Translations under genes and position numbers: made by a program
From: Fimbriimonadaceae bacterium
Lineage (GTDB): Bacteria > Armatimonadota > Fimbriimonadia > Fimbriimonadales > Fimbriimonadaceae
Assembly: GCA_019454105.1 (NCBI GenBank)
Contig: CP075364.1
Location: 2,421,362-2,485,361, forward strand
Length of the DNA stretch: 64,000 nucleotides
Reading direction: 5' to 3'
Notes under the pieces: model-generated
What the model was told of the DNA's origin: nothing
The model's input: the letters and a program-made list of their open reading frames with translations, nothing else
Database searches by the model: none
In this document: one piece after another, positions 1 through 64,000 of the stretch
How the letters are laid out: each line of letters opens with the position of its first letter
How positions within the stretch are numbered: the first letter of the stretch is position 1

Positions 1-473
1 ATCACGTTCCGATGAATTCCCATCTTCCCGAGCCCCGCCGCTTCGGCGACCACTTTGTGCGACACCACCCAGGTTCGGCCGGGAAACTCGTGCATCTCCA
101 TCGGAAAGCCAGCCGCAGTGTTCATGCCCCGAATCCCCAAAGACTCGAGTCTTGAGACGATCCTCCTTCCGGTCTCGCCCACGTCGTCCGTCGCAGCATG
201 GAACTCGTGGTTGGCCAGACTCCGCGCGACCGATTGAATCGGAGCAGGAGCCATCCTCTTCACGATGCCGAGCACAGCGCGCGCCGTTCCCATCGCCCTC
301 TTGACATAGGGCCTTTCTAAGTCAAGCTCGGGTCTGTCGAGCCGGACGGCCCCGGCATCGTCGGCGCCGCATTCCATCGCGATTCTCCGAAGCTCGTCCA
401 CGGTGATCGGCTTCGCTTGGACGGTCGGAACGCCCTTCTTGAATCGGACTGCCGAAGGGTGGTAGTTCTTCAT
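1..473 (-). CDS. QueG-like 4Fe-4S protein (3' part beyond window)
   Basis: Reading leftward from an ATG at 473, the frame stays open to the window edge (157 codons), so the C-terminus is missing. The N-terminus begins MKNYHPSAVRF. Near the edge lies VVAEAAGLGKMGIHRN, like the conserved segment of epoxyqueuosine reductase (QueG) and related cobalamin/iron-sulfur proteins (AGLGxxGxHxxL). The ferredoxin cysteines should lie in the missing part. A queuosine role is not assured, because many paralogues in this superfamily have other substrates. There is no Shine-Dalgarno sequence; the promoter and paired palindromes touch the ATG, so translation is probably leaderless and repressible. An in-frame stop at 507-509 fixes the upstream limit. 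Confident as a gene, moderate on family. Confidence 0.72.
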   Translation of the reverse strand, partial: MKNYHPSAVRFKKGVPTVQAKPITVDELRRIAMECGADDAGAVRLDRPELDLERPYVKRAMGTARAVLGIVKRMAPAPIQSVARSLANHEFHAATDDVGETGRRIVSRLESLGIRGMNTAAGFPMEMHEFPGRTWVVSHKVVAEAAGLGKMGIHRNV

Positions 474-512
474 GGTTGACAGTGTAAACCATGAAGGTTG
501 ACATTGTCAACC
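474..512 (-). promoter_or_regulatory. Tandem 17-bp palindromic operators over a leaderless promoter
   Basis: Two copies of a 17-bp palindrome lie at 474-490 and 496-512. The outer copy has perfect 8-bp arms (GGTTGACA, one base, TGTCAACC); the inner copy has one mismatch. Centres are 22 bp apart, two helical turns. On the minus strand the outer copy supplies TTGACA (510-505) and, 16 bp on, the inner copy supplies TTTACA (488-483), predicting transcription start at or next to the ATG at 473. This looks like a repressor site for a dimeric HTH protein (TetR-like architecture), bound by two dimers on one DNA face. The regulator is not in the window. Confidence 0.7.
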
Positions 513-609
513 GCATCACGGTTGCCAGAGACCTCGACGGTCCCTGGGGTGCGACGTCAACCTTTCGATACCGCTGCCCGGGGCCATCAGAGAGTCTCGC
601 GAGACTTCG

Positions 610-1152
610 TCACTGGCTCATGATCGCGATGATGATGAAGCCCACCCAAAAGAGGGCGACCAGGGCTATGAGCGCGGTCGCAATCAAGTTGACCACGAAG
701 GGGGCTTGGGCGTTTGGGTTGCCCCGCTTCTTGGCTTCACTCGCAAAGTAGATGCCCGCACCTGTGCCGATACAGCCAAGGCAGAGCAAACCGACAGCCA
801 GGGAGATCCAGCTATAAGTCACGTACTGAGAGCCATCATCGGGCGTGGCATAGGGCGATGGGGCGGAGCCACCGCCAAGGCCCGGTGCGGAGAATGGCGC
901 AGACTCGGGCGAAGGCGTCTCATAGGAAGAGGTCGCCTGTGGCGGCAGGGTTTGGCCAAACCCGGGGGGCACGGCCTCCCGCGCTGTAAAAAGGATTCCT
1001 GGCACCGATGCTGCCGAGAGCCTGGCCCCTGTTGTCGCCGATTCGAGTTCAGTGTTCTCGTTGATGCGGCCCTCGGCCGCCCATTGGGTCAAAGTGTCGA
1101 CGTCGGCTGGCCCGAACTTTTGCCCGTCTGCCCAAATCACGTAGTACTTCAT
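610..1152 (-). CDS. GYF_2 domain membrane protein A
   Basis: 180 aa. Residues 1-50 match the GYF_2 pattern (KYYVIWADGQKFGP, then QWAAEGRI), a small domain common at the N-terminus of bacterial membrane proteins and possibly a peptide-binding module. A Pro/Ser/Gly-rich linker (about 60-105) follows, then two hydrophobic segments (about 112-137 and 150-178) resembling DUF4190-type double-TM domains. It probably sits in the inner membrane with the GYF_2 domain cytoplasmic. It lies 31 bp after a paralogue on the same strand, suggesting tandem duplication and co-transcription. Function unknown. Confidence 0.8.
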   Translation of the reverse strand: MKYYVIWADGQKFGPADVDTLTQWAAEGRINENTELESATTGARLSAASVPGILFTAREAVPPGFGQTLPPQATSSYETPSPESAPFSAPGLGGGSAPSPYATPDDGSQYVTYSWISLAVGLLCLGCIGTGAGIYFASEAKKRGNPNAQAPFVVNLIATALIALVALFWVGFIIIAIMSQ

Positions 1153-1183
1153 CGAATTAGTCCGATCCTACCTGTCAATGATG

Positions 1184-1678
1184 TCAGAACAGGTTCAGCG
1201 AGCGGCTGGCGAAGAACGCCAGCAAGTGGACGGCCAAGGCGACGACCGAGAGCCACAAGGCGGCTCCGGCGCGCGGCGACCCTTTTTGGCGAGCGACGAG
1301 GGACAGCACGAGAGCGAGGGCCGAAGGCACGAGCCCCAGCCCGCAGCACAAACAAAGAAAGGAACCCCCAGCAAGCCAAAAGGCTCCCGAAGCCTCATCG
1401 TCTCCAGGCTGCTTGAGACTCAGGGGCAAGGCGGGAACACCCGTAGGCGCTCCCATCCCTTGGGCTGGCCCGACGCTCGTTGGCGCCTGGACATGAGTTT
1501 GGGCCCCCGCGAAAACCAGTCCAGGGATCGAGGCGGCCATCGTGGCCTGCCCGGTGACTGAGTCCTCCACCAAGGTCGAGGGCAAGATCCGACCCTCGGA
1601 GGCCCACTGCACAAGCATTGGAAGAGTCGCAGGGCCGTACCTCTCCCCGTTTGGAAGGACGACAATGTACCGGGTCAC
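1184..1678 (-). CDS. GYF_2 domain membrane protein B
   Basis: 164 aa, paralogue of the gene downstream. The N-terminus (TRYIVVLPNGERYGP, then QWASEGRI) is GYF_2; a flexible linker (60-100) is followed by two TM segments (about 103-125 and 135-158). The start is GTG at 1678. A TAAATT hexamer at 1692-1687 sits 8 nt upstream with no ribosome-binding site, as for other leaderless-type starts here. It is divergent from the rhomboid-like gene. Its TM part is rich in Cys (FLCLCCGLG). Function unknown. Confidence 0.75.
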   Translation of the reverse strand: MTRYIVVLPNGERYGPATLPMLVQWASEGRILPSTLVEDSVTGQATMAASIPGLVFAGAQTHVQAPTSVGPAQGMGAPTGVPALPLSLKQPGDDEASGAFWLAGGSFLCLCCGLGLVPSALALVLSLVARQKGSPRAGAALWLSVVALAVHLLAFFASRSLNLF

Positions 1679-1720
1679 CTATCTTGAATTTACTTGGATT
1701 GGCATAATTGGATTCAAGCG

Positions 1721-2464
1721 ATGAAAGCACAGACCGCCTTCCCATCGTTCCGCCCTGCGTCGATGCCTGCCACGGTCGGTCTCATCGCAGCTTTGGCCGT
1801 GGCCTTTGTGGCGGGGTGGTTCCCGGAAGCCGGAGCGCAGCTGGCGAAGGCCATGGCCTTCGACGGCACGCTTTCGCGGCCATGGACGCTGGTCACGTAC
1901 CCCTTTGTGCTGCTCGGTGGGCAGGTCTTCTTCTTCCTCTTTCTGTGCCTATGGCTCGCGATCATTGGTCAACAACTTGAGCCGAAGCTGGGATCATTGC
2001 GGATGGTCGGGGCGTTTCTGATTTTCGCCTTGGCAGGATCGCTGGCTCTTTTGTTCGTCCAGGCACCTTTGATGGGGCCTGCGCTCCCGGTCGCCGGGTT
2101 GACCGTGCTCTGGTGCGCTCTTGAACCGATGAAGACGATCATGTTCATGTTCGTCCTGCCTCTTCAAGCCCGCTGGCTCGCCGTGCTGACTGCGGTCTTC
2201 GTCTTTTTTGGGGCCGGACCGGGGAACGTCTTGGTCGGCGCCCTGTCGCTTGTCCCACTTGCCTTGGGATGGCTCGGCGCGAAATGGCTCGCAACGGGCG
2301 GAAATCAGCCCAAGCTGGCCCAGACGGGGCGGGGGGCGGCCAAATCGCCCGTCGAGTTCGAGGCCTATATGGAGAAGGTCCGACAGAAGGAACAGGAGCG
2401 CCAGGAGCAGGAGAGACTCCGAAAATTGCTTGAAGGCGGCGAGCCCCCGATAGGCCCGAAGTGA
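1721..2464 (+). CDS. Rhomboid-like membrane protein lacking catalytic residues
   Basis: 247 aa from ATG 1721 (an in-frame ATG at 1694 lies upstream of a likely -10, CATAAT at 1703-1708, so the shorter form is favoured). Five or six hydrophobic segments span residues 15-190, arranged as in rhomboid/derlin folds, with a charged tail (EKVRQKEQERQEQERLRKLL) ending PPIGPK. The GxSG serine motif is absent: the corresponding segment reads PVAGLTVLW, and no late-TM His is apparent. It is therefore probably a pseudoprotease with a membrane-protein binding or sorting role. An active-type rhomboid is encoded at 28738-29814. Rhomboid assignment is by topology, not strong motifs. Confidence 0.6.
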   Translation: MKAQTAFPSFRPASMPATVGLIAALAVAFVAGWFPEAGAQLAKAMAFDGTLSRPWTLVTYPFVLLGGQVFFFLFLCLWLAIIGQQLEPKLGSLRMVGAFLIFALAGSLALLFVQAPLMGPALPVAGLTVLWCALEPMKTIMFMFVLPLQARWLAVLTAVFVFFGAGPGNVLVGALSLVPLALGWLGAKWLATGGNQPKLAQTGRGAAKSPVEFEAYMEKVRQKEQERQEQERLRKLLEGGEPPIGPK

Positions 2465-2483
2465 ATCTACGGCCCGTGTCCGC

Positions 2484-2511
2484 TAGACAAGTCCTATACG
2501 CCTCGTATAAT
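2484..2511 (+). promoter_or_regulatory. Promoter of the PEP-CTERM gene
   Basis: TAGACA (2484-2489) and TATAAT (2506-2511) are separated by 16 bp. The predicted start near 2518 leaves a leader of about 120 nt before the ATG at 2639, unusually long for this window, where many transcripts appear leaderless. Confidence 0.55.
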
Positions 2512-2638
2512 TGCTTGAATAGTCCTGGTGGGCCTGATTTGGCAGACTTCTCGTAGTACAATCGTTGTGCACCGCGAGGTGTGGCTTGCTTCCTCTCCAT
2601 TGGAGGAGCTTGCAGTTCACGAAAGAGGACTTACACAA

Positions 2639-3349
2639 ATGAAGAAGAGCCTGATCATCCTTTCCTTTGGCGTCGTCGCTGTCGCCAACGCCCAGTACAA
2701 CTCCATGAACCACATCCAGAACGAGGGCGCCGCCCTGTTCGGCACCCCTGGATTCGGCGTCATGCAGGTCTTCCCGGACTTCCCTGAGTTCAGCGGCACC
2801 GTCGTCGACGACTTCGTCAGCGCCGGCGTCGTCGACCGCGTCGGCGTGGCCTACGAGATCGGCAACCCGAGCTTGAACTTCGCCAACATTCAGGGCTGGC
2901 GCGTCAGCATCTGGAACACCGCTGCCGGCGCTGCCGGTTCGGGCAACAGCCTCAGCGGCGGCACCGTCGCCACCACCGTCGTCGCCCACGGCGCCGGCAC
3001 CAACACTGAGCTGTTCGGCACGGGCGCCTTCGGCCGCGCGTTCAAGTTCGAGGCCAGCGGCCTTAACCTGAACACCGGCGCTGGCGTGAAGTGGATCGGC
3101 ATGGCTCCGATCCTCGAGTTCACGAACAACGGCCAGACGTTCATCCTCAGCAACTCGAACCCGGCCCTGCTCGGCAACGGCACCGCCAACAACTCGGTCG
3201 GCGTCAACCCCGGCAACGGCTTCGGCCTCGGCACCAGCACCCCGGTCAACACCAACGCCGCCTACGCGGTCAACTCGGTGCCTGAGCCGGCCACGATGAT
3301 CGCCCTCGGCGCTGGCCTCGCTGCCCTCGCCGCCCGCCGCCGCAAGTAA
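2639..3349 (+). CDS. PEP-CTERM sorting domain protein
   Basis: 236 aa from ATG 2639, preceded by an AAGAGGA ribosome-binding site. Residues 1-19 form a signal peptide (KKSLIILSFGVVAVANAQ). The central part is a Gly/Asn/Thr-rich, mostly beta domain with no catalytic motif, resembling extracellular matrix or surface proteins. The C-terminus is a textbook exosortase signal: VPEPATMIA, a short hydrophobic helix, then RRRK. The protein should be exported, processed by an exosortase (not in this window) and released or anchored at the surface. Strong codon bias (almost all GGC, AAC, ACC) suggests high expression. A terminator follows, so it is monocistronic. Confidence 0.9.
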   Translation: MKKSLIILSFGVVAVANAQYNSMNHIQNEGAALFGTPGFGVMQVFPDFPEFSGTVVDDFVSAGVVDRVGVAYEIGNPSLNFANIQGWRVSIWNTAAGAAGSGNSLSGGTVATTVVAHGAGTNTELFGTGAFGRAFKFEASGLNLNTGAGVKWIGMAPILEFTNNGQTFILSNSNPALLGNGTANNSVGVNPGNGFGLGTSTPVNTNAAYAVNSVPEPATMIALGAGLAALAARRRK

Positions 3350-3389
3350 TCGCGGAAGCGGAACGACAGGCCCTTGACTGGGCCAAGAG

Positions 3390-3420
3390 CGCCCCGAGCT
3401 TCGGCTCGGGGCGTCTTATT
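3390..3420 (+). terminator. Rho-independent terminator after the PEP-CTERM gene
   Basis: A perfect 10-bp stem (CGCCCCGAGC / GCTCGGGGCG) closed by a TTCG tetraloop is followed by TCTTATT. It is placed 41 bp after the stop codon. Confidence 0.85.
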
Positions 3421-3550
3421 GTCAAAGGGACCAAAGTTCCAGCTTTCCGCGTCGGCCCGAGCAGGTACCATGGTCAGCTAGGGCCAAGACTCTTGGATGG
3501 TCCAGTTCTGCCGATCAAGGATTGAGGGGGACGAGCAAGGAGTGCGAGAC

Positions 3551-5458
3551 ATGGGTGGTAACGAGGCTCTAGGAACGCAAGCAGTCGGTTTCACCTGGAG
3601 ACGGATAGGTCGAGCGGTCAAGACGATCGCCCTCGACCTCTTGCTGATCTTGGTGGCGTTGCTGGCCACTATCGGCCTGGTACAGGGATTCTCGGGCGTC
3701 GCCGTGCTGCGCGAGACGCTGACAGACCTGGCACCAACAGTGCTCGGAGCCGCGCTTGTCGCGATCTTAGCGCTTCGGCTCTACCGGATCGAAGCCCGAT
3801 ATGTCGGTCTCTATGACATCGCGAACTTGACTTGGGTCGCTGTGGCCGCCACACTCGGACTGGCGGTTTGCCTCAGCGTTCTGGTTCCCGGCAGGTTTGA
3901 CCACTCAGTCGGTGCCTTGCTCGCCTTGAACGGGCTCTTGGCCCTGGCGCTCCTGACCACCAGTCGCGTCGCCCAACGGGTGCATGCGTCCGGTTGGCTG
4001 GCCCCGCCGCCTCGCTCCAGTCGACAACGACGGGCTTTGATCGTCGGGGCAGGGGACGCGGGCGAGTCTCTGCTTCGCGAGGTCGCCAAGCTCGATCCTC
4101 CTGAGCACGCCGTCCTTGGGTTCGTCGATCCAGACCCCTCGTGCCACGGTTCCACCATTCATGGACTGCCTGTTTTCGGTGGGATCGACGAGATCATGGT
4201 CCTGAGTCAGAGGTTCGCGGTCGAAGACATCCTCGTCGCTCTGCCTGAAGCCAGCTCGGACGAGATGAGGCAGATCTTCAATCAGGCAGTAAAGACGACC
4301 GCGAGAGTCCGGACCATGCCTGCCCTTTCGCGGTTCATGCTGGGAGGGGCCAACGTTCTCCCCCTCATGCGCGAGGTCAACGTCGAAGATTTGCTTAGCC
4401 GAGCCTCCGTGCGCGAAGAGATGGCGCCGGTAGCCCGCTACCTGAGTGGCGAACGAGTCTTGATCACGGGGGGCGGGGGATCCATAGGCTCGGAACTCGC
4501 CCGCCAGGTGGCGCGGCTCTCACCCGCCAGCCTCATCCTCGTGGGCAAGGGCGAGAACTCGATCTTTGAAATCGATCAGGAACTCCGCGAGAAGTTCGGG
4601 TTTGCTGCGACGCCCGTCATTTGCGACATCCGCGACCCGAAGGGCGTCGAAGCGATCTTCGCCCTCCATCGGCCCAGCATCGTCTTCCACGCGGCGGCGC
4701 ACAAACATGTGCCCCTGATGGAGGCGGTGCCCATCGAAGCGGTCCGCAACAACGTGGTGGGCACGCTCAACATGGCCGAGTGCGCCATCCGCAACGGCAT
4801 TCAGAAGTTCATTCTGGTCTCGACCGACAAGGCCGTTAATCCTTCGAACGTCATGGGGGCGACCAAGAGGGTAGCGGAAATGATCGTTTCCGCCTTGGCG
4901 GCCCGAACCGAGACAAGCTTCTCTGCCGTCCGCTTCGGCAATGTGCTGGGCAGTCGAGGTTCCTTGATCCCGATCTTGAAGAGACAGATTTCGAGCGGCG
5001 GGCCGGTGACGGTCACTCACCCCGACATGACCCGATTCTTCATGACGATCCCTGAAGCGGTCCAACTCATCGTCAAGGCGGGGGCCATGGGCGAGCGAGG
5101 CGAGATCTACATCCTTGACATGGGCGAGCCGGTCAGCATCGACCAACTCGCCAAGGACATGATCCGGCTCCACGGCCTTGTGCCAGGAAGAGACATCGAG
5201 GTCAAGTACACCGGGATCAGACCTGGAGAGAAACTGCGCGAGGAACTCGTGTACGACGCAGAGGACCTTAAACCGAGCCATCACGCCAAGATCAGGGTCG
5301 TGAGCAACCAACAACCGATTGATTGGGAATGGCTCAAAGAGCGCCTCGCCCACTTGGAGGACCTCTGTGCCGACGGAGACTCGGCCGCCGTCCGCGCGTT
5401 CTTGATGGAACTTGCTTGGGGTAAGTCGTTGCCGCCTGTGCCTACGAAGGGCGTTTAA
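3551..5458 (+). CDS. CapD/FlaA1-type NDP-sugar 4,6-dehydratase, membrane form
   Basis: 635 aa. ATG 3551 is chosen over ATG 3497 because AAGGAG (3537-3542) lies 8 nt before it. Four TM helices occupy about residues 15-130; a first nucleotide-binding domain starts at about 160 (ALIVGAGDAGES) and an extended SDR domain at about 302 (LITGGGGSIGSE). The active-site region reads STDKAVNP...VMGATKR; Met at the usual Tyr position is normal for the long inner-membrane dehydratases (PglF, WbpM type). It probably converts UDP-GlcNAc or a similar nucleotide sugar to the 4-keto-6-deoxy sugar for surface polysaccharide or glycoprotein. Sugar genes also lie at 31-34.5 kb and 43.5 kb. The exact substrate is not readable. 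Confidence 0.88.
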   Translation: MGGNEALGTQAVGFTWRRIGRAVKTIALDLLLILVALLATIGLVQGFSGVAVLRETLTDLAPTVLGAALVAILALRLYRIEARYVGLYDIANLTWVAVAATLGLAVCLSVLVPGRFDHSVGALLALNGLLALALLTTSRVAQRVHASGWLAPPPRSSRQRRALIVGAGDAGESLLREVAKLDPPEHAVLGFVDPDPSCHGSTIHGLPVFGGIDEIMVLSQRFAVEDILVALPEASSDEMRQIFNQAVKTTARVRTMPALSRFMLGGANVLPLMREVNVEDLLSRASVREEMAPVARYLSGERVLITGGGGSIGSELARQVARLSPASLILVGKGENSIFEIDQELREKFGFAATPVICDIRDPKGVEAIFALHRPSIVFHAAAHKHVPLMEAVPIEAVRNNVVGTLNMAECAIRNGIQKFILVSTDKAVNPSNVMGATKRVAEMIVSALAARTETSFSAVRFGNVLGSRGSLIPILKRQISSGGPVTVTHPDMTRFFMTIPEAVQLIVKAGAMGERGEIYILDMGEPVSIDQLAKDMIRLHGLVPGRDIEVKYTGIRPGEKLREELVYDAEDLKPSHHAKIRVVSNQQPIDWEWLKERLAHLEDLCADGDSAAVRAFLMELAWGKSLPPVPTKGV

Positions 5459-5476
5459 ACCCAGTATTCAAGAGGG

Positions 5477-6577
5477 ATGGCGGGCACTCATTACGACACG
5501 CTCGGCGTCAAACAGGACGCGACCCAAGAGGAGATCAAGGCAGCCTATCGCAAGCTGGCACGGGAACTGCACCCAGATGTGACCCCAGATCCTGCCGCCA
5601 CCGAGAGGTTCATGGAGGTTCAAAAGGCTTACGAGGCCGTCTCGGACGCAGGTCGCCGACGCACCTATGACAACTTACTCGCCCTCCAAAAGCAACGTCT
5701 GGCCGAAGAAAAGAGGATGCGAGAAGCTGAGGAACTGCGCCGTCTCGCCGAAGAGCGGATGCGAGATAAAGGCCCTTCCCCCGTGGTCGATCTTGCCGAA
5801 ACGCAGAGGCTCACGAACCTTCTGAACGCAGGGAAGTTCGTCGAGGCGGAGTCGTTGGCCCGGGCCATGATCGCGAGGGAGCATCGCCAACCCGTGCCGC
5901 ACGCAGTGTTGGGTGACATCGCCCGGCTTCGCGGAGAAGTGGCCGAGGCCCTTCAGCACTACTCGATGGCGGCGCAGTACGAACCCAAGAACCTGGTCTA
6001 TCAAAGGAAGTGCGAAGAGCTTCTCGCTTCGCCTGGGGTCGGAGCCGCAGGAAAGAAGGCCGCCGAATATGTGCCGCAGGTCTCAGTCGGGCCGCTGCTC
6101 GTGGTCGGGTTCGTCGTCATCGCTGCCGCGGTTTTCGCCGCGCTCAATCCGATGGCTCCTCTCAAGATCGTCCTGGTTCCCGAGTGGACCATTTGGACGC
6201 TGGTCTCCCTTTTCGTTTCCGGAGTCGTGGTCGGGAGCGGAATGGCCGCAGCAGGAGCCCTCGGCAACTTTGACACGACCGCAGGCACGGCCATGATGAA
6301 GGTTCCTCTGCCCGTCAGGATCGGACTCCTGTCGATCGCTTGGTTTTGGCTGGCGGTGGGCGTGTATTTCTTCTTTGGCCAAACCCAGAACACGTTCAAC
6401 CGCTCGCTCTCGGTCTTGTTGGGCGCGGTCGCAGGCACGGTTGTTGTCTTTGCGCTGGCCGGGTGGTCTAGAAGCGGAGATCTGGCTCTCCAAACCTTGC
6501 TCTGGGGAGGGAACGTCGCCTACTTTGGATCGCTAGCCGGGTGGTACGTGGCCGACAGTCTCAAGCGGCAAGGATGA
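5477..6577 (+). CDS. J-domain protein with TPR-like region and C-terminal TM helices
   Basis: 366 aa. Residues 1-66 are a J domain with the HPD motif at 32-34, so it can stimulate a DnaK ATPase. A charged helix (70-110) is followed by a TPR-like pair (about 115-185: LLNAGKFVEAESLARAM, AEALQHYSMAAQYEP). Five hydrophobic segments fill the C-terminal half. It lacks the G/F and zinc-finger parts of DnaJ, so it is a type III J protein that may recruit DnaK to the membrane. It starts 18 bp after the dehydratase with an AAGAGGG ribosome-binding site, suggesting co-transcription. Confidence 0.85.
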   Translation: MAGTHYDTLGVKQDATQEEIKAAYRKLARELHPDVTPDPAATERFMEVQKAYEAVSDAGRRRTYDNLLALQKQRLAEEKRMREAEELRRLAEERMRDKGPSPVVDLAETQRLTNLLNAGKFVEAESLARAMIAREHRQPVPHAVLGDIARLRGEVAEALQHYSMAAQYEPKNLVYQRKCEELLASPGVGAAGKKAAEYVPQVSVGPLLVVGFVVIAAAVFAALNPMAPLKIVLVPEWTIWTLVSLFVSGVVVGSGMAAAGALGNFDTTAGTAMMKVPLPVRIGLLSIAWFWLAVGVYFFFGQTQNTFNRSLSVLLGAVAGTVVVFALAGWSRSGDLALQTLLWGGNVAYFGSLAGWYVADSLKRQG

Positions 6578-6608
6578 GCCCCAGACTGGTCGGTACACTG
6601 CGCTCGGG

Positions 6609-8528
6609 ATGCCCACCCAGACCACTGTCCTCACCGCGATCCCATACGTCAACAGCACGCCCCACATCGGGAATGTGTTGACCACCCTGAGCGGCGACGT
6701 CACCGCACGCTATCTTCGGATGCGCGGCCACGCTGTCTGGTTCCAGGTAGGCACCGACGAGAACGGGCTCAAGATTAAGGAAGCGGCCGAGAACGCTGGC
6801 GAACCAGTCCAACCGTTCGTTGACCGTATCGCCAAGCGGTTCGCCGATATCTTCGACGGGCTCAAGATCCAGTCTGACGACTTCGTCCGGACCACCGAGC
6901 CGCGCCACGTCAAGGCGGCTCAGGCATTGTTCGCCAAGCTCCAAGAAAACGGCCACATCTACCAAGGGGTCTACGAGGGCTGGTACGACGTCTCGACCGA
7001 GACCTTTTTCCGTGAGGAGGATTTGGTCGACGGCAAGTCGCCCGATGGCAACGAAGTGCGGTGGGTTAGCGAGACGAACTACTTTTTTCGGCTCAGTTCG
7101 TTCCAAGGGGCGCTGGAGGAAGCTTACGCCATAGGCACGATCCGGGTGGTGCCGGAAACAAGGCAGAACGAAGTCCTCTCCTTCGTCCGACAGGGCCTGC
7201 GCGACGTCTGCGTCTCCCGATCGAACCCAGGGTGGGGGATCCCCGTACCAGGCGACAACAGTCAGGTCGTCTATGTTTGGTTCGACGCCCTGATCAATTA
7301 CTTGACGACGACTGGATGGCCCGACGCTTCTGATTGGCGCGAGAAATGGCCCCCGGTCGTCCAATGGCTCGGCAAGGACATCCTGACCCGGTTTCACGCG
7401 ACGCTTTGGCCAGCCATGCTTCTGGGCGCCGGTTTCGAGATGCCCAAAGTCGTCGTCGGGCACGCCTGGATCCTGCTTGGCCAAGAGAAGATCTCTAAGT
7501 CCAAGGGCAACGTCGTCGAACCGCTCGTGCTCGCTGGCGAGCTTGCCGAGCGGGCGGGGATCTCGCAGACGGTGGCCGTTGACGCCCTCCGGATCTACCT
7601 CGTCTCGACGATGGGCTTCGAGAACGACACGACGTTCACCTATGAGGAGTTCGACCGCCGTTACAACAGCGATCTCGCCAATGACCTAGGGAACGCCCTC
7701 AACCGGTCGCTCAGCATGGCCCACAAGTTCTTGGGCGACCGAGCCACCGTGCCCGACGCCCCGATCGATCCTGACGCCCTCGCCGCTGCCGCCACCGCCA
7801 AAGCCGGATGCGAACGGGCGATGGAGGACTACCGGCTCGACCGTTACTGCGACTCTGCATGGGGCCTGGTGCGCTATCTGAACAAGGCGATCGACTCATG
7901 GGCGCCCTGGCAACTGGCGAAGTCCAATGACCCGAAACTGGCCAGCGTCTTGCGGTCGATGCTGTTCTGCCTGCGCACCACCGAGGGCTTCGTCCGTCCC
8001 CTGGCTCCCGATGTCGCCGACGAGATGGCGTCGCAAATCGGGTTGCCCCCGCTCACAGATTGGGTATCAGTCGCCGACCCCGAGTGCCTCCCGCCCGGAA
8101 AGCCGATCGGCCATCCCCGGCCCATTTTCCCCAGGCTCGAAGCCAAAACGACCCCTTCCAGTGTCCCCATGGAAACCCAAGAAAAACCCGTCCAAACCAC
8201 GCCTGTCCTCGAATTCGCCGATTTCGCCAAAGTGAGCCTCAGGGTCGCCCGGGTGATCGAAGCCGAGCCCGTCGAGAAGAGCGAGAAGCTCCTGAAGCTC
8301 CAAGTGATGATCGGCGAGGAAAGGAGACAGATCATCGCCGGAATCGCGAAGAGCTACGCGCCGGTCGATCTCATAGGCCGCCAGATCGTGGTCGTGGCCA
8401 ATCTGAAGCCTGCCAAGCTCATGGGGCACGAAAGCCAAGGCATGGTTCTGGCCGCCGACGACGCTGACGGTACCGCGATACTGCTCCAACCTGAGCGCGA
8501 GTCCGCCGAAGGGGCCAGCGTCCACTAG
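6609..8528 (+). CDS. metG: Methionyl-tRNA synthetase with C-terminal tRNA-binding domain
   Basis: 639 aa class I synthetase charging tRNA-Met. HIGN at 19-22 and KISKS at about 294-298 are the two ATP-binding signatures, with the anticodon-binding helical bundle between about 350 and 500. The last roughly 100 residues (from about 536: FAKVSLRVARVIEAEPVEKS) form an EMAP/Trbp111 domain, joined by a Pro/Thr-rich linker. No zinc-knuckle CxxC pair is evident. TACACT (6594-6599) lies 9 nt before the ATG with no ribosome-binding site, so the mRNA is probably leaderless. Its TAG stop overlaps the stop of the convergent yraN. Confidence 0.95.
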   Translation: MPTQTTVLTAIPYVNSTPHIGNVLTTLSGDVTARYLRMRGHAVWFQVGTDENGLKIKEAAENAGEPVQPFVDRIAKRFADIFDGLKIQSDDFVRTTEPRHVKAAQALFAKLQENGHIYQGVYEGWYDVSTETFFREEDLVDGKSPDGNEVRWVSETNYFFRLSSFQGALEEAYAIGTIRVVPETRQNEVLSFVRQGLRDVCVSRSNPGWGIPVPGDNSQVVYVWFDALINYLTTTGWPDASDWREKWPPVVQWLGKDILTRFHATLWPAMLLGAGFEMPKVVVGHAWILLGQEKISKSKGNVVEPLVLAGELAERAGISQTVAVDALRIYLVSTMGFENDTTFTYEEFDRRYNSDLANDLGNALNRSLSMAHKFLGDRATVPDAPIDPDALAAAATAKAGCERAMEDYRLDRYCDSAWGLVRYLNKAIDSWAPWQLAKSNDPKLASVLRSMLFCLRTTEGFVRPLAPDVADEMASQIGLPPLTDWVSVADPECLPPGKPIGHPRPIFPRLEAKTTPSSVPMETQEKPVQTTPVLEFADFAKVSLRVARVIEAEPVEKSEKLLKLQVMIGEERRQIIAGIAKSYAPVDLIGRQIVVVANLKPAKLMGHESQGMVLAADDADGTAILLQPERESAEGASVH

Positions 8529-8896
8529 TCGTCATCGGGCGGCCTCAGAACCGGTCTCGGGGCATGGAAGGCCCCAATGTGATGGCGGAGACCGCCAGGG
8601 AAGACAGCGATCACGTCAAACCGGCACCGCTTCTGATGGGCTCCGGTCTTGGCTAGATAAGCGTCGGCAGCTTGGGAGATCCGTGCGACCTTGGTGTGGT
8701 CAATGGCGGCCTCCGGCGGCTGTTTCGTTCGGTATTTCACTTCAACGAAAACGAGAGTCTCGTCGTCAAGGGCGACCAGGTCGATCTCGCCGCCTGCCGC
8801 CCGGAATCTGCGCGCGATCAATGTATAACCCAGAGACAGAAGGTAATCCGCGGCCGAGTCCTCGTGTCGCTCGCCTTCGGCCCTTCTTCCGGTCAA
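8525..8896 (-). CDS. yraN: YraN family (UPF0102) nuclease-fold protein
   Basis: 123 aa. It has the family pattern GGEIDLV (E37, D39) and FVEVKYR (E52, K54), the D-ExK active site of Holliday-junction-resolvase-like nucleases; the N-terminal GRRAEGERHEDSAADYL helix is also typical. Biochemical role in bacteria is unsettled. Its ATG overlaps the rnhB stop (ATGA), and rnhB-yraN is a widespread pair. Confidence 0.92.
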   Translation of the reverse strand: MTGRRAEGERHEDSAADYLLSLGYTLIARRFRAAGGEIDLVALDDETLVFVEVKYRTKQPPEAAIDHTKVARISQAADAYLAKTGAHQKRCRFDVIAVFPGGLRHHIGAFHAPRPVLRPPDDD

Positions 8897-9504
8897 ACCG
8901 CCCCCAGGTCGAGTCGCAACTGGCCGAGGCGCGCTACCGGCGCGAAGGTCGCGCGGTGCGCTGGCGACGGGCCGAGTCGCTCAAGGGCTTCGAGATGCTC
9001 GGGGGTTCCATAGCCAAAGTGAGTGGCGAACCCGTAGCCCGGGTGCTCCGCGTCAAGCCCCACCATGATCTCGTCGCGAGTGACTTTGGCAAGAATCGAA
9101 GCGGCCGCGACCGCCGCGTTCTTGGCGTCGCCTCTGACCAGGGGAAAGCAGGGGCACGGCACGATAGGCGGAACGTGGGGCCCGTCGATCAAGGCGGAAC
9201 AGGGCCTCACCGACAGTGTGCGAAGAGCCCTAGCCATCCCTTCCATCGAGGCCCAGAGCACGTTGAGGGCCTCGATCTCTTGAATCGTGACGACTTGGAC
9301 GGACCAAACGGCTTGGCGCTTGATCACGGTGGCCGCATCACGTCTGGCTTGGGGCGAAAGGGTCTTGCTGTCTGCGATGGGGGTCACGTCGAACCCAGAC
9401 GGCAAGACGACGGCGGCACAGGCCATGGGGCCGGCCAGGGCCCCTCGGCCAGCCTCGTCGCAACCGGCAATGCCAGGCTCGAACGTCAGCCCCACATAGG
9501 GCAT
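8893..9504 (-). CDS. rnhB: Ribonuclease HII
   Basis: 203 aa. RNase HII nicks DNA at misincorporated ribonucleotides. Seen are GCDEAGRG (D16, E17), the internal Asp in SALIDGP and the late Asp in AKVTRDEIM, together the DEDD active site. The length matches the family. It overlaps yraN by 4 nt and forms a two-gene operon with it. Confidence 0.95.
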   Translation of the reverse strand: MPYVGLTFEPGIAGCDEAGRGALAGPMACAAVVLPSGFDVTPIADSKTLSPQARRDAATVIKRQAVWSVQVVTIQEIEALNVLWASMEGMARALRTLSVRPCSALIDGPHVPPIVPCPCFPLVRGDAKNAAVAAASILAKVTRDEIMVGLDAEHPGYGFATHFGYGTPEHLEALERLGPSPAHRATFAPVARLGQLRLDLGAV

Positions 9505-9541
9505 GATACTGGAGCCCTCAGGGCCCGTTTCAAGTCGGCGC

Positions 9542-9547
9542 TAAAAT
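9542..9547 (+). promoter_or_regulatory. Likely -10 box of tRNA-His
   Basis: TAAAAT lies 12 nt before the tRNA. A good -35 cannot be identified in the GC-rich sequence upstream. Confidence 0.4.
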
Positions 9548-9558
9548 AAGCGACCCAC

Positions 9559-9636
9559 GGCGGGTGTAGCTCAGTTGGTTAGAGTGCCAGATTGTGATTC
9601 TGGAGGTCGGGGGTTCGAGACCCCTCATCCGCCCCA
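9559..9636 (+). tRNA. tRNA-His (GTG)
   Basis: Cloverleaf with acceptor GCGGGTG / CATCCGC, D-loop AGCTCAGTTGGTTAGA, anticodon stem CCAGA/TCTGG with loop TTGTGAT (anticodon GTG) and T-loop GGTTCGAGACC. G at 9559 is the extra G-1 of tRNA-His, facing C73 at 9633. The CCA end (9634-9636) is encoded. Confidence 0.97.
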
Positions 9637-9643
9637 CCAGACC

Positions 9644-9946
9644 TCACTCGCCAGAGTCCGCCTGGTTCACCGAAGATCCGCCCGCCTTGGAGGCCGCGCC
9701 CCGGGCTGCGTCTTTGGCCGCTTGGCCGACACCGCCCATACCGCCTCCGCCGACGCTCTCGCCTCCTGTGACCGGCGACGCCCCGCCCAGGGCCGGTGAC
9801 GTGACGCCCACTCCAGAAGAGCCTTCGGATGTCGTGGCCGATTCGGATCCGCCCATCTGCTCCAAGGCGTTGCTTTGTTCGGTCGGAGGTTCGCTCGGGG
9901 AGCACCCAAAAACCAGGAGTGCGACAAAGGGCCAAATCCTGCGCAT
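9644..9946 (-). CDS. Small Gly/Ser-rich lipoprotein
   Basis: 100 aa. Signal peptide MRRIWPFVALLVFGC with a lipobox ending at C15. The rest is low-complexity Ser, Gly, Thr and Ala with no recognisable domain. It is probably lipid-anchored after export. It converges on tRNA-His, ending 8 bp from it. Some uncertainty remains because compositional bias can create spurious frames, but the lipobox supports a real gene. Confidence 0.6.
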   Translation of the reverse strand: MRRIWPFVALLVFGCSPSEPPTEQSNALEQMGGSESATTSEGSSGVGVTSPALGGASPVTGGESVGGGGMGGVGQAAKDAARGAASKAGGSSVNQADSGE

Positions 9947-9974
9947 GGCACCATTCTAGCTGATGCGCGTGGGC

Positions 9975-9980
9975 TACACT
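9975..9980 (+). promoter_or_regulatory. -10 box of the uvrA N-half gene
   Basis: TACACT sits 7 nt before the ATG at 9988, predicting transcription start at or next to the start codon. Confidence 0.5.
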
Positions 9981-9987
9981 TGTCCAC

Positions 9988-11913
9988 ATGTCTCACGACA
10001 AGATCGTGGTCGTCGGCGCCCGTGAGAACAATTTGAAGAACGTGACGGTCGAGATCCCTCGCGACCGGCTCGTCGTCATCACCGGGCTCAGTGGCAGCGG
10101 CAAGAGCAGCCTCGCTTTCGACACGATCTATGCCGAGGGCCAGAGGCGGTATGTCGAGAGCCTCAGCGCCTACGCCCGCCAGTTCCTGGGCCAGATGGAC
10201 AAGCCCGACGTCGACCATATCGAAGGGCTCTCGCCTGCGATCTCGATCGACCAAAAGAGCGCGAGCAAGAACCCCCGCTCGACTGTCGGCACCGTGACAG
10301 AGATCTACGACTACCTCCGGATCCTCTTCGCCCGTGCTGGGACGCCGATTTGCCCGAATGGCCACGGGCCCATCGCCCGACAGTCGACCGACACGATCGT
10401 CGACGAGGCCGCCTCATTGCCAGAAGGCACCCGGCTCCAAGTCCTCGCCCCTGTGGTGCGCGGGCGCAAAGGCACCTATCAAAAGGAGATTCGCGAGATC
10501 CAACAGGCCGGATTCGTCAGGGTCAGGGTCGATGGCGACATGTACGAGGTCACCGACGACATCCCGATGGATCGGTACAAGCAGCACACGATCGAGGTGG
10601 TGGTCGACCGCGTCGTGATCAAGGAAGGGATCGACCGAAGGCTCGCCGAGAGCGTCGAGACCGCCCTCAAAATGGGCAAAGGGCTCGTCACTCTCAGCTG
10701 GGATGCCCCTGACGCCGCCACCCAGGAACGGACGTTCTCGGAGCACTACGCCTGCCCCGAGTGCGGCTTCAGCATGCCGGAGCTGGAACCTCGGATGTTC
10801 TCGTTCAACTCGCCTTATGGGGCCTGCCCGGAGTGCACCGGGCTTGGAACCAAGACCGAGTTCGACCCGGCCCTGGTCATCCCCGACCCCCGGTTGCCAT
10901 TGCGGGACGGGGCCATCGCCCCTTTCGTCTACAAGAGCGGCGAGACCAAGGACTGGTGGCCGGACGTTCTCGACGCGGTCGGTCGCGCCGTCGGGTTCGA
11001 TGCCTCCCATCCGGTGGCCGAACTCACCGAGGAGCAAATGCGGCCTGTGTGGGAAGGTCTCGACGAGCCGGTCACCGTCCAGATGCGGTACGGAAAGAGC
11101 GAGCGGAGCTTCCGCACCCAGTGGCACGGCGTCTTGAGCGTTCTTAAGCGCAAGTACGAGCAGACCGAGAGCGAGTGGGTCAAGAACGACCTCGCCCAAT
11201 ACATGAGCACCCGGCCGTGCCCGGCTTGCGGCGGGCGGCGGTTGAAGCCGGAAAGCCTAAGCGTCCGCCTGCCCGGGCCCGGATCGGCCGAGGATGTGTC
11301 GATCGCCGACCTGACCGGGCTCTCGGTCGAGAAGGCAAACGAGTTCTTCCAGGAACTTCCACGTACTCTTTCGGACCGGCAGTTGAGAATCGGAGAGCGG
11401 GCCGTGAAGGAGATCCAAGAACGCCTGCGCTTCCTGGTCGATGTCGGTCTGGGTTACCTCAGCCTCGACCGCAACGCGAACACGCTCGCCGGCGGCGAGG
11501 CCCAGCGGATCCGGCTTGCCACCCAGATCGGGTCGGGCCTCATGGGCTGTCTCTATGTGCTGGACGAACCCAGCATCGGCCTCCACCAGCGTGATAACGC
11601 CAAGCTGATCGAGACCCTGAAGCGCCTGCGCGACCTCGGGAACACCGTCCTGGTGGTCGAGCACGACGAGGACACGATGCGCGCCTCTGACTGGCTGATC
11701 GACCTGGGCCCTGGGGCCGGGGAGCACGGGGGCAGGATCGTCAACCAGGGCGACCTGGCGACCTTCCTCGCGAACGACTCTCCCACGAGCCGCTACTTGA
11801 ACGCAACCGAGCAGATCGAGGTGCCTAAGCAGCGGCGCCGGCCAAGAAGCCCCCTGCCGATCGCTGGCTCCCAAACTGATCGAGAGCTTCGAGTGAAGTC
11901 CAAGAACAAGTAA
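9988..11913 (+). CDS. uvrA: UvrA N-terminal half (first ATPase module)
   Basis: 641 aa, equivalent to about the first two thirds of UvrA, the damage-recognition ATPase of nucleotide excision repair. Walker A GLSGSGKSS is at 33-41. The UvrB-binding and insertion regions follow, with a four-Cys zinc site (CPEC...CPEC, about residues 256-280). The ABC signature LAGGEAQR is at about 501 and Walker B LYVLDEPSIGLH just after. It reaches the conserved IEVPK linker and then ends in a basic tail (LRVKSKNK) and TAA. The second module is a separate gene at 17500. All motifs are intact, so this looks like fission, not decay. TACACT 7 nt before the ATG suggests a leaderless mRNA. Confidence 0.95.
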   Translation: MSHDKIVVVGARENNLKNVTVEIPRDRLVVITGLSGSGKSSLAFDTIYAEGQRRYVESLSAYARQFLGQMDKPDVDHIEGLSPAISIDQKSASKNPRSTVGTVTEIYDYLRILFARAGTPICPNGHGPIARQSTDTIVDEAASLPEGTRLQVLAPVVRGRKGTYQKEIREIQQAGFVRVRVDGDMYEVTDDIPMDRYKQHTIEVVVDRVVIKEGIDRRLAESVETALKMGKGLVTLSWDAPDAATQERTFSEHYACPECGFSMPELEPRMFSFNSPYGACPECTGLGTKTEFDPALVIPDPRLPLRDGAIAPFVYKSGETKDWWPDVLDAVGRAVGFDASHPVAELTEEQMRPVWEGLDEPVTVQMRYGKSERSFRTQWHGVLSVLKRKYEQTESEWVKNDLAQYMSTRPCPACGGRRLKPESLSVRLPGPGSAEDVSIADLTGLSVEKANEFFQELPRTLSDRQLRIGERAVKEIQERLRFLVDVGLGYLSLDRNANTLAGGEAQRIRLATQIGSGLMGCLYVLDEPSIGLHQRDNAKLIETLKRLRDLGNTVLVVEHDEDTMRASDWLIDLGPGAGEHGGRIVNQGDLATFLANDSPTSRYLNATEQIEVPKQRRRPRSPLPIAGSQTDRELRVKSKNK

Positions 11914-11954
11914 AGTTGCGAGTACTCATTCCGCCGGGGGGGTACGGTTTGTCC

Positions 11955-12329
11955 ATGAAGTCGTGGCTTCTTCTTGCATGCGGGCTTCCTTTCTTGTTGA
12001 TCGCAGACCTCTCAGATTCAGGCCGGGGGAGGACCCTGGGCTCGGAGGTCGATTCCGTGGTTATGGCCCACACTTGGCCAAACACTGAATCGCCCTGCAG
12101 CTACCGTTCCCCTTGCGCGGCTTCTGGGGTGGCAGACGCTTGCCTGACGCCTTGCATCAACCAAACGTTGGGGGGCACATCGTTCATCATCAGGGCGTCT
12201 GGCAACCCAAAATGTGCCGATGTCGTTTGTGAGCACTGGGACGATGACCACCCAAACTGCACGCCTCCGGTTACAAACGTGACGAACGTCTATAGACGAG
12301 GATGTGTGGAGCCCGCCACAAGAAAGTGA
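11955..12329 (+). CDS. Cys-rich secreted hypothetical protein
   Basis: 124 aa from ATG 11955. Residues 1-20 (MKSWLLLACGLPFLLIA) form a signal peptide; the mature part is short with about eight Cys (SPCSYRSPCAAS, ACLTPCIN, KCADVVCEH, NCTPP, RRGC), suggesting disulfides. No family is recognised. Its TGA overlaps the GTG start of the pseudopilin gene, so the two are translationally linked. It is the first gene in the interval separating the uvrA halves. Confidence 0.55.
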   Translation: MKSWLLLACGLPFLLIADLSDSGRGRTLGSEVDSVVMAHTWPNTESPCSYRSPCAASGVADACLTPCINQTLGGTSFIIRASGNPKCADVVCEHWDDDHPNCTPPVTNVTNVYRRGCVEPATRK

Positions 12330-12913
12330 CCGCCGGATGGACGCTGATTGAAGCGTTGGTCGCGGTGGCCATCTTGGCTGTCTTAGTCGGCCTTCTGTAT
12401 GTCGTCAGTCGGTCGGCCATCAAGGGAGCCCAGGTCACGGCCTGTATCAACCAACTGGCGCAGATTGGGAAGGCTTTGGAGCTTTACACGGGGGCCAACG
12501 ATGGGTTTTATCCAAGTCAGAGTTGGTTCGGCGTTCATGGAAAGCCGCCGAACATCGCCGGTTTCCAAGAAAGCCTTGTGGCCCATGGTCTTCCGAGAAG
12601 GATGTGGCTGTCTCCGGCGGATCCCTATGCAGGTCAAGACGTGGACAGCGAGAATGTCAACCACAGGGTGTCGAGCTATGCCATGACAAAGAAGCTGTTC
12701 TTCGCCGGTCGAGTGACCGACAGTGGCGCCTTCATCCTGGATCCATCCAGAGTCGAGCAGCCATCGGCAGTGCCCGCGTTCTACTTCGACACCTTTCTGA
12801 AGAAGGACGAGAACGCGCCCAAGGGGCTGGTGCGTTGGTCGGCGATGGGGCCTCGCGTCACAGTCCTCTATGTGGACGGACGGGCGGCCGCCGTGCCGTT
12901 CGACCAGCCTTGA
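12326..12913 (+). CDS. Type II pseudopilin-like protein (prepilin leader)
   Basis: 195 aa from GTG 12326 (GTGA overlap with the previous stop); ATG 12302 would add eight residues. The short leader ends in G, followed by WTLIEALVAVAILAVLVGLL, a prepilin peptidase site with Glu at +5 and a hydrophobic helix. The C-terminal part (DPYAGQDVDSENVNHRVSSYAM, VLYVDGRAAAVPFDQP) resembles the DUF1559/H-X9-DG type of pseudopilin-like proteins that are abundant in Planctomycetes and Armatimonadetes. It probably forms part of a pilus or secretion pseudopilus; assembly genes are not here. Confidence 0.82.
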   Translation: MTAGWTLIEALVAVAILAVLVGLLYVVSRSAIKGAQVTACINQLAQIGKALELYTGANDGFYPSQSWFGVHGKPPNIAGFQESLVAHGLPRRMWLSPADPYAGQDVDSENVNHRVSSYAMTKKLFFAGRVTDSGAFILDPSRVEQPSAVPAFYFDTFLKKDENAPKGLVRWSAMGPRVTVLYVDGRAAAVPFDQP

Positions 12914-12922
12914 CCGGCATTC

Positions 12923-14035
12923 TCAGCCTCCAGCTTTGACGTCACCGATCCGGTGGTCCGTCAGGGCTCTGGCCCGCGACCACCAGCCCGCGACCACCAG
13001 GCACATGAACCCTCCGAAAACGATCGAGGCCCGCTCGCCCGCCACCGACGCGACCGCGCCCGCCTCGAAGTCGCCCAGCTGCGGCCCCGAGATGTGGAAC
13101 AGGCTGCTGGTCGCCGTCATCCGCCCCCGAAGCTCGTCCGGTGTGGCGAGTTGGCGGATCGTCTGCCGGAACACCGTGCTCACCATGTCCGCCGCTCCGA
13201 CCCCCGCCAAGCACAGGCACGCCGTCCACAGGTTGGGGGCAAAGCCCAGACCGACCGTGAACACCCCGAAGACCGCGATCATTCCCACCACCCACCGACC
13301 GGGCTTGGCCGCGGTCGGGATGAGCGACATCGCCAGGGCCGCCACCAGAGCCCCGGCACCCGAGGACGCGGCCAAGATCCCATAGCCCCTGGCGTCAAGC
13401 CCGAGCACCGTCCCGGCGAAGGCGGGGAGCAAGGCGTCGGCTCCGGCGAAGAACGTCGCCCAGAAGTCGATCCACATGGCGTGCCGCACCACGGGGGTCT
13501 TTCTGACGAACCGCAGCCCCTCGCGGATCGAACCCACCACTTCCCGGAACGAGCCGGCCTGCTTGCCCGCCGCCGGGCGGGGCGGGAGCCGCCACACGAC
13601 CGCCAGCAACGCGAAGAAAGTCAAGAAGTTCAGGAAGTAACAGAGGCTGAGCCCCGAAAGGCCAAACGCTCCTGTCCAGGCGATCATCACCCCTGCGACG
13701 ACCGGCCCCAGCACGTCGCTCATCCGCCAGACGACCCCGTTGAGGCTTGCCGCGTTCGGATAGTCCTCCAAGGGAACGAGCCCGACCTGCAGCGCCTGGC
13801 GCGCAGGCCCGTCGAAGGCTCTGGCCACCGTGTTGAGGGCGACGAGCACGAAGAGCGGCGCGACCGACGCCATCCCGCGGCTGCTGAAGAAGAACAGGGC
13901 CAGGGACACGACAGCCATCCCCGCCTGGGTCGCGAGCATCACCTTGCGCCGGTCGGCCTGGTCGGCCACGACTCCGCCAAACAGTGAGAGCAGCAGGAGC
14001 GGAACGACCCGGACGACCCCGAGAAGCCCGACCAT
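12923..14035 (-). CDS. MFS transporter (EntS/MFS_3 type), N-terminus displaced
   Basis: 370 aa from the first in-frame ATG. It has about eleven TM helices and the MFS loop-2/3 motif GGVVADQADRRKV, as in EntS-like exporters and macrolide or siderophore efflux pumps. The first helix of the family is missing from this start but is encoded just upstream in the same frame (see 14036-14181). It is divergent from the AraC-type regulator, which may control it. The substrate is unknown. Confidence 0.85.
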   Translation of the reverse strand: MVGLLGVVRVVPLLLLSLFGGVVADQADRRKVMLATQAGMAVVSLALFFFSSRGMASVAPLFVLVALNTVARAFDGPARQALQVGLVPLEDYPNAASLNGVVWRMSDVLGPVVAGVMIAWTGAFGLSGLSLCYFLNFLTFFALLAVVWRLPPRPAAGKQAGSFREVVGSIREGLRFVRKTPVVRHAMWIDFWATFFAGADALLPAFAGTVLGLDARGYGILAASSGAGALVAALAMSLIPTAAKPGRWVVGMIAVFGVFTVGLGFAPNLWTACLCLAGVGAADMVSTVFRQTIRQLATPDELRGRMTATSSLFHISGPQLGDFEAGAVASVAGERASIVFGGFMCLVVAGWWSRARALTDHRIGDVKAGG

Positions 14036-14181
14036 GAACGAACTGCCAGTCAGGGCATAAACGTGCCAGGCGATGGCCCAGGCTTGGACGTTGTTCCCGA
14101 CGTTGCTGACGAACGCCCCCGCGAGGTATTCGCGGAAGCGCGCGTGGCGGAGTGCGGGCGGGAACTGGGGGATGCGTCCAT
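14036..14181 (-). other. Missing first TM of the MFS gene, one base out of phase with its ATG
   Basis: The MFS frame stays open upstream to a TAG at 14207-14209 and encodes FREYLAGAFVSNVGNNVQ and a typical first TM helix, but holds no ATG, GTG or TTG. An ATG at 14181-14179 is one base out of frame; the two frames would join if the five-base run at 14167-14171 (C5 on the coding strand) had one more C. Either a frameshift, a sequencing error, or an unusual start such as ATC or CTG explains this. Confidence 0.6.
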
Positions 14182-14207
14182 TCTGCCCCGAACCAGCCTC
14201 CTCCGCC

Positions 14208-14213
14208 TATAAT
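14208..14213 (+). promoter_or_regulatory. TATAAT of the AraC-type gene
   Basis: A consensus -10 ends 7 nt before ATG 14221, so transcription probably starts at the ATG. The -35 region is not recognisable, which would fit an activator-dependent promoter. Confidence 0.6.
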
Positions 14214-14220
14214 GGTTGGG

Positions 14221-14664
14221 ATGCCACCGTGTCCGTGTGCTCTCGCCATGGCCCGAGTGCCCGCCAAACGGTGGGTGACGCGCGACGACGTCTACCGGCG
14301 GCTCGAGGCGGCCCGGCTCACGATGGACTCATCGACCGATCGCCCGCGGCTCGCCGAGCTGGCCCAAGACGCCGGACTGTCGCCTTATCACTTCCACCGC
14401 CTCTTCAGGGAAGCCTTCGGTCAGACGCCGCAGGAGTACGTTCGCGCCAGAAGGCTGGAGTGTGCCATCGTCCTCCTGCGCCAGGGTCGGCCGGCCAACG
14501 AGGCTTGCGCCGAGGCTGGGTTCATGAGCGTCTCGTCGTTCTCCCGCGCTTTTCGCGCCAGGTTCGGCCACACGCCTGGGGCCACGCTGATCGGCCTTGG
14601 GGCCGAATTGAGCAATCCCGGACAATCGTCGGCTCTGGCGCTCGCGGAACAATCGACTTCGTGA
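14221..14664 (+). CDS. AraC-family DNA-binding protein
   Basis: 147 aa from ATG 14221; ATG 14248 is an alternative. It is little more than the AraC DNA-binding domain: helix-turn-helix 1 LAELAQDAGLSPYHFHRLF and helix-turn-helix 2 ANEACAEAGFMSVSSFSRAF, followed by FGHTPGA. No ligand-binding domain is attached. It overlaps a VOC-domain gene by GTGA, so one mRNA makes both; the VOC protein might bind the ligand. Likely target: its own region and the divergent MFS gene. Confidence 0.85.
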   Translation: MPPCPCALAMARVPAKRWVTRDDVYRRLEAARLTMDSSTDRPRLAELAQDAGLSPYHFHRLFREAFGQTPQEYVRARRLECAIVLLRQGRPANEACAEAGFMSVSSFSRAFRARFGHTPGATLIGLGAELSNPGQSSALALAEQSTS

Positions 14665-15020
14665 AGCACAACTCACCCTGCCACATCGAGATCGAGGTCT
14701 CCGACCTCGGCCGCTCCCAAGAGTTCTACGGCACCCTCTTCGGCTGGCGGTTCTCGACGTTCATCCCGAACATGGTCGTCTTTGGCATCGGCGACGAGCA
14801 CATCGGAGGATTGATGAAGGTCGACCGAGTCGAGCCTGGCCGCTCACCGAGCGTTTGGTACCGGGTCAAAGACCTCGACGCCATCTTCGCCCTCGCCACC
14901 TCAAACGGGGGCAGTTCTCTCGAGCCAAAAGGCGAAGTCCCCGGTGTCGGCTGGTCGGCCGTCATCGCCGACCCTGACGGCAACCGCGTCGGGCTCGTCA
15001 TGTACACCGAAGACGTCTGA
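14661..15020 (+). CDS. VOC superfamily (glyoxalase/bleomycin-resistance-like) protein
   Basis: 119 aa from GTG 14661, overlapping the AraC stop by 4 nt. One pair of VOC beta-alpha-beta-beta-beta modules is visible: HIEIEVSDLGRSQEFYGTLF, then a second half ending GWSAVIADPDGNRVGLV. The pattern is that of the small VOC proteins often annotated as glyoxalase family; catalytic function cannot be inferred. Pairing with AraC and an exporter hints at a small-molecule resistance or sensing unit. Confidence 0.85.
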   Translation: MKHNSPCHIEIEVSDLGRSQEFYGTLFGWRFSTFIPNMVVFGIGDEHIGGLMKVDRVEPGRSPSVWYRVKDLDAIFALATSNGGSSLEPKGEVPGVGWSAVIADPDGNRVGLVMYTEDV

Positions 15021-15031
15021 CCGGGGTCTGG

Positions 15032-16135
15032 TCATATGTGCCGCGATCGGGAGCGTCGCCAAACGAGGAGAGCGACAGTTCCCAAGAGGGTCGCCCCCCC
15101 GATCGTCATGGCAGACGCCAAGCGGTTGTTGGGGCCACCGACTGGATTGGGGTTCCTGGGCTCGTCGATGCTCCCAGGCGCTGAGGAGGACTCCCGTTCG
15201 GGAGTGCGAGAAGGTCGTCGCTGTGTTCGACTGGCGAACAAGGGTTCGCCAGTCTCGGCGTCGAAGGCCAACACCCCGTACTTCGTGCTGTAAGAATAAG
15301 ACGCCCTCGCGATGTATCGACGGGCGTTGTCCATCCCGGCCGAACTGCCAAGAATCGGACTTGCGTTGCCCCCCCGTGTGATCCCTAGCTTCAGAACCCG
15401 GTTCATCTCCTCGTCGCCTGGCCACACCCAGGCTGCTTCCGCTCCGAAGCCGCGAGCGGCCTCCTCGGCATAGAGTCCGGCCAGGTGCCTCCGGGCAGTC
15501 TCGACCGCCTTGGCCTTGTCCATCACCCGGGCGGGAGGGACGAACTCCCAACTCACGGAACAGGAGAACAGGTAGAGATTTCCTGTCACTGTGTCGAAGG
15601 TGACAGTGGCATGGTTGACAAACCCGTCAAAGCCTTCGACCTTTTCATGGAACTTAGCGGAGACCCGAGTCCCGTAATTGTTCGGATCGGTGAGGCCAGG
15701 GCCGTTAAACTCTGACCAAAAGATGGTTGCCCTCTTGTAGGAACCGGCCTTTTGGCTTGCCGCGCGCAGCACCGCCTCAGCCTTCGTCCAGACTTGTTCG
15801 TCGGTGGTGAGCTCCCGCTGTTTCCCGTAATCACCGGCAATGACTCTTGCGCTCACCTGATGGTCGGAGAAGCTGATCACGATCCCCTTGGTCGGGTGCA
15901 CGGATGCCCCGAAGTACCCGTCATCGCCGAGGCGCCATGCCTTGCGGCCAGACGGCGATACTTGCTCCAACTGGCAGGCGTGATTCGCCGGGTCGTAGCC
16001 GACACCGACTTGGGCAAAGAACTCAGCCAGGATTCTTCTCGCCTGAGCGGGCGTGTCAACTTGTTGCGCCTGACAGGGCAGAGAAGCCGAGGCGAGGATC
16101 AGAAATGTGAGGATGCGTGATTGAGTGTTCATCAT
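15032..16135 (-). CDS. Secreted PepSY/YcdB-like protein with C-terminal membrane anchor
   Basis: 367 aa; ATG 16135 overlaps the upstream stop as ATGA (ATG 16132 also possible). Signal peptide to about residue 23 (LILASASLPCQAQ). The body shows two alternating alpha/beta units (AQARRILAEFF ... AKAVETARRHLAGLY; KYGVLAFDAETGEPLF) resembling PepSY/YcdB-type domains, which in other proteins are inhibitory propeptides. The tail is a proline-rich linker, a TM helix (MTIGGATLLGTVALLVW) and RRSRSRHI, laid out like an exosortase-type signal but without a PEP motif. It is co-transcribed with the clan-CD-like gene before it. Domain call is tentative. Confidence 0.6.
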   Translation of the reverse strand: MMNTQSRILTFLILASASLPCQAQQVDTPAQARRILAEFFAQVGVGYDPANHACQLEQVSPSGRKAWRLGDDGYFGASVHPTKGIVISFSDHQVSARVIAGDYGKQRELTTDEQVWTKAEAVLRAASQKAGSYKRATIFWSEFNGPGLTDPNNYGTRVSAKFHEKVEGFDGFVNHATVTFDTVTGNLYLFSCSVSWEFVPPARVMDKAKAVETARRHLAGLYAEEAARGFGAEAAWVWPGDEEMNRVLKLGITRGGNASPILGSSAGMDNARRYIARASYSYSTKYGVLAFDAETGEPLFASRTQRRPSRTPERESSSAPGSIDEPRNPNPVGGPNNRLASAMTIGGATLLGTVALLVWRRSRSRHI

Positions 16136-17229
16136 AAGGGTCGGTACCATTGGGCGGCTGCGGCAAAGTTATTGCCGGTGTAAACTTTCTTGATCCGGGT
16201 GTCAACGTCCCCAAACACGTTGACCTCGTACGGCTCGTCAACAAGGTTAGTAGCCTCATCAATGTGCACAGGATGGTCTTCTTCTGAATTGCCTTCCAAG
16301 AATTCTCTCTTCGCGACATCGACGGTCTTTCCCACCCTCAAAGCTTTGAACCACCAATAAATTCGGCTTTCTCCCTCGTCTATAAAGATGGCACCAGGGT
16401 ACATGACCGTTGCTTGGTCGGTCACTTTGGTCTGGTCATACGCGTCGTAATAGGGAACGAGAATGCTGGAGAATTGGTTCGTCGGCCCACCGTCGCATAT
16501 GTCGAACATGGCGAATTGAACTGGTGGAAGACCCGTGGAGTTAAACGGAGGGAGGCCCGAGCCGTTGTGCGTCCAACGTGACGACTCGTAGTTGTACGCG
16601 TTCGGTGGCTTCGCAAAGAAAAGAGACCCTGCAGGTGTGTCGACCGTATGGGCATGCAAAACCTCGTGGCCGTGGGAGTTGACATAGTGGATCCCACTGT
16701 TCTTGACCTGCTCAGCGACGATGTCCCGAGTCCAACCACTCGTGAGGACGTACTGGAAGTAGCCTTGGTTGCCCATCATGATCGAAACAGTTTGTGCTCC
16801 CCGACCACCATCATAACCATTGAACTCGCTCAGATTGTAAGCGACCAGGCGGTTGAGGACGACCGCGCTGTTCTCTGCCTCGATCTGGTTGTCGAGGTTG
16901 TCTCGCCCCCAAACCCGGACGGTCGCCTGCGAACCATGGGTCAGGTGCGAACTGTCGAACATCACCGCGAGCGGAACTTCGAAGACGACGATCGGCCCCC
17001 CGTCGTACTGCCAGTGCTGAACAAGAAAACCCCCGACCCAAAGCTTCGCCTCGACCATATAGCTGACACGGGTCTTGACCCATCCCGACGCCCTGGCTTC
17101 CGTGCCACTGAAGTAGAGCGGCATCGCGCTTCCGGGCACAGGAACCCTCGCCTCTATCGGCTGTCCTAGGGCAAGATGGGCCAGCATTCCGGTCAGGAGA
17201 AGATGGAGAAGCCATCGGAAGCCGTACAC
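16132..17229 (-). CDS. Secreted clan-CD (caspase/gingipain-like) protein, putative peptidase
   Basis: 365 aa from GTG 17229, set by the promoter: TACACT (17242-17237) ends 7 nt before it and TTGACA lies further upstream (17268-17263). Signal peptide [21 protein letters not shown]. Residues 25-150 look like a beta-sandwich. Then [10 protein letters not shown] (H186-G187) follows one hydrophobic strand and [10 protein letters not shown] (C245) another, the His-Gly/Cys dyad layout of clan CD peptidases. The end of the domain ([23 protein letters not shown], then [11 protein letters not shown]) mirrors the C-terminus of C25 gingipain catalytic domains (GDPxL). Activity is unproven. It overlaps the membrane-anchored partner gene by ATGA. 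Proteolytic specificity is unknown. Confidence 0.65.
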
Positions 17230-17236
17230 GAGAAAG

Positions 17237-17268
17237 AGTGTACACCCCCCCTTTTGTTGCATGTCAAG
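17237..17268 (-). promoter_or_regulatory. Promoter of the caspase-like gene
   Basis: On the minus strand TTGACA (17268-17263) is followed after 20 bp, including a G7 run, by TACACT (17242-17237), then 7 nt and the GTG start. The spacer is long, so the -35 assignment is less certain than the -10. Confidence 0.45.
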
Positions 17269-17484
17269 GGCTCGGGCCAGAAACTCCCCAGAGCTCCAGG
17301 AACCGACACACGAAGTGCTCGCCTCCGAGTTCTCGGTTGTAAAATTGAGGCAGACGCAGGAAGGAATCAGGAAGTCCGTCCCACGCACGGTGGCGCCTTT
17401 CAAGCTACTGGGACTCGTCGGTGTCCTCTCCTGATCCCGGCAACGGGCCTACCCTCGGAGGACAGCAAGGCCCGTGTTCGATGG

Positions 17485-17490
17485 TATCCT
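17485..17490 (+). promoter_or_regulatory. -10 box of the uvrA C-half gene
   Basis: TATCCT ends 9 nt before the ATG at 17500, giving the C-terminal half its own promoter and a leaderless-type start. No ribosome-binding site is seen. Confidence 0.5.
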
Positions 17491-17499
17491 CCCGTCTAC

Positions 17500-18501
17500 A
17501 TGTCCGAAGGCTGGCTGGTGCTCCGCGGGGCGACCGGGAACAACCTGCGCGGGGTCGACGTCGCCGTCCCTTTGGGTCTGTTCGTCTGCGTGACCGGGGT
17601 GAGCGGGTCCGGCAAGAGCACCCTCGTCCAAGACACCCTCTACCCTCGCCTCATGCACGAGGTCTATGGCACCCGGGGGACATGGGCGCCTCACGAAGGG
17701 CTTGAGGGCCACGAGCAGATCGACAAGGTGATCGACATCGACCAGTCGCCGATCGGCCGGACCCCGCGTTCCAATCCCGCTACCTACACCGGCACATTCG
17801 ACATGATCCGCGACCTGTTCTCCCTGACCCCCGACGCCAAGCAGCGCGGCTACAAACCCGGGCGGTTCAGCTTCAACGTCAAGGGCGGGCGGTGCGAGGC
17901 CTGCCGAGGCGACGGGATCATCAAGATCGAGATGGTGTTCCTGCCCGACGTCTATGTCCCGTGCGAGGTCTGCAAGGGCAAGCGATACAACCGCGAGACG
18001 CTGGAAGTGCGCTACAAAGGCAAGAACATCGCCGACGTGCTCGAGATGACGGTCGAGGACGCGTGCGAGTTCTTCGCCCCCATCCCCAAGATCCACCGCA
18101 AGCTCGCGACCCTGCTCGAGGTCGGGCTCGGCTATATCCGGCTCGGCCAGCCCGCCACGACGCTTTCTGGTGGCGAGGCCCAGCGCGTCAAACTCGCCGA
18201 AGAGCTCTCCAAGCGATCGACCGGCCGCACCATGTACATCCTTGACGAGCCCACCACCGGGCTCCACTTCGAGGACGTGCGGCGGCTTCTTACCGTGCTC
18301 CACAAGCTCGTGGACCAGGGCAACACCGTCCTCGTGATCGAGCACAACCTCGACGTGATCAAGACCGCCGACTGGGTGATCGACCTCGGTCCCGAAGGCG
18401 GCACCGGCGGCGGGCGCCTGGTCGCCACCGGCACCCCGGAGGACGTCGCCGCGGTCGAAGAAAGCTGGACGGGGCGGTATCTCAAAGCCGTCTTGAGCTA
18501 G
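17500..18501 (+). CDS. uvrA: UvrA C-terminal half (second ATPase module)
   Basis: 333 aa from ATG 17500, matching the last third of UvrA. It begins exactly where module II begins ([16 protein letters not shown]). Walker [10 protein letters not shown] is at 33-41, followed by [19 protein letters not shown], the DNA-contacting zinc finger CEAC...CEVC (about 132-160), signature [11 protein letters not shown] (about 222) and Walker [12 protein letters not shown]. All motifs are intact. The protein would have to dimerise with itself and join the N-half (9988-11913) to rebuild the four-ATPase UvrA2 complex. Together the halves make 974 aa, normal for UvrA. An in-frame extension upstream to 17176 lacks similarity and is rejected. 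Confidence 0.95.
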
Positions 18502-18597
18502 CGGCTCGCCGTGCGCCTGGGGATTTGACGGCGGCGACCGAACCATTTCGCTTACCAGAAGGCAGAGAGTCGGTTCTGCTTCGAGGGGCCGTCGCAG

Positions 18598-18638
18598 GCC
18601 CCCACCCCCAACCCCCTCCCCCGTAACGGGGGAGGGGC
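18598..18638. repeat. GC-rich hairpin/G-quadruplex repeat, copy 1
   Basis: Perfect 12-bp inverted repeat (CCCCTCCCCCGT, one base, ACGGGGGAGGGG) at 18613-18637, preceded by four C5 runs (18599-18622) that on the minus strand form G5-A-G5-TT-G5-T-G5, a strong quadruplex pattern. The same unit recurs at 19438-19480 in the same orientation. The 226 bp between the uvrA C-half and alkD holds nothing else evident. Confidence 0.85.
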
Positions 18639-18728
18639 TTTTCGGGATCATCCCCATGGCGCGGAGCCAGTGTGGGAAGTCGGTGCGTAGAGCGAACCGG
18701 ATAAGGAGCGCGATCCAGAGGTCTTGCC

Positions 18729-19370
18729 TCACCCCCGCTTGGCGACTTCGATCCGAATGAACTCGGGGAGGTAGGCCGGGGTGCAGCCTTTCGAGACCTT
18801 GTCTCCCTTGTACAGCCCGAGCCGCTCGCCAAGGGCGACGCAACGGGCCCGATGGGCGGGCTCGTGGATCCCGATCCAGCCCGCACAGAAGTTCATCGTC
18901 CACTGGACATCGGGGTCTTCTTCGGCCATGCGGGCTTCCAGCGAGTCGAGCAGACTTTCGGTGTTGGGGGGCGGGGCCTGGCCCGTCCACCGCAGCCGCG
19001 CCTGGTGGTACCAGAAGAGGCGGCGCATGAGCGGCGAGGGGTGGCGCTCCCAAGACTCCATCAGGGCGACGAGCCGCTTGTCCTTCGAGAGTTGGTTGGC
19101 AAGCAGCCAGTCGGCGACCTGGTTACGCTCGGCGGGCTCGTGGAGGGCGAGGTCGGCCGCGAGCCGGTCGAAGTCCTCTTCGGTGAGGAGTTTGGGGTCG
19201 AAGAGCAGGGCCGCGAGAAGGCGCGGGTGGAGACCGCCCGCCGCCCAAAGCCCAGTGGCGAGGGCGTGGTCTTTCTTGATCTCTTTGGCGATGGCCCTCA
19301 GGTCGCCGAGCTTCAGGCCCGGTTGGCTCAGTTGGTCGAGGACATCGTTCAATTGGGTGGACAGAGCCAT
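18729..19370 (-). CDS. AlkD-like DNA alkylation repair protein
   Basis: 213 aa of stacked helices, HEAT-like, as in the AlkD family of DNA glycosylases that remove bulky or cationic alkyl bases without base flipping. Recognisable are LRAIAKEIKKDHALA near the N-terminus and RRLFWYHQARLRW and VQWTMNFCAGWIG later. A GGAGGC ribosome-binding site lies about 9 nt upstream. It is flanked by the two GC-rich repeats and stands near uvrA and tag. Assignment is by pattern; AlkD members vary widely. Confidence 0.8.
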   Translation of the reverse strand: MALSTQLNDVLDQLSQPGLKLGDLRAIAKEIKKDHALATGLWAAGGLHPRLLAALLFDPKLLTEEDFDRLAADLALHEPAERNQVADWLLANQLSKDKRLVALMESWERHPSPLMRRLFWYHQARLRWTGQAPPPNTESLLDSLEARMAEEDPDVQWTMNFCAGWIGIHEPAHRARCVALGERLGLYKGDKVSKGCTPAYLPEFIRIEVAKRG

Positions 19371-19437
19371 CGGGTCAGCCTCCGCTTCTCGTACAGGCTA
19401 CCTGGCCCCTGCACTAGGCTCTTCATTGACCGAAAAA

Positions 19438-19480
19438 GCCCCCCACCCCCGACCCCCTCCCCCGTAACGGGGGAGGGGGC
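19438..19480. repeat. GC-rich hairpin/G-quadruplex repeat, copy 2
   Basis: Nearly identical to the copy at 18598-18638: C-runs at 19439-19463 separated by A, GA and T, then the palindrome around CCCCCGTAACGGGGG. It lies between alkD and the next gene. Confidence 0.85.
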
Positions 19481-19552
19481 GTGCCTCGACACGAATCGGT
19501 CTCATACTCAGGCCGCACTCATCACGGCGTAAAATGGAACCGGCAAGGATCC

Positions 19553-20098
19553 ATGGCCGGAACCAAAGAACCCGTCAGCTTTCAAGCGACGCTCCGTCGC
19601 GCGGCGGGGGAGGGATGGCTCTTCTTGCGGCTCCCCCAAGAGGCAAGCGACCAACTCCCGTCCCGTGCGATGGTTTCGGTCGAGGGCCACTTCGGCGGCG
19701 CGCCGTTCGTGGCGACGCTTGTGCCGGACGGCGAAGGCGGACACTGGCTCAAAGTCAAACCAGAGTGGCTCGCGGCGGTGGGAGCGGCGGTCGGCGATCA
19801 GGTGAGCCTCACCATCGCGCCGGTCGCGATCGAGCCTGAGCCTGAGGTGCCTTCAGACCTCCAGCAGGCCCTGGAAGCCGCCCCAGAGAGGGCCCGCGAG
19901 ACCTGGCGGTCCGTCACACCGTTAGCCCGGCGCGACTGGGTGTTCTGGGTCGTCTCGGCGAAGAGAGCGGAGACCCGGGCGAAGCGGATCGAGGTGGCGA
20001 TGGACAAAATGGCGAAGGGCAACCGTAGGCCGTGCTGCTTCGACCGGACGGGGATGTACGACAAGAGCCTCTCCCCGCCAGTCGCCGAAGAAGGTTGA
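19553..20098 (+). CDS. DUF1905 / YdeI-OmdA-like protein
   Basis: 181 aa from ATG 19553, with AAGGA a few bases upstream; an in-frame ATG at 19481 lies inside the repeat and is rejected. Residues 5-85 follow the DUF1905 pattern (VSFQATLRRAAGEGWLFLRLP, VEGHFGGAPFVATLVP). The C-terminal part (PEVPSDLQQALEAAPERARETWRSVTPLARRDWVFWV, AETRAKRIEVAMDKMAKG) is the bacteriocin-protection YdeI/OmpD-associated helical domain. Molecular role unknown. Confidence 0.85.
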   Translation: MAGTKEPVSFQATLRRAAGEGWLFLRLPQEASDQLPSRAMVSVEGHFGGAPFVATLVPDGEGGHWLKVKPEWLAAVGAAVGDQVSLTIAPVAIEPEPEVPSDLQQALEAAPERARETWRSVTPLARRDWVFWVVSAKRAETRAKRIEVAMDKMAKGNRRPCCFDRTGMYDKSLSPPVAEEG

Positions 20099-20155
20099 TC
20101 TTGGCCCCGGTATGATTCGGCCCATGACGCGGCCGGGCCTGTCTCTCGGAGCCTG

Positions 20156-20731
20156 ATGGAGAGGTGCGCCTGGTGCCTATCGAGCGAGGCCTACGTCCGC
20201 TACCACGACACCGAGTGGGGCGTGCCGGTCTATGACGGCCGCACCCTGTTCGAGTTCCTTGTTCTCGAAGGGGCTCAAGCCGGGCTCAGCTGGTCCACCA
20301 TCCTCCACCGCCGCGAGGGTTACCGCCAAGCCTATCAGGGCTTCGACCCAGAGGTCGTGGCCCGATTCACCGAAGCCGACCAAGCCCGTTTGCTCCAAGA
20401 CCCTGGCATCGTCCGCAACCGGGCCAAAGTCGCCTCGAGCGTCCAGAACGCCCAGGCGTTCCTCAAAGCGCAAGAGGAGTTCGGATCATTCAGCGCGTAT
20501 CAGTGGCGGTTCGTCGACGGCGCGCCTGTGCAGAACGAGTGGCGGTCTTTGGCGGAGGTGCCCGCTGTCACACCGGCGGCCGAGGCCTTCAGCAAAGACC
20601 TCAGGCAGAGGGGCTTCAGCTTCGTCGGGCCCACGATCATCTACGCCCACATGCAGGCCGTCGGGATGGTGAACGACCACCTGGTCTCGTGCCACCGTCA
20701 CCAGGAGTGCCGGGCCCTCGCCAGGCCCTGA
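20156..20731 (+). CDS. tag: DNA-3-methyladenine glycosylase I
   Basis: 191 aa. Tag excises 3-methyladenine from alkylated DNA. The N-terminus MERCAWC...RYHDTEWGVP provides C4 and H17 and the C-terminus NDHLVSCHRH the other His/Cys of the structural zinc site; LEGAQAGLSWSTIL and KRGFSFVGP-like RQRGFSFVGPT are family signatures. Complete. TATGAT at 20111-20116 may be its -10. With alkD and uvrA nearby it forms a loose DNA-repair neighbourhood. Confidence 0.95.
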   Translation: MERCAWCLSSEAYVRYHDTEWGVPVYDGRTLFEFLVLEGAQAGLSWSTILHRREGYRQAYQGFDPEVVARFTEADQARLLQDPGIVRNRAKVASSVQNAQAFLKAQEEFGSFSAYQWRFVDGAPVQNEWRSLAEVPAVTPAAEAFSKDLRQRGFSFVGPTIIYAHMQAVGMVNDHLVSCHRHQECRALARP

Positions 20732-20740
20732 CCGAGGCGG

Positions 20741-21151
20741 TCAATCAGTCCGGGGCCCTTCCAGATCCCTTGCCTTCGACAGAGACACGGCATAAGCGAC
20801 CAGGCCCAACAGAAGCGCGAGAGGGATTCCGAAGAGAGCGGCCCGGCCGCTCGTGAGTGACTCCATGAGCCGTTGATCGGTCGAGCCTTGGTGCACGGCC
20901 AGCCCCACGGCGGGTAGAAGCGCCAGCCCGTAGGCCAGGCCGACGACCAAGGCGTTGGCAGCGGGCCGAAGCACGTAGCCCGCCCAAATGGCGACCACGA
21001 ACGGAACCGTCCACACCAGCCACATCCCCTGCCGGTAGTCGGCGGCTCCATAGGCCAACACTGCCGACGCCGTGCAAGCCACCAGGAGCGTCGGCGTGCC
21101 ACGCTCGAGAACCAGACTCGTTTGGCTCCTGTCGCTCTGAACCACCGACAT
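20741..21151 (-). CDS. Four-TM membrane protein, unknown
   Basis: 136 aa from ATG 21151. Four hydrophobic helices (about 18-38, 45-62, 66-86, 105-127) with a short hydrophilic N-terminus; no motif recognised. TATACT on the minus strand (21164-21159) ends 7 nt before the ATG, fixing this start and again predicting a leaderless mRNA. A longer in-frame reading to 21493 overlaps serC and is rejected. Confidence 0.6.
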   Translation of the reverse strand: MSVVQSDRSQTSLVLERGTPTLLVACTASAVLAYGAADYRQGMWLVWTVPFVVAIWAGYVLRPAANALVVGLAYGLALLPAVGLAVHQGSTDQRLMESLTSGRAALFGIPLALLLGLVAYAVSLSKARDLEGPRTD

Positions 21152-21337
21152 GCCTTCGAGTATATCACAAAACGTGTGAGGTTGAGCCAAGAAATGCGCC
21201 ATTCCTTTTGTGGTCGGAACTCGCTTTGAGGTCGCACTGGTGCCGAAGGTGGCGGACTGCCAGATCCGAGCCCGGAGCAACTCTTTGAGCGGGGTGGGCT
21301 GGCCGACCAAGCCCCCAAGACCAGGTACGCTTCTCGT

Positions 21338-22450
21338 ATGAGCCAAGTGCAGGACAAGCCCGCCCAGGCCTATGGCCGCGTCTTCAATTTTTCCGCCGGG
21401 CCGGGGGTCATGCCGGTGCCTGTGTTGGAGAAGGCCCGTGACGAGATGCTCAATTGGCACGGAGCCGGGCTGAGCGTCATGGAGATGAGCCACCGGGGCA
21501 AGTCGTACCTCAGCATCGCCGAGGAGTCCGAGGCGGCCGTGCGCGAGCTCATGGGGGTGCCCGCCAACTATAAAGTCCTCTTTCTCCAGGGCGGGGCGAG
21601 CCTGCAGTTCACTATCCTCGCCAAGAACCTGATGGGAGGCAAGCCTGCTGACTATGTTGTCACAGGCTCCTGGGGCCAGAAGGCGGTCGAGGCGGCCAAG
21701 CTCGAAGGAGAGGTCAAAGTCGTCTGGGACGGAAAACCGGGCAAGTTCACCGAAGCCCCCGATCTGGGCTCAGTCTCCCTGACGCCCGGCTCGGCCTATA
21801 CCCACGTGACCCTCAACGAGACGATCCAAGGCGTGGACTACCTGCGAGACCCCGAGACCGGGGGAGATTTGGTTTGCGACATGTCGAGCTGCATCGCCTC
21901 ACGCCCGTTCGATGTGTCCAAGTACGCGCTCATCTATGCCGGGGCGCAGAAAAACCTGGGCCCGAGCGGGGTGTGCCTCGTCCTTCTGCGCGAAGACCTG
22001 CTCGAACGCGTCCCTGCCGGGCTCCCGCCAATGCTGGACTACAGAGTGCAGGTCGAGAACGGCTGGATGTACAACACCCCGCCTTGCTTCAGCGTCTACA
22101 TGGTCGGTTTGGTGTGCCGCCATTGGATCGACTTCGGCGGGCTTGAGGCGGTCGCCAAACTCAACGAAGAAAAGGCGGCCATCGTTTATGGCGCGATCGA
22201 CGGTTCGGGCGGTTTCTACAAGCCCCACGCGGTTCAGGCCAACCGGAGCCGGATGAACATTCCGTTCACTTTGCCGAGCGACGACCTCACCGAGAAGTTC
22301 CTGGCCGAGGCCAAGGGCCACGGGTTCCTTGAGCTCAAGGGCCATCGGAGCGTCGGCGGGTGCCGGGCAAGCGTTTACAACGCTTTTCCGGTCGAAGGTT
22401 GCCACGCGCTCGCCGAGTTCATGAAGGGTTTCGCGGCCAGTAACGGTTGA
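21338..22450 (+). CDS. serC: Phosphoserine aminotransferase
   Basis: 370 aa, PLP enzyme of serine biosynthesis (3-phosphohydroxypyruvate to phosphoserine); it may also serve pyridoxine synthesis. NFSAGPGVMP at the N-terminus, FLQGGASLQF, Schiff-base Lys at about 205 in YAGAQKNLGPSG and C-terminal SVGGCRASVYNA are family signatures. TACGCT (21326-21331) is 6 nt from the ATG. Its TGA abuts the stop of the convergent lipoprotein gene (TGATCA at 22448-22453). Confidence 0.96.
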   Translation: MSQVQDKPAQAYGRVFNFSAGPGVMPVPVLEKARDEMLNWHGAGLSVMEMSHRGKSYLSIAEESEAAVRELMGVPANYKVLFLQGGASLQFTILAKNLMGGKPADYVVTGSWGQKAVEAAKLEGEVKVVWDGKPGKFTEAPDLGSVSLTPGSAYTHVTLNETIQGVDYLRDPETGGDLVCDMSSCIASRPFDVSKYALIYAGAQKNLGPSGVCLVLLREDLLERVPAGLPPMLDYRVQVENGWMYNTPPCFSVYMVGLVCRHWIDFGGLEAVAKLNEEKAAIVYGAIDGSGGFYKPHAVQANRSRMNIPFTLPSDDLTEKFLAEAKGHGFLELKGHRSVGGCRASVYNAFPVEGCHALAEFMKGFAASNG

Positions 22451-23014
22451 TCATTCGTCGTCGTCGGACGGGATCTCGATTTTGCCCCCCAGGGCAGAGA
22501 TGCCGTCCTCTGTGTCTTTCATGGCCAAGCTCAGGACGTCGGCCAATGGGGCGAGGCCCACGTAGTTCCCCTCTTGGCTCTCAATGAGGCCCAACGCCTC
22601 CTTGAGCTCATAGTAAGCGTCGTTCGCCGTTTGGATCCGCGTCTTGCGGTCGTCGTCCCATTTCGAGAAAGCGGCCGCGACCTGCGCTTGGGTCGGAGGT
22701 TCCGCCGCGGCTTGGGCCAGCCCCTGCCCCGCGCTGTCGATGAGGTCGATGGCGGCCATCAGGGCTTCCAACTCGGCTCCGACCACCGCGTCCTGAGTCT
22801 CTTTCGCTTTGTCCAAAGCTTCTTGAACTGTCTCGGCCGCCGCCGCCAACTGAACCGAGCCCGACCTGAGTTGCTCCAAAAGGGCTGCCTCGGGGTTTTT
22901 GGGCCCGACCGTATAGGTCGTGGGCGGGGAAGGAAGATCGATCTCCTTGTCCGCCCCGCCCCGGCAACCGGCCAACAGGGCCAAACATGCCGTCCAGGCC
23001 AGGACGTTCCTCAC
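22451..23014 (-). CDS. Hypothetical lipoprotein with helical domain
   Basis: 187 aa from GTG 23014; an ATG at 23068 would give an atypical long leader. Signal peptide VRNVLAWTACLALLAGC with a lipobox (LLAGC). The mature part is almost entirely helical with coiled-coil-like stretches (AAAAETVQEALDKAKETQDAV) and an acidic end (PSDDDE). No family is recognised. TAGCCT ends 7 nt before the GTG. It is divergent from the ChaN-like gene, which has its own promoter in the shared region. Confidence 0.7.
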   Translation of the reverse strand: MRNVLAWTACLALLAGCRGGADKEIDLPSPPTTYTVGPKNPEAALLEQLRSGSVQLAAAAETVQEALDKAKETQDAVVGAELEALMAAIDLIDSAGQGLAQAAAEPPTQAQVAAAFSKWDDDRKTRIQTANDAYYELKEALGLIESQEGNYVGLAPLADVLSLAMKDTEDGISALGGKIEIPSDDDE

Positions 23015-23031
23015 GCCGAAGAGGCTACCCG

Positions 23032-23061
23032 TTGACAACGGTTCCCTCTGTGCCAGAGAAT
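23032..23061 (+). promoter_or_regulatory. Promoter of the ChaN-like gene
   Basis: TTGACA (23032-23037), 18-bp spacer, GAGAAT (23056-23061), then 6 nt to the ATG. A consensus -35 and a leaderless-type start. Confidence 0.55.
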
Positions 23062-23067
23062 GGGACA

Positions 23068-23937
23068 ATGACTGCCGTGCTTCTTGCCGCCATGATCCAG
23101 GCCGACCCTTACCTGCTCGAGATCGGAGCTCGGGGCCGGATCGTCGCGGGTATGGGCTACACCGATCTTGCCACTGGCCGGGCCGCTGACCCCGATGACA
23201 TCGCTCGTTCCGCGCGGGGCGTCCGGTTTGTCTTCGTCGGCGAGTCGCACGACCAGCTGGCCCACCACCAGGCCCAGGCCGATGTCATCGAGGCGCTCGT
23301 ACGCGACGGCCGCCAGGTCGTGGTCGGGTTCGAGATGTTCACCAGAGACAACCAAGGCCTCCTCGACCCTTGGACCATGGACCGCTGGGACGAGCCCACT
23401 TTTATCGAGCGGGCCAAGTGGAAAGAGCAATGGGGCATGGACTACGCTCTCTACCGTCCTGTTTTCGAAGCGGTCCGCAGGCACGGCTTGCCGATGGCCG
23501 CCCTCAACATTCCACGCGACTGGGTGCGCCAGGTCTCACGCCAAGGTGCCGACTCGCTGTCCGAAGAGCAACGCCGCTGGGTGCCGCCTCTCGACCTGAC
23601 CAACCGAGACCACAAGGCCGTCTTTACCGCCCTCATCGGTGGCCACCCCCTTGAAGGTCAGCAGGGGATCAACATGTATTCGGCCCAAGTCGCCTGGGAC
23701 GAGGCGATGGCCCAGGCCGCGCTCGACTTCTTGGGCGATTTCCCAAACCCCAAGCGTGTCATGGTGATCATCGCGGGGGCCGGTCACACCATGTACGGCC
23801 AAGGCATCAATTGGAGGATCACCAAACGGACGGGCGAACGGACGCTCGGGGTCGTGTGTCTGACTTCGGAAGGACCACGCGAAGTGAGCCGCGGATTGGG
23901 CGACTTCTCGTTCGTCAGCCCTCCCGAATCGAAGTGA
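23068..23937 (+). CDS. ChaN-like (Tiki/erythromycin-esterase fold) protein
   Basis: 289 aa from ATG 23068. It contains FVGESHDQLAHHQ and VVVGFEMFTRDNQ, the His/Glu motifs of the ChaN family of haem-binding lipoproteins and related Tiki-type metallohydrolases, and a C-terminal IIAGAGHTMYGQGI. No clear lipobox or cleavable signal is seen (the N-terminal MTAVLLAAMIQADP is only weakly hydrophobic). Function could be haem binding or hydrolysis. Its stop overlaps the pyrD start (TGATG). Confidence 0.8.
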   Translation: MTAVLLAAMIQADPYLLEIGARGRIVAGMGYTDLATGRAADPDDIARSARGVRFVFVGESHDQLAHHQAQADVIEALVRDGRQVVVGFEMFTRDNQGLLDPWTMDRWDEPTFIERAKWKEQWGMDYALYRPVFEAVRRHGLPMAALNIPRDWVRQVSRQGADSLSEEQRRWVPPLDLTNRDHKAVFTALIGGHPLEGQQGINMYSAQVAWDEAMAQAALDFLGDFPNPKRVMVIIAGAGHTMYGQGINWRITKRTGERTLGVVCLTSEGPREVSRGLGDFSFVSPPESK

Positions 23938-24911
23938 TGGGGCTGTACGAGGCTCTGGCCCGCCCCCTCCTCTTCGCCCTCGATCCTGAGTCGGCCCATC
24001 ACTTGGGCCTCGCCGCTGTCGCACGCGGACTGGTCTCGTCGCCCGCTCCCTCGGTCCACGAACGGCGGGTCTTCGGGGTGGACTTTCCGAACCCGGTCGG
24101 TCTCGCCGCTGGATTCGATAAGAACGGGGTCGCCCTCGCCCACTGGCACCGATTGGGATTCGGGTTCGTCGAGATCGGTACTGTCACCCGCCACCCTCAG
24201 CCCGGCAACCCCAGACCTCGACTCTTTCGGCTGCAGGCTGAGAGGGCGTTGATCAACCGCCTTGGGTTCAACAACGACGGGGCCGATGCGATGGCGAAGA
24301 CGATCGAAGGCGTCAGGGCGGGTATCCCGGTCGGGATCAACATTGGCAAGTCGAAGGTCACCCCTCTTGAGGAAGCCGCCACCGATTATGCTTACTCGTT
24401 CCGGCTCTTGGCCCCGTTCGCTGACTATGTGGTCGTGAACGTCTCGTCGCCCAACACTCCTGGTCTGCGGGTTCTCCAAGACCGCGACGCCCTGACCAGG
24501 ATCTTGATGGCGTTGAAAGAGATCGACCAGGGAAAGCCTCTCTTTGTCAAAGTCGCACCAGACCTGGCCCTCGGACAGCTTGACGATGTTGTGGACGTCG
24601 TCCAGACTCTCGGCCTCACGGGGATCGTAGCCACCAACACGACGGTCGATCGTTCCATGCTCCCCCGCGACCCGGCGCTTGAAGGAGGACTTTCGGGTGC
24701 GCCTCTCCGGACCCTTTCCGACACAGCCTTGGAGCACCTGGCCGCCATCAAGGACGACCGGACCCTCCTCATCGGGGTCGGAGGCGTGATGGGCCCCGAG
24801 GACGCTCGCCGGAAGCTTGAGCTCGGGGCCTCCTTAGTACAGGTTTACACAGGCTTTGTCTATGGCGGGCCCGGGTTCGCCGCGTCGTTAGTGGCCGGGC
24901 TCTCGACTTAA
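23937..24911 (+). CDS. pyrD: Dihydroorotate dehydrogenase (class 2, quinone)
   Basis: 324 aa from ATG 23937. It oxidises dihydroorotate to orotate in pyrimidine synthesis, passing electrons to quinone. The N-terminal amphipathic helix (YEALARPLLFALDPESAHHL), AGFDKNG, INRLGFNN, the catalytic Ser in VNVSSPNTPG, and FMN-site IGVGGV are class 2 features. It ends sharing TTAA with the convergent fumarylacetoacetase stop. Confidence 0.95.
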   Translation: MGLYEALARPLLFALDPESAHHLGLAAVARGLVSSPAPSVHERRVFGVDFPNPVGLAAGFDKNGVALAHWHRLGFGFVEIGTVTRHPQPGNPRPRLFRLQAERALINRLGFNNDGADAMAKTIEGVRAGIPVGINIGKSKVTPLEEAATDYAYSFRLLAPFADYVVVNVSSPNTPGLRVLQDRDALTRILMALKEIDQGKPLFVKVAPDLALGQLDDVVDVVQTLGLTGIVATNTTVDRSMLPRDPALEGGLSGAPLRTLSDTALEHLAAIKDDRTLLIGVGGVMGPEDARRKLELGASLVQVYTGFVYGGPGFAASLVAGLST

Positions 24912-26170
24912 GGTTTGGCGGACTGGATCGTTCCCCGGCACTCGCCGAAGCCCACCCGATAGCCGTCTCCCTGCGCATACGCTCGCATCACCACCGAGTC
25001 TCCGTCTTCGAGGAACGCTCGGGTCTCACCGGTCTCACTGAGCTGGAGCGGCTTGGCCCCGCGCCAGGTGAGCTCCAGCATCGAGCCAAAGCTCCCTTCC
25101 TCCTCGCCGCTGATGGTGCCGCTGGCATAGAGGTCGCCGAACTCCACCGGGGTGCCGTTCGAGGTCAGATGGGCCAGTTGCTGCGACATGGACCAGTAGA
25201 GGTGCTTCATGTTCGAACGGCAGACCAGTTGCGGGGCCTTCATCTTCGACGATTGGAGCCAGACTTCCAACTCGACGTCAAAGTGGGGCCTGCCGTGGGG
25301 GCGGAGGTGGGGGAGTGGCTCGGGGTCTTGCTCCATCCCCTCGATACGGAAAGGCTCGAGTGCGTCCAGGGTGACGATCCAGGGCGAGACCGTGGTCGCG
25401 AAGCTCTTGCTGAGGAACGGCCCGAGCGGCTGGTACTCCCAGGCCTGGAAGTCGCGGGCCGACCAATCGTTCACGATCACCAGCCCGAGCATGTGGTCCT
25501 CTGCTGCTGAGCAAGTGATCCGCTTGCCCATCTCGCTCCCTTCGGCCAAATAGAAGCCCATCTCCAGTTCGAAGTCGAGCGATGCCGAGGGCCCGAAGAC
25601 GGGGGCGTCCGCCTCGGGCGGCTTGCGCTGGCCCTTCGGTCGGAGGATCGGCGTGCCGCTCGCCACGACGCTGCTCGCGCGGCCGTTATAGCCGATCGGC
25701 ACCCAGCGATAGTTGGGGAGGAGTGGTGGCTGGTCGGGCCGGAACATCCGACCGACGTTGCTCGCATGGTGGATGCCGCTGTAGAAATCGACGAAGGCGT
25801 TGGGCGGGATCGGAACCTGGGGGTTGGCCTTGTCCAACGGGACGAGCGCCCGCTCGCGAAGCTTCTTGTCGTCCCGGAGACGGGGGTTGTCCTCACTCAG
25901 AAGGTCGAACACGCACCGGCGCAGCACTCCGAGGCTCTCTCCTTGAAGCTCGATGAAGCTGTCGAGGATGGGGAAGTCGGCCTCACTGACGAGCCCGGCC
26001 TCGGACAGCGCGAGCAAGTCCAAGGCATAGTCACCGATCGCTACGGCGACGGCCTCGTTCCTGCCTTTCGGCGCGATGAGACCGAAGGGCAGGTTCTGAA
26101 TAGGGAAATCCGACCCTTCGGTCACCTTGACCCAGGAGCGGGCGCTGGGGGGCACGACGAACCGGCTCAA
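24908..26170 (-). CDS. fahA: Fumarylacetoacetase
   Basis: 420 aa, the full length of the family. The enzyme hydrolyses fumarylacetoacetate to fumarate and acetoacetate, the last step of tyrosine degradation. Catalytic/metal residues are visible: HHASNVGRMFRP, the Glu pair in DFELEMGFY, and Asp and Lys in NDWSARDFQAW ... FLSKSFATTVSPW. Substrate could also be a related beta-diketone. It overlaps the upstream unknown gene by ATGA and is thus its operon partner; other tyrosine catabolic genes are not in the window. Confidence 0.93.
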   Translation of the reverse strand: MSRFVVPPSARSWVKVTEGSDFPIQNLPFGLIAPKGRNEAVAVAIGDYALDLLALSEAGLVSEADFPILDSFIELQGESLGVLRRCVFDLLSEDNPRLRDDKKLRERALVPLDKANPQVPIPPNAFVDFYSGIHHASNVGRMFRPDQPPLLPNYRWVPIGYNGRASSVVASGTPILRPKGQRKPPEADAPVFGPSASLDFELEMGFYLAEGSEMGKRITCSAAEDHMLGLVIVNDWSARDFQAWEYQPLGPFLSKSFATTVSPWIVTLDALEPFRIEGMEQDPEPLPHLRPHGRPHFDVELEVWLQSSKMKAPQLVCRSNMKHLYWSMSQQLAHLTSNGTPVEFGDLYASGTISGEEEGSFGSMLELTWRGAKPLQLSETGETRAFLEDGDSVVMRAYAQGDGYRVGFGECRGTIQSAKP

Positions 26171-27081
26171 ACCGGGGCCTCCGTCAAGAGTCCGAGCCGT
26201 TGGAGCCCATCGAGCGGTTCCCTAACTGAGCACGACCCGAACCCGCCAAAGACGGCCCGGAAGTCTTCGATGTCGTCCAAGCTCAAGACGTGTTGGCTGC
26301 CTCTCATGGCGATCTGGTCAGCCCCGACGACGAACTCGCCCGGATCCTCCACAGCGAGAACCTCCATGATCTCGTTCACCGTGAACTCGTGGGCGACGGC
26401 AAAGGCGGCGGCGACCAGGACGTTGAGGAACCCATGATGGGTGGCCCCGGTCGTGGCTTGAAAGTGGCGGATCGGGTCGTGCAGCCCGGCGGTGAACTTG
26501 AACAAGGTGTCGATCGCCGCGACCTCATAGATAAAGCTGGCCAGGTCCCGAACGCTCGGAAAGGCCGAGGGCTCGAGCCCCCCGGTGCGGGCCTTGAACC
26601 CGATCTCCTCCCAGGCTCGTGCTGCCTCGTGAAGGGTGTCGGCCGTTTCTGGCCCCCAACCAAGCTCAGCGTACACCTCGATGTCGTCCATCTCGCCGGC
26701 CAGACGTTCGAGCGCTCCGGCCGCCGCCTTGGATCCTTCGCCTGACGGGATCTTGACCTCATAGGCCTCGATCTCGACGGCTTCGGTCGCGGCGGCCGCG
26801 CTCATCGCCTGGAGGTCGTCCCTCACGGTGGTCGGACTCCCTTCGATCGGTGTGCCCACGACCGTGACCGGAATCGCTCCCTCGCCGTGCTTCCGGACGG
26901 TCTCGGCTAGTTCCTCCAGCCGTGAGACCGGGCATACGAAGCGGTCGACGATCCAACCGTCCTGGTGGCCCAGCAACGCCGCGTACTCCAGAAACGCGGG
27001 CTCCAGTTCCAGCTTCGCGGGCGGGAAGAGGCCCGCGTAGTCGATACTTTCTGAAAGCAAGGCCTCGAGAGATCGCTTCAT
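26167..27081 (-). CDS. Conserved-looking protein of unknown function, paired with fahA
   Basis: 304 aa with no TM or signal peptide. Alternating helices and strands (IPVTVVGTP, VEIEAYEVKIPSG, IGFKARTGG, FKFTAGLHDPIRH) suggest a TIM-barrel-like alpha/beta fold, but no family is recognised. The first residues MKRSLEALLSESIDYAGLFPPAKL are distinctive. Its stop overlaps the fahA start by 4 nt, so it probably acts in the same catabolic pathway, perhaps on a neighbouring intermediate (inference only). Confidence 0.8.
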   Translation of the reverse strand: MKRSLEALLSESIDYAGLFPPAKLELEPAFLEYAALLGHQDGWIVDRFVCPVSRLEELAETVRKHGEGAIPVTVVGTPIEGSPTTVRDDLQAMSAAAATEAVEIEAYEVKIPSGEGSKAAAGALERLAGEMDDIEVYAELGWGPETADTLHEAARAWEEIGFKARTGGLEPSAFPSVRDLASFIYEVAAIDTLFKFTAGLHDPIRHFQATTGATHHGFLNVLVAAAFAVAHEFTVNEIMEVLAVEDPGEFVVGADQIAMRGSQHVLSLDDIEDFRAVFGGFGSCSVREPLDGLQRLGLLTEAPV

Positions 27082-27152
27082 GACACGAGTTTAGCCGGGG
27101 CCATCGGAGTGAGAAGGTCTGGTAACCTCGCCCGTCTCTAGCTTGAGGAACC

Positions 27153-27569
27153 ATGTCCGACGACGCTGAACTCATGACCCAGGCCGCCGAGCAGGAGGAC
27201 GCACACCTGGAGGAACTTGCCGAGGAACCGACCGAGACCTCGGCGGCGCAAGCAACGCTGATCGTCAAACGGGGTGGAGTCGAGACCGAAGACGCCTTTA
27301 CGTTTTCTCCACCGGCCGTCATCGGTCGGTTCGACCCAAGCGTCGGGCCGGTCGATATCGACTTGGGGAGCCTCCCCGAAGGCCAGTACGTCTCACGCAA
27401 GCACGCCAAGATCACGTTCGAGGCCGGGGCCTGGACCATTCAAGACCTCGGGTCGAGCAACGGCACTTACCTTCTGCGGGAAGACTTCGAGCGTGTCGAG
27501 AGCGCGCCGATCGAGGACGGCGACGAGATCGCGCTGGGTAACGCGCGGTTCGTGTTCAGGCTGCCTTAG
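27153..27569 (+). CDS. FHA domain protein
   Basis: 138 aa. An acidic N-terminal tail (1-40, many Glu, possible phosphorylation targets such as Thr in EEPTETS) precedes an FHA domain: VIGRFDP, VSRKHAKI and LGSSNGTYL are the phosphothreonine-binding loops. It would bind a Thr-phosphorylated partner of a Ser/Thr kinase; no kinase is in the window. A GAGGA ribosome-binding site precedes the ATG. Confidence 0.92.
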   Translation: MSDDAELMTQAAEQEDAHLEELAEEPTETSAAQATLIVKRGGVETEDAFTFSPPAVIGRFDPSVGPVDIDLGSLPEGQYVSRKHAKITFEAGAWTIQDLGSSNGTYLLREDFERVESAPIEDGDEIALGNARFVFRLP

Positions 27570-27595
27570 AGCTCGGCAGGTATCCTGAGGGGACA

Positions 27596-27928
27596 ATGGC
27601 GAAAGTCAAAGAAGGAGACCGCGTTCGGGTCGTTGACCGGCCCGTGACGGAGCAAGACCGTAAGACGAACATCTACTTCGACCATATGAAGGGGCTCACC
27701 GGCACCGTGGCCAACGTTTATGGCCCCGACGAGGTGGCGGTGAAGGTCGATCTGGATTCCCTCCAAAGAGTTTCCCGCGAAGTTCACGACATGGCCACGG
27801 TTCGGATGAGAGAGAAGTTCCTCGCAAACGCCCCCGAAGAGGCGCGAAAGTCGCTGACCAAGGAGGAACTGGAGTTCGTCCCCCACTCGGTGATCCTCGT
27901 CCGCCAAGACGACCTCGAAAAGGTCTGA
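27596..27928 (+). CDS. Small hypothetical protein with SH3/KOW-like N-terminus
   Basis: 110 aa, soluble and highly charged. Residues 1-55 (KEGDRVRVVDRPV, LTGTVANVYGPDEVAVKVD) look like an SH3-like/KOW barrel; the C-terminal half is helical (REKFLANAPEEARKSLTKEEL). TATCCT (27581-27586) lies 9 nt before the ATG, with a GAGGGG stretch between. It sits 27 bp after the FHA gene. No named family. Confidence 0.78.
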   Translation: MAKVKEGDRVRVVDRPVTEQDRKTNIYFDHMKGLTGTVANVYGPDEVAVKVDLDSLQRVSREVHDMATVRMREKFLANAPEEARKSLTKEELEFVPHSVILVRQDDLEKV

Positions 27929-27981
27929 CGCGTTCGGACAGTGGGCTCGATTGAACCTGTGTCAGAATAGGGGGGACGACC

Positions 27982-28728
27982 ATGGCTGGCCATAGCAAAT
28001 GGAAGAACATCCGGCTCCGCAAGGGCAAGCAGGACGCCTTGCGGGGGAAGCTGTTCACCAAGCTCGCCCGCGAGATCATCGTCGCGGCCAAGATGGGAGG
28101 GGGCGACCCGGCCGTGAACGCCAGGCTCCGTCTCGCCATCGAGAAGGCGAAAGAGAACTCTGTGCCCAAGGACAACATCGAACGGGCCATCGCCAAGGGG
28201 AGCGGAGGCGGCGAGGGCACCAACTATGAAGAGATCCTGTACGAGGGCGCGGGCCCAGGCGGGGTCGCCTTCATGGTCGAGGTTTATTCCGACAACCGCA
28301 ACCGCACCGTCGGCGAGCTTCGGCACGCGTTCACCAAGCACGGCGGAGCCCTCGGCGAGAACGGGTCTCAGGCCTGGCAGTTCAAGCATGTCGGGCAGAT
28401 CCTCGTCAACAAGTCCGACGTCGATGAAGAAACCCTGACTCTCTCGGCATTGGAGGCGGGTGCGGAGGACGTCGAGACCGACGACGACGAGGCCTTCACC
28501 GTCACCACCGCCATTGCCGGACTCCACGCATGTAACGAAGCCCTGAACAAAGCAGGCATCCCAACCCATGGGGTCGGGCTCACCCGGGTGGCGACGAACC
28601 TGGCCAATCCCAGCCGAGAGGACTTGCTCCGAGTGGTCAAGCTGATCGACGCGCTGGAAGAGCTGGACGACGTCAAGGAGACCTTCGTCAACGTCGAGAT
28701 TCCGGAAGAGCTCTACGACGAGTCGTAA
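27982..28728 (+). CDS. yebC: YebC/PmpR family protein (TACO1-like)
   Basis: 248 aa. It begins MAGHSKWKNIRLRKGKQD and contains NIERAIAKGSG and YEGAGPGGV, the YebC signatures. Members act as DNA-binding regulators or as translation factors at difficult codon stretches, like mitochondrial TACO1; the sequence cannot decide which. It lies 9 bp before the rhomboid gene. Confidence 0.95.
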   Translation: MAGHSKWKNIRLRKGKQDALRGKLFTKLAREIIVAAKMGGGDPAVNARLRLAIEKAKENSVPKDNIERAIAKGSGGGEGTNYEEILYEGAGPGGVAFMVEVYSDNRNRTVGELRHAFTKHGGALGENGSQAWQFKHVGQILVNKSDVDEETLTLSALEAGAEDVETDDDEAFTVTTAIAGLHACNEALNKAGIPTHGVGLTRVATNLANPSREDLLRVVKLIDALEELDDVKETFVNVEIPEELYDES

Positions 28729-28737
28729 CGAGCACCC

Positions 28738-29814
28738 ATGAGCCGTCACGTCCCGTGGGTCACCCTCGCGCTCGTCGGGCTCAACTTGCTGGCTTCGTTC
28801 CTCGGGGCGCTGGACCGTCAAGTGATCCTTGAGTTTTCGTTCGACCCGAACTCGCCCTCGGCGCTTTTCGCGTTGACGAGCCTCTTCCTCCATGCCAACA
28901 CCCTCCACCTCTTGGGCAACCTTGTGTTCTTGGCCGCGGTCGGGCCACGCGTCGAAGAGGTGGCCGGATGGTGGAAGTTCCTTTTGGTCTATTTGGCAGG
29001 CGGTTTCGTCGGTGTCGCGGCCCACTGGGCAGTGATGCGGGCCATTGGTGGAGGGTTGCCTTTACTGGGCGCGAGCGGCTCGATCGCGGCCGTGGCCGGA
29101 TACGCCGCCGTCAGGTTTATGCGGAGCCGCGTGCCCTTGGCCCCGCGGTTACGGGTCACGGTCGGGACGGTCACTATGATTTGGGTCGGCTTGCAGGGCG
29201 TCGGGGCGTTTGTCAGACTCGGTGACCCGGGCGGCGCCGCGTTCTGGACCCATCTGGCCGGCTTCTTGGTCGGATTGCTCCTCAGCCTCGCCCTTGGCGC
29301 GCCAGCGGAGGCGCGGAGGCAGCACGACGACCGAGTCTTGGACGAGATGCGGGATCGAAGTCCGGCGGCCTCCTTGATGGCGGCGCAAAATGTGCTCATC
29401 CACCGTCCTGGCGACGCCAGGGCTCTCCGCCAGATGGCCGAAGCCTACCGGGATATGGGAGAGGTCACCGAAGCAGCCGAGGCATGGGCGAGACTCGTCG
29501 AAGCCGCCGATGGCGACGACCAGCTCGAGGCCCTCAAAGGCCTTTCTCGCGCAGGGGCCTTGACGATCCTGCCCACCGCGCGGCGAATGAAGCTATCTTC
29601 TGATTGGGCCGATCAAGAGCCTGACCTCTCCGTCCGCATCATGGAAAGCGTTCTCGACGACGAGGAAGACCCCGAAGCCCGGGCCGACGCGGTCTTGGCA
29701 CTGGCCCAGCTGTCGACCGGGGACGACCAAGCCCGCTGGTTGGACGACCTTCGTCGCGACTACCCCCTCAGCCACGCTCACGATATGGCCGTTCGTAAGG
29801 GTCTGATCCCATGA
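28738..29814 (+). CDS. Rhomboid intramembrane serine protease with TPR-like tail
   Basis: 358 aa. Six TM helices in residues 1-190 carry the rhomboid features: HANTLHLLGNLVFL, GxSG as LGASGSIAAV (Ser about 113) and the catalytic His in WTHLAGFLVG (about 171). The C-terminal 160 residues are cytoplasmic and helical, with TPR-like repeats (HRPGDARALRQMAEAYRDMGEVTEAAEAWARL). It should cleave TM helices of unknown substrates. The gene overlaps the acyltransferase by ATGA. Confidence 0.92.
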   Translation: MSRHVPWVTLALVGLNLLASFLGALDRQVILEFSFDPNSPSALFALTSLFLHANTLHLLGNLVFLAAVGPRVEEVAGWWKFLLVYLAGGFVGVAAHWAVMRAIGGGLPLLGASGSIAAVAGYAAVRFMRSRVPLAPRLRVTVGTVTMIWVGLQGVGAFVRLGDPGGAAFWTHLAGFLVGLLLSLALGAPAEARRQHDDRVLDEMRDRSPAASLMAAQNVLIHRPGDARALRQMAEAYRDMGEVTEAAEAWARLVEAADGDDQLEALKGLSRAGALTILPTARRMKLSSDWADQEPDLSVRIMESVLDDEEDPEARADAVLALAQLSTGDDQARWLDDLRRDYPLSHAHDMAVRKGLIP

Positions 29815-30470
29815 AGCAGCATTGGCGGAACGTCCGGCCGTATGTGCTCGCGCCGCTGATCTACGCGTTGGTGAGGCTGATCGGGCTGACCCTTCGCATC
29901 GAAACTCGCGGATTTGAGCGAATTGCCCAAAACCCGGGAAGCCGCATCATGGCGGGTTGGCACGGGCGGACGCTTGTCGCCGCACTTTTCTTCCGGGGCC
30001 AAGGCCTGGTCACCATCATCAGCCAAAGCAAAGACGGCGAGATGCAAGACAGGATCTTCCGCTGGTTAGGGTTCCGGACGATCAGGGGATCCACTGGTCG
30101 TGGTGGCGTGACCGCCCTCAGGGAAAGTATCGAGGCGCTCCGACAGGGCGCTGCCATGGCATTTACACCGGACGGGCCCCGCGGCCCTTCCGGTGTGGTC
30201 CAGCAGGGGATCATGATCATGGCAAAAAAGTCGGGCGCGGCCCTCGTTCCTGTGGGCGTCTCGGCTGACCGTCGCTGGCTCGCACCGACCTGGGACCGCT
30301 ATATGGTGCCAAAGCCTTTCGCCAAGTGCCTCATGGTGTTCGGCGAGCCCATATGCTTGAGTCCAGACGCGGATGATGCGTCACTCGAAGAAGCCCGGGC
30401 TGATTTCGAACGTCAAATGCACCTGCTGCAAGCTGAAGCTGAGGCCGAATGTGGTCATCCGGGAGCGTGA
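29811..30470 (+). CDS. DUF374-type lysophospholipid acyltransferase
   Basis: 219 aa. GWHGRTLVA, ISQSKDGE, GSTGRGG and FTPDGPRGP are the DUF374 signatures. Members are membrane-associated acyltransferases related to the lipid A/LPLAT group; some diderms use them for envelope lipids. The first residues form a hydrophobic membrane-binding helix (YVLAPLIYALVRLIGL). It starts inside the rhomboid stop. Confidence 0.9.
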   Translation: MKQHWRNVRPYVLAPLIYALVRLIGLTLRIETRGFERIAQNPGSRIMAGWHGRTLVAALFFRGQGLVTIISQSKDGEMQDRIFRWLGFRTIRGSTGRGGVTALRESIEALRQGAAMAFTPDGPRGPSGVVQQGIMIMAKKSGAALVPVGVSADRRWLAPTWDRYMVPKPFAKCLMVFGEPICLSPDADDASLEEARADFERQMHLLQAEAEAECGHPGA

Positions 30471-30500
30471 GAGGGGCTGGTACTCTTCTCCATACAAACG

Positions 30501-31067
30501 ATGAGAGTTTTGATCGCTGACGATGATCCGATCATTCGGCTTGACCTGAAGCAGATGCTGGAAAGCCTCGGCTATTCGGTCATTGCCGAGGCGGAGGACG
30601 GCCATCAGGCGGTCGAATTGGCGCGAGAGCACAAGCCCGACGTCTGCTTGTTGGACGTCAAGATGCCGCACACAGACGGGATCGCGGTCGCAGAGACCTT
30701 GGCCGAGGAGTCGATCGCTCCAGCCGTCCTCCTGACCGCTTATTCCGATTCGGGCTTGATCGCCCGGGCCAAGGAGGCCGGGATCTTTGGCTACCTCGTG
30801 AAACCCTTCAAGCCGAGCGACCTGAGTCCTGCGATCGAAGTGGCCCGCAGCCGGTACGAGCAGAACGAGCAACTCCGGGCCGAAGTCGCCTCGGTCAAGG
30901 ACCGCTTGGAAGCGCGAAAGGCGATCGAAAAGGCGAAGGGCCTGATCATGGAAAAGGAAGGGGTCTCTGAGGCCGAGGCCTACCGACGGATCCAGTTGCA
31001 GTCCATGAACCAGCGGCTCTCGATGCGCGAGGTCGCCGACGCCGTCATCATCGCCAATCAAGTTTAA
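30501..31067 (+). CDS. ANTAR-domain response regulator
   Basis: 188 aa. Receiver domain 1-120 with acidic pocket DDD (7-9), phospho-acceptor D52 in CLLDVKMP, LLTAYSD and VKPFKPS. A coiled-coil linker (KDRLEARKAIEKAKGLIM) leads to an ANTAR RNA-binding domain (EGVSEAEAYRRIQLQSMNQRLSMREVA). Such proteins, once phosphorylated, bind paired hexaloop hairpins in mRNA leaders and prevent termination. No kinase is adjacent; the orphan sensor kinase at 58635-60404 is a possible but unproven partner. Confidence 0.95.
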   Translation: MRVLIADDDPIIRLDLKQMLESLGYSVIAEAEDGHQAVELAREHKPDVCLLDVKMPHTDGIAVAETLAEESIAPAVLLTAYSDSGLIARAKEAGIFGYLVKPFKPSDLSPAIEVARSRYEQNEQLRAEVASVKDRLEARKAIEKAKGLIMEKEGVSEAEAYRRIQLQSMNQRLSMREVADAVIIANQV

Positions 31068-31080
31068 GGCTTCCTTAGCG

Positions 31081-31086
31081 TAAACT
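31081..31086 (+). promoter_or_regulatory. -10 box of the nucleotidyltransferase gene
   Basis: TAAACT ends 6 nt before ATG 31093. No ribosome-binding site lies between. Confidence 0.45.
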
Positions 31087-31092
31087 CCTGCC

Positions 31093-33594
31093 ATGAAGGC
31101 GGTCGTCATGGCGGGCGGAGAAGGCTCCCGGCTCAGGCCGCTGACCTCAAACAGGCCCAAGCCACTTGTCCCGGTGGTGAACCGCCCGATCATGGGCCAT
31201 ATCCTCTCGCAACTCGCGCTTCACGGTTTCAAAGAGGTCGTCGCGACGCTCCACTATCTCCCCGACGAGATTCAAAACGCTCTCGGGGACGGGAGCGAGC
31301 ACGGTGTGTGCATGACCTATTCCATCGAAGATGTCCCACTCGGAACGGCTGGGAGCGTGAAACAGGCGGAAGCCTTGATCAAGGACGACACCTTCTTGAT
31401 CGTGTCGGGCGACGCGCTGACCGACTGCCACCTCTCGAAGGCTCTGGAGTTCCACAAATCGCGTCAAAGCTTGGCCACGATCGTACTGAGTCGGGTCCCC
31501 AACCCCCTTGAGTTCGGAATCGTCATCACGGACGACTCGGGCCGGATCGAGAGGTTCTTGGAGAAGCCAGGCTGGGGCGAGGTGTTCAGCGACACCGTCA
31601 ATACGGGAATTTACATTCTGGAGCCAGAAATCTTGGACAAAATGGAGTCAAACCTCCGCTACGACTGGAGCGGCGACATCTTTCCGGCCCTGCTCGCCGA
31701 GCAAGCCCCCATGTATGGCTACGTGTCTGACGAGTATTGGTGCGACGTTGGGACGATCCAGCAATACATGGAGGCCCAAAAGCAAGTGCTGTCTGGGCAG
31801 ACGAACCTCAAACCCTCTGGTACCGAGATCGCGCCTGGCGTTTGGGTAGGCGAGGGGACAGTGATCGACGACTCGGCACTGCTCGTCCCACCGGTCTGCA
31901 TCGGGTCAAACTCGCGGATCAAGCGGCGGGCACAAGTCGGCCCCTACACCGCCCTTGGCGACTCGACCTTGGTCGAAGAGGGAGCGGTGATCGAGCGATC
32001 GGTCGTCTGGGACTCCTGCTACATCGGGCTCGACGCGGCGGTCCGGTCGGCCGCTGTTTGCTCCAGGGTCACGATCAAGCGCGACTCGAAGGTCATGGAA
32101 GACGCCGTCGTCGGTGATCGGTGCCTCATCGACGTTGGTGCCACCATCCGCCCTCGGGTCAAGGTTTGGCCGGACAAGTCGGTGGAGCGTGGGTCGACCT
32201 TGACCATGTCGCTCGTGTGGGGCAACAAGTGGCGAGGCTCCCTCTTCCGTGACTTGGGAGTGGCGGGGCTCAGCAACATCGAGATCACTCCCGAATTCGC
32301 CACTCGGTTCGGTCTGGCCCTTGGCACGGTGCTTCCACAACATACCCGGGTCGTCGCAAGCCGTGACTCGTCGAGAAGCTCGCAAATGATCAAGAGCTCG
32401 ATCATGGCCAGTCTCTTGAGCACAGGATGCGATGTGATCGACCTGAGGGCCGTTCCCGTCCCGATCGCCCGACACTTCACGCTCCGCTCCGATGCCCGCG
32501 CCGCGGTCAATGTCCGAAAGCTCCCGGGAAACGCCCGACTGACGCTGATGGAGACTTTTGACGAGACGGGCATGTATGTCTCCCAGCCTTTCGAACGCAA
32601 GGTCGAAGCCACCTTCTTCCGGGAAGACTTTCAACGGATCGACTCCGAAGAACTCGGTAAGACCGAGGTCGCGACAGGCGCCAACGCCCTCTACAAAGGC
32701 GACTTCTTTAAGCTATTGCCGCAATCCAAGCTTTCGCGTCGACCCGAAGTCGTCGTCGACTACGGCTTTAGCCCGATCAGTTCGATTTTTCAAGGGATTC
32801 TTCACGAACTGGGCGTCACCGCGATGTCGTTCAACAGCCATAGTGACGCCCGATTGGCGCCAAGGACTCCCGAAGCGATCTCTCGTCATCTCGAAGAACT
32901 AGGGCGGATCGTCGGGTCTTTGAACTGCGAACTGGGCGCCCTGGTGACCAGCGAGGGCGAGCGGCTCTACGTTGTTGACGATCGAGGAAGACCCTTGATG
33001 GGCAACACGCTCTTTGCCGTGTTCTGCTTGTTAGTGGCCAAGACTCGACCTGCCACGACGATCGCCATGAGCGTCACAGCCCCCAGCCGAATCGAGGAAA
33101 TCCTAGTCCGCGAGGGAGCGCGCGTGCGACGGTGCCGTTCCAGTGCCCGTGACCTGATCTTGACGGCGGGTCAAGACGACGTCGGGTTTGCTGGCGACGA
33201 GTCGGGCGGGTTCATCGATCCCAGGCTTCACCCAGGCTTTGACGCGATGTTCAGTCTTGCGAGCCTGATGTCGATGCTCGACCAAACGAACACTCGGCTG
33301 AGTGAGCTGGTCGACAGCTTGCCTGACTTTCACTTGGCTTATGAGCAAGTGCCCTGCCCTTGGGAGACAAAAGGGGCCGTGATGCGTCGGCTTTCAGAAG
33401 AGCACCGGCAAGGCCAAAGGGTCGAACTTGTCGATGGGATCAAGGTTTATGACGACGATGCTTGGGTCCTTGTACTACCTGACTCGTTCGAACCCGTCTT
33501 CCATGTTTTCGCCGAAAGCCCCGATCAAGGGGCTAGCACTGGCCTCGTTGCCGAATATGCTGGCAGAATCCGAGAACTTGGAGCCTCACATTGA
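31093..33594 (+). CDS. Mannose-1-P guanylyltransferase-like / degenerate phosphohexomutase fusion
   Basis: 833 aa. Residues 1-235 are a sugar-1-phosphate nucleotidyltransferase (MAGGEGSRLRPLT, the GxGxRLxPLT signature). About 250-365 is a left-handed beta-helix of hexapeptide repeats. From about 375 the sequence follows the four-domain phosphomannomutase/phosphoglucomutase fold, but the phosphoserine loop TASHNP is missing: AAVNVRKLPGNARL stands there. The mutase part is therefore probably regulatory or structural, as in similar long fusions of actinobacteria and cyanobacteria. It likely supplies GDP-mannose or another NDP-sugar. A TTG-started deacetylase overlaps its stop. Confidence 0.88.
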   Translation: MKAVVMAGGEGSRLRPLTSNRPKPLVPVVNRPIMGHILSQLALHGFKEVVATLHYLPDEIQNALGDGSEHGVCMTYSIEDVPLGTAGSVKQAEALIKDDTFLIVSGDALTDCHLSKALEFHKSRQSLATIVLSRVPNPLEFGIVITDDSGRIERFLEKPGWGEVFSDTVNTGIYILEPEILDKMESNLRYDWSGDIFPALLAEQAPMYGYVSDEYWCDVGTIQQYMEAQKQVLSGQTNLKPSGTEIAPGVWVGEGTVIDDSALLVPPVCIGSNSRIKRRAQVGPYTALGDSTLVEEGAVIERSVVWDSCYIGLDAAVRSAAVCSRVTIKRDSKVMEDAVVGDRCLIDVGATIRPRVKVWPDKSVERGSTLTMSLVWGNKWRGSLFRDLGVAGLSNIEITPEFATRFGLALGTVLPQHTRVVASRDSSRSSQMIKSSIMASLLSTGCDVIDLRAVPVPIARHFTLRSDARAAVNVRKLPGNARLTLMETFDETGMYVSQPFERKVEATFFREDFQRIDSEELGKTEVATGANALYKGDFFKLLPQSKLSRRPEVVVDYGFSPISSIFQGILHELGVTAMSFNSHSDARLAPRTPEAISRHLEELGRIVGSLNCELGALVTSEGERLYVVDDRGRPLMGNTLFAVFCLLVAKTRPATTIAMSVTAPSRIEEILVREGARVRRCRSSARDLILTAGQDDVGFAGDESGGFIDPRLHPGFDAMFSLASLMSMLDQTNTRLSELVDSLPDFHLAYEQVPCPWETKGAVMRRLSEEHRQGQRVELVDGIKVYDDDAWVLVLPDSFEPVFHVFAESPDQGASTGLVAEYAGRIRELGASH

Positions 33595-34496
33595 AGTTTG
33601 TTTGGCCAGTATTGGCAATTTCTCTCCTGAGCTTGGGCTTTATCGAGACTGCGTCCGCCCCGACGTATCAACTCCCGATCGCCGGAGCCTGGGCAGCGCC
33701 ACCGGCCCGAGTCACTGACCGTCCTGGAAACATCAAGGGTGACGTCATGGTCTTGATGTACCACCGCTTCGAGCAATCGGAGAAGTACATGGTCCGCTCT
33801 TTGGCTAACTTTCGAAGTGACCTCAAACGGCTGAGGGACGCTGGGTTTAGGCCAGTGACAGTGTCAGAGTACGTCGACGGCAAAATGGATATTCCTCCAG
33901 GCTCCTCGCCGGTCGTCTTGACATTTGACGACTCTTGGGATACGCAGTTCAAACTGTTGCGCAATGGTGAGCCAGATCCTGACACTGCTGTGGGCGTCTG
34001 GCTAGATTTCTCCAAGAAGCACCCGGAGTTTCCGGTGAAAGGAACCTTCTTTTGCTTAGCGAACGGTCCGTTCGGCACTGCGGCTCAAGGAGCCAAGAAG
34101 ATCAAGATGCTTCAAAGTTGGGGCTCAGAGATCGGCGCCCACACCATGACCCATCCCAACTTGGCAAGACTCTCGGACGAGCGAGTCAAGGAAGAAATGG
34201 CGAAGAGCAAATTGTATCTAGAGTCTAAAGGTGCCAAGAATGTCCGTACATTCGCACTTCCTTATGGAAACCTTCCCAGGAACACGAGCCTCCTGCACGG
34301 GTTTGTTTGGAAGGGTAAAGTCTTTAAGTACGACGCAGTCGTGCTCGCGGCGGGCAATCCGGCCCCTGCCCCGGGTTCTTCGCGGCTCAACAAGCTCAGG
34401 ATCCCTCGCGTGATCGCTAGTCAGGATACTTACGGGATCAATAATTGGCTTAATAGACTTCAGAACAAGACCTGGAAACCGTTCGTACAACCTTGA
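33591..34496 (+). CDS. Secreted polysaccharide deacetylase
   Basis: 301 aa from TTG 33591, overlapping the previous stop (TTGA). Signal peptide KFVWPVLAISLLSLGFIETASA. The NodB homology domain shows VLTFDDSWD (catalytic Asp pair) and HTMTHPNL (metal His), with VLMYHRF upstream, typical of family 4 carbohydrate esterases. The substrate is likely an N-acetylated surface polysaccharide. Base composition from here to about 35.2 kb is less GC-rich than the surroundings. Confidence 0.9.
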   Translation: MKFVWPVLAISLLSLGFIETASAPTYQLPIAGAWAAPPARVTDRPGNIKGDVMVLMYHRFEQSEKYMVRSLANFRSDLKRLRDAGFRPVTVSEYVDGKMDIPPGSSPVVLTFDDSWDTQFKLLRNGEPDPDTAVGVWLDFSKKHPEFPVKGTFFCLANGPFGTAAQGAKKIKMLQSWGSEIGAHTMTHPNLARLSDERVKEEMAKSKLYLESKGAKNVRTFALPYGNLPRNTSLLHGFVWKGKVFKYDAVVLAAGNPAPAPGSSRLNKLRIPRVIASQDTYGINNWLNRLQNKTWKPFVQP

Positions 34497-34512
34497 AGAC
34501 GACAAATACGGG

Positions 34513-35196
34513 ATGAAGACGAAGGAAGATTCGCCTATTGTGACCCTGAAGGAGGTCAAGTCGAACGCCAAGGTTCGGGCTTTGATCGACGGGGCCAACG
34601 CGCTACTCTTGGCGATGGGCTATACAGAACACGGTCACCGACACGTGGGGGTTGTCTCAAGCATCACGCGCTATATTCTTGAGAAGCTTGCCGCAGAACC
34701 GAGAGAAGTTGAGCTCGGTATGATCGCGGCCTACTTGCACGACATCGGAAACGTCGTCAACCGTATTGACCACCCGATCTCAGGGGGCGTCATCGCTTTC
34801 AACATCCTCGATGAAATGGGGATGCCTTCGGCCGAGATCGCCAAAGTCATCGGCGCTATCGGCAACCACGAGGAACTGGCAGGCCAACCGATCAGCTTGA
34901 TTGGCGCCGCGATGATCATCGCCGACAAGAGCGACGTCCATCGGAGCCGCGTCCAAAATCCGATCATGGAGACGTTCGATATCCATGACCGTGTGAATTA
35001 TGCTGTCGAGAGAAGCCGGGTTGAAGTCGATACTCAAGCCCAAACGATTGCTCTCGAATTGCAGATTGATACTCGGTTCGCGACAGTGATGGAGTACTTT
35101 GAGATCTTCTTGAGCAGGATGGTCATGTGCCGTCGGTCTGCGCAGTTCTTTGGTTATCGTTTTGTGCTCAACGTCAATTCAGTGGCCCTTGAGTAG
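34513..35196 (+). CDS. HD-domain phosphohydrolase
   Basis: 227 aa. An HD domain with early His residues (EHGHRHVG), the His-Asp pair at 76-77 (AYLHDIGN) and later IGNHEE and IIADKSDVH. This order is the metal-binding pattern of HD hydrolases acting on nucleotides or phosphoesters. The C-terminal 60 residues (TQAQTIALELQIDTRFATVMEYFEIFLSR) look like a small beta-alpha domain. It lies 16 bp after the deacetylase, so they may share an mRNA. Substrate unknown. Confidence 0.85.
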   Translation: MKTKEDSPIVTLKEVKSNAKVRALIDGANALLLAMGYTEHGHRHVGVVSSITRYILEKLAAEPREVELGMIAAYLHDIGNVVNRIDHPISGGVIAFNILDEMGMPSAEIAKVIGAIGNHEELAGQPISLIGAAMIIADKSDVHRSRVQNPIMETFDIHDRVNYAVERSRVEVDTQAQTIALELQIDTRFATVMEYFEIFLSRMVMCRRSAQFFGYRFVLNVNSVALE

Positions 35197-35237
35197 GCCC
35201 TGCTTGTGACCGTCTTAGCCTAAATGTCGGGAAACGA

Positions 35238-35822
35238 CTAGACGTTCTTCGAAAGACTCGCTAAGTGGGCAATGTGCTTGGCCAGGACGTCGAACTCGAT
35301 GTTAACTTGGGAACCGACCACGAGGTTTCCGAGAGTGGAGCGGCGAAGCGTCTCCGGAACCAGCCATACCTCAAACTCAGACCCTCTTGGTTGAACTACA
35401 GTCAAACTGACGCCGTCGATGGCGACAGAACCTTTGTCGATCAGCAGGTCGGGGCGTCCTGCCTTGACCCTCAAGACCTTGGCGTCGGATCGATTCTGTT
35501 CTAGCACGATCTGTCCAATGAGGTCGATATGACCTTGAACAAAATGGCCGCCCAGTCGGTCGCCGATCCGCAGGGCCCGCTCAAGATTGACGACGTGTCC
35601 AGGGTCAAGGTCGATCAGGGTCGTCCGCCGCAGGGTCTCTTCGCTCAAATCGAAGTGGACAGCCAAGTCGGCCTGGGTCACGGTCAAACAACAGCCGTTC
35701 ACTGAGACGCTTTCACCAATTTTCAGCGGATCCTCGGCCCAGGCGTCAGGTAGCTGGACTGCTAGCCTGCCATTTGAGTTCGAAACGATGGGACTCGTCG
35801 CTTCTATGATTCCCGTAAACAT
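35238..35822 (-). CDS. ribE: Riboflavin synthase
   Basis: 194 aa from ATG 35822 (MFTGIIEAT), the invariant N-terminus of the alpha-subunit type. Two lumazine-binding halves are visible, each with its signature: VSVNGCCLTVT with ETLRRTTL, and VAIDGVSLTVV with ETLRRSTL. It makes riboflavin from two 6,7-dimethyl-8-ribityllumazine molecules. No other rib gene is near and no FMN riboswitch precedes it. A longer in-frame reading to 36182 overlaps rpoN and is rejected. Confidence 0.95.
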   Translation of the reverse strand: MFTGIIEATSPIVSNSNGRLAVQLPDAWAEDPLKIGESVSVNGCCLTVTQADLAVHFDLSEETLRRTTLIDLDPGHVVNLERALRIGDRLGGHFVQGHIDLIGQIVLEQNRSDAKVLRVKAGRPDLLIDKGSVAIDGVSLTVVQPRGSEFEVWLVPETLRRSTLGNLVVGSQVNIEFDVLAKHIAHLASLSKNV

Positions 35823-35914
35823 CCCTAGACTTGTACCTTTCCGCACAATGATCCCGTCAGTTTGCCGTCTTGAGGCCCGCCTTCTCATCCGAGCATGGGC
35901 AAGAGAGACGAACA

Positions 35915-37282
35915 ATGCGCAAGGGAATGGGGCACCAGCAATCAACCTCCTTGACGACCACGCTGAAGGTCGACCCAAGGACGTTGCTCTTGAGCCAGCT
36001 CGTTCAATACAATTCGGCGGAACTGGATCAAATCGTCGATTCGGAGCTTCACGCCAACCCTGCCTTGTCGAAAGTCGACGACTCTGAGCCCCATCAGACG
36101 CATGAAGACATCTTGAAGTCGGTTGCGCCGCAAGAACTCGCGCCGACGAGCGACGCCCGTGAGCTTTGGAGGTCGCTCCCACAGGACGCCGAGGACCACG
36201 ACTGGCTCGATCTGGCGAGAGTCCGGGATTCGCTTTCGGACAAGCTGCGCGGGCAGTTGGCCCATCAAGTCACCGGAAAGGATCGGGCTATCGCCGACTA
36301 CCTGATCGGAAGCCTGAACGATCGCGGGTACCTGACTTGCCCAGTCGAAGAGGTCGCGCTCGACTGCGACTGTTCCCTGGAGCAAGTCGAGAAAGTCTTA
36401 GATCTGCTCAAGCAATGCGAGCCAGCGGGAGTCGGGGCCTCCGACCTCCGCGAATGCTTGCTCCTCCAACTCCGTTCTGCCGAGACTGACCCCGAGAAAC
36501 TAGCGCGCTTGATTTTGAAGAACGATTGGGAGCGTCTCGTCCAGCGCGATTTCAAGGGGTTCAGGCGAAAGTATGGCGTCGGAGCCCCGCTCGTGGAAGA
36601 GGCCCTTGAAGTCATAACAAGCCTCGACCCGTTCCCGGGAGAGAGCTTTGACAGGCCCTCGGGCCATCAAGCTCATTCTGCCGCCGTGACCCCCGACATC
36701 GTCCTGGAACGGTCGGAACAAGGGTGGCAGGTGTCGGTCGCTGGCGCGGCTTCGGGGTCGCTCCGCATCGACCGACTCTACGACCAGAAGTTCCGACAGG
36801 CTGGAACTATGGAGAGAGACGAGGCGCGACATGTGACAGAGCAGGTCGGTCGGGCGAGAAGGTTTATCGAGGCGATCGAGTCCCGAAGGGCCCTTATGCT
36901 GGAAATCGGTTCATACTTACTCAGCCGTCAGACTGGGTTCGTCGCCACTGGCGATCCGAAGTTCCTCGTGCCGATGACACGGACCAAAATGGCCAACGAC
37001 CTCGGCAAGCACGAGAGCACGGTCAGCCGCGCTACGAGCGGCAAGTTTGTGCAGATTGCGACAGGCGAGGTCGTGCCCTGCGACCTTTTCTTCCGTCCGG
37101 CCCTCAAGATCCAACGGATGATCGAAGAGATCCTCTCGGCTGAAAACCCGAACAGCCCACTGAGCGACGAGTCGATCGCCAAGATCCTTCATGAGCGGGG
37201 CGTCAAGATCGCCCGACGGACAGTCAACAAGTACCGGGACAAGCACCGTCTCCTGGCGAGCCACCGCCGCAAGTCGGCTTAA
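35915..37282 (+). CDS. rpoN: RNA polymerase sigma-54 factor
   Basis: 455 aa from ATG 35915 (in-frame ATGs at 35870 and 35927 are possible). Region I is present at the N-terminus (LLLSQLVQYNSAELDQIVDSE). The core-binding domain has SLNDRGYLTCPVEE and CEPAGVGASDLRECLLLQL. The C-terminal helix-turn-helix (MANDLGKHESTVSRATSGKF) and RpoN box ARRTVNKYR (about 433) read -12 and -24 elements. It needs AAA+ activators, none of which are in the window. Its stop shares TTAA with the convergent gene. Confidence 0.95.
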   Translation: MRKGMGHQQSTSLTTTLKVDPRTLLLSQLVQYNSAELDQIVDSELHANPALSKVDDSEPHQTHEDILKSVAPQELAPTSDARELWRSLPQDAEDHDWLDLARVRDSLSDKLRGQLAHQVTGKDRAIADYLIGSLNDRGYLTCPVEEVALDCDCSLEQVEKVLDLLKQCEPAGVGASDLRECLLLQLRSAETDPEKLARLILKNDWERLVQRDFKGFRRKYGVGAPLVEEALEVITSLDPFPGESFDRPSGHQAHSAAVTPDIVLERSEQGWQVSVAGAASGSLRIDRLYDQKFRQAGTMERDEARHVTEQVGRARRFIEAIESRRALMLEIGSYLLSRQTGFVATGDPKFLVPMTRTKMANDLGKHESTVSRATSGKFVQIATGEVVPCDLFFRPALKIQRMIEEILSAENPNSPLSDESIAKILHERGVKIARRTVNKYRDKHRLLASHRRKSA

Positions 37283-37740
37283 GCCCGTGCCTTGGCCCTC
37301 CTTTGCTTCCACTTTCGGAAGTCCTTGCTCTGGTCCCCCGGGAAAAGGGTGAAGAAGAAGTGGAACGCGAGGCCGATGCCCCAGCCAAACAACGGCCCGA
37401 GAGACCATCTTAATTCAGGAGACTGAAGCCAATCTAAGGCGATCAGCAGCATGTTGACGATGAGATAAGGGATCAAATGGTGGACGAAGCCCATCCACTC
37501 TGACTTACGGAACTCCCTGAACTCGGCTTCTTCATCAGCCCGGGCAAGTTCGGCCTTCCGTTGCTCCCGGTAAACCCTTTCCGCCTCTTCCAATGCCTCT
37601 GGTGAAACGCCAAGCTCGTTCGCCGACTGGACAAGCCGCGCACGAAGATCGGCACTGCTCTCGCCTTCGCGCCGCACTGCCAGACGCAAGATCGCCTCGA
37701 GATCTTCTTCAGATTGTAAGTGCTCCTCGCGGCCCGACAT
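37279..37740 (-). CDS. 2TM domain protein
   Basis: 153 aa from ATG 37740 (TTG 37749 and GTG 37746 possible). Residues 1-85 are a charged helical region (EEDLEAILRLAVRREGE, ALEEAERVYREQRKAELARADEE). Then two TM helices (HLIPYLIVNMLLIALDWL and GPLFGWGIGLAFHFFFTLF) and a basic tail, the 2TM (PF13239-like) pattern seen near two-component or SHOCT-type proteins. Function unknown. Confidence 0.8.
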   Translation of the reverse strand: MSGREEHLQSEEDLEAILRLAVRREGESSADLRARLVQSANELGVSPEALEEAERVYREQRKAELARADEEAEFREFRKSEWMGFVHHLIPYLIVNMLLIALDWLQSPELRWSLGPLFGWGIGLAFHFFFTLFPGDQSKDFRKWKQRRAKARA

Positions 37741-37812
37741 CCTCACCAACCATTTTGAACTACGCTCGGGCTCCTCGGTCAGGATTCGCTATACGGGTAA
37801 AACGACCGGCAA

Positions 37813-39066
37813 ATGGGTGGACAGATCGTCATCGTCGGAGCTGGCTTGGCTGGCCTGGTTTGTGCAAGAAAACTCAGGAACGCTGGAAAAAACGTGCTCT
37901 TGATGGATAAAGCCGACAGGCCCGGAGGCCGCATGCGCACCGACCCCATAGACGGGTTTCGAGTCGACCGAGGCTTCCAAGTTCTGTTCACCGCCTATCC
38001 AAATGCGGACAGGGAATTGGTCTATGAAGATCTTGATCTTCAGGAGTTCCTTCCCGGCGCCAGGGTTCTGTGGGAAGGAAAGTTCCACGAGATCAGGAGG
38101 GACGACCCGATCTCAATGGCGCTCTCAAGCTTCATACCGACCAGCGACAAGCTGCGAACGGCTAGCTTGAATCTCGAACTTGGGGCGAGAAGCATCGGTC
38201 ATGTTTGGCAGGGCCAAGACCAACCCGCCCTCGAGATGCTGGTGTCGCGTGGGTTCAGCCAGCAGTTCATCGACCGTTTCGCCCGACCCTTCTTCGGTGG
38301 CGTGTTCTTAGACCGCAATCTTGAAGGCTCCGCGAACATGATGCAGTTCGTTTGGAAGATGCTGAACGAAGGCGACACTGTCTTGCCAGCGTTGGGCATT
38401 GAAGAGGTCCCACGCCAAGTGTTCGCCGACCTCCCGGAAGACTGTTTCCAGGGCGAGTGCGAAGTTGTGTCCGTTTCGGGCGGCACCACCCCATCGGTCA
38501 AGCTCTCGAATGGGGACTTGATCGAGGCCGAGGCCGTAGTGGTCGCGACGGACTCAGAGTCTGCTTCTAAGTTGACCGGGCTTCCCCTGCCAACCGAGTT
38601 CAAATCCTCGATCACTGTGAGCTTTGCCGCTGACGCCCGGCCCGTCGAGGAGCCGGTCATCGTCTTGAACGGCGACTTCCCAGGTCGAGTGAACCACGTG
38701 ATCGCGATGTCGGCCGTTTCTCCGGCACTGGCTCCGCAAGGAAGGGAACTGGTCTCGGCGACCATCCTCGGGGTATCGGACAAAAGCGATGTTGCCTTGG
38801 CCGCCGACGTGCGTTATGAACTGGCACAATGGTTCCCAGGCAAAAACGTCCGCCAGTGGAGCCCGTTGCGCGTTGATCGGATCCTCAAGGCCCAACTCGT
38901 CCAATCCCCCGGTTTCTTTGCGTCGCGACCGAGCAACGAGACTCGGTTGGAAGGGGTGTTTCTGGCTTCAGAATGTACCGAGAATGGGAGCATCGATGGC
39001 GCAGCGCTGAGCGGCGTCAAGTGTGCCGAAGCAGTTCTCGCCCGCTCCGCTGTGGCCTCGTCGTGA
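37813..39066 (+). CDS. FAD-dependent oxidoreductase, phytoene desaturase/amine oxidase-like
   Basis: 417 aa. Dinucleotide-binding fold IVIVGAGLAGLVCARKL, then RPGGRMRTD (the flavin-adenine contact RxGGR) and a C-terminal flavin segment GVFLASECTENGSIDGA. Family members oxidise amines, carotenoid precursors or protoporphyrinogen; the substrate cannot be read. It overlaps a second FAD oxidoreductase by GTGA. Confidence 0.88.
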   Translation: MGGQIVIVGAGLAGLVCARKLRNAGKNVLLMDKADRPGGRMRTDPIDGFRVDRGFQVLFTAYPNADRELVYEDLDLQEFLPGARVLWEGKFHEIRRDDPISMALSSFIPTSDKLRTASLNLELGARSIGHVWQGQDQPALEMLVSRGFSQQFIDRFARPFFGGVFLDRNLEGSANMMQFVWKMLNEGDTVLPALGIEEVPRQVFADLPEDCFQGECEVVSVSGGTTPSVKLSNGDLIEAEAVVVATDSESASKLTGLPLPTEFKSSITVSFAADARPVEEPVIVLNGDFPGRVNHVIAMSAVSPALAPQGRELVSATILGVSDKSDVALAADVRYELAQWFPGKNVRQWSPLRVDRILKAQLVQSPGFFASRPSNETRLEGVFLASECTENGSIDGAALSGVKCAEAVLARSAVASS

Positions 39067-40043
39067 GGGTCGGCGTCATCGGAGCCGGCATGGCTGGGCT
39101 TGCGGTTGCCCGACGCCTGCAAAGCCAGGGACATGAGACGGTGGTCTTCGAGAAATCGGTCGCACCAGGAGGACGAGTCGCGACCCGACGGATCGGCCCA
39201 TATACGTTCGATAGCGGCGCCACATCGATCACGCCGCGGGGCATGGAACTAGAGAAGTTCATAAATAAAGACTTAGACACATCCGGTCTCATTGTCATCG
39301 ACAAGCCGGTTCGGGCCCACGACGGGGTTCGGGTCTTGATGGGAGGCGGCCCCTCGATTCCAATGACGAGGTACTGCTACGCCGAGGGCAACGTCCGGCT
39401 TGGCGAACTCCTCGCCGAAGGGCTCGATGTCCGCTATCAGTTCGAGGTCGGAGAAATAGAAGTACCGGCTGACGGAGGCTATGCCGTCAACGGGGAGTCC
39501 TTTGAGGCCTTGGTCGTGGCGATGCCCGCGGAACAAGCCCGGTCGATCCTTGAGTCGGCCCGTGACCCTCGCCCGCTGACTCCGGTCAAGTTTCGCCCGT
39601 GTTTGACGTTGCTCTTGGGGTTCGCGGTCGCCTTCGACCCGCCTTATCACGCCCTTGTCGAGACTGAGCAAGCCCACCCGCTGACCTGGATCTCGGTCGA
39701 ATCGAGCAAGGCTCCCGGCCACCGCGCTCCAGAGGGGCACTCCGCCCTCGTCGTCCAGACCGGCGCCGACTACAGCCGCAGGCGTTTCGAGGCGACCGAT
39801 GACTTGATCGCCCAAGAAACTTTGGCCGAACTCACCCGTCTTTTGGGCAGTGGGTTCGATAGCCCGGAAGTTTGCGAGGTGAAGCGCTGGCGGTTCAGCC
39901 TGCCAGAGGCCACTGTGAGCTTCGAGCGAGCCAACCCGCTCGGCACCAGGCTCCTCGCAGTGGGCGATTGGATCCTAGGGGGTCGGACTGAGCTGGCCTT
40001 TGAGGCCGGAGAAGTCGCGGCCCGACGATTGATGGAGACCTAA
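39063..40043 (+). CDS. Renalase-like FAD/NAD(P)-dependent oxidoreductase
   Basis: 326 aa from GTG 39063. VGVIGAGMAGLAVARRL, APGGRVATRRIG, FDSGA and a C-terminal LLAVGDWILGGRTELAFEAG match the renalase/NAD(P)-binding amine-oxidase-like group. Translational coupling with the previous FAD enzyme suggests the two act in one pathway or complex. Substrate unknown. Confidence 0.9.
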   Translation: MRVGVIGAGMAGLAVARRLQSQGHETVVFEKSVAPGGRVATRRIGPYTFDSGATSITPRGMELEKFINKDLDTSGLIVIDKPVRAHDGVRVLMGGGPSIPMTRYCYAEGNVRLGELLAEGLDVRYQFEVGEIEVPADGGYAVNGESFEALVVAMPAEQARSILESARDPRPLTPVKFRPCLTLLLGFAVAFDPPYHALVETEQAHPLTWISVESSKAPGHRAPEGHSALVVQTGADYSRRRFEATDDLIAQETLAELTRLLGSGFDSPEVCEVKRWRFSLPEATVSFERANPLGTRLLAVGDWILGGRTELAFEAGEVAARRLMET

Positions 40044-40049
40044 AGAACC

Positions 40050-40673
40050 ATGCTCGCTCCGCTCACTTTTCTCTTGGCGACCGCGATCGCGCCCTCGCTT
40101 GAATATACGGTGAGCGGACCCGACGGCCTCAAGGGATCGGCATCGCTAGTCAACCAAGTGCAGGAAGACGGCTCCAAATATGTCCGGTTGTCGATGAGCC
40201 TGGTCTATGGCAACGGCGACAAAGCCGAAGTGCTCCAAGAGTCGAGCTACGACAAGGTTGGCCGGCCTGTCCGCAAGCTCCAGGCGGTCAACGCGGCCAG
40301 CACCCGGCGTTCCACTGTCGTCACTTTCACAGACGGCGCAGCCAAAGTCGTCGAGGACCAAGGCTCCGGCCCCAAGACCTCCTTGGTCAGCCCTCCCGAA
40401 GGTGCCGACACCAAAGTCGTCACCGAATTCTGGTTCGTCAGGGACAAGCCGAAAGTTGGACAAACGGCGACCTATTACGCCTTCCGTCCGAACCAAAAGG
40501 ACTGGGTCGAGATCAAGGCTCGCTACGAGGGAATCAAAGAGATCGTTGCCGCTGGCAAGCGCGTTTCAGCAAACTTGGTGGTCATGGGCGAGATCAAAGC
40601 GTGGGTCGACGATCGCGGCGACCCCTTCCGACTCGAGGTCGCTGGCGTGACTCTGGAACGCCGAGCCGAGTAA
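40050..40673 (+). CDS. Secreted hypothetical protein
   Basis: 207 aa. A short signal peptide (MLAPLTFLLATAIAPS) precedes a beta-rich domain (LEYTVSGPDGLKGSASL, KAWVDDRGDPFRLEVAGVTLER). No family is recognised. It lies 6 bp after the renalase-like gene and 9 bp before dapB, so all are likely on one mRNA. Confidence 0.75.
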   Translation: MLAPLTFLLATAIAPSLEYTVSGPDGLKGSASLVNQVQEDGSKYVRLSMSLVYGNGDKAEVLQESSYDKVGRPVRKLQAVNAASTRRSTVVTFTDGAAKVVEDQGSGPKTSLVSPPEGADTKVVTEFWFVRDKPKVGQTATYYAFRPNQKDWVEIKARYEGIKEIVAAGKRVSANLVVMGEIKAWVDDRGDPFRLEVAGVTLERRAE

Positions 40674-40682
40674 TCTCTGCCG

Positions 40683-41495
40683 ATGGCACCAGACGGGTCC
40701 GTCGTGAAGGTCGCGGTGGTCGGCGCCGCGGGCAAAATGGGTTGCGAGTCGATCAAGGCGATCACCCGCCAGAACGATCTGGAGGTCGTGGCGGCGATCG
40801 ACAATCAATGCGTCGACGAACCTATGAAGTCGCTGGTCGGAAACGAAGGGCCCGACCTTTCGGTTCGCTCCAAGGTCGGTGAGGCGCTCGATGAGACCCG
40901 TCCTGACGTCTTGCTCGACTTCACCCACGCTTCATGTGCGCCCGAGCACGCGCTGTCAGCCTTGAAGCGCAAGATCGCGGTCGTGATCGGGGCCAGTGGG
41001 CTGAGCGGGGCCGACTTGCAGGTCGTGAAAGAAGCCTGCGCCGAGCACGGGACCGCCTGCCTGCTCGTGCCCAATTTTGCCCTCGGCGCGGTTCTTATGA
41101 TGCGGTTCGCTGAAATTGCCGCGAAGTGGTTGCCGAACGCCGAGATCATTGAGCTCCATCATCCCGCCAAAGCTGACGCCCCGAGCGGCACAGCCCTCCA
41201 CACCGCCAAGGTCATCCAGGCTTCTCGCGCCGCCGCGCCGCGCGAGGCCCGCTCGATTGAGAAAGTGGAAGGGGCCCGCGGAGCCCAAGTCGACAGCGTC
41301 AGGATTCATTCCGTGCGGCTGCCAGGCCTCCTGGCGCATCAAGAAGTCTTGTTCGGTGGGGCGGGCGAGACCCTGGCCATCCGTCACGACTCCATGGACC
41401 GGACGTCGTTCATGGACGGCGTCCTGCTCGCTTGCCGCGAGGTGCGGTCGCTCTCGGGGCTGGTCGTCGGGCTCGACAAGGTCATGTTCCGATAG
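40683..41495 (+). CDS. dapB: 4-hydroxy-tetrahydrodipicolinate reductase
   Basis: 270 aa. Makes tetrahydrodipicolinate in lysine and meso-diaminopimelate synthesis. NAD(P) motif VAVVGAAGKMG, the catalytic ELHHPAKADAPSGTAL (His pair and Lys) and late RIHSVRLPGLLAHQEVLFG are diagnostic. The first eight residues (MAPDGSVV) may be extra; GTG 40704 is an alternative start. Its 3' end overlaps the convergent SRPBCC gene by 14 bp. Confidence 0.95.
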   Translation: MAPDGSVVKVAVVGAAGKMGCESIKAITRQNDLEVVAAIDNQCVDEPMKSLVGNEGPDLSVRSKVGEALDETRPDVLLDFTHASCAPEHALSALKRKIAVVIGASGLSGADLQVVKEACAEHGTACLLVPNFALGAVLMMRFAEIAAKWLPNAEIIELHHPAKADAPSGTALHTAKVIQASRAAAPREARSIEKVEGARGAQVDSVRIHSVRLPGLLAHQEVLFGGAGETLAIRHDSMDRTSFMDGVLLACREVRSLSGLVVGLDKVMFR

Positions 41496-41943
41496 CCGGA
41501 ACGAGGGCTCTTCGCGTTGCCTTGTGCCGAAAGGCGAACAGCCGCTCGATGTCCCGGTCGATGAACAGGACTCGGGCCAGGTCGCCCAAAGGGCCGAACG
41601 GCGCCTCATAGGTCACGGTGTCCCGCAAGAGCGAGCCACCCTCGGCATGAATGAACTCGTGGCGGTGCCGCCAGCTCTTGAAAGGCGACTTCTCGGCTGT
41701 GTCAGTGAACCCAATCGGTGGGTGGACCTCGCTGATCCGGGCCTTCCAGACGAGCGGGATCCCGAACTGGCGGACCTTGAGCACGTGAAGCGCCCCCTCG
41801 CGCACCTCCAGGTCTTTGCTCAGAACCTCGATCTTCCGGCTCGGCGGGGTCAGGATCCTCAGCGCTTCGGCCGAGGAATGGAACTCCCAGAGGGCCTCGA
41901 CCGGGCATTCGATGGTCGATTCAAAGACACGGGTGACAGTCAT
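41482..41943 (-). CDS. SRPBCC (START-like) family protein
   Basis: 153 aa from ATG 41943. A helix-grip ligand-binding fold: RVFESTIECPVEALWEFHSS, then WKARISEVHPPIGFTDTAEKSPFKSWRHRHEF and a long C-terminal helix (LFIDRDIERLFAFRHKATR). This is the polyketide cyclase/dehydrase-like type of small ligand-binding proteins, often next to epimerases. A longer in-frame reading runs into the tmRNA gene and is rejected. Confidence 0.88.
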   Translation of the reverse strand: MTVTRVFESTIECPVEALWEFHSSAEALRILTPPSRKIEVLSKDLEVREGALHVLKVRQFGIPLVWKARISEVHPPIGFTDTAEKSPFKSWRHRHEFIHAEGGSLLRDTVTYEAPFGPLGDLARVLFIDRDIERLFAFRHKATRRALVPAIGT

Positions 41944-41993
41944 ACTTGGGCCCTCGAACCAGGGATGCGGAACCTCGGGGGTTGAACCGAGGT

Positions 41994-41999
41994 TATAAT
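41994..41999 (+). promoter_or_regulatory. ssrA: TATAAT of ssrA
   Basis: A consensus -10 ends 10 nt before the mapped tmRNA 5' end. TTGAAC at 41982-41987 is too close to be its -35, so the -35 is weak or absent. Confidence 0.6.
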
Positions 42000-42009
42000 G
42001 ATATTGACT

Positions 42010-42359
42010 GGGGGCGAAAGGGTTCGACAGGGTCGGCCTGAGCACTGGTCGCGAGCCGAGGCGCCGCTGGCCTCGTAAAAAGCGGCAAAAAAGTAACTGC
42101 GAACAACAACTTCGCTTACGCTGCCTAAGCAGCGCGTCTCCCGGTAGCGTGCCTTCCGCGCCCGGCCACAGACGACGCAAATGAAGGATCGCCCAGAAGT
42201 CCACCGCCTGAGGACCGAGGGCTAGACCAACCAGGCTAGGCGGTACGGTGGCCGTGCCTCTGGGGCAGCCCTCCGCCGAAACTTAATCAGAGGAGACGCT
42301 CGTGGTGACCTATGCGGCAGCGACTTTGGAACCGGGTTCAATTCCCGGCGCCTCCACCA
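42010..42359 (+). ncRNA. ssrA: tmRNA
   Basis: 350 nt. The ends pair as an alanine acceptor stem (GGGGGCG with CGCCTCC, one G-U), followed by A and an encoded CCA at 42357-42359. The T-arm CCGGG-TTCAATT-CCCGG is at 42333-42349. After AAGTAACT the resume codon is GCG at 42099. The tag reading frame (42099-42128) encodes ANNNFAYAA and stops at TAA, so stalled chains receive A plus this peptide. The end YAA differs from the common LAA/VAA but keeps the Ala-Ala read by ClpXP-type proteases. One-piece tmRNA. Confidence 0.96.
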
Positions 42360-42362
42360 GTC

Positions 42363-42391
42363 TTGTCGGTTCGACACAAACGACCGGACAA
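42363..42391 (+). terminator. Possible tmRNA terminator hairpin
   Basis: TTGTCGG (42363-42369) pairs with CCGGACAA (42384-42391) with one bulge; ACATTCCTTT follows. The stem is modest and the T-tract interrupted, so this is tentative. The rest of the interval to 42596 shows nothing further. Confidence 0.3.
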
Positions 42392-42596
42392 ACATTCCTT
42401 TAAGGTTCATCGCACCGTCAAAGTGAGCTGTGCTCCAAGAGTCCGGGCTCGGCAAGGCGACTCGTCCCTGGCAACCAAGGAAGGGCTCTTCAGTTTTCGT
42501 GACAGGTTTCGTGGGCGTCAGCGCCCCGCTTCAAGCCGAGGGAAGCCCGCGGGCAGTATCCGCGGACATCGGACTTGGCCTAGCCATGTCTGGCAT

Positions 42597-42944
42597 TCAG
42601 GCCGAATTCTTCGGCGTGAAGCTCGTCCCGCAACCGCACGAGCGAGCCGCGTTGGGGTTCTCGAAGGCAAAACCCCCGGACATCAGGTTGCCGGAGTAGA
42701 CCAAGGTCGAGCCCGCCAAGAACTCGGTCGACCGAGCGTCGCAAACTACTTCGAGTCCATCCAGTTCCAGCGACTGGTCGCCATCCAGGCGCCGCTCGTC
42801 CAGCCGGATCACATATTCGAGCCCGGAGCACCCGCCGCCTTTGACCCCGATCCGAACGAACTGCCCTGGAGACCCCTTGCGCGCGAGCAAGCCCTTGAGT
42901 TGCTTGGCCGCTTCAGGATCGATCGTGACCGGAAAGGGGCTCAT
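42597..42944 (-). CDS. IscA/ErpA-type iron-sulfur assembly protein
   Basis: 115 aa from ATG 42944, overlapping the Rrf2 stop by ATGA. A-type carrier signature: Cys in GGGCSGLEY and the late pair in SCGCGTSF, three Cys that hold or transfer a cluster. DPEAAKQLKGLLARKG opens the fold. It probably delivers Fe-S clusters to apoproteins such as the QueG-like protein or DHODH partners. Its operon partner is the likely cluster sensor. Confidence 0.93.
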   Translation of the reverse strand: MSPFPVTIDPEAAKQLKGLLARKGSPGQFVRIGVKGGGCSGLEYVIRLDERRLDGDQSLELDGLEVVCDARSTEFLAGSTLVYSGNLMSGGFAFENPNAARSCGCGTSFTPKNSA

Positions 42945-43426
42945 ACCGGTGTCGGACGGCCCTGGCCCATGGGCCGACGATCGAGCCTCTGGAGTTGGAC
43001 AGGCGGGTCGTCCAACCCGGCGACCAAGTCCTGAAGGGTCAACCCCTCGAGCACCGAGTCCACCGCCGTTTGAATCCGAGACCACAGCGGCTTGATCCGA
43101 CAGTCAGATTCGTGAGAGCACTCGATGAGAAGGCCATGGTGGCGGTCGCAGAAAAGGCTGTCGAACAGACGTCCACCAAGGGCGTCAAGCACGTCTTGAA
43201 CGAGCATTTGGTCGGCTGGCGCGGCCAGCATATAGCCTCCGAGCTGGCCCCGCGTGGACTTGACGAACCCGCTCCGCCTCAAGATCGAAAGCAGCTTGGC
43301 GACATGGCTTGGGGTCAATCCCTCGCGTCGGCTGATCTCCGGAATCGTCAGGAAACCGTGCCGCCCTTCCTTGGCCAGGCTCAGCATGCACCGGAGACCA
43401 TATTCCTCTTGGGCGCTGACTTTCAT
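42941..43426 (-). CDS. Rrf2-family regulator, IscR-like
   Basis: 161 aa. Winged helix at the N-terminus (KVSAQEEYGLRCMLSLAKEG, GLTPSHVAKLLSILRRSGFVKS, RGQLGGYMLA). The sensing loop has three Cys in the IscR-type order (FCDRHHGLLIECSHESDC), so it can bind a [2Fe-2S] cluster. Coupled to the iscA-type gene, it probably autoregulates Fe-S assembly in response to cluster supply. Complete. Confidence 0.93.
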   Translation of the reverse strand: MKVSAQEEYGLRCMLSLAKEGRHGFLTIPEISRREGLTPSHVAKLLSILRRSGFVKSTRGQLGGYMLAAPADQMLVQDVLDALGGRLFDSLFCDRHHGLLIECSHESDCRIKPLWSRIQTAVDSVLEGLTLQDLVAGLDDPPVQLQRLDRRPMGQGRPTPV

Positions 43427-43540
43427 CGTTGGCTCACTTTAATCCTACGGGCCGAATCTTCACGCTGTTGTCCCATTTTGGCTGATCGGCCCATGGGGGT
43501 TCGTGACCCGTTCCCATGCTGGGCCAGGTAGAACCAAGCC

Positions 43541-44512
43541 GTGCCCACCGTCTCGGTGATCGTTCCGAGCTACAACCATGGCCGCTTCTTGGATCAAGCC
43601 CTGGAGTCGGTGGCGGCCCAGACGTTCTCCGACTGGGAGGTCGTGGTCGTCGACGACCAAAGCCATGACGACAGTCTCGAGCGCGCCGAGAAGTGGGCGG
43701 CGCGCGACCCTCGGTTCAGAGTCTTTTCGAACCAAGAGAACTTAGGGACCTACGGTACTCAACAACGGGCGGTCGAACTGGCCCGAGGCTCGCTTATCGC
43801 AGTTCTGAACTCAGACGACCTTTGGAGGCCGGACAAGCTGAGGCTCCAAGTCGAGGCCCTTGAGTTCGCGACCAAGGCGAGATACTGCTACACGCTTGGC
43901 TGGATGTGCGACGAGGACGGGAGGGAGGACACAGAAGTGGATGTCCACGGCGCGTGGTCGAAAGAGCCTATTCAAGATCCCTTGCCCTGGCTCGTCGATG
44001 AAAACCGAATCCTTGCAAGCAGCGTCCTCTGGAGGAGGGAGATCCTCCACTTTCATACGGACTTGAGATACTCGGGCGACTGGGTAGCCCTGATCAAGGC
44101 GGGCTCACCGGCTGTCCTCGTCCCAGAACGGCTCACACTCTGGCGAATACACGGCTCGAACAGTTTCACTCTGCGCCCAGAGCAAGCCATGGAAGAAGTC
44201 CGGGTCCGGATCGCCCTGAGAGAGTCCTTATGTGGGCAAGCGGAGCTCGGCGAAGGTCTTGCCATGAACGACGCGAACCTTATCGCTCTGTTCTTGCTCT
44301 TTGGGGAGCGTCGCTTGGCCCTTCAGCTGGTTCCTTCGATTCTCAAGTCTCCGCTCAAACGAAAGTTTGCCCTGCGCCGAGCCTTGAGCGTGCTGTTGCC
44401 GATCCAGATGTCCCGGCCCCACTTATGGCCTGGTGTCGACCCGGCGCCCTATGAAAAGGTCCGAGCTCGACTTCGGACCCTGCCTGGTCTCGCCATTAGG
44501 CCCTTTCGCTAG
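43541..44512 (+). CDS. Family 2 glycosyltransferase
   Basis: 323 aa. GT-A fold: VSVIVPSYNHGRFLDQALESV at the start, VVVVDDQSHDDS, and the metal-binding LNSDDLW. The acceptor half (from about 110) has AWSKEPIQDPLPW and RIHGSNSFTLRPEQ. Most likely adds a sugar to a surface glycan. Stands alone between the rrf2 operon and a small gene. Confidence 0.92.
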   Translation: MPTVSVIVPSYNHGRFLDQALESVAAQTFSDWEVVVVDDQSHDDSLERAEKWAARDPRFRVFSNQENLGTYGTQQRAVELARGSLIAVLNSDDLWRPDKLRLQVEALEFATKARYCYTLGWMCDEDGREDTEVDVHGAWSKEPIQDPLPWLVDENRILASSVLWRREILHFHTDLRYSGDWVALIKAGSPAVLVPERLTLWRIHGSNSFTLRPEQAMEEVRVRIALRESLCGQAELGEGLAMNDANLIALFLLFGERRLALQLVPSILKSPLKRKFALRRALSVLLPIQMSRPHLWPGVDPAPYEKVRARLRTLPGLAIRPFR

Positions 44513-44644
44513 GGCCAACCTCCTCAATCAGGCTGGCCCAAGGGCCTAGACCTGCCGATCTCTAGTCTTGGCCCTCGAAACTTGGCGACTTGTCGCTCCA
44601 GTAAAGAGGTGTAGGCCGCTTGGCCGAATGAAGAGGCGCAAACC

Positions 44645-44851
44645 ATGGAGATCAGAGATTACGAGAGCGGAAGGGATCTGAGCGACGTCAGCATCGTCCT
44701 CAGCCTGGAAGAGGCCACTGAGCTTCATCAGTTCCTTGGCCGCCTCATCGAGGCTCCCGAACTCAAGCGGGCGCACATCTCCGAGTTCAAGAGCGGGCTC
44801 CTTGATCGAGAACTGACGATCAGTCTCGACCGCAGGGCGCGCATAGCTTAG
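44645..44851 (+). CDS. Small conserved-looking protein (68 aa)
   Basis: 68 aa, MEIRDYESGRDLSDVSIVLSL start, one helix (EEATELHQFLGRLIEAPEL) and a beta end (RELTISLDRRARIA). No family is recognised; the layout is of a compact alpha/beta fold. Its TAG shares TTAG with the alaS stop, a pattern repeated elsewhere here, which supports a real gene. The 132 bp upstream shows no clear promoter. Confidence 0.6.
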   Translation: MEIRDYESGRDLSDVSIVLSLEEATELHQFLGRLIEAPELKRAHISEFKSGLLDRELTISLDRRARIA

Positions 44852-47652
44852 CTTGAGGCTCCCAACATCCCGGCCAGGGCAGTCCTCCCGGCCGAGAGGG
44901 CTACTTCCAGCTTGGACGGGTCTCGGCCGCCGGCCGTGGCGAAGTCAGGCTTGCCGCCCCCGCCCCCGCCTGCAGCCTGGGCGACGGCGCGGACGATGTT
45001 GCCGGCATGGGCTCCGAGGCTCGCCGCCTGATCGCCTGCTTTGCAGACGAAGACGAGCTTTCCGTCATTGGTGGAAGCGATCAGGGCCACTTTCGAGGAG
45101 TCCGGTCCCACAATTCTGTCGGCGACCGCCTGGGCGTCCTTCTGGTCGGCTCCCTCCAGCCGTTCGATGACCAACTCGACTGGGCCGATATTGACGACCT
45201 CGGGGCCTGACGTGCCTTGCTGGGCCAGGCGCTCCCTCTTCTTCCTTTCTTCTTTCAGTTGCTCCAGCGTCTTCTCGATCGCGAGGACAAGGTCTTTGGG
45301 GTTTGACTTGAGCTTGGCCGCCGCTTCATGGAGCGTCTTGTCCAAGCCCATGGCCCAACCAAGCGCCTTGGCTCCACAGACCGCCTCGATCCTTCTCACG
45401 CCGCTGGCCGTGCTGCTCTCGTGCAGGATCTTGAAGAGCCCGATCTGACCGGTGTTGCCCACGTGGACGCCCCGGCAAAGCTCGCGACTGAAACTGGGCT
45501 CAGAAGGGCTCATCCCTCCGATCTGGACGACCCGGACACGATCGCTATACTTCTCGCCGAACAGGGCCATGGCTCCCATGGCGCGGGCGTCGGCCAGAGG
45601 CACGTCCTCATACACGACGACCGGCGCCGCCGACCAAACCAAATTGTTGACCCGGTCTTCCACGGCTCGGATGTCTTCCGGCGAGAGGGCCCGGCCATGG
45701 GTGAAGTCGAACCGCAGTTGGTCCGGCGCGACGAGAGACCCGGCCTGTGTCACGTGCGGTCCGAGCCGCTCTCGCAGCGCGGAGTGGAGCAGGTGCGTCG
45801 CCGTATGGTGGCGCACGATGTGGGCACGCCGGCCAGCATCGACCCGGGCGGTCGCCGCCTGACCAAAGTACCTCTCAGTGAGCAGCTTGGTGGCTTCCTC
45901 TTTGTCACGGCCCCGGATCCACTCGGCCACGCCAGGATCCTCGACAAGATGGACATGGACCCCGTCTTGCCTCACCACGTCAAGGACGGTAAAGGCCGTA
46001 CCTTCTGCAACCAAGATCTCCCCTTGGTCGCTCACTTGGCCGCCTGACTCGGCATAGAAAGGGGTCTGGTCCAGAGCCAGAGCGATCGGGCCGGACGCCA
46101 CGCCTGAGTCGTCGACGACCGGCAGCGCTCCGACGATACGCGCAGGGGCCTCCGTGGTGGCGTACCCGAGGAAGAAGGTCGGGGTCGGCCCTTCCTGGTC
46201 TTGGGTGTCAAACACAAAACCGACGACGACCCCGCCGTAGACGGACTCCCTCTCGTCTGCGGCCCGCGACCTCTCTTGGGCTTCGGACATCGCTTGCCGG
46301 TATCCAACCTCGTCGACCTTCACGCCCGCCTCATCGCAGAGCTCACGCGTGATCTCGATCGGGAACCCGAACGTGTCGTAGAGCTTGAACGCCTGGTCTC
46401 CCGGCAAAGGGGCGTCGGGCGAGGGCCGCTGCGCCAAGAACGACTTGAGGATGTCCGACCCCTCCTCCAATGTCCGGCGGAACAGCGCCTCCTCGCTACG
46501 GAGCGTCTCCACGATCAAGGCGGACTTTTCGGTCAGTTCGACGTAGTGGTCGCCGAAGTTCTCCACAACGGCCGGCACGAGTTCGTGCAGGAACGGCCGT
46601 GAGAACCCCAACGTTCGTTGCCCTTTGAGAACGGCCCGTCTGAGGAGCCGCCTGAGCACGTAGCCCCGGCCCGTGTTGGATGGCAAGACTCCGTCAGCCA
46701 CACAGAAGCAGGCGGAACGAAGGTGGTCGGCGATCACACGCATGGCCCGGTCGGTCGGTTCGCCCTCGCCATACCGGGCTTTGGACCCGGCTTTCTCGAC
46801 GGCGCGAAAGATCGGCTGAAACGCGTCGGTGTCGTAAACGTTCCCCGACCCGGAGAGCACCGCGACCGTCCGCTCGATCCCCATGCCAGTGTCCACGGAT
46901 TGAAAGGGCAAGGGCGGCATTCCTGTCTTGCGGTGCCCACCCTCGGGGAGCGGCTCCCCTTGCCACTCGAACTGGATGAAGACGTCGTTCCAGATTTCGA
47001 GCCATCGGCCCTCGGCTTCGTCCCGGAGATAGTCCTCCCGGCTGTAGCCACCTGGCTTCGTCGATGGAGGATCCCCGGCCGGGACCCAATAGAACATCTC
47101 GGAGTTTGGGCCGCACGGGCCAGGAGGACCACTGGAGAAGGCGCCGGCAGGCCAGTAGTTGGTCTCTTCGCTGAGGCGAAAAACTCGCGTGTCTGGGTCG
47201 ATCCCAAGAGCCTTGACGTGTTCCGCCCAGAGTTCAAACGCCTCGTCGTCCTCTTCGAACACAGTGAACGCCAGGCGATTCGGATCCAGTCCGAGCCAGT
47301 CGGCCGAGGTGAGGAACTCCCAAGAATAGGCGATCGCGTCCTTCTTGAAATAATCGCCGAACGAAAAGTTGCCCAACATCTCGAAGAAGGTGAGGTGCGA
47401 TGTGTCGCCGACGCTCTCGATGTCGCCTGTGCGAAGGCACTTCTGGGCGTTGACCAGGCGCTTGCTGGGGGGCTCGGCGATCCCCCTGAAGTAGGGCTTG
47501 AACTGAACCATCCCGGCCCCATTGAAGAGGAGAGACTCGTCAAGCCGCCCGGTCACGTCGAAAGGGATCAGCGAACCCGACGCGTGCCGCGCGTGCCCCT
47601 TGCTCTCAAAGAAAGTAAGGTACTTCTGCCGAAGTTCGCGGACGGTCGTCAT
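44848..47652 (-). CDS. alaS: Alanyl-tRNA synthetase
   Basis: 934 aa, class II synthetase. N-terminal catalytic core (LRQKYLTFFESKGHARHASGSL, VNAQKCLRTGDIESVG), anticodon-independent tRNA recognition region, editing domain with HHTATHLLHSALRE and the second zinc ligand set CRGVH (usual form CGGTH), then DHH-associated/C-Ala domain with a Gly-rich strand (AAGGGGGGKPDFATAGGRD). All domains are present. Its C-terminal stop shares four bases with the small gene. Confidence 0.96.
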   Translation of the reverse strand: MTTVRELRQKYLTFFESKGHARHASGSLIPFDVTGRLDESLLFNGAGMVQFKPYFRGIAEPPSKRLVNAQKCLRTGDIESVGDTSHLTFFEMLGNFSFGDYFKKDAIAYSWEFLTSADWLGLDPNRLAFTVFEEDDEAFELWAEHVKALGIDPDTRVFRLSEETNYWPAGAFSSGPPGPCGPNSEMFYWVPAGDPPSTKPGGYSREDYLRDEAEGRWLEIWNDVFIQFEWQGEPLPEGGHRKTGMPPLPFQSVDTGMGIERTVAVLSGSGNVYDTDAFQPIFRAVEKAGSKARYGEGEPTDRAMRVIADHLRSACFCVADGVLPSNTGRGYVLRRLLRRAVLKGQRTLGFSRPFLHELVPAVVENFGDHYVELTEKSALIVETLRSEEALFRRTLEEGSDILKSFLAQRPSPDAPLPGDQAFKLYDTFGFPIEITRELCDEAGVKVDEVGYRQAMSEAQERSRAADERESVYGGVVVGFVFDTQDQEGPTPTFFLGYATTEAPARIVGALPVVDDSGVASGPIALALDQTPFYAESGGQVSDQGEILVAEGTAFTVLDVVRQDGVHVHLVEDPGVAEWIRGRDKEEATKLLTERYFGQAATARVDAGRRAHIVRHHTATHLLHSALRERLGPHVTQAGSLVAPDQLRFDFTHGRALSPEDIRAVEDRVNNLVWSAAPVVVYEDVPLADARAMGAMALFGEKYSDRVRVVQIGGMSPSEPSFSRELCRGVHVGNTGQIGLFKILHESSTASGVRRIEAVCGAKALGWAMGLDKTLHEAAAKLKSNPKDLVLAIEKTLEQLKEERKKRERLAQQGTSGPEVVNIGPVELVIERLEGADQKDAQAVADRIVGPDSSKVALIASTNDGKLVFVCKAGDQAASLGAHAGNIVRAVAQAAGGGGGGKPDFATAGGRDPSKLEVALSAGRTALAGMLGASS

Positions 47653-47710
47653 GGTCGGTTGGCGAGGGTACCTGGGGCCATCGGTGACGACTGCGGCAGA
47701 AGGCCAGGGC

Positions 47711-48691
47711 CTACCAGCGGATCAAGTTCGCGCCCCACACCAAACCCGCACCGAACCCCACAGTCAAGACGAGGTCACCAGGTTTGAGGCGGCCCGACCG
47801 TTCTGCTTCATAGAGCCCGATTGGGATCGAGCCGCCACTGGTGTTCCCAAACCGGTCGACGTTGACAAAGACCCGCTCATCGGGGATACCAAGCCGCTTC
47901 TGGGCGCTCTGGATGATCCGGAGATTGGCCTGGTGGGGCACGAAGAGATCGACTTCCTCGGCCGAGTACCCGGCTTCGTCAAGAACCCGGCAACAGGCGT
48001 CGCCCATCGCGGTCACGGCGAACCGGTAGACCTCGCTCCCGTTCATGGTCAGGCCTTTGGCCGGCGTCCTTTGTTCGCCCGATGCTGGGTACTTCGATCC
48101 ACCGACGGGATACTCGATGTGGCGCGCGCCCGTCCCGTCGGCCAGCATCACAGTCTTCAAAACTCCGCGGTCCCCGTTCTCCGAAGCCTGGACCATGAGC
48201 GCCCCGGCCCCGTCGCCGAACAGCACGCACGTTGATCGGTCTGTCCAGTCCACGAACTTGGTGAGCATGTCCACACCGATGACCAGAGCGTTCCGCGACT
48301 GGCCTGACTCGATCAGGCTCGAGGCCACGCATAGCGAATAAATGAAACCGGCGCAAGCGGCGCCGACGTCCATGGCCCCAGCGTTCACGGCTCCGATCCC
48401 AGCTTGCACCAGGCACGAGGTTGACGGGAACGGCATGTCTCCGGTCACAGTGCCGACGACGATGATGTCGAGTTCCTCAGGGTGGACTTGCGATCGATCG
48501 AGGGCCTCTTTCGCGGCGACGATCGCCAAGGACGAGGCGGTCTCGTCAGGTCCGGCTACGCGCCGTTCCCGGATTCCGGTCCGCTGCAAGATCCACTCGT
48601 CGGACGTGTCGACAAGCGATTCGAGCTCCTTGTTGGTCACGATCCGCGAAGGGACCTGCATGCCGACTCCCGTGACGAGCGCGCGCCTCAT
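47711..48691 (-). CDS. fabH: 3-oxoacyl-ACP synthase III
   Basis: 326 aa. Condenses acetyl-CoA with malonyl-ACP to start fatty acid synthesis. Catalytic triad visible: Cys in GAACAGFIYSL, His in VPHQANLRI and Asn in RFGNTSGGS. Overlaps plsX by ATGA. Confidence 0.96.
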   Translation of the reverse strand: MRRALVTGVGMQVPSRIVTNKELESLVDTSDEWILQRTGIRERRVAGPDETASSLAIVAAKEALDRSQVHPEELDIIVVGTVTGDMPFPSTSCLVQAGIGAVNAGAMDVGAACAGFIYSLCVASSLIESGQSRNALVIGVDMLTKFVDWTDRSTCVLFGDGAGALMVQASENGDRGVLKTVMLADGTGARHIEYPVGGSKYPASGEQRTPAKGLTMNGSEVYRFAVTAMGDACCRVLDEAGYSAEEVDLFVPHQANLRIIQSAQKRLGIPDERVFVNVDRFGNTSGGSIPIGLYEAERSGRLKPGDLVLTVGFGAGLVWGANLIRW

Positions 48692-49683
48692 GATGCCGCC
48701 TCTTGGACGCCTTGGGCGAAGCTTTCCCGGATCGTTTGCACCAGCCTTGCCTCAGACGCCCTGACCGCCATCATGCACGCGTTTTTGATCGCCTTGGCGT
48801 TGCTGCGGCCGTGCCCGATCACACAAAGGCCGTTTAGACCCAAAAGCGGCATTCCTCCATACTCGGCGTAGTCCATCTTTTTGCGGAGCGGCCCCAGGGC
48901 CAGGTTCATCGGAAGAAAGAGCACTCGGCCAGGCCCTTTTGGAACCGCCGACCGAATCTCGTCCCGGATGAACTCGGCGACCCCTTCCGCCACCTTCAGC
49001 ACGGTGTTCCCGACAAAAGCGTCGCAAACGACCACGTCGCATGGCGAGTGAAAAATGTCCTTGCCCTCGATGTTCCCAGCGAACCAGTCCTGTCGGCTCA
49101 TCAGTTCGTGGGCCTGCTTGGCGAAGGCGTTCCCTTTGCCTGGCTCTTCGCCGATGTTCAGAAGGTGCACCCTGGCGACGGGCTTGTTCATCACCAGCCG
49201 GGCGAAGATCTGACCCATTTGCCCAAAGGCGACCAGGTGCTCGGGATCGACATCAGGCGAGGCCCCAGCGTCCAGGAGAACAAACTGCCCGTGCTTGTTG
49301 GGAAAGATCGCGGCGATGGCCGGCCGGTGGATTCCTGGGACGGGCCGCCATGTCAGGAGCGAGACGGCCGCGGCCGCGCCGGTGTTTCCAGCCGAGACCA
49401 GGGCTTCGGCCTCGCCGTCCGCCACGAGCCTTGCCCCGACCGAAAGGGAAGAGTCCTTCTTTTTCCGAAGGGCCTCCGTGGGCTTTTCGTCCATGCCGAC
49501 CACCTCGCTGGCCGGATGGATGTGGACGTTCTCGGGCAAGGGCCCTGCCAAGCAAGCTTTGATCCGGTCTGGATCCCCGACCAAGATCAACTGGGCCTGA
49601 GTCAGCATGGAGGCCATGATCACGCCTTTCACGACCTCGGCGGGTGCGTGGTCACCGCCCATGGCGTCGACGGCGATCCTCAC
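48688..49683 (-). CDS. plsX: Phosphate acyltransferase PlsX
   Basis: 331 aa. Converts acyl-ACP to acyl-phosphate for phospholipid synthesis. RIAVDAMGGDHAP start, VSAGNTGAAAA and VVCDAFVGNTVLKVAEG are signatures. It overlaps yceD and fabH by 4 nt each, giving a yceD-plsX-fabH operon. The ribosomal gene rpmF that commonly sits between yceD and plsX is absent. Confidence 0.96.
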   Translation of the reverse strand: MRIAVDAMGGDHAPAEVVKGVIMASMLTQAQLILVGDPDRIKACLAGPLPENVHIHPASEVVGMDEKPTEALRKKKDSSLSVGARLVADGEAEALVSAGNTGAAAAVSLLTWRPVPGIHRPAIAAIFPNKHGQFVLLDAGASPDVDPEHLVAFGQMGQIFARLVMNKPVARVHLLNIGEEPGKGNAFAKQAHELMSRQDWFAGNIEGKDIFHSPCDVVVCDAFVGNTVLKVAEGVAEFIRDEIRSAVPKGPGRVLFLPMNLALGPLRKKMDYAEYGGMPLLGLNGLCVIGHGRSNAKAIKNACMMAVRASEARLVQTIRESFAQGVQEAAS

Positions 49684-50207
49684 GAAGTCTCCTCGGCCCT
49701 GAGAGCCGCCAAGCCCTTGAAGGCGGGGTGGCCTGGGTCGTCATCTTCTTCCGCGATCAAAGGCTCGCTCTGACACGGCCCGTCCCAACTGCCCGAGCAC
49801 AAGGTCTGTTGGGGCAAGTTGACGATCAGGCCCTGACGGACATAGTTGTCCACGATCAGGGCGTTCTGTTCGAACAGAGGCTCGGGCTCGTCGGCAACGA
49901 CATAGGCGAAGGAGTCATGGGAGTACGCGCTCGGCACCCCCTCGACCTGGAACTGGTCGTCCATCGTAAACTCGAGCGGCGATTCGACTGGAGAGCCGCA
50001 CCGGGCGCACTCCGTCACGATCCGAGTGGCAAATCGTGACTTGACAAGCAGGATGTTGCCTGTGCTCACGGCTTCGATCGTGCCACGGACTGGCTCGATG
50101 AGATCGAGATCCTCCTCGCGGGCCAATTCGGTCTCGATCTCGAACCGAAGCTTCTTGCCGGGGTGCTGAACGGCCTCGTTCAGCTCAAGCAACCCCTCGC
50201 GCTTCAT
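49680..50207 (-). CDS. yceD: YceD/DUF177 family protein
   Basis: 175 aa. The family takes part in accumulation of 23S rRNA. The zinc-type pair CARCGSPVESPLEFTMDDQF is the DUF177 core, followed by an acidic middle and a second Cys pair (LCSGSWDGPC), then AFKGLAALR, typical of the end. TAATAT on the minus strand (50219-50214) is 6 nt before the ATG. Confidence 0.88.
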   Translation of the reverse strand: MKREGLLELNEAVQHPGKKLRFEIETELAREEDLDLIEPVRGTIEAVSTGNILLVKSRFATRIVTECARCGSPVESPLEFTMDDQFQVEGVPSAYSHDSFAYVVADEPEPLFEQNALIVDNYVRQGLIVNLPQQTLCSGSWDGPCQSEPLIAEEDDDPGHPAFKGLAALRAEETS

Positions 50208-50403
50208 GGATCGATATTACCTACGAGCCTGCCCGGGCCAGACGAACCAGGCCCGGGAATTCGGGCGAACTCCTTTTCAGGTACGAAACGTCTCTACGGG
50301 TGTAGGACAGGACGTCCCCTCGCTTGACGCGCCCGCCGCCAGACTGCTATCCTCGCTATCTGATCGGGCTGCGCACGCGGGGTGGCCCTTCGAGGTGGAC
50401 TTT

Positions 50404-51678
50404 TTGAAGAACTGGATCGGTGCACTGCTACTCGGCGCTCTCATGGTCGGATGCTCAGGGGGAGACCTCGGCGCAGGGACGAACGGTGGGGGCGGAGGCT
50501 CTAACGGCGGAGACGGTGGCCGAGGCATCCCGACCGTCAACCTCGGCTCGACGGCCCAAGTCCAAGTTCTCTATCTTTCGGGTCAAGGGCGACGGGCTCC
50601 GGGCTCTCAGATAGCGGTCTTCAAGAACATCAAGGTCAGCAACAGCGTGACGGACTTTGCGCCGACGGCGCAGCAGGGCTCCTTCTCCCCGGTGCGGGTC
50701 CAGCTTGACGGGTACACGATCAACCAGCACACGTTCACCTACACTCTGGCCCCGCGAAGCACCAAGACGTTCACGCAGTTCCCGCTTGAGATCGCCCAAA
50801 TCGACGAAGAGAACCTGGGCGGAGGAACCACCACGCTCTTCTCTGGGCCGCCTGTCTTGATCCGGCCCTTCTTTAATATCAATCTGCCGCTGTTCGCCGG
50901 GCGACAGACCACGTTGACGGTCAACGTCAACGACGCGATGATCCAGTACGACTCGATCAACGGAGTCGCCTTTAACCGGACCCAGTTCGAGAACGAGAAC
51001 TACTCGCCGGGCGAGAACCGGATCAACGGCACCCTGAGCGACATGATCGCCTTCGATGTGAGCGGCATGCCGGCCAACGAACGGCCCAAGCTTCTCAACG
51101 GCCAGGTCGCCGACATCGTCCACTTCTCAGGCGACCTCATCGGAATCTCAAAAGGATTCGACGTCCCCGGCACGTTCAACCTCTTGAACCCGTCCGTCAT
51201 CGATTCGGGCCTTGTCAAGCGACCGGTCACGTTGCCCGGTCGAGAAGCCCCGGGCACCTACAGCGTGCAGGAGCCCGATCCGCGCGATCCGTTCGGCGGT
51301 GGATCCAAGATCACGGCTATGGCCGGTTACTACCGCCCGTATACCGAAGTCCTCTCGAACATCGGAGACTTCGCGATGGTCGTGATCCCGAACAGCCGTC
51401 TCGGCCCCGACAACCAGGTCGTGCTGTTCAATCGTGACGGCGCTGGCAAGATCAAAGCGATGTTCCAAGGAGTCGTCAGGTTCTCCGGGTCGACAAGCGG
51501 CACGATCGAGGTCTGGAGCATTGACCAGCTTCCTGCTGGAACCGCCAACAATCTAGTGAGCGGCACGCTGACGTTCGCTAAGTCCGACGGGATTGTCCGC
51601 TCGGGCACGTTCACCTTCCAGAACCCGCCGGCCGGATTCAAGTTTCCGACGACCGGCGGCTTCGTGGTGTTTCGCTGA
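50404..51678 (+). CDS. Large lipoprotein of unknown function, upstream of dop
   Basis: 424 aa from TTG 50404, chosen for the GAGGTGG site upstream and the resulting KNWIGALLLGALMVGC lipobox; GTG 50395 is an alternative. After Cys comes a Gly-rich linker (GTNGGGGGSNGG), then a beta-rich body with repeated Asn/Thr-rich strands (VNLGSTAQVQVLYL, TLTVNVNDAMIQYDS, FSGSTSGTIEVWSI). No family recognised. TATCCT at 50348-50353 may be the -10. It ends 3 bp before dop, so it may share the mRNA of the Pup genes, odd for a surface protein. Confidence 0.75.
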   Translation: MKNWIGALLLGALMVGCSGGDLGAGTNGGGGGSNGGDGGRGIPTVNLGSTAQVQVLYLSGQGRRAPGSQIAVFKNIKVSNSVTDFAPTAQQGSFSPVRVQLDGYTINQHTFTYTLAPRSTKTFTQFPLEIAQIDEENLGGGTTTLFSGPPVLIRPFFNINLPLFAGRQTTLTVNVNDAMIQYDSINGVAFNRTQFENENYSPGENRINGTLSDMIAFDVSGMPANERPKLLNGQVADIVHFSGDLIGISKGFDVPGTFNLLNPSVIDSGLVKRPVTLPGREAPGTYSVQEPDPRDPFGGGSKITAMAGYYRPYTEVLSNIGDFAMVVIPNSRLGPDNQVVLFNRDGAGKIKAMFQGVVRFSGSTSGTIEVWSIDQLPAGTANNLVSGTLTFAKSDGIVRSGTFTFQNPPAGFKFPTTGGFVVFR

Positions 51679-51681
51679 TCC

Positions 51682-53154
51682 ATGTCCGGCTGGATCGCCG
51701 GAATCGAAACGGAATACGGGCTCGCGGTCGATGGCCGCGGGCCCGAAGACCAAGTGGAGGACGCGACCGCGTTCGTCCGGTCGTTCCCTGGCCCAGCGTT
51801 CTTAGGTTGGGACTCCCGGCACGAGTTCCCGAGAGCCGACCTCCGAGGCTTTACGGTCGAAAGGCTCTCGACCGATCCGATCGACGCCGCCTTCGACGCC
51901 GGTCGCTCCCACGGATCGATCAGCGACATCCGGTCCGACAGGGTCCTGACCAACGGGGCCAGGCTCTACAACGATCACGGGCATCCTGAATACGCGACTC
52001 CAGAGTGCCTCAGCATCCAAGAATTGGTGCTCCACGACCTGGCCGGAGAGACCGTGTTGATGGAATGCGCCAGAGAGTTCGAAAAGACTTACGGGCGGCG
52101 CGCGACGGTCTACAAGAACAACTCTGACGGCCACGGGGCCAGCTATGGAACGCACGAGAGCTACCTGGCTCCACGCGCCTTGGGCTTTGAGACCCTCATG
52201 AGGACCGTCCTTCCTGTCCTTGTCGCCCGCACCCTCTTGTGCGGCGCAGGCAAAGTCGGAAGCGAGGCCGGGCCCTGGTGCGACTACCAACTCTCACAAA
52301 GAGCCGACTTCTTGGTCGAGTCCGCCAATGTCGAGACGCTCTATCGTCGGCCCGTCCTCAACACCCGCGACGAGCCGCACTCCTCGGGACAAGACTGGAT
52401 TCGGCTCCATGTGATCTCAGGAGACGCGAACCGGATCGCCGCGGTGACGGGGCTGAAGGTGGGTTTGGTCAAACTAGCACTAGCTCTGGCGGCCGAGGGG
52501 CGTTGCCCAACTTGGTCTCTTACGGACGCGCCTCGATCTTTCGCCCATGTGAGCAGGACCCTGGACGGGGATGCCCGGATCGAAACCAGCGGCGGATCTT
52601 GGACGACCGCGAGGCATGTCTTGGCAGATCTTTGCGAGAGCGCGTGCCGACACCTTGGCCCTGGAGAACTTCAAGACACGGCCCACCTGGCGGCGGAGCA
52701 ACTGGACTTGTTCGCTAGCGACCGAGACAAGTTTGCAGAGCGTTGCGACTGGGCCGCCAAACTGAAGCTTCTAGATCAGTACCGGGAAGTCACCGGAGCT
52801 GGCTGGCGGGATCCAGGGCTCAAGGCCTGCGACCTTGGCTATCACAACATCGACCCGGCCGAGAGCCTGTTCGACCCTCTGGTCGGTGCCGGAATGATCG
52901 AGGCCCAACCGGATCCAAGCTTCGTCGCCATGAGACGGACGGCAGTCTTTGAACCCACTCGGGCTCGGGCCCGCTCTCTTGCGGTCTCCCAATTCGCAGC
53001 CGATCTGGAGACGGTCTCCTGGGGTGTCCTCGTGTTCAAACACGAAGGCAGCGCCACGCAAGTGCGACTGGCCCCAGAAAAGAGCTATCCTGAGTCACTG
53101 GCGCAAGCCAAAAGCGTAGAATCGTACATCGAACGATTGGAGGCCTTGACGTGA
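51682..53154 (+). CDS. dop: Dop-type depupylase/Pup deamidase
   Basis: 490 aa of the Dop/PafA carboxylate-amine ligase fold. IETEYG at 8-13, NGARLYNDHGHPEY with the catalytic Asp about residue 98, YKNNSDGHGASYGTHESYL, QLSQRADF and NTRDEPH. Two points favour Dop over PafA: an insertion of about 50 residues (roughly 30-80) matching the Dop loop, and DHxHPEY instead of DVGSHPEY. Dop deamidates a C-terminal Gln of Pup and removes Pup from proteins. The gene overlaps pup by GTGA. Confidence 0.9.
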   Translation: MSGWIAGIETEYGLAVDGRGPEDQVEDATAFVRSFPGPAFLGWDSRHEFPRADLRGFTVERLSTDPIDAAFDAGRSHGSISDIRSDRVLTNGARLYNDHGHPEYATPECLSIQELVLHDLAGETVLMECAREFEKTYGRRATVYKNNSDGHGASYGTHESYLAPRALGFETLMRTVLPVLVARTLLCGAGKVGSEAGPWCDYQLSQRADFLVESANVETLYRRPVLNTRDEPHSSGQDWIRLHVISGDANRIAAVTGLKVGLVKLALALAAEGRCPTWSLTDAPRSFAHVSRTLDGDARIETSGGSWTTARHVLADLCESACRHLGPGELQDTAHLAAEQLDLFASDRDKFAERCDWAAKLKLLDQYREVTGAGWRDPGLKACDLGYHNIDPAESLFDPLVGAGMIEAQPDPSFVAMRRTAVFEPTRARARSLAVSQFAADLETVSWGVLVFKHEGSATQVRLAPEKSYPESLAQAKSVESYIERLEALT

Positions 53155-53336
53155 TCATCCGCTCTGACCGAACACTTCGCCGCGAGGCCGACGAGCCGGC
53201 CCGCAAGCCAGGCGAGGACACCGGGCCTGGCAAGCCTGACATCGGCCGGCCCGAAGCCCCTGACGAATTGACCCGAAGGCTTCGGCAGATCGACCCCGAC
53301 AAGGCGACAAGGTACCGACAACGATCCGGCCAATGA
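53151..53336 (+). CDS. pup: Pup-like protein modifier (UBact type)
   Basis: 61 aa from GTG 53151. Disordered, with Pro/Glu/Asp-rich N-terminal half (EDTGPGKPDIGRPEAP), a helix (DELTRRLRQIDPDKATRY) and the end RYRQRSGQ. The final Gly-Gln is the conjugation site: Gln must be deamidated to Glu. RYRQR(S/T)G with Q or E is the signature of UBact, the Pup-like modifier reported from several Gram-negative phyla. It overlaps dop (GTGA) and prcB (ATGA). Targets would be degraded by the proteasome. Confidence 0.92.
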   Translation: MIIRSDRTLRREADEPARKPGEDTGPGKPDIGRPEAPDELTRRLRQIDPDKATRYRQRSGQ

Positions 53337-54085
53337 CACCTGAAGGGCAGCGCACGTTCGCCGAGCTCGTCGGATACTCGCCCGCCCCGGCAGCTTCTTC
53401 CGAGGCTCACGGAACGACTGTGTTGGCAGTCCGATATGACAAGGGCGCGCTTGTCCTGGCCGACCGCCGGGCGACCATGGGCAACCTGGTCATGTTCGAG
53501 AAAGCGGAGAAGATCCTGGCGCTCGACGACACCACGGTCGTCGCCGTCAGCGGCGCCTATGCCCGGTCGCTCGAAGTCGGCCGGTATCTGCGCCACGCTT
53601 TCAAATACTACGAGAGGCTCAACCTGGTCGAAATATCGACAGAAGGGAAGCTGATGGAGATCTCACGGGCGCTGCAGAACAATCTGCCCATGGCTCAAGA
53701 GGGCGGGTTGTTCCTGCCGATCGCGGCTGCCTACGACCGAAAGGCAGGATCTTACGGCGTCTACTTCTTTGACGCGGCCGGGGCCCGGTTTCAATCCGCG
53801 GACTACGCCTGTGCTGGTTCCGGTTCAGAGCGCATCCGTGGCGTCTTTGAGTACGTGATCCGCCAGAAGGGCCCCTGGTCCGCTCGGACTCGCGACGAGG
53901 CCCTCACCGAGGGACTCACGATGCTGGCCATAGCGGCCGAACTCGATTCCGCCACCGGTGGGTTCCAAAAGGCGCCGCCCCTAGTCTTCGACCTCACCGA
54001 TCAAGGCGTCACCGAGGTTGGCCCGGCTGAATTGAAACCCTTGGCGGAGAGCTTGTTGCAAGCCGGATCCGCCCACTGGACTTGA
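53333..54085 (+). CDS. prcB: 20S proteasome beta subunit
   Basis: 250 aa. A 27-residue propeptide ends in HG, and autocleavage exposes Thr28 (TTVLAV). In mature numbering T1, D17 (LADRR) and K33 (EKAEKI) are in place, and SGSERI follows in the nucleophile region, so it should be active. It is the last gene of the cluster; prcA, pafA and the ATPase (mpa/arc) are not here, and the next gene is on the other strand. Confidence 0.94.
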   Translation: MTPEGQRTFAELVGYSPAPAASSEAHGTTVLAVRYDKGALVLADRRATMGNLVMFEKAEKILALDDTTVVAVSGAYARSLEVGRYLRHAFKYYERLNLVEISTEGKLMEISRALQNNLPMAQEGGLFLPIAAAYDRKAGSYGVYFFDAAGARFQSADYACAGSGSERIRGVFEYVIRQKGPWSARTRDEALTEGLTMLAIAAELDSATGGFQKAPPLVFDLTDQGVTEVGPAELKPLAESLLQAGSAHWT

Positions 54086-54104
54086 CCCGGCCTGCAAAGT
54101 GGTC

Positions 54105-54611
54105 TCAGAACCGGTAGCCGATGTAGATTCCGGCGGCTGTGGCACGGGCCCCGCGAGCCGAGTCGCTGTGGGTCAAAGTCCCTTCCGCAAACAGGTTCCG
54201 ACCCAGTTCGACACCGTAGCCGACGCGGCCAGCCAAGACGGTTTGTGACTGATTGATGTCGACGATCGCGATCCCTGCCCCGAAGAACACGTACGAACGC
54301 AGGTCGTCCTCGCCGCGAGGCTTGGCATAAAACCTCTGGTTGAGCATGATCGGGAAAACGTTGCCCTTGGCGCCGCTTCCAGACTTGCCGAACCAGTCGG
54401 CCGAGACGGTCAGTTCCCCGTTGGGAAGCAACGTCGTGTTCGTGAAGTAGTCAACGCCCACGCCGATGTAATTGTTGGCCACATCGCGCATGGCGTTGTT
54501 GATGGGAAAGACCCAACCCAAGCGGACGGCCAGGTTGACCGGTTGCTCGATCCCTTGGGCCGAACCGAAACTAGCGGCACCGACGGCCGCAATCAGCAGA
54601 AGATTCCTCAT
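54105..54611 (-). CDS. Outer-membrane beta-barrel protein
   Basis: 168 aa. Signal peptide MRNLLLIAAVGAASFGSAQ, then alternating amphipathic strands (VNLAVRLGWVFP, ELTVSADWFG, SYVFFGAGIAIVD, AGIYIGYRF) and terminal Phe, the C-terminal beta-signal read by the BAM complex. Too short for a large porin; an eight-stranded barrel is likely. Confirms a diderm envelope. It converges on prcB. Confidence 0.82.
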   Translation of the reverse strand: MRNLLLIAAVGAASFGSAQGIEQPVNLAVRLGWVFPINNAMRDVANNYIGVGVDYFTNTTLLPNGELTVSADWFGKSGSGAKGNVFPIMLNQRFYAKPRGEDDLRSYVFFGAGIAIVDINQSQTVLAGRVGYGVELGRNLFAEGTLTHSDSARGARATAAGIYIGYRF

Positions 54612-54696
54612 TCGTCTCCTCCGTGAGGTCTCACGGGCCTGATCCTGCCAGGCTCCGCCATTCTACTTGGCTCCGGACCATGCATGTCGGCGCCGG

Positions 54697-54702
54697 TAGA
54701 CT
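54697..54702 (+). promoter_or_regulatory. -10 box of glyS
   Basis: TAGACT ends 8 nt before ATG 54711, supporting that start over the in-frame ATG at 54684. Confidence 0.45.
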
Positions 54703-54710
54703 CCCGGGCT

Positions 54711-56780
54711 ATGCCAGACCTTCTCTTTGAGTTGGGATGCGAGGAGCTTCCCGCTTCCCAAGTGCGCGGAGCGGCCCGACAACTCGCGGCCAAAATTGCC
54801 TCCGGCCTCAAAGACGCAGGCATCGACCCCGGACCCCCGACGGTCTACTCGACCCCCCGCAGGCTGATTGTCGGGGTCGACGGTCTGCCCGCCAGACAAC
54901 CCGACCAGGAGAAAGTGTCTCGCGGGCCCGCCGTCAAGGCCGCGTTCGATCCGGAGGGCAAACCCACCAAGGCCCTCGAGGGATTTTGCCGCGGGCAGGG
55001 AGCCGACTTGTCCCAAGTCACGGTCGAAGGTGAGCACGTCTGGCTGAAGTTCACCGTCGCTGGCCGCCCGACCCATGAACTCCTTCCCGAGATCCTTGAA
55101 TCCGCTGTGCGCGGCGTCAACTTTGGCAAGACGATGCGGTGGGGGCACGGTACGCTTCGGTTCTCCCGCCCGATCCGTTGGATCCTGGCCGCGTTCGACG
55201 CTAGCCGAGTGCCGATGCAGATCGAGGGAGTCGCCAGCGGACTCCTCAGCCGTGGCCACCGACACCGCTCGCCTGAACCCTTTGAGGCGACCAGCCTGGA
55301 ACAACTCGTTCAAGGTCTTCGCCAACGATCGGTCGAGCCTGACCCCGATGTTCGGGAACGCGCGATCCGCGAGGGAGCCCGGTCGTGCGCTCAAGGCACG
55401 CCCGATCTCTCCGATTCTCTGGTGGAGGAGAACGCCTTTCTCGGAGAATGGCCCGAACCTCTGCAGGGTGAGTTCCCTGAAGCGTTCCTGGAACTCCCGG
55501 AGCCGGTGTTGGTGACTGTGATGGCCAAGCACGAGCGCTTTTTTCCGGTCCGGGACTCGGGCGGCGCCCTGACCAACCGGTTCGTCTCAGTGCGGCATGG
55601 AGGCGAGGAAGCGGTCGTGCGAGAGGGCAACACCTGGGTGTTGATCGCTCGCTTCAATGACGCTCGGTTCTTTTATGACGACGACTCAAAAGGCTCGCTC
55701 GAGGACTTCTTAGAAAAGACGGCGGGCATGACGTTCCAAGAGAGGCTCGGCACAGTCCGCAGCCGTGCCGACCGTCTCGCAGATCTTGCGGGGTTCGTCG
55801 CCGAATGGGCGGGAGAGGATCTCGCTGTCCAACGTGAAGCGTCACAAGCCGGTCGCTTGGCCAAGGCCGATCTGACCACCGGGGTGGTCGGAGAACTGGA
55901 CGAACTTCAAGGAGTCGTCGGAGGAATTTACGCCCGTCGTGAGGGCCTGCCCGAGGAAGTCGCCGTCGCCATCGAATCCCAGTACGATTTGGCCAGGCTC
56001 AAGTCGCTGGCGGCCAAGGGAATCGGCCCGGCTTTTTGCCTCGGGTTGGCCGACCAGATCGACAAACTCGCCGGTTATCTGGGTGTCGGGTTCGAACCGT
56101 CTGGCACGAGCGACCCCTTTGGCCTTCGACGGGCCGGAACGGTCCTCATCGAGCTGGCTTGGGCCGCGCCGAGAGCCCTGCCTAGTCTTGACCCCCTGTT
56201 CGAGAAAGCCTTGTCAGGCTACTTGGGCCAGGGTGTCTCGGTCGATTCGTCTGCGGCCATGTCCGCCTTGCGACGGCTGTTGCGCGGTCGGTACGAGGCC
56301 CTCCTTGATGACTTTCGCTACGACGTGCGAGACGGGGCCATCGCGTTCGAAGACCGGCTCACGGCTCCCAGGCAAGTGCTCTTCCAAGCCAAGGCGCTCG
56401 CATGCTTGGCCGACGATGCAGATCTGGTGCAGACGGCGACCCGGCCCGCAAACATCGTCGCCGCCGCCCAGAAGAAAGGGCTGGCCCTCGGTTCGGCCTG
56501 GCCGGACCTGAGCGACCTTGAGAGCCCCGAGGGAAGGGCCCTCGCCGAGGCTGTCACGACACACGGGGCCCTGGCGCTTGCCGCCGCTGCCGCCGAGGAC
56601 GTGAGGGCCTTGGCCGACTCTTTCCGCCCTCTTGCTGCACCCATCAATGCCTTCTTCGATTCGACCATGGTCATGGTCGATGAGGCTCGAGTGCGGGACG
56701 CCCGACTCGCCTTGCTAGGCAGGACGGCGGACGTCTTCAGCCTGGCCGGGGACTTTACTCGGCTGGTCGCCGGGGCCTGA
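54711..56780 (+). CDS. glyS: Glycyl-tRNA synthetase beta subunit
   Basis: 689 aa. Starts PDLLFELGCEELPAS, the canonical N-terminus. It contains the HD-like helical region and the C-terminal anticodon-binding part (FFDSTMVMVDE). The beta subunit binds tRNA and needs the catalytic alpha subunit (glyQ), which is not adjacent; in most genomes glyQ precedes glyS. Complete. Confidence 0.94.
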   Translation: MPDLLFELGCEELPASQVRGAARQLAAKIASGLKDAGIDPGPPTVYSTPRRLIVGVDGLPARQPDQEKVSRGPAVKAAFDPEGKPTKALEGFCRGQGADLSQVTVEGEHVWLKFTVAGRPTHELLPEILESAVRGVNFGKTMRWGHGTLRFSRPIRWILAAFDASRVPMQIEGVASGLLSRGHRHRSPEPFEATSLEQLVQGLRQRSVEPDPDVRERAIREGARSCAQGTPDLSDSLVEENAFLGEWPEPLQGEFPEAFLELPEPVLVTVMAKHERFFPVRDSGGALTNRFVSVRHGGEEAVVREGNTWVLIARFNDARFFYDDDSKGSLEDFLEKTAGMTFQERLGTVRSRADRLADLAGFVAEWAGEDLAVQREASQAGRLAKADLTTGVVGELDELQGVVGGIYARREGLPEEVAVAIESQYDLARLKSLAAKGIGPAFCLGLADQIDKLAGYLGVGFEPSGTSDPFGLRRAGTVLIELAWAAPRALPSLDPLFEKALSGYLGQGVSVDSSAAMSALRRLLRGRYEALLDDFRYDVRDGAIAFEDRLTAPRQVLFQAKALACLADDADLVQTATRPANIVAAAQKKGLALGSAWPDLSDLESPEGRALAEAVTTHGALALAAAAAEDVRALADSFRPLAAPINAFFDSTMVMVDEARVRDARLALLGRTADVFSLAGDFTRLVAGA

Positions 56781-56824
56781 ACCTTGTTCGCGTCAGAGGT
56801 ATCCTCCCTGCCGGTTCGCTCTCT

Positions 56825-56842
56825 GCCCCAATTCACCGGGGC
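56825..56842 (+). promoter_or_regulatory. Leader hairpin before rpsF, possible S6 autoregulatory site
   Basis: GCCCC (56825-56829) pairs with GGGGC (56838-56842) around a loop that ends ACC, so CCG straddles the loop and stem. S6:S18-binding rpsF leaders carry a conserved CCG in a bulged hairpin; this is similar but simpler. It lies between TATCCT (56800-56805) and the AAGGGAG ribosome-binding site. Confidence 0.3.
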
Positions 56843-56866
56843 CAGCAACCAAGCCCGAAGGGAGCC

Positions 56867-57166
56867 ATGAACACAAGGAAATACGAAGCCCTCTATATCG
56901 TGCCTGCCGCCATGACTGATGAAGAGGTCAGCAAGGTCGCGGAAAATTTCAAGTCTGTCGTCGAGAAGAACGGCGGAACCGTCGAGTCGGCCGGCAAGTG
57001 GGACAAGCGGAAGCTTGCCTATGAGATCGATGGGCACCGCGAAGGCAACTACATCCTCATGCACTTTGACGCTCCGGCCAGCGTGCCTGCCGAGCTGAGC
57101 CGCCTCATGCGGATCAACGACACTGTGATCCGCCACCGCATCTTCATCCGAGAGGAAGCTTCATGA
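56867..57166 (+). CDS. rpsF: Ribosomal protein S6
   Basis: 99 aa. NTRKYEALYIVPAAMTDEE start, KWDKRKLAYEIDGHREGNYILMHF is the S6 core. AAGGGAG lies just upstream. It overlaps ssb by ATGA; rpsR and rplI, which often follow, are missing. Confidence 0.95.
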   Translation: MNTRKYEALYIVPAAMTDEEVSKVAENFKSVVEKNGGTVESAGKWDKRKLAYEIDGHREGNYILMHFDAPASVPAELSRLMRINDTVIRHRIFIREEAS

Positions 57167-57573
57167 TCAACCGGGTCGTCCTTGTTGGCCGATTGACCCG
57201 AGACCCGGAACTCCGATCGACCAGCACAGGTAAGCAGGTCTGCGACTTCAGTATCGCCGTTCAAAAGAAGTTCAAGCCACAGGACGGATCGCCGGACGCC
57301 GACTTTTTCCGTGTCTCGGCATGGGAAAAGACGGCCGAGTTTGTGGCGAACTACCTGACCAAGGGACGGCTCGTGGCGGTTGACGGCCGCTTGCAGTCCA
57401 GAAAGTTCACCGCCCAGGACGGAAGCAACCGGGAAGTGGTCGAAATCGTCGCCGAAAACGTCCAAGGGCTCGACAGGCCTCGCGAGGACGGCGAGGGCGG
57501 GGGCGGCAGGGCCACTGCAGCGGTCGCAGCCGTACCCGACGAAGACGAGTTCGACCCGTTCGCCAACGACTGA
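57163..57573 (+). CDS. ssb: Single-stranded DNA-binding protein
   Basis: 136 aa. OB fold: INRVVLVGRLTRDPELR, FRVSAWEKTAEFVANYL, VDGRLQSR. A Gly/Ala-rich linker leads to the acidic tip DEDEFDPFAND, the usual tail that recruits partners, though it ends in AND and lacks the final Pro-Phe. Follows rpsF as in many bacteria. Confidence 0.94.
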   Translation: MINRVVLVGRLTRDPELRSTSTGKQVCDFSIAVQKKFKPQDGSPDADFFRVSAWEKTAEFVANYLTKGRLVAVDGRLQSRKFTAQDGSNREVVEIVAENVQGLDRPREDGEGGGGRATAAVAAVPDEDEFDPFAND

Positions 57574-57576
57574 CCC

Positions 57577-58638
57577 ATGCATCCCCTTGACGATCGTTCG
57601 TTTGTGACGCGGCTCGATCCCAAGGGAATGCTGGCCTTTACGGAAGGGTTTCCGGACCAAGTGCGGCGCGCTTGGGAAATCGCCCAAGCGGCCCCGTTGC
57701 CCAAGGGCTCGGCAAAGCCGGACATGGTCGTCCTTACGGGCCTCGGCGGTTCGGCGGCTGGCGGCGACTTCGCACGGGCCTTGTTCGAAGCCCAAGGCTC
57801 GGTTCCGTTCAGTGTCAACCGCGACTACCAATTACCCAACTATGTCGGGCCGGGCACGCTCGTGTTCGCCGTCAGCTACTCGGGCAACACGGAAGAGACA
57901 GTGAGCGCCTACTTGGACGCCAGGCGCCGGGGTTGCCCGATGGTCGTCTGCGCCAGCGGCGGCAAGCTCGCCGAGATGGCCCGCCAAGACGGGTTTCCCT
58001 TGATCCAAGTGCCAGGCGGCCAACCGCCCCGGACCGCTCTCGGCTTCTTGTTCGTTCCGGGAGTCGCCGCTTGTGAGAAGATGGGTTTGCTCCCGGCCCA
58101 ACCTTGGGAAGCTGCCATCGCCCTTCTTGAGGCGTGCGAAAGGGACTGGGGCGTCTCGGCAGAGTTCACGTCGAACCCGGCTAAGCAGTTGGCGCAAGAA
58201 CTCCACGGCAAAGTCTCGGTGATCTATGGCCTGGGCTCATGGCAGGGACTTGTGGCAAACCGGTGGAAGGGCCAGATCAACGAGAACGCCAAGAACATGA
58301 CGTTCGCCAACGTCTTTCCCGAGCTCTGTCACAACGAAATCTTGGGATGGGCGGCGGCCGATCGCCAGGGGGTCTCTGCCTGGGCCACTATCGTCTTAGA
58401 AGACGGCTCGGAGTCGGCCAAGATGAAGAAGCGGGCCGAAGTAGTCAAGCGGCTGACAGCCTCGGTCACGACCTCTTATCGCGTGGCGGCGCAGGGTGAC
58501 TCTTTGCTTGAGAAGCTGCTGTCTCTTACCTACTTTGGAGACTACGTATCGCTTTACCTGGCTGCTTTGAACGGCGTAGACCCGGAGAACATCGACGCGA
58601 TCAACGTTCTCAAGAACGAACTTTCGTCCGTGCCTTAA
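57577..58638 (+). CDS. Bifunctional phosphoglucose/phosphomannose isomerase (SIS family)
   Basis: 353 aa. SIS domain with LTGLGGSAAGGDFA and SYSGNTEETVSAY, then NPAKQLAQELHGKVSVIYG, NENAKNMTFANVFPELCHNEILGW, the Glu/His region typical of the bifunctional PGI/PMI. It interconverts glucose-6-P, fructose-6-P and mannose-6-P and could feed the GDP-mannose branch at 31 kb. It follows ssb by 3 bp and shares TTAA with the kinase stop. Confidence 0.92.
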   Translation: MHPLDDRSFVTRLDPKGMLAFTEGFPDQVRRAWEIAQAAPLPKGSAKPDMVVLTGLGGSAAGGDFARALFEAQGSVPFSVNRDYQLPNYVGPGTLVFAVSYSGNTEETVSAYLDARRRGCPMVVCASGGKLAEMARQDGFPLIQVPGGQPPRTALGFLFVPGVAACEKMGLLPAQPWEAAIALLEACERDWGVSAEFTSNPAKQLAQELHGKVSVIYGLGSWQGLVANRWKGQINENAKNMTFANVFPELCHNEILGWAAADRQGVSAWATIVLEDGSESAKMKKRAEVVKRLTASVTTSYRVAAQGDSLLEKLLSLTYFGDYVSLYLAALNGVDPENIDAINVLKNELSSVP

Positions 58639-60404
58639 GAGTCCATCTCATCGTTTCGGCGCTTGGCCTCTTCGATGTCGAGTTCGATCGGCACTCGGAA
58701 CTTGAAGGTCGAACCCTTGCCGACTTCAGACTCCACCCAGATCTTGCCCAAGTGGACGTCCTCGACCAGGTGCTTGACCAAGAACAATCCCAGCCCTGTT
58801 CCGTAGATCTTCCGGTTGTCCTCGTTGTTAACTCGGTGAAACTTTTCGAAGACCTTGCCCAAATGCTCGGCCGGAATCCCGATGCCTTGGTCTTCCACTC
58901 CAAGCTCGATCTCGTTCCCGTCGACACGGGCATGGACGAGAACGTCTCCGCCCTCCGGCGAATACTTGATCGCGTTGTTGAGCAAGTTGGTCAGGATCTG
59001 GTCGAACTTGTCCTCGTCGCCGATGAGCGATGCGGGAAGGTCGCCCTGAACCTTCTTAAAGACTTTGTGCCGAGTCGAGGCTTGGTTCTGAACCATGACG
59101 ACCTTATCGAGCAAGTCTTCAAGCGAGAACCGAGTGTAGTTCGGCTTCAGGCTCTGACCCGCTTCAATGCGCGCCGTGTTGAGCAAGTCGTCGATCAGTC
59201 GCCGCAAACGATCGCACTCGTGGACGACGATACCGAGGAATTCCTTCTGGTCGTCCTTACTATAGAAGTCACCATCGACGCCTTCGAGTAGGGTCGTGCT
59301 GAAGCCCTTGATCGCTGTGAGAGGCGTCCGCAACTCGTGCGACGCCATCGCGACGAACGAGCTTTTCATCTTGTCAAGGTTCTTTTGATCGGTGATGTCG
59401 TTGAAGATCGTCACGAACCCAAGGGTCTTACCGTCTTCGTTCTTGACGGCCGCACCTTGCACTGTGTAGACCCTCTCCTGACTGTTCCGTTCGACCTCGA
59501 TTTCTATCGGAGGAATGTCGGCCCCCATCAGGCCGCGGTCGAAGAAACTGACGACCTTCGGGGCATCGAGCTTCTCGTCGTATCGCTGGCCGACAATATC
59601 GACCTCCACCCCGAAAATGGAACGGGCGGTCGCGTTCATCTGGCTGATCTTCTTGTCAGGCGAAACGAGGATCAGTCCACTTGTGAGCGACTCGAAGGTC
59701 TGTAAGAGCTCTTCGCGCTCTTCGACCACCTCGCGATAAAGCTGAAGGTTCGCGATGATGGAACTCACGTTCCGCGCCATCCGTTCGAGGAGGCGCACGT
59801 CTTCGTCGTTAAAGTCCTCGCCGTGACGCTTGTTAAAGGCGTGCAGCACCCCGATGGTCGTCCGCTCGGTGACGCGGTTCTCCTCGTCGCGCTTTTCGAT
59901 GATCAGGGGCACCGTGATGCCGTTGTGGACGTGCATCAGGCTGACCATGTCCTTGCGGGTGCGGTCATCGACGGCCGCGTTGTGGAAGATCACGGGCTCT
60001 CCGCCGCGGAAGACCTCGCCGCTCACGCCCTGGGTCGCCCGAACTCGGAAGTGGTCAAGCTTGGTGTCGTCCACGCCATATGCGGGGGGAATGCCGCGCA
60101 GCTCGCCCGACTCGCGGTCATAGAACATGATCACGATCTTCTCGGCCTGAAGGATCATCGCGATCCGCTGGACCAAACGACGGAGGGTGACGTCGCCCTC
60201 TTGGATCGGCGCGACGTCCACGCTCGACTCCATCGGAACGGGACGGGCGCTTCCCGCGTCGGCCCTGCCTGCCTCGCCTGAGCGCAGCCTTTGGTTTTCG
60301 GCTTCAAGCTCGGCAATACGCTGGACGAGGTCTTCGGGGGTCGGCGTTCCGCTCACGGGGGTCATGGGCACGGTCTCGACGATCTTCGTCGCGCGGGATT
60401 CCAT
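58635..60404 (-). CDS. Sensor histidine kinase (GAF-PAS-HisKA-HATPase)
   Basis: 589 aa, soluble. An N-terminal coiled coil (LVQRIAELEAENQRLR), a GAF domain (about 70-235), a PAS domain (about 240-350: LESLTSGLILVSPDKKISQMN-type), then HisKA with ASHELRTPLTAIKG and HATPase with NLLNNAIKYSPEGG, DQGIGIP and GTGLGLFLVKHL. All catalytic boxes are intact. AAAGGAG lies about 10 nt upstream. No response regulator is next to it, so it is an orphan. Confidence 0.95.
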   Translation of the reverse strand: MESRATKIVETVPMTPVSGTPTPEDLVQRIAELEAENQRLRSGEAGRADAGSARPVPMESSVDVAPIQEGDVTLRRLVQRIAMILQAEKIVIMFYDRESGELRGIPPAYGVDDTKLDHFRVRATQGVSGEVFRGGEPVIFHNAAVDDRTRKDMVSLMHVHNGITVPLIIEKRDEENRVTERTTIGVLHAFNKRHGEDFNDEDVRLLERMARNVSSIIANLQLYREVVEEREELLQTFESLTSGLILVSPDKKISQMNATARSIFGVEVDIVGQRYDEKLDAPKVVSFFDRGLMGADIPPIEIEVERNSQERVYTVQGAAVKNEDGKTLGFVTIFNDITDQKNLDKMKSSFVAMASHELRTPLTAIKGFSTTLLEGVDGDFYSKDDQKEFLGIVVHECDRLRRLIDDLLNTARIEAGQSLKPNYTRFSLEDLLDKVVMVQNQASTRHKVFKKVQGDLPASLIGDEDKFDQILTNLLNNAIKYSPEGGDVLVHARVDGNEIELGVEDQGIGIPAEHLGKVFEKFHRVNNEDNRKIYGTGLGLFLVKHLVEDVHLGKIWVESEVGKGSTFKFRVPIELDIEEAKRRNDEMDS

Positions 60405-60463
60405 CTTACCTAGGCTCCTTTCTTCAAGTCGGGCCCGGCCGCCAAGAGATATACTTGACTCAC

Positions 60464-61135
60464 ATGGGCCAACGGCTCGAGGAACTGCCGCTTTTTCCGC
60501 TGCACACGGTCCTCTTTCCGTACGCGCAGCTTCAACTGCACGTTTTTGAAGACCGGTATCGGGAAATGGTGCGGCACTGCCTGCAATACGATCTTCCGTT
60601 CGGGGTCGTCCTCATTCGCTCCGGGCAGGAGGTCGGAGGCTCGGCCGAGCCCTACATGGTAGGGACCGCCGTAAGGATCGTCAGCGTGCACACCTACGAT
60701 GACGGGAAAATGGACGTCCGTGTTCTGGGTGAGCGCAGATTTCGGGTCCGAAAACTAGATGAATCGCATCCTTACCTCACCGGTTTTGTTGAGCCGGTCG
60801 TTGAGCTAGAGATCGACGACGGCCCCAGGGCGGACGCTCTCTTGGGCCGGGCACGGGAGTGCGTCGAATCGTACATCGAGGTCTACTTCGCGAAGTTCGA
60901 CGTCCGCGTCGCCAAGATCAAGCTTCCCAACGACCCCACCGCCCTCTCCTTCGTCGTCGCGAACTTCCTTCAGATCGACAACCTGGACAAGCAGAGGATG
61001 CTCGAGACGACCGACACCCTCGATCGGCTTGAGGACATGATCCCGATCCTGGAGCGGCACATCGAAGACGCCAAGAGCCCGGCTTACTTCCGGCTCTCCA
61101 AGGAGCACCTCTCGGAGTGGATCCATCCCAACTAG
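60464..61135 (+). CDS. Lon substrate-binding-domain protein (standalone)
   Basis: 223 aa from ATG 60464 (TTG 60455 would add three residues). It is the Lon N-terminal (PUA-like plus helical) domain alone: ELPLFPLHTVLFPYAQLQLHVFEDRY, GERRFRV, DPTALSFVVANFLQID. No ATPase or protease follows, so it is not a Lon protease; such proteins may bind substrates. TATACT (60450-60455) lies 8 nt before the ATG. Confidence 0.92.
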   Translation: MGQRLEELPLFPLHTVLFPYAQLQLHVFEDRYREMVRHCLQYDLPFGVVLIRSGQEVGGSAEPYMVGTAVRIVSVHTYDDGKMDVRVLGERRFRVRKLDESHPYLTGFVEPVVELEIDDGPRADALLGRARECVESYIEVYFAKFDVRVAKIKLPNDPTALSFVVANFLQIDNLDKQRMLETTDTLDRLEDMIPILERHIEDAKSPAYFRLSKEHLSEWIHPN

Positions 61136-61161
61136 GCCCTGAGGCCCCGTCGACCCCAAGC

Positions 61162-61167
61162 TATAAT
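61162..61167 (+). promoter_or_regulatory. TATAAT of rpsU
   Basis: A consensus -10 in the gap after the Lon-N gene gives a short leader (about 15 nt) holding AGAGGA before the TTG start. Confidence 0.55.
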
Positions 61168-61187
61168 CTCTCTCAGAGGAACCTGGC

Positions 61188-61358
61188 TTGGTCTACGTGA
61201 ACGTCCATCCCAACGAGTCGATCGATGCCGCTCTCAAGCGGTTCAATCTGAAACTCCAGCAAAGCGGCCTTCTCCGCGAGCTCAAAGAGCACTCGCACTA
61301 TGAGAAGCCGAGCGAAAAGCGACGACGGCAGCGACGTCGGCGCGGCTCCAGGATGTGA
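61188..61358 (+). CDS. rpsU: Ribosomal protein S21
   Basis: 56 aa, starting at TTG 61188; AGAGGA (61175-61180) lies 7 nt upstream and no ATG or better GTG fits. Reads VYVNVHPNESIDAALKRFN, then SGLLRELKEHSHYEKPSEK and an Arg-rich tail (RRRQRRRRGSRM), the S21 pattern. The gene is short and easily missed. Its TGA overlaps the ybeY GTG. Confidence 0.88.
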   Translation: MVYVNVHPNESIDAALKRFNLKLQQSGLLRELKEHSHYEKPSEKRRRQRRRRGSRM

Positions 61359-61858
61359 CCCGGCCCCCAAGGCCCGATTGGAGCCTTGTCCAGTCGAAAT
61401 CGAGCCGACTGAGAGTCCCGTTCGTCAACGAATCGGGCCGTCCCGTCCCAGTATCCACCTTGCGGAGCGTGGCGCGGGCCACCTTCTTGGCCCATGGCCA
61501 GCGCAGTGGCGCCGTCTGCGTCCTTGTGGCCGACAATGACCGCCTCCAAGAGCTCAATCGCCAGTTCCGCGGACTTGACGAGCCGACCGACGTTCTCACG
61601 TTCCCACCGCCCGAGAACATGAAACCTCACTTGGGCGACATCGCCGTCAACCGGCAGATGGCTCTTGAGGCCGGGAAGAGACCCGGCTGGAGCGAAACGG
61701 CCGAGCTTGGTCAACTGGTCGCTCATGGCTGCCTGCACCTCCTGGGGTATGAAGACGACGATGAGGCAGCGCGCGTCCACATGGTGCGAATCGCGAACGA
61801 GGCCCTGGCCCACCTTGGCATGCCTACCGACCCGGACTGGCGCTCGATCGAGCACTGA
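61355..61858 (+). CDS. ybeY: Endoribonuclease YbeY
   Basis: 167 aa from GTG 61355, overlapping rpsU by GTGA. YbeY matures 16S rRNA and aids ribosome quality control. The zinc motif is HGCLHLLGYED: the first two His are kept but the third, usually GYDH, is Asp or missing. LNRQFRGLDEPTDVLTFP and GDIAVN are typical. Activity may differ if the metal site is altered. Confidence 0.93.
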   Translation: MTRPPRPDWSLVQSKSSRLRVPFVNESGRPVPVSTLRSVARATFLAHGQRSGAVCVLVADNDRLQELNRQFRGLDEPTDVLTFPPPENMKPHLGDIAVNRQMALEAGKRPGWSETAELGQLVAHGCLHLLGYEDDDEAARVHMVRIANEALAHLGMPTDPDWRSIEH

Positions 61859-61880
61859 GCGAAAGATGACCCCCTAAGAC

Positions 61881-62588
61881 ATGGCGACCCGTGACCTGAT
61901 CGGCCCTTTCAAAGTAGCGTTCAACGGGATCGTCCACACCTTCCGGACCCAGCGGCACATGAGGATCCACCTCTATGTGACCTTGATCGTCGTGCTCGGA
62001 GCCCTGGTTCTCAACCTCAGGATGAGGGAGATCCTTGTCCTCCTCTTCATGATCACCTTCGTCCTCGTAGCCGAGATGTTCAACTCGGCGATCGAGGCGA
62101 CGGTCGACCTTGTGAGCCCGAACTACCACCCGCTCGCCAAGTTCGCCAAGGACATCGCCGCTGGCGCTGTGCTTGTCACGACCATCATGGCTATCATCGT
62201 GGGCTGCATGATCGCTATCGGCGACCAACAGTGGGAGAGGATCCGCATCAGCCTGACAGCCGAGAGCATCGGAGCCCCAGTCTGGATCAGGATCGTGGCC
62301 GGTGCTTTCCTTGTCTTCGTGAGCGTCATCATTGGCAAGGGGCTGGGGGCCAGGGGCCAATTGCTCCAGGGCGGACTCGTCAGCGGGCACAGCGCGCTTG
62401 GCTTCTTCTTCGCGACGTCGGTCTTCTTCCTGACCGACAACATCACGGTGTCCGCCATTGCGATCCTCTTGGCAGTCATCATCGCCCAAAGCCGATGGGA
62501 GGCGAAGATTCATTCAGTCTTTGAACTCACCTTAGGAGCGACAGTAGGGGTGATTTTGGGTGTGTTGCTCTTTGGAATCGCACTCTAA
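61881..62588 (+). CDS. DgkA-type lipid kinase fused to a PAP2-like domain
   Basis: 235 aa, multi-TM. Residues 1-115 are a DgkA/undecaprenol kinase (FRTQRHMRIHLYVT, catalytic AEMFNSAIEATVDL). The rest resembles PAP2 phosphatases, with GGLVSGHSALGFF holding the acid-phosphatase-like SGHS and a later SRWEAKIHSVFELTLGA. Kinase and phosphatase acting on undecaprenol (phosphate) could be joined in one chain. It lies 22 bp after ybeY. Confidence 0.88.
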   Translation: MATRDLIGPFKVAFNGIVHTFRTQRHMRIHLYVTLIVVLGALVLNLRMREILVLLFMITFVLVAEMFNSAIEATVDLVSPNYHPLAKFAKDIAAGAVLVTTIMAIIVGCMIAIGDQQWERIRISLTAESIGAPVWIRIVAGAFLVFVSVIIGKGLGARGQLLQGGLVSGHSALGFFFATSVFFLTDNITVSAIAILLAVIIAQSRWEAKIHSVFELTLGATVGVILGVLLFGIAL

Positions 62589-62624
62589 CGACCAAATATG
62601 GTATCTTAGCGACTCTCGCGAACT

Positions 62625-64000
62625 ATGAGCGACCCAAGCGACAGTATCCGTCGCCAGCCGCGCCCCAGCCGGAAATCCGGAACCGCAGCGGCAGGCGTGA
62701 TTGGAGTCCTGCTCTTCCTGGCACCTTTCGCCTTGGCCCTGGCGGCGTTCCCGAAGGATCGAACCTGGCTGCCTTGGGCCGAGATCGTCTTGGCGATGGT
62801 CGCCGTCGTCGTCCTCAATGCCGCCTTCGTGGCGGCCGAGACCGCGATCCAAACACTACGGGCCTCGCACGCCAAGCAACTTGCGAACGATGAGGCGAAA
62901 GCCGCCATCGTGCGCGACTTGGTCGAGGGCAAGGCCCACTATGTCGCCGCCGCCTATCTTGGGTCGCAGACCATGCGGTTCTGGCTGGCGCTTCTTGTTT
63001 TCCCAATTGCGGCCGTCGTCGCGCCTTCGATGGCTGCCCAATTCGGGACATCGTTGGTCTCGTCCACACTGATCGCGGCGTTCCTGGTCGCGATCCCGGT
63101 CGCGGCGGTCAACATCCTCCTGGCAGAGCTTGTTCCGCGTTCCTATGCCTCGACCAACCCGGTCAAGGCCGCTTTGAGGCTCGCGGGCTTCGTCCGGTTT
63201 TTCGCCACCGCCTTCTATCCTGCCATAGCCGCGGCCACCAAGATCGGCAACCTCCTCTCCAAGCGGTTCGGGGGCCTGACGACGTTCGCCCTGTCGAACC
63301 AGGCGGAAGAGGAGATCAAGGAGCGGCTCGAACAAGCCGTTGAGACCCAGGAGATCGAGGAGGGAGAGAAGGAGATGCTCCATTCGGTGTTCGAGTTCGG
63401 CGACACCGTCGCGAGGGAGGTCATGACACCCAGGGTGGACCTCGATGCAGTCCCCGTCACATCGACCCTTGAAGAGGTCGCCAAGATTGTCGAAGAGTCC
63501 GGCCACTCGCGCATTCCAGTCTTCGAGGGCACCGACGACCAGATTCTCGGAATCGTCCACGCCAAGGATGTCTTGAGCGCGATCTCACGCGGTCAGAACA
63601 GCCTGAACCTTCGCCGGATCATGCGCCCAGCCCTGTTCGTGCCGGAAAACAAGAACCTCATGGACCTCCTCCACGAGATGCGCCAAAAGAGGACGCAGAT
63701 GGTGATCGTCCAGGACGAGTTTGGAGGCACCGCCGGAGTCGTCACGATCGAAGACATCGTCGAAGAAGTCGTCGGCGAGATCGTCGATGAATACGACGAA
63801 GAAGAGACCTTGATCGTGAAGAACGGATCGGGCTTCCTCATCGGAGGTCGCCTGAATTTGTACGACGTCAACGACGAGATCGGTACGGAGCTTTCGAGCG
63901 ACGAGTTCGACACGATCGGAGGGTTCGTTTTCGGGCTGTTCGGCCGCCAGCCGAACCAAGGCGAGACGGTCGATTTCGAAGGGTATCGGTTCACCGTCGC
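62625..64000 (+). CDS. CorC/HlyC-type CBS protein with DUF21 (3' end beyond window)
   Basis: 458 codons, open to the window end. An N-terminal DUF21/CNNM membrane region (TM helices about 25-45, 55-80, 120-145, 150-170) is followed by paired CBS domains (VMTPRVDLDAVPVTSTLEEVAKIVEESGHSRIPV, RIMRPALFVPENKNLMDLL, GVVTIEDIVEEVVGEIVDEYDEE) and the beginning of the CorC-HlyC C-terminal domain (DEFDTIGGFVFGLFGRQPNQGE). Probably a cation (Mg or Co) transport or efflux component. TATCTT (62602-62607) is upstream. Confidence 0.93.
   Translation, partial: MSDPSDSIRRQPRPSRKSGTAAAGVIGVLLFLAPFALALAAFPKDRTWLPWAEIVLAMVAVVVLNAAFVAAETAIQTLRASHAKQLANDEAKAAIVRDLVEGKAHYVAAAYLGSQTMRFWLALLVFPIAAVVAPSMAAQFGTSLVSSTLIAAFLVAIPVAAVNILLAELVPRSYASTNPVKAALRLAGFVRFFATAFYPAIAAATKIGNLLSKRFGGLTTFALSNQAEEEIKERLEQAVETQEIEEGEKEMLHSVFEFGDTVAREVMTPRVDLDAVPVTSTLEEVAKIVEESGHSRIPVFEGTDDQILGIVHAKDVLSAISRGQNSLNLRRIMRPALFVPENKNLMDLLHEMRQKRTQMVIVQDEFGGTAGVVTIEDIVEEVVGEIVDEYDEEETLIVKNGSGFLIGGRLNLYDVNDEIGTELSSDEFDTIGGFVFGLFGRQPNQGETVDFEGYRFTV

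Follow-up and report, generated by a model that had tools for sequence, protein, structure and literature searches.

Two overlapping genes on the minus strand of a Fimbriimonadaceae genome raise the question of what the first gene encodes and what the second does for it. The genes, here called A and B, lie in the window, i.e., the 64,000-nucleotide stretch of contig CP075364.1 that was analyzed, in a genome of 2.74 Mb assembled as a single contig. A first-pass annotation had proposed that A is an unannotated secreted peptidase of the caspase/gingipain type and that B is its dedicated, membrane-anchored regulator or substrate. We followed both genes through the Armatimonadota by family searches, profile comparisons and a survey of intact and decayed loci (features in Table 1).

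Table 1. Features of the A-B locus, in window coordinates; A is numbered from its ATG start.
Feature	Position	Strand	Basis
Gene A, putative secreted clan CD cysteine peptidase	16132..17262	minus	Open reading frame and homologues
Signal peptide of A, about residues 1-34	17160..17262	minus	Hydrophobic N-terminus, by reading the sequence alone
N-terminal Ig-like region of A (putative), about residues 36-137 (YFSGT...MFDSSH...)	16852..17157	minus	Conserved in the family
H197, putative catalytic His in S-H-G	16672..16674	minus	60/60 relatives; aligned with CHAT HG and C25 GHG
C256, putative catalytic Cys in D-I-C-D-G-G	16495..16497	minus	59/60 relatives; aligned with CHAT (SACETG) and C25 (C-x-x-G)
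G351-D352 of the GDxxTRL tail, resembling the GDPxxRL end of C25	16207..16212	minus	40/40 members; D352 in 59/60
ATGA overlap, stop of A and start of B	16132..16135	minus	Sequence
Gene B, secreted PepSY/YcdB-like partner, 367 aa	15032..16135	minus	PepSY/DUF4901 matches of relatives; adjoins A throughout
C-terminal hydrophobic anchor of B	15062..15118	minus	Hydropathy; followed by WRRSRSRHI (15035-15061)

A carries a conserved caspase/gingipain-type signature

Protein A has 376 residues when read from the ATG at 17262 and 365 residues when read from an alternative GTG start at 17229. H197 and C256 in the ATG numbering used here correspond to H186 and C245 of the first-pass annotation, which counted from the GTG. 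Both reading frames, the signal peptide, the C25-like tail of A and the ATGA overlap are as described there, as is the placement of the two residues after hydrophobic strands: H197-G follows one strand (GIHYVNSHG) and C256 comes after a second. Gene A ends in TTA-TGA, and the start codon of B lies inside this end, giving an overlap of 4 nt.

Homologues of A are present in 44 of 291 Armatimonadota genomes, and the window's own genome contains two further full copies (39-40% identity) as well as two fragments. Among 60 full-length relatives, H197 is conserved in all, C256 and D352 in 59 each, and Y361 in 58; the sole relative without the Cys belongs to a tandem set of four A copies at locus L147. 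In a set of 25 full-length members, S104, N137, W177, H197, C256, G351, D352, Y361 and W372 are invariant. The family motifs are hydrophobic-T-H-G and P-P-I-x-F-A-x-x-D-A-C. Identity to the window's A drops to ∼19-20% among the relatives while the His and Cys stay near-invariant (at 20-40% identity). Because the His, Cys, Asp and Tyr are conserved despite an overall identity of ∼19-20%, the signature reflects more than chance.

No convincing family for A was found in Pfam, NCBIfam or PADLOC when 25 members were scanned singly, in agreement with the earlier description of A as unannotated. PF01364 (C25) and PF00656 (C14) matched none of the 25, and PF12770 (CHAT) matched a single member at E 0.11. 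A search against the sequences of solved structures returned nothing credible for A. In the N-terminal region, one family member has a weak Big_7 match (E 0.036), and we read this region as probably Ig-like. Outside Armatimonadota the search was narrow: protein searches of phages and plasmids, together with PHROGs and PADLOC, gave nothing for A-B, exact-pattern scans of general genome-contig and viral-contig collections gave no further relatives except L057, and a confinement of A-B to Armatimonadota is accordingly provisional. Promoter and terminator scans at the A-B locus gave hits at chance level only. Altogether, A appears to represent an uncatalogued secreted family with a caspase/gingipain-type active-site signature that occurs across the phylum Armatimonadota.

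Profile comparisons support a kinship of A to clan CD

Reference profiles were built from alignments of Armatimonadota members of CHAT, C25 and C14 and compared profile-profile with the catalytic part of A. First, the CHAT profile was the best match at 95.0% (score 57.6), with His and Cys both in register. Second, the C25 profile matched at 81.9%, and H-G, C-x-x-G and the closing GDPxxRL were all in register in one pass. Third, the C14 profile reached 18.9%. Reversed profiles, used as a control, scored 0.1%. With a 40-member A profile, CHAT scored 50.4 versus a maximum of 20.4 among 100 column-shuffled CHAT profiles, and the other genes of the window, serving as a second control, also reached at most 20.4. 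The N-terminal part of A matched none of the CHAT, C25 and C14 profiles, and an AF2 model of A from two sequences was unusable (pLDDT 31.5). As judged from these alignments, the kinship of A to clan CD proposed earlier is well supported, and A probably adopts a caspase-like fold.

A nevertheless differs from both of its closest matches. It shares secretion and the aligned motifs with the gingipains of family C25; however, PF01364 matches neither the relatives of A nor any protein in the window's genome, and a placement in family C25 proper is not supported. Moreover, A has an Ig-like region at its N-terminus, and a separate partner gene takes the place of the N-terminal propeptide, which in gingipains is inhibitory (PMC3677877). 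Compared to CHAT proteins, A is secreted and lacks TPRs or a large multidomain context. These alignments also bear on the idea that A is a noncatalytic adhesin with an Ig/caspase fold, in which His and Cys are conserved for structural reasons. The relative without the Cys would suit such an adhesin, but exactly the two residues that stand in register with the catalytic dyads of CHAT and C25, both of clan CD, are near-invariant, and we consider this idea very improbable.

B probably belongs to a secreted PepSY/YcdB-like family

Several lines of evidence support the assignment of B to a secreted PepSY/YcdB-like family, as predicted at the outset. PepSY (PF03413) matches were obtained for 13 of 30 B relatives (E≤1, best 2.9e-6) and YcdB/YcdC DUF4901 (PF16244) matches for five (best 1e-5), the window's own B matching neither; a B that stands alone at L053 matches DUF4901 at 2.2e-4, under the cut-off. 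Against the sequences of solved structures, B gave a weak match to a PepSY-M4 propeptide (E 0.0019). A hydrophobic N-terminal stretch is present in all 30 relatives. The C-terminal anchor and Arg-rich tail noted earlier are found in the window's B and are common in the family, although not universal: 18 of the 30 relatives have a clear hydrophobic anchor and basic tail. An AF2 model of trimmed B, computed for B alone and of low confidence (pLDDT 44), contains a helix at 314-344.

An inhibitory role in the periplasm has been proposed for PepSY-type proteins as a class, and in M4 and M36 peptidases a PepSY domain in the propeptide is paired with a secreted peptidase (PMC2954215). These peptidases belong to another clan than A, and here the PepSY part is encoded by a separate gene and probably comprises several units.

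A and B are paired across the phylum and diverge together

At the Armatimonadota loci, which were picked via A, B lies 3' of A on the same strand, mostly within a few tens of bases, and about 14 of about 30 A-B pairs have a 4-nt ATGA or GTGA overlap. At L086, B lies upstream of A. For 11 intact A genes the profile detects no B; most of these are followed, in B's place, by a secreted protein of similar size that has diverged too far to score, and are rejected as cases of A without B. Across 24 adjacent pairs, A and B distances are correlated with r=0.71, a value reached in 0 of 5,000 free permutations and in 4 of 5,000 permutations within genomes. The latter result indicates that residence in the same genome does not by itself account for the joint divergence of A and B. 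These observations support a dedicated pairing of A and B across the phylum.

Tandem arrangements were observed at several loci. L038 and L039, both in genome G024, each consist of four A-B pairs in tandem, with strong divergence among the copies of this one genome; one A in the L038 array is reduced to a fragment. At L147 (genome G032; 3559-12809), the four tandem A copies are interspersed with genes for secreted proteins of ∼400 aa, which occupy B's place and are missed by the B profile. L032 has a complete A-B pair and, immediately downstream (9818-11386), an in-frame fusion of an A remnant with an intact B, which suggests recombination between tandem copies.

B mostly outlasts A at decayed loci

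A script classed every locus found through A that was not cut by a contig edge, and flagged cases were then read by hand. The script scored 46 loci as both genes intact, 20 as A broken with B intact, two as A intact with B broken, two as both broken, and 11 as A intact with no B detected. Hand reading identified L039 as a false flag caused by a small duplicate hit and L049 as a locus at which two or more intact Bs accompany a broken A. After correction, A is broken or gutted beside an intact B at 21 loci versus one possible reverse case, L042, in which B may be naturally short. A two-sided sign test on 21:1 loci gives ∼1e-5, for loci that were found through A and several of which come from the same genomes; counted by genome, the asymmetry is 14 versus 1 (∼0.001). 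Some of the genomes are draft MAGs, and some broken A genes may reflect frameshift errors; assembly errors should, however, hit A and B alike. At L142 and at L038 (plus strand), A is gutted in frame, such that the start and the extreme C-terminus leading into B are kept and the catalytic domain is lost. In addition to the lone B at L053, extra B copies are present at L049, L050, L156 and L157.

An intact B retained beside a decayed A is expected if B is a dedicated inhibitor of A. The persistence of B without A fits an inhibitor that is costly to lack only while some A, be it the cell's own, that of a paralogue or that of a neighbor, is present. Of the two roles named in the first-pass annotation, the decay asymmetry thus favors regulator over substrate, and the dedicated pairing holds. 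B as a membrane-bound sensor or signal protein that is cleaved by A would suit an exposed, multidomain membrane protein encoded together with a putative peptidase. But there is no reason for a B that is only a substrate to persist where A is destroyed, and the PepSY relatives are described as inhibitors; we judge a substrate role quite improbable.

The same loci bear on B as a noninhibiting secretion or folding chaperone, or as a surface anchor, for A. Such a foldase or display partner would suit the cotranslation and the membrane anchor, and YpeB is reported to stabilize SleB as well as to restrain it (PMC6660665, PMC13393411). However, a cell that has lost A should no longer need a chaperone for it, and the B frame nevertheless remains open at loci with a broken or gutted A; at L053, B occurs alone. 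We therefore regard this role as unlikely, if by no means negligible.

A restrained peptidase as the favored explanation

We suggest, as a moderately probable explanation, that A is a cysteine peptidase of clan CD that is secreted and held in check by B, its dedicated PepSY inhibitor, in a manner resembling SleB and YpeB, and possibly used against neighbors. Proteolysis by A, binding of B to A, inhibition by B and the localization of the proteins are what we infer. A would be exported and would use H197 and C256 to cleave proteins in or outside the envelope. B would be translated from the mRNA that also encodes A, with coupling between the two genes, and would thus be supplied whenever A is made. 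It would be exported with A and, in the window's copy, be tethered to the membrane. B would bind A and hold it in an inactive state close to the cell that produces it; release of A or removal of B would lift this block. Cells could then lose A and would fare poorly if they kept A without B. The role of A may be in feeding, envelope processing or competition.

In Bacillus, the spore cortex lytic enzyme SleB and its partner YpeB are encoded in one operon, and the membrane-anchored PepSY protein is hypothesized to hold the secreted hydrolase inactive (PMC13393411). The A-B locus likewise has a gene for a secreted (putative) hydrolase followed by a gene for a PepSY-type protein, the anchor being clear in 18 of 30 B proteins. 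By contrast, A is a putative peptidase and SleB a peptidoglycan lytic enzyme, the window's B is anchored C-terminally, and no link of A-B to sporulation was seen. Several observations argue against the restrained-peptidase explanation: one of the tandem A copies at L147 lacks the Cys, the window's own B has no PepSY match, 11 intact A genes have no profile-detectable B, and part of the decayed A genes lie in draft MAGs, in which the frameshifts may be errors.

In a more specific version of the inhibitor model, A and B would form an interbacterial effector-immunity pair, in which A would be released to harm neighbors, B would protect the producer and its kin, and lone and extra Bs would be orphan immunity genes. 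The patchy, multicopy occurrence, the tandem arrays in G024, the decayed A genes beside intact B genes, the extra Bs and the correlated divergence would all suit such a pair. In polymorphic toxin systems, polyimmunity and distant immunity genes have been described (PMC3482391); here, adjacent and lone or extra genes in an immunity-like arrangement are present, the immunity role of B being putative. However, A has a plain signal peptide, no delivery domain or link to a secretion system was seen, and tandem pairs are equally compatible with nutritional or processing proteases. Moreover, the trafficking domain and exchangeable C-terminal toxins of polymorphic toxins are not found; instead, throughout the family, A combines a plain signal peptide and an Ig-like region with a single catalytic type. 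We consider the effector-immunity case unlikely. Should it apply, it would describe a new toxin-immunity type, so far found in Armatimonadota, in which a released caspase/gingipain-like protease is neutralized by a coupled PepSY immunity protein; the pair would spread by tandem duplication, with gutted toxin genes and orphan immunity genes as its remains. This, too, we consider unlikely.

Enzymes of this type and partners of this type are each already known; their coupled, phylum-wide, codiverging combination as two genes did not turn up in the families, structures and literature searched. To the superfamily of caspases, gingipains and separases, the A family would contribute a branch that is uncatalogued and spans the phylum. 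The dozens of diverged cognate pairs also offer a natural test of the long-standing proposal that PepSY domains inhibit secreted enzymes, in which noncognate pairs of one genome can serve as internal controls. In this respect, the decay asymmetry amounts to a genomic prediction that can be checked by simple coexpression.

The uvrA gap is incidental

As stated in the first-pass annotation, A-B sits between the two halves of uvrA, which are ∼5.6 kb apart: an N-terminal half of 641 aa at 9988-11913 and a C-terminal half at ∼17502-18501, both on the plus strand. The same split, with an N-part of ∼620-700 aa and a C-part of ∼340-370 aa, is found in many Fimbriimonadaceae genomes, and other genomes of the family have an unsplit uvrA in one frame of ∼950-1040 aa. 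Because many relatives share the split, the gap says nothing about A-B, and A-B as the disruptor of uvrA is rejected. The same gap contains an open frame at 12302-12913 on the plus strand with a prepilin-like N-terminus (WTLIEALVAVAILAVLVGLLYV).

Follow-up and report, generated by a model that had tools for sequence, protein, structure and literature searches.

The observations described below suggest that the bacterium studied here, a member of the Fimbriimonadaceae, has a complete, dispersed UBact-proteasome system, in which dop, UBact and prcB probably belong to an operon whose first gene encodes a family-specific envelope lipoprotein. The window is the whole stretch of 64,000 nucleotides that was analyzed. 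Four of its genes stand in the order lipoprotein, dop, UBact, prcB, all on the plus strand; this order recurs in relatives and, judged from the sequences, is far beyond chance. The features of the locus are as follows.

Positions 50324..50353, plus strand: promoter-like site TTGACG-18-TATCCT, its second hexamer preceded by TG; the probable operon promoter.
Positions 50404..51678, plus strand: putative lipoprotein gene, TTG start at 50404, stop at 51678, 424 aa.
Positions 51682..53154, plus strand: dop, depupylase/deamidase of the Pup-ligase fold, ATG start.
Positions 53151..53336, plus strand: UBact, a Pup-like modifier of 61 aa that ends in GQ, GTG start.
Positions 53333..54085, plus strand: prcB, proteasome beta subunit with a propeptide and T1/D17/K33, ATG start.
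Positions 54105-54611, minus strand: next open reading frame past prcB.

The dop gene starts 3 bp past the lipoprotein stop codon, UBact overlaps dop through GTGA, and prcB overlaps UBact through ATGA. The dop product matches the Pfam Pup_ligase family (PF03136, 1.2e-117) and scores higher with the NCBIfam model of Dop (318.6 bits) than with that of PafA (243.8), both scores being below the curated cut-offs. UBact is matched above cut-off by PF20513 (2e-16) and NF033388 (9.5e-16), so that it has the UBact motif, and its C-terminus, RYRQRSGQ, has one of the GE/GQ endings of UBact systems. PrcB matches PF00227 (5.7e-23) and reaches 114.8 bits with TIGR03690, which is below the cut-off of that model. 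Past the propeptide, PrcB reads TTVLAVRYDKGALVLADRRATMGNLVMFEKAEK, so that T1, D17 and K33 are in place. None of prcA, pafA and the ATPase gene adjoins dop-UBact-prcB. In all of these points (the genes and their overlaps, the catalytic residues, the 3 bp spacing, and the minus-strand gene after prcB in place of prcA, pafA or the ATPase gene) the coordinates and families agree with an earlier sequence-only reading of this DNA.

That reading called the locus reduced and supposed either that the absent genes lie at other places or that the core is a beta-only particle. The genome search that it proposed found prcA, the Pup-type ATPase gene and pafA, all on the same 2.74-Mb contig and hundreds of kilobases from the window locus, which bears out the former supposition. 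The PrcA-type alpha gene is at C1:1831366 (TIGR03691 90.1 bits, below the 139.05 cut-off). By coordinates it is about 643 kb from the window locus, and a prcA just outside its normal spacing, which the sequence-only reading had named as a possible objection to itself, is thus ruled out. The genome has two genes of the Pup-ligase fold (PF03136), one Dop-like and one PafA-like; the best NCBIfam model of the second is PafA and, as with Dop, the score is below the equivalog cut-off. Both OB domains and the AAA domain of the proteasomal ATPase are matched in Pfam, and its TIGR03689 score is 452 bits against a cut-off of 504.75, which is exceeded in none of the 98 genomes of the class.

The modifier, the two Pup-ligase-fold enzymes, the alpha and beta subunits and the ATPase are therefore all present, spread over three regions of the chromosome. 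A contiguous locus, with prcA beside prcB and with pafA and the ATPase gene close by, is not what this genome has, and in the fetched flanks of the 70 family loci prcA, pafA and the ATPase gene were found 0, 0 and 0 times. Their absence from the neighborhood is what a reduced system with a beta-only core would predict. As an alpha-type gene and the pafA- and ATPase-type genes are on the same contig, such a core is rejected and can be given practically no probability. By its gene content the set is complete and has lost nothing.

In 66 of the 70 fetched loci of the family, in addition to the window, the lipoprotein gene immediately precedes dop; it does so in none of 18 sister-family loci. The sister families carry the UBact-proteasome system without the lipoprotein, and prcA often follows prcB in their loci. 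In a search of 255 genomes of the phylum, full-length homologs of the lipoprotein were confined to the family, where 71 of 76 genomes have one. By these comparisons the lipoprotein gene is conserved in its place before dop, and the suggestion that it is a chance neighbor has to be abandoned. The spacing is tight: of the 64 loci measured, 61 have no more than 46 nt between the lipoprotein stop codon and the GIETEYG-like motif of Dop. At most loci the gap between the two genes is too small for another promoter.

The conservation of this linkage is partly a general conservation of gene order, since the upstream neighbors yceD and plsX are also kept (in 55 and 54 of the 70 family loci, respectively). 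The lipoprotein-dop pair is nevertheless retained in 11 of the 15 loci that have neither yceD nor plsX in the fetched flanks. The link is also separable, as gene orders in a few relatives indicate. Three genomes (G038, G039 and G018) have the lipoprotein gene without dop behind it; in G038 it stays with yceD-plsX, and dop-UBact-prcB is placed behind genes resembling rplM-rpsI. In G073 and G074 dop-UBact-prcB is present and no lipoprotein gene was found, the upstream flank of G073 being short. Across the family, 69 genomes have both the lipoprotein and UBact, 2 have UBact only, 2 the lipoprotein only and 3 neither (Fisher p 0.0014); this association is weak evidence, because sister genomes do not count as independent cases and some of the absences are in fragmented assemblies and in two 1.5-Mb genomes without the whole system.

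A promoter scan of the region gave 3 matches against a shuffle mean of 0.4, and the best of them, TTGACG-18-TATCCT, is upstream of the lipoprotein gene. Of 67 aligned family members, 35 have the -10 pattern TGNTATNNT upstream of this gene (shuffle mean 2.42, maximum 9) and the other 32 do not have it in its exact form; among relatives the element recurs at a fixed distance. No terminator was found on the coding strand in the same scan of the region. The position of the best promoter and the recurrence of its -10 element suggest that the lipoprotein gene probably heads the operon with dop-UBact-prcB. Gene spacing, promoter position and the lack of a terminator all point to co-transcription of the lipoprotein gene and dop.

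The window protein has the lipobox LMVGC, with GC at residues 16-17. Cys17 is conserved in 66 of 67 aligned sequences, the exception (L090) being due to the start codon chosen in the analysis. An N-terminal signal with a lipobox and a conserved cysteine mark the protein as a predicted lipoprotein. Family members have diverged down to 25% identity, and the invariant residues are G16, C17, G19, G60, R64, R167, N199, D213, G243, D244, P329 and G356. The window lipoprotein has no match in Pfam or NCBIfam; 38 aligned members searched against Pfam gave only two single-member matches (E 0.00088 and 0.075), and a profile search of the PDB gave a best E of 0.4, with no sequence relation. The AlphaFold2 model is confidently predicted as all-beta (pLDDT 89.4) and has no decisive relative. 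Foldseek found no match to the model at E <= 0.001. The C-terminal part resembles small beta-barrels: the whole model compared with TbpB gives VIA Z up to 6.3 (91 aligned, rmsd 4.7), and the C-terminal domain alone gives Z 7.6 with designed barrels and 6.2 with TbpB. TbpB, avidin and the designed barrels are tied, all below Z 8, and kinship to any of them is not claimed. With such Z values, tied among unrelated barrels, no Foldseek match and no sequence relation, the predicted C-terminal part may at most have its arrangement in common with TbpB-like or calycin-like barrels.

It is possible to describe how the system might work by analogy with the known biochemistry of the enzyme families. Dop would deamidate the C-terminal glutamine of UBact, and PafA would attach UBact to lysines. 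The ATPase would then feed the tagged proteins into the PrcA/PrcB core, and Dop would recycle UBact. The lipoprotein would leave the cytoplasm and receive its lipid anchor along the usual pathway of lipoproteins, and would therefore have its role in the envelope, away from the enzymes of the cytoplasm. The most likely cause of the lipoprotein-dop linkage is that one promoter serves all these genes, which would make the supply of one proteasome subunit and of the UBact-processing genes depend on the conditions under which the lipoprotein is produced.

Such sharing might be neutral. In an ancestor of the family, dop-UBact-prcB may have come to lie after a lipoprotein gene that was already there and is unrelated to proteolysis, and the order would be kept because the three genes now depend on its promoter. 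The promoter before the lipoprotein gene, the lack of space for a second one at most loci, the separated arrangement in G038 and the absence of the lipoprotein from the sister families all fit this explanation, which has a substantial chance of being right, though somewhat short of even. What it does not readily account for is that the pair outlives its other neighbors, is kept overall across such diverged proteins, and that the lipoprotein is confined within the phylum to the one family having this layout. A dedicated envelope partner is a more tentative proposal, and a rather doubtful one: one operon would couple pupylation to the state of the envelope, with a part in sensing, in repair or in the turnover of envelope-bound proteins. 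The sequence-only reading had raised a possible link of envelope stress to pupylation. It is improbable that the lipoprotein precursor is a substrate or adaptor at a cytoplasmic stage, so that a block of lipoprotein export would be sensed or cleared by UBact tagging. The tight gene coupling would suit such a role, and membrane-linked Pup systems of other lineages offer a precedent (PMC2588565). However, no lysine is invariant in the lipoprotein alignment, the mature lipoprotein is expected outside the cytoplasm, and in three genomes its gene stands without dop behind it.

UBact-proteasome systems of Gram-negative bacteria were reportedly described by Lehmann et al. in BBRC in 2017. The window genome likewise has UBact, Dop, PafA, PrcB, PrcA and the ATPase, but in three chromosome regions and with dop-UBact-prcB behind a family-specific lipoprotein gene. 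The actinobacterial gene order is dop-pup-prcB, and the same parts occur here in the same order, whereas prcA, pafA and the ATPase gene are far away. The tail of Mpa is QYL-type, and the ATPase tail here differs from it. According to PMC6466877 and PMC2588565, the actinobacterial genes for the ligase, the depupylase, the ATPase and the two subunits lie near one another. The Pup ligases of Plesiocystis and Rhodopirellula (PMC2588565) have four transmembrane segments, and their genes are not linked to those of the proteasome. Those membrane-linked systems likewise associate Pup genes with a gene for an envelope or membrane protein, but here prcB is in the operon and no large insertion, such as one with four transmembrane segments, is seen in the ligase by PF03136 alignment coverage (Dop residues 5-448 align to model positions 2-438, PafA residues 9-461 to 1-440).

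No description of the lipoprotein-dop linkage was found in the titles and abstract openings of open-access papers on UBact, Armatimonadota, Fimbriimonas and lipoprotein/depupylase. Because of the dispersed layout, a search that expects all the genes in a single contiguous locus would wrongly score the system as incomplete.

As to the use that Gram-negative bacteria make of a Pup/UBact-proteasome system, a lipoprotein gene that stays first in the probable operon throughout a whole family is a concrete, testable hint at a joint role of system and envelope in this lineage. If the lipoprotein is an envelope partner, bacterial pupylation in this family would be coupled to the condition of the cell envelope.

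Four genes of the window form a closely packed row, and their extent, the gap and the overlaps, re-read from the coordinates, are as the sequence-only reading gave them:

50404-51678, plus strand, lipoprotein gene, separated from dop by a 3-bp gap
51682-53154, plus strand, dop, a Pup-ligase-fold enzyme nearer to Dop than to PafA (Pfam, NCBIfam)
53151-53336, plus strand, UBact, overlapping dop by GTGA and above the cut-offs of both Pfam and NCBIfam
53333-54085, plus strand, prcB, proteasome beta subunit (Pfam, NCBIfam), overlapping UBact by ATGA

The dop and prcB products score below the cut-offs of their NCBIfam equivalog models, so these two names are based on the best match, on Pfam and on gene context. 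The minus-strand open reading frame 3' of prcB (54105-54611) looks like an outer-membrane protein gene, with a Phage_OMP match (E 0.0058) that is below cut-off.

In the established chemistry of these families, Dop deamidates the C-terminal Gln of the modifier, PafA ligates it, and the ATPase together with PrcA/PrcB carries out degradation. The C-terminal Gln of UBact would thus be deamidated by Dop and UBact would be ligated by PafA, with degradation proceeding through the ATPase and PrcA/PrcB. Two possibilities had been raised for the parts missing from the window: that they lie elsewhere in the genome, or that the core is a beta-only particle. The genome is a single contig of 2,741,041 bases (C1), which contains the window at C1:2421362-2485361 and the following genes:

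C1 1,831,366, second proteasome gene, best model PrcA, below the equivalog cut-off
C1 627,550, second Pup-ligase gene, best model PafA, below the equivalog cut-off
C1 1,839,330, pup-type ATPase, best model pup_AAA, below the equivalog cut-off, both proteasomal OB domains present

The missing parts are therefore elsewhere on the same contig, and the PrcA-type gene disposes of the beta-only core. Judged by its predicted genes, the UBact-proteasome system is complete; as prcA and the ATPase gene are some 7-8 kb apart, it is spread over three regions. prcA is preceded, at 25 bp, by a short gene whose product has a 5'-nucleotidase C-terminal domain (PF02872; L011:4646-5212 in the fetched prcA locus), and a homologue of this gene is found near prcA in two of the five relatives compared. 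In most of 22 genomes (loci L013:3280-4932 of the window's genome, L142 and L240-L259) the pup-type ATPase has at least two aliphatic residues at its C-terminal end (e.g. RRSVV, KSVI, RNVI). Mpa has a QYL-type tail; the aliphatic tail, unlike it, may signify a different mode of docking on the proteasome.

According to Iyer et al. (2008, PMC2588565), Pup and its ligases were neighbours in all lineages then known, and proteasome genes were usually near Pup genes. Dop/PafA homologues were described as turning up very sporadically in draft genomes from phyla such as Armatimonadetes (PMC7947786), whereas here Pup ligases of this type are present in 94 of the 98 genomes of one class, Fimbriimonadia. 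UBact is found in 89 of these genomes, a proteasome-family match in 94 and a strong pup-type ATPase match in 92. UBact loci with flanks of up to 6 kb in both directions were fetched for 88 of the 89 genomes, the 89th being the window's own; 70 belong to the family Fimbriimonadaceae and 18 to its sister families. None of the 70 family loci has prcA, pafA or the ATPase gene in the fetched flanks; in the 18 sister-family loci these are present in 12, 4 and 0, respectively. Four sister loci (L060, L063, L078, L113) have dop, UBact, prcB, prcA and pafA all within the flanks, in a single row wherever the order was displayed. The layout of the window is therefore the family norm, and the dispersed state is most simply explained as derived.

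Across the 88 loci (L054-L141), the last residue of UBact is Q in 52 and E in 18 of the 70 from the family, and the 18 from sister families have E in 12 cases and Q in 6, so that the need for deamidation by Dop would differ between close relatives. Two family genomes of 1.5 Mb (G058, G059) yielded no UBact, proteasome, Pup ligase, pup-type ATPase or lipoprotein.

A profile built up from the window's lipoprotein located the gene immediately 5' of dop in 66 of the 70 family loci and in none of the 18 from sister families. The four family loci without it are:

L073 (G057), dop cut at a contig end, lipoprotein on a separate short contig, shortly before the point where that contig ends
L083 (G038), lipoprotein unlinked from dop
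L114 (G073), no more than about 650 bases available upstream of the dop frame
L124 (G074), none found

When 255 genomes of the phylum were searched with alignment A1, long matches were confined to the family (71 of 76 genomes); the 14 genomes outside it that passed the threshold gave only short matches near the N-terminus. The lipobox Cys is kept in 66 of 67 sequences. In 61 of the 64 loci measured, the lipoprotein stop is no more than 46 nt from the GIETEYG-like motif of Dop; two of the 66 were omitted as their motif differs. Among 80 loci with record titles (Fimbriimonadaceae, Chthonomonas, other Armatimonadetes), many from genomes already counted, a hand count gives the same gene order in 53; among those without it are loci of sister families and loci on cut contigs. 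A second copy of the lipoprotein, diverged and located apart from the proteasome genes, is present in G060 and G061 (L143, G060:C1:384000-394000).

The mature lipoprotein was modelled with a pLDDT of 89.4 and a pTM of 0.86 as a disordered Gly-rich start followed by nearly all beta structure. Foldseek gave no match at E <= 0.001; in VIA the C part reached Z 6.3 against TbpB and the N part Z 5.6 against a fimbrial protein. The C part modelled alone (pLDDT 91.4) reached Z 7.6 for designed barrels and 6.2 for TbpB, resembling small beta-barrels in general. These predicted likenesses are common arrangements and indicate no function.

Several observations bear on transcription. About 50 bp before the lipoprotein start there is a promoter-like match, TTGACG-18-TATCCT, with TG ahead of the second hexamer; of the two other matches in the region, one falls within the lipoprotein gene and one within the downstream minus-strand frame (shuffle mean 0.4). 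In 35 of 67 relatives TGNTATNNT is present in the 250 bp before the lipoprotein Cys codon (shuffle mean 2.42, maximum 9), and in 34 of these 35 it lies 106-142 bp ahead of that codon. As this pattern is not uncommon in the window as a whole (4 vs 3.24 expected), what stands out is its constant position in the relatives. A search of the coding strand from 50150 to 54750 gave no terminator-like site. Co-transcription of lipoprotein, dop, UBact and prcB is thus a strong inference.

What this linkage means has to be weighed against general conservation of gene order, some of which is evident: the divergent yceD and plsX on the other side of the lipoprotein are retained in 55 and 54 of 70 family loci, the downstream minus-strand frame in 31 and glyS in 19. 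In the 15 loci with both yceD and plsX missing from the flanks (some contigs being short), lipoprotein and dop stay together in 11. They also do so in L115 (G056) and L116 (G055), where about 2 kb separate dop from UBact, adjacent in most other loci. In G038, G039 and G018 the lipoprotein lies near yceD without dop behind it; the class-genome search found no UBact in G018 or G039. These unlinked cases, and the systems of the sister families, which run without the lipoprotein, argue against an obligatory link. In G038 (L142, C1:331000-341000) the lipoprotein and the proteasomal ATPase gene share a strand at a distance of about 0.95 kb, separated by a frame on the opposite strand; this proximity, not seen in G039 of the same genus, may be chance.

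For two lineages, Iyer et al. (2008, PMC2588565) described an association of Pup systems with a membrane protein; the titles and abstract openings searched yielded no description of a lipoprotein-dop linkage. The sequence-only reading had left open a chance neighbour or a link to envelope stress. Shared transcription may be useful or may be a frozen accident; a promoter shared without function is a serious possibility, though a little less likely than not. The lipoprotein would be exported and thereafter be unable to meet Dop, PafA or the proteasome; for this reason shared transcription, rather than physical partnership, is the favoured explanation of its place before dop in this family.
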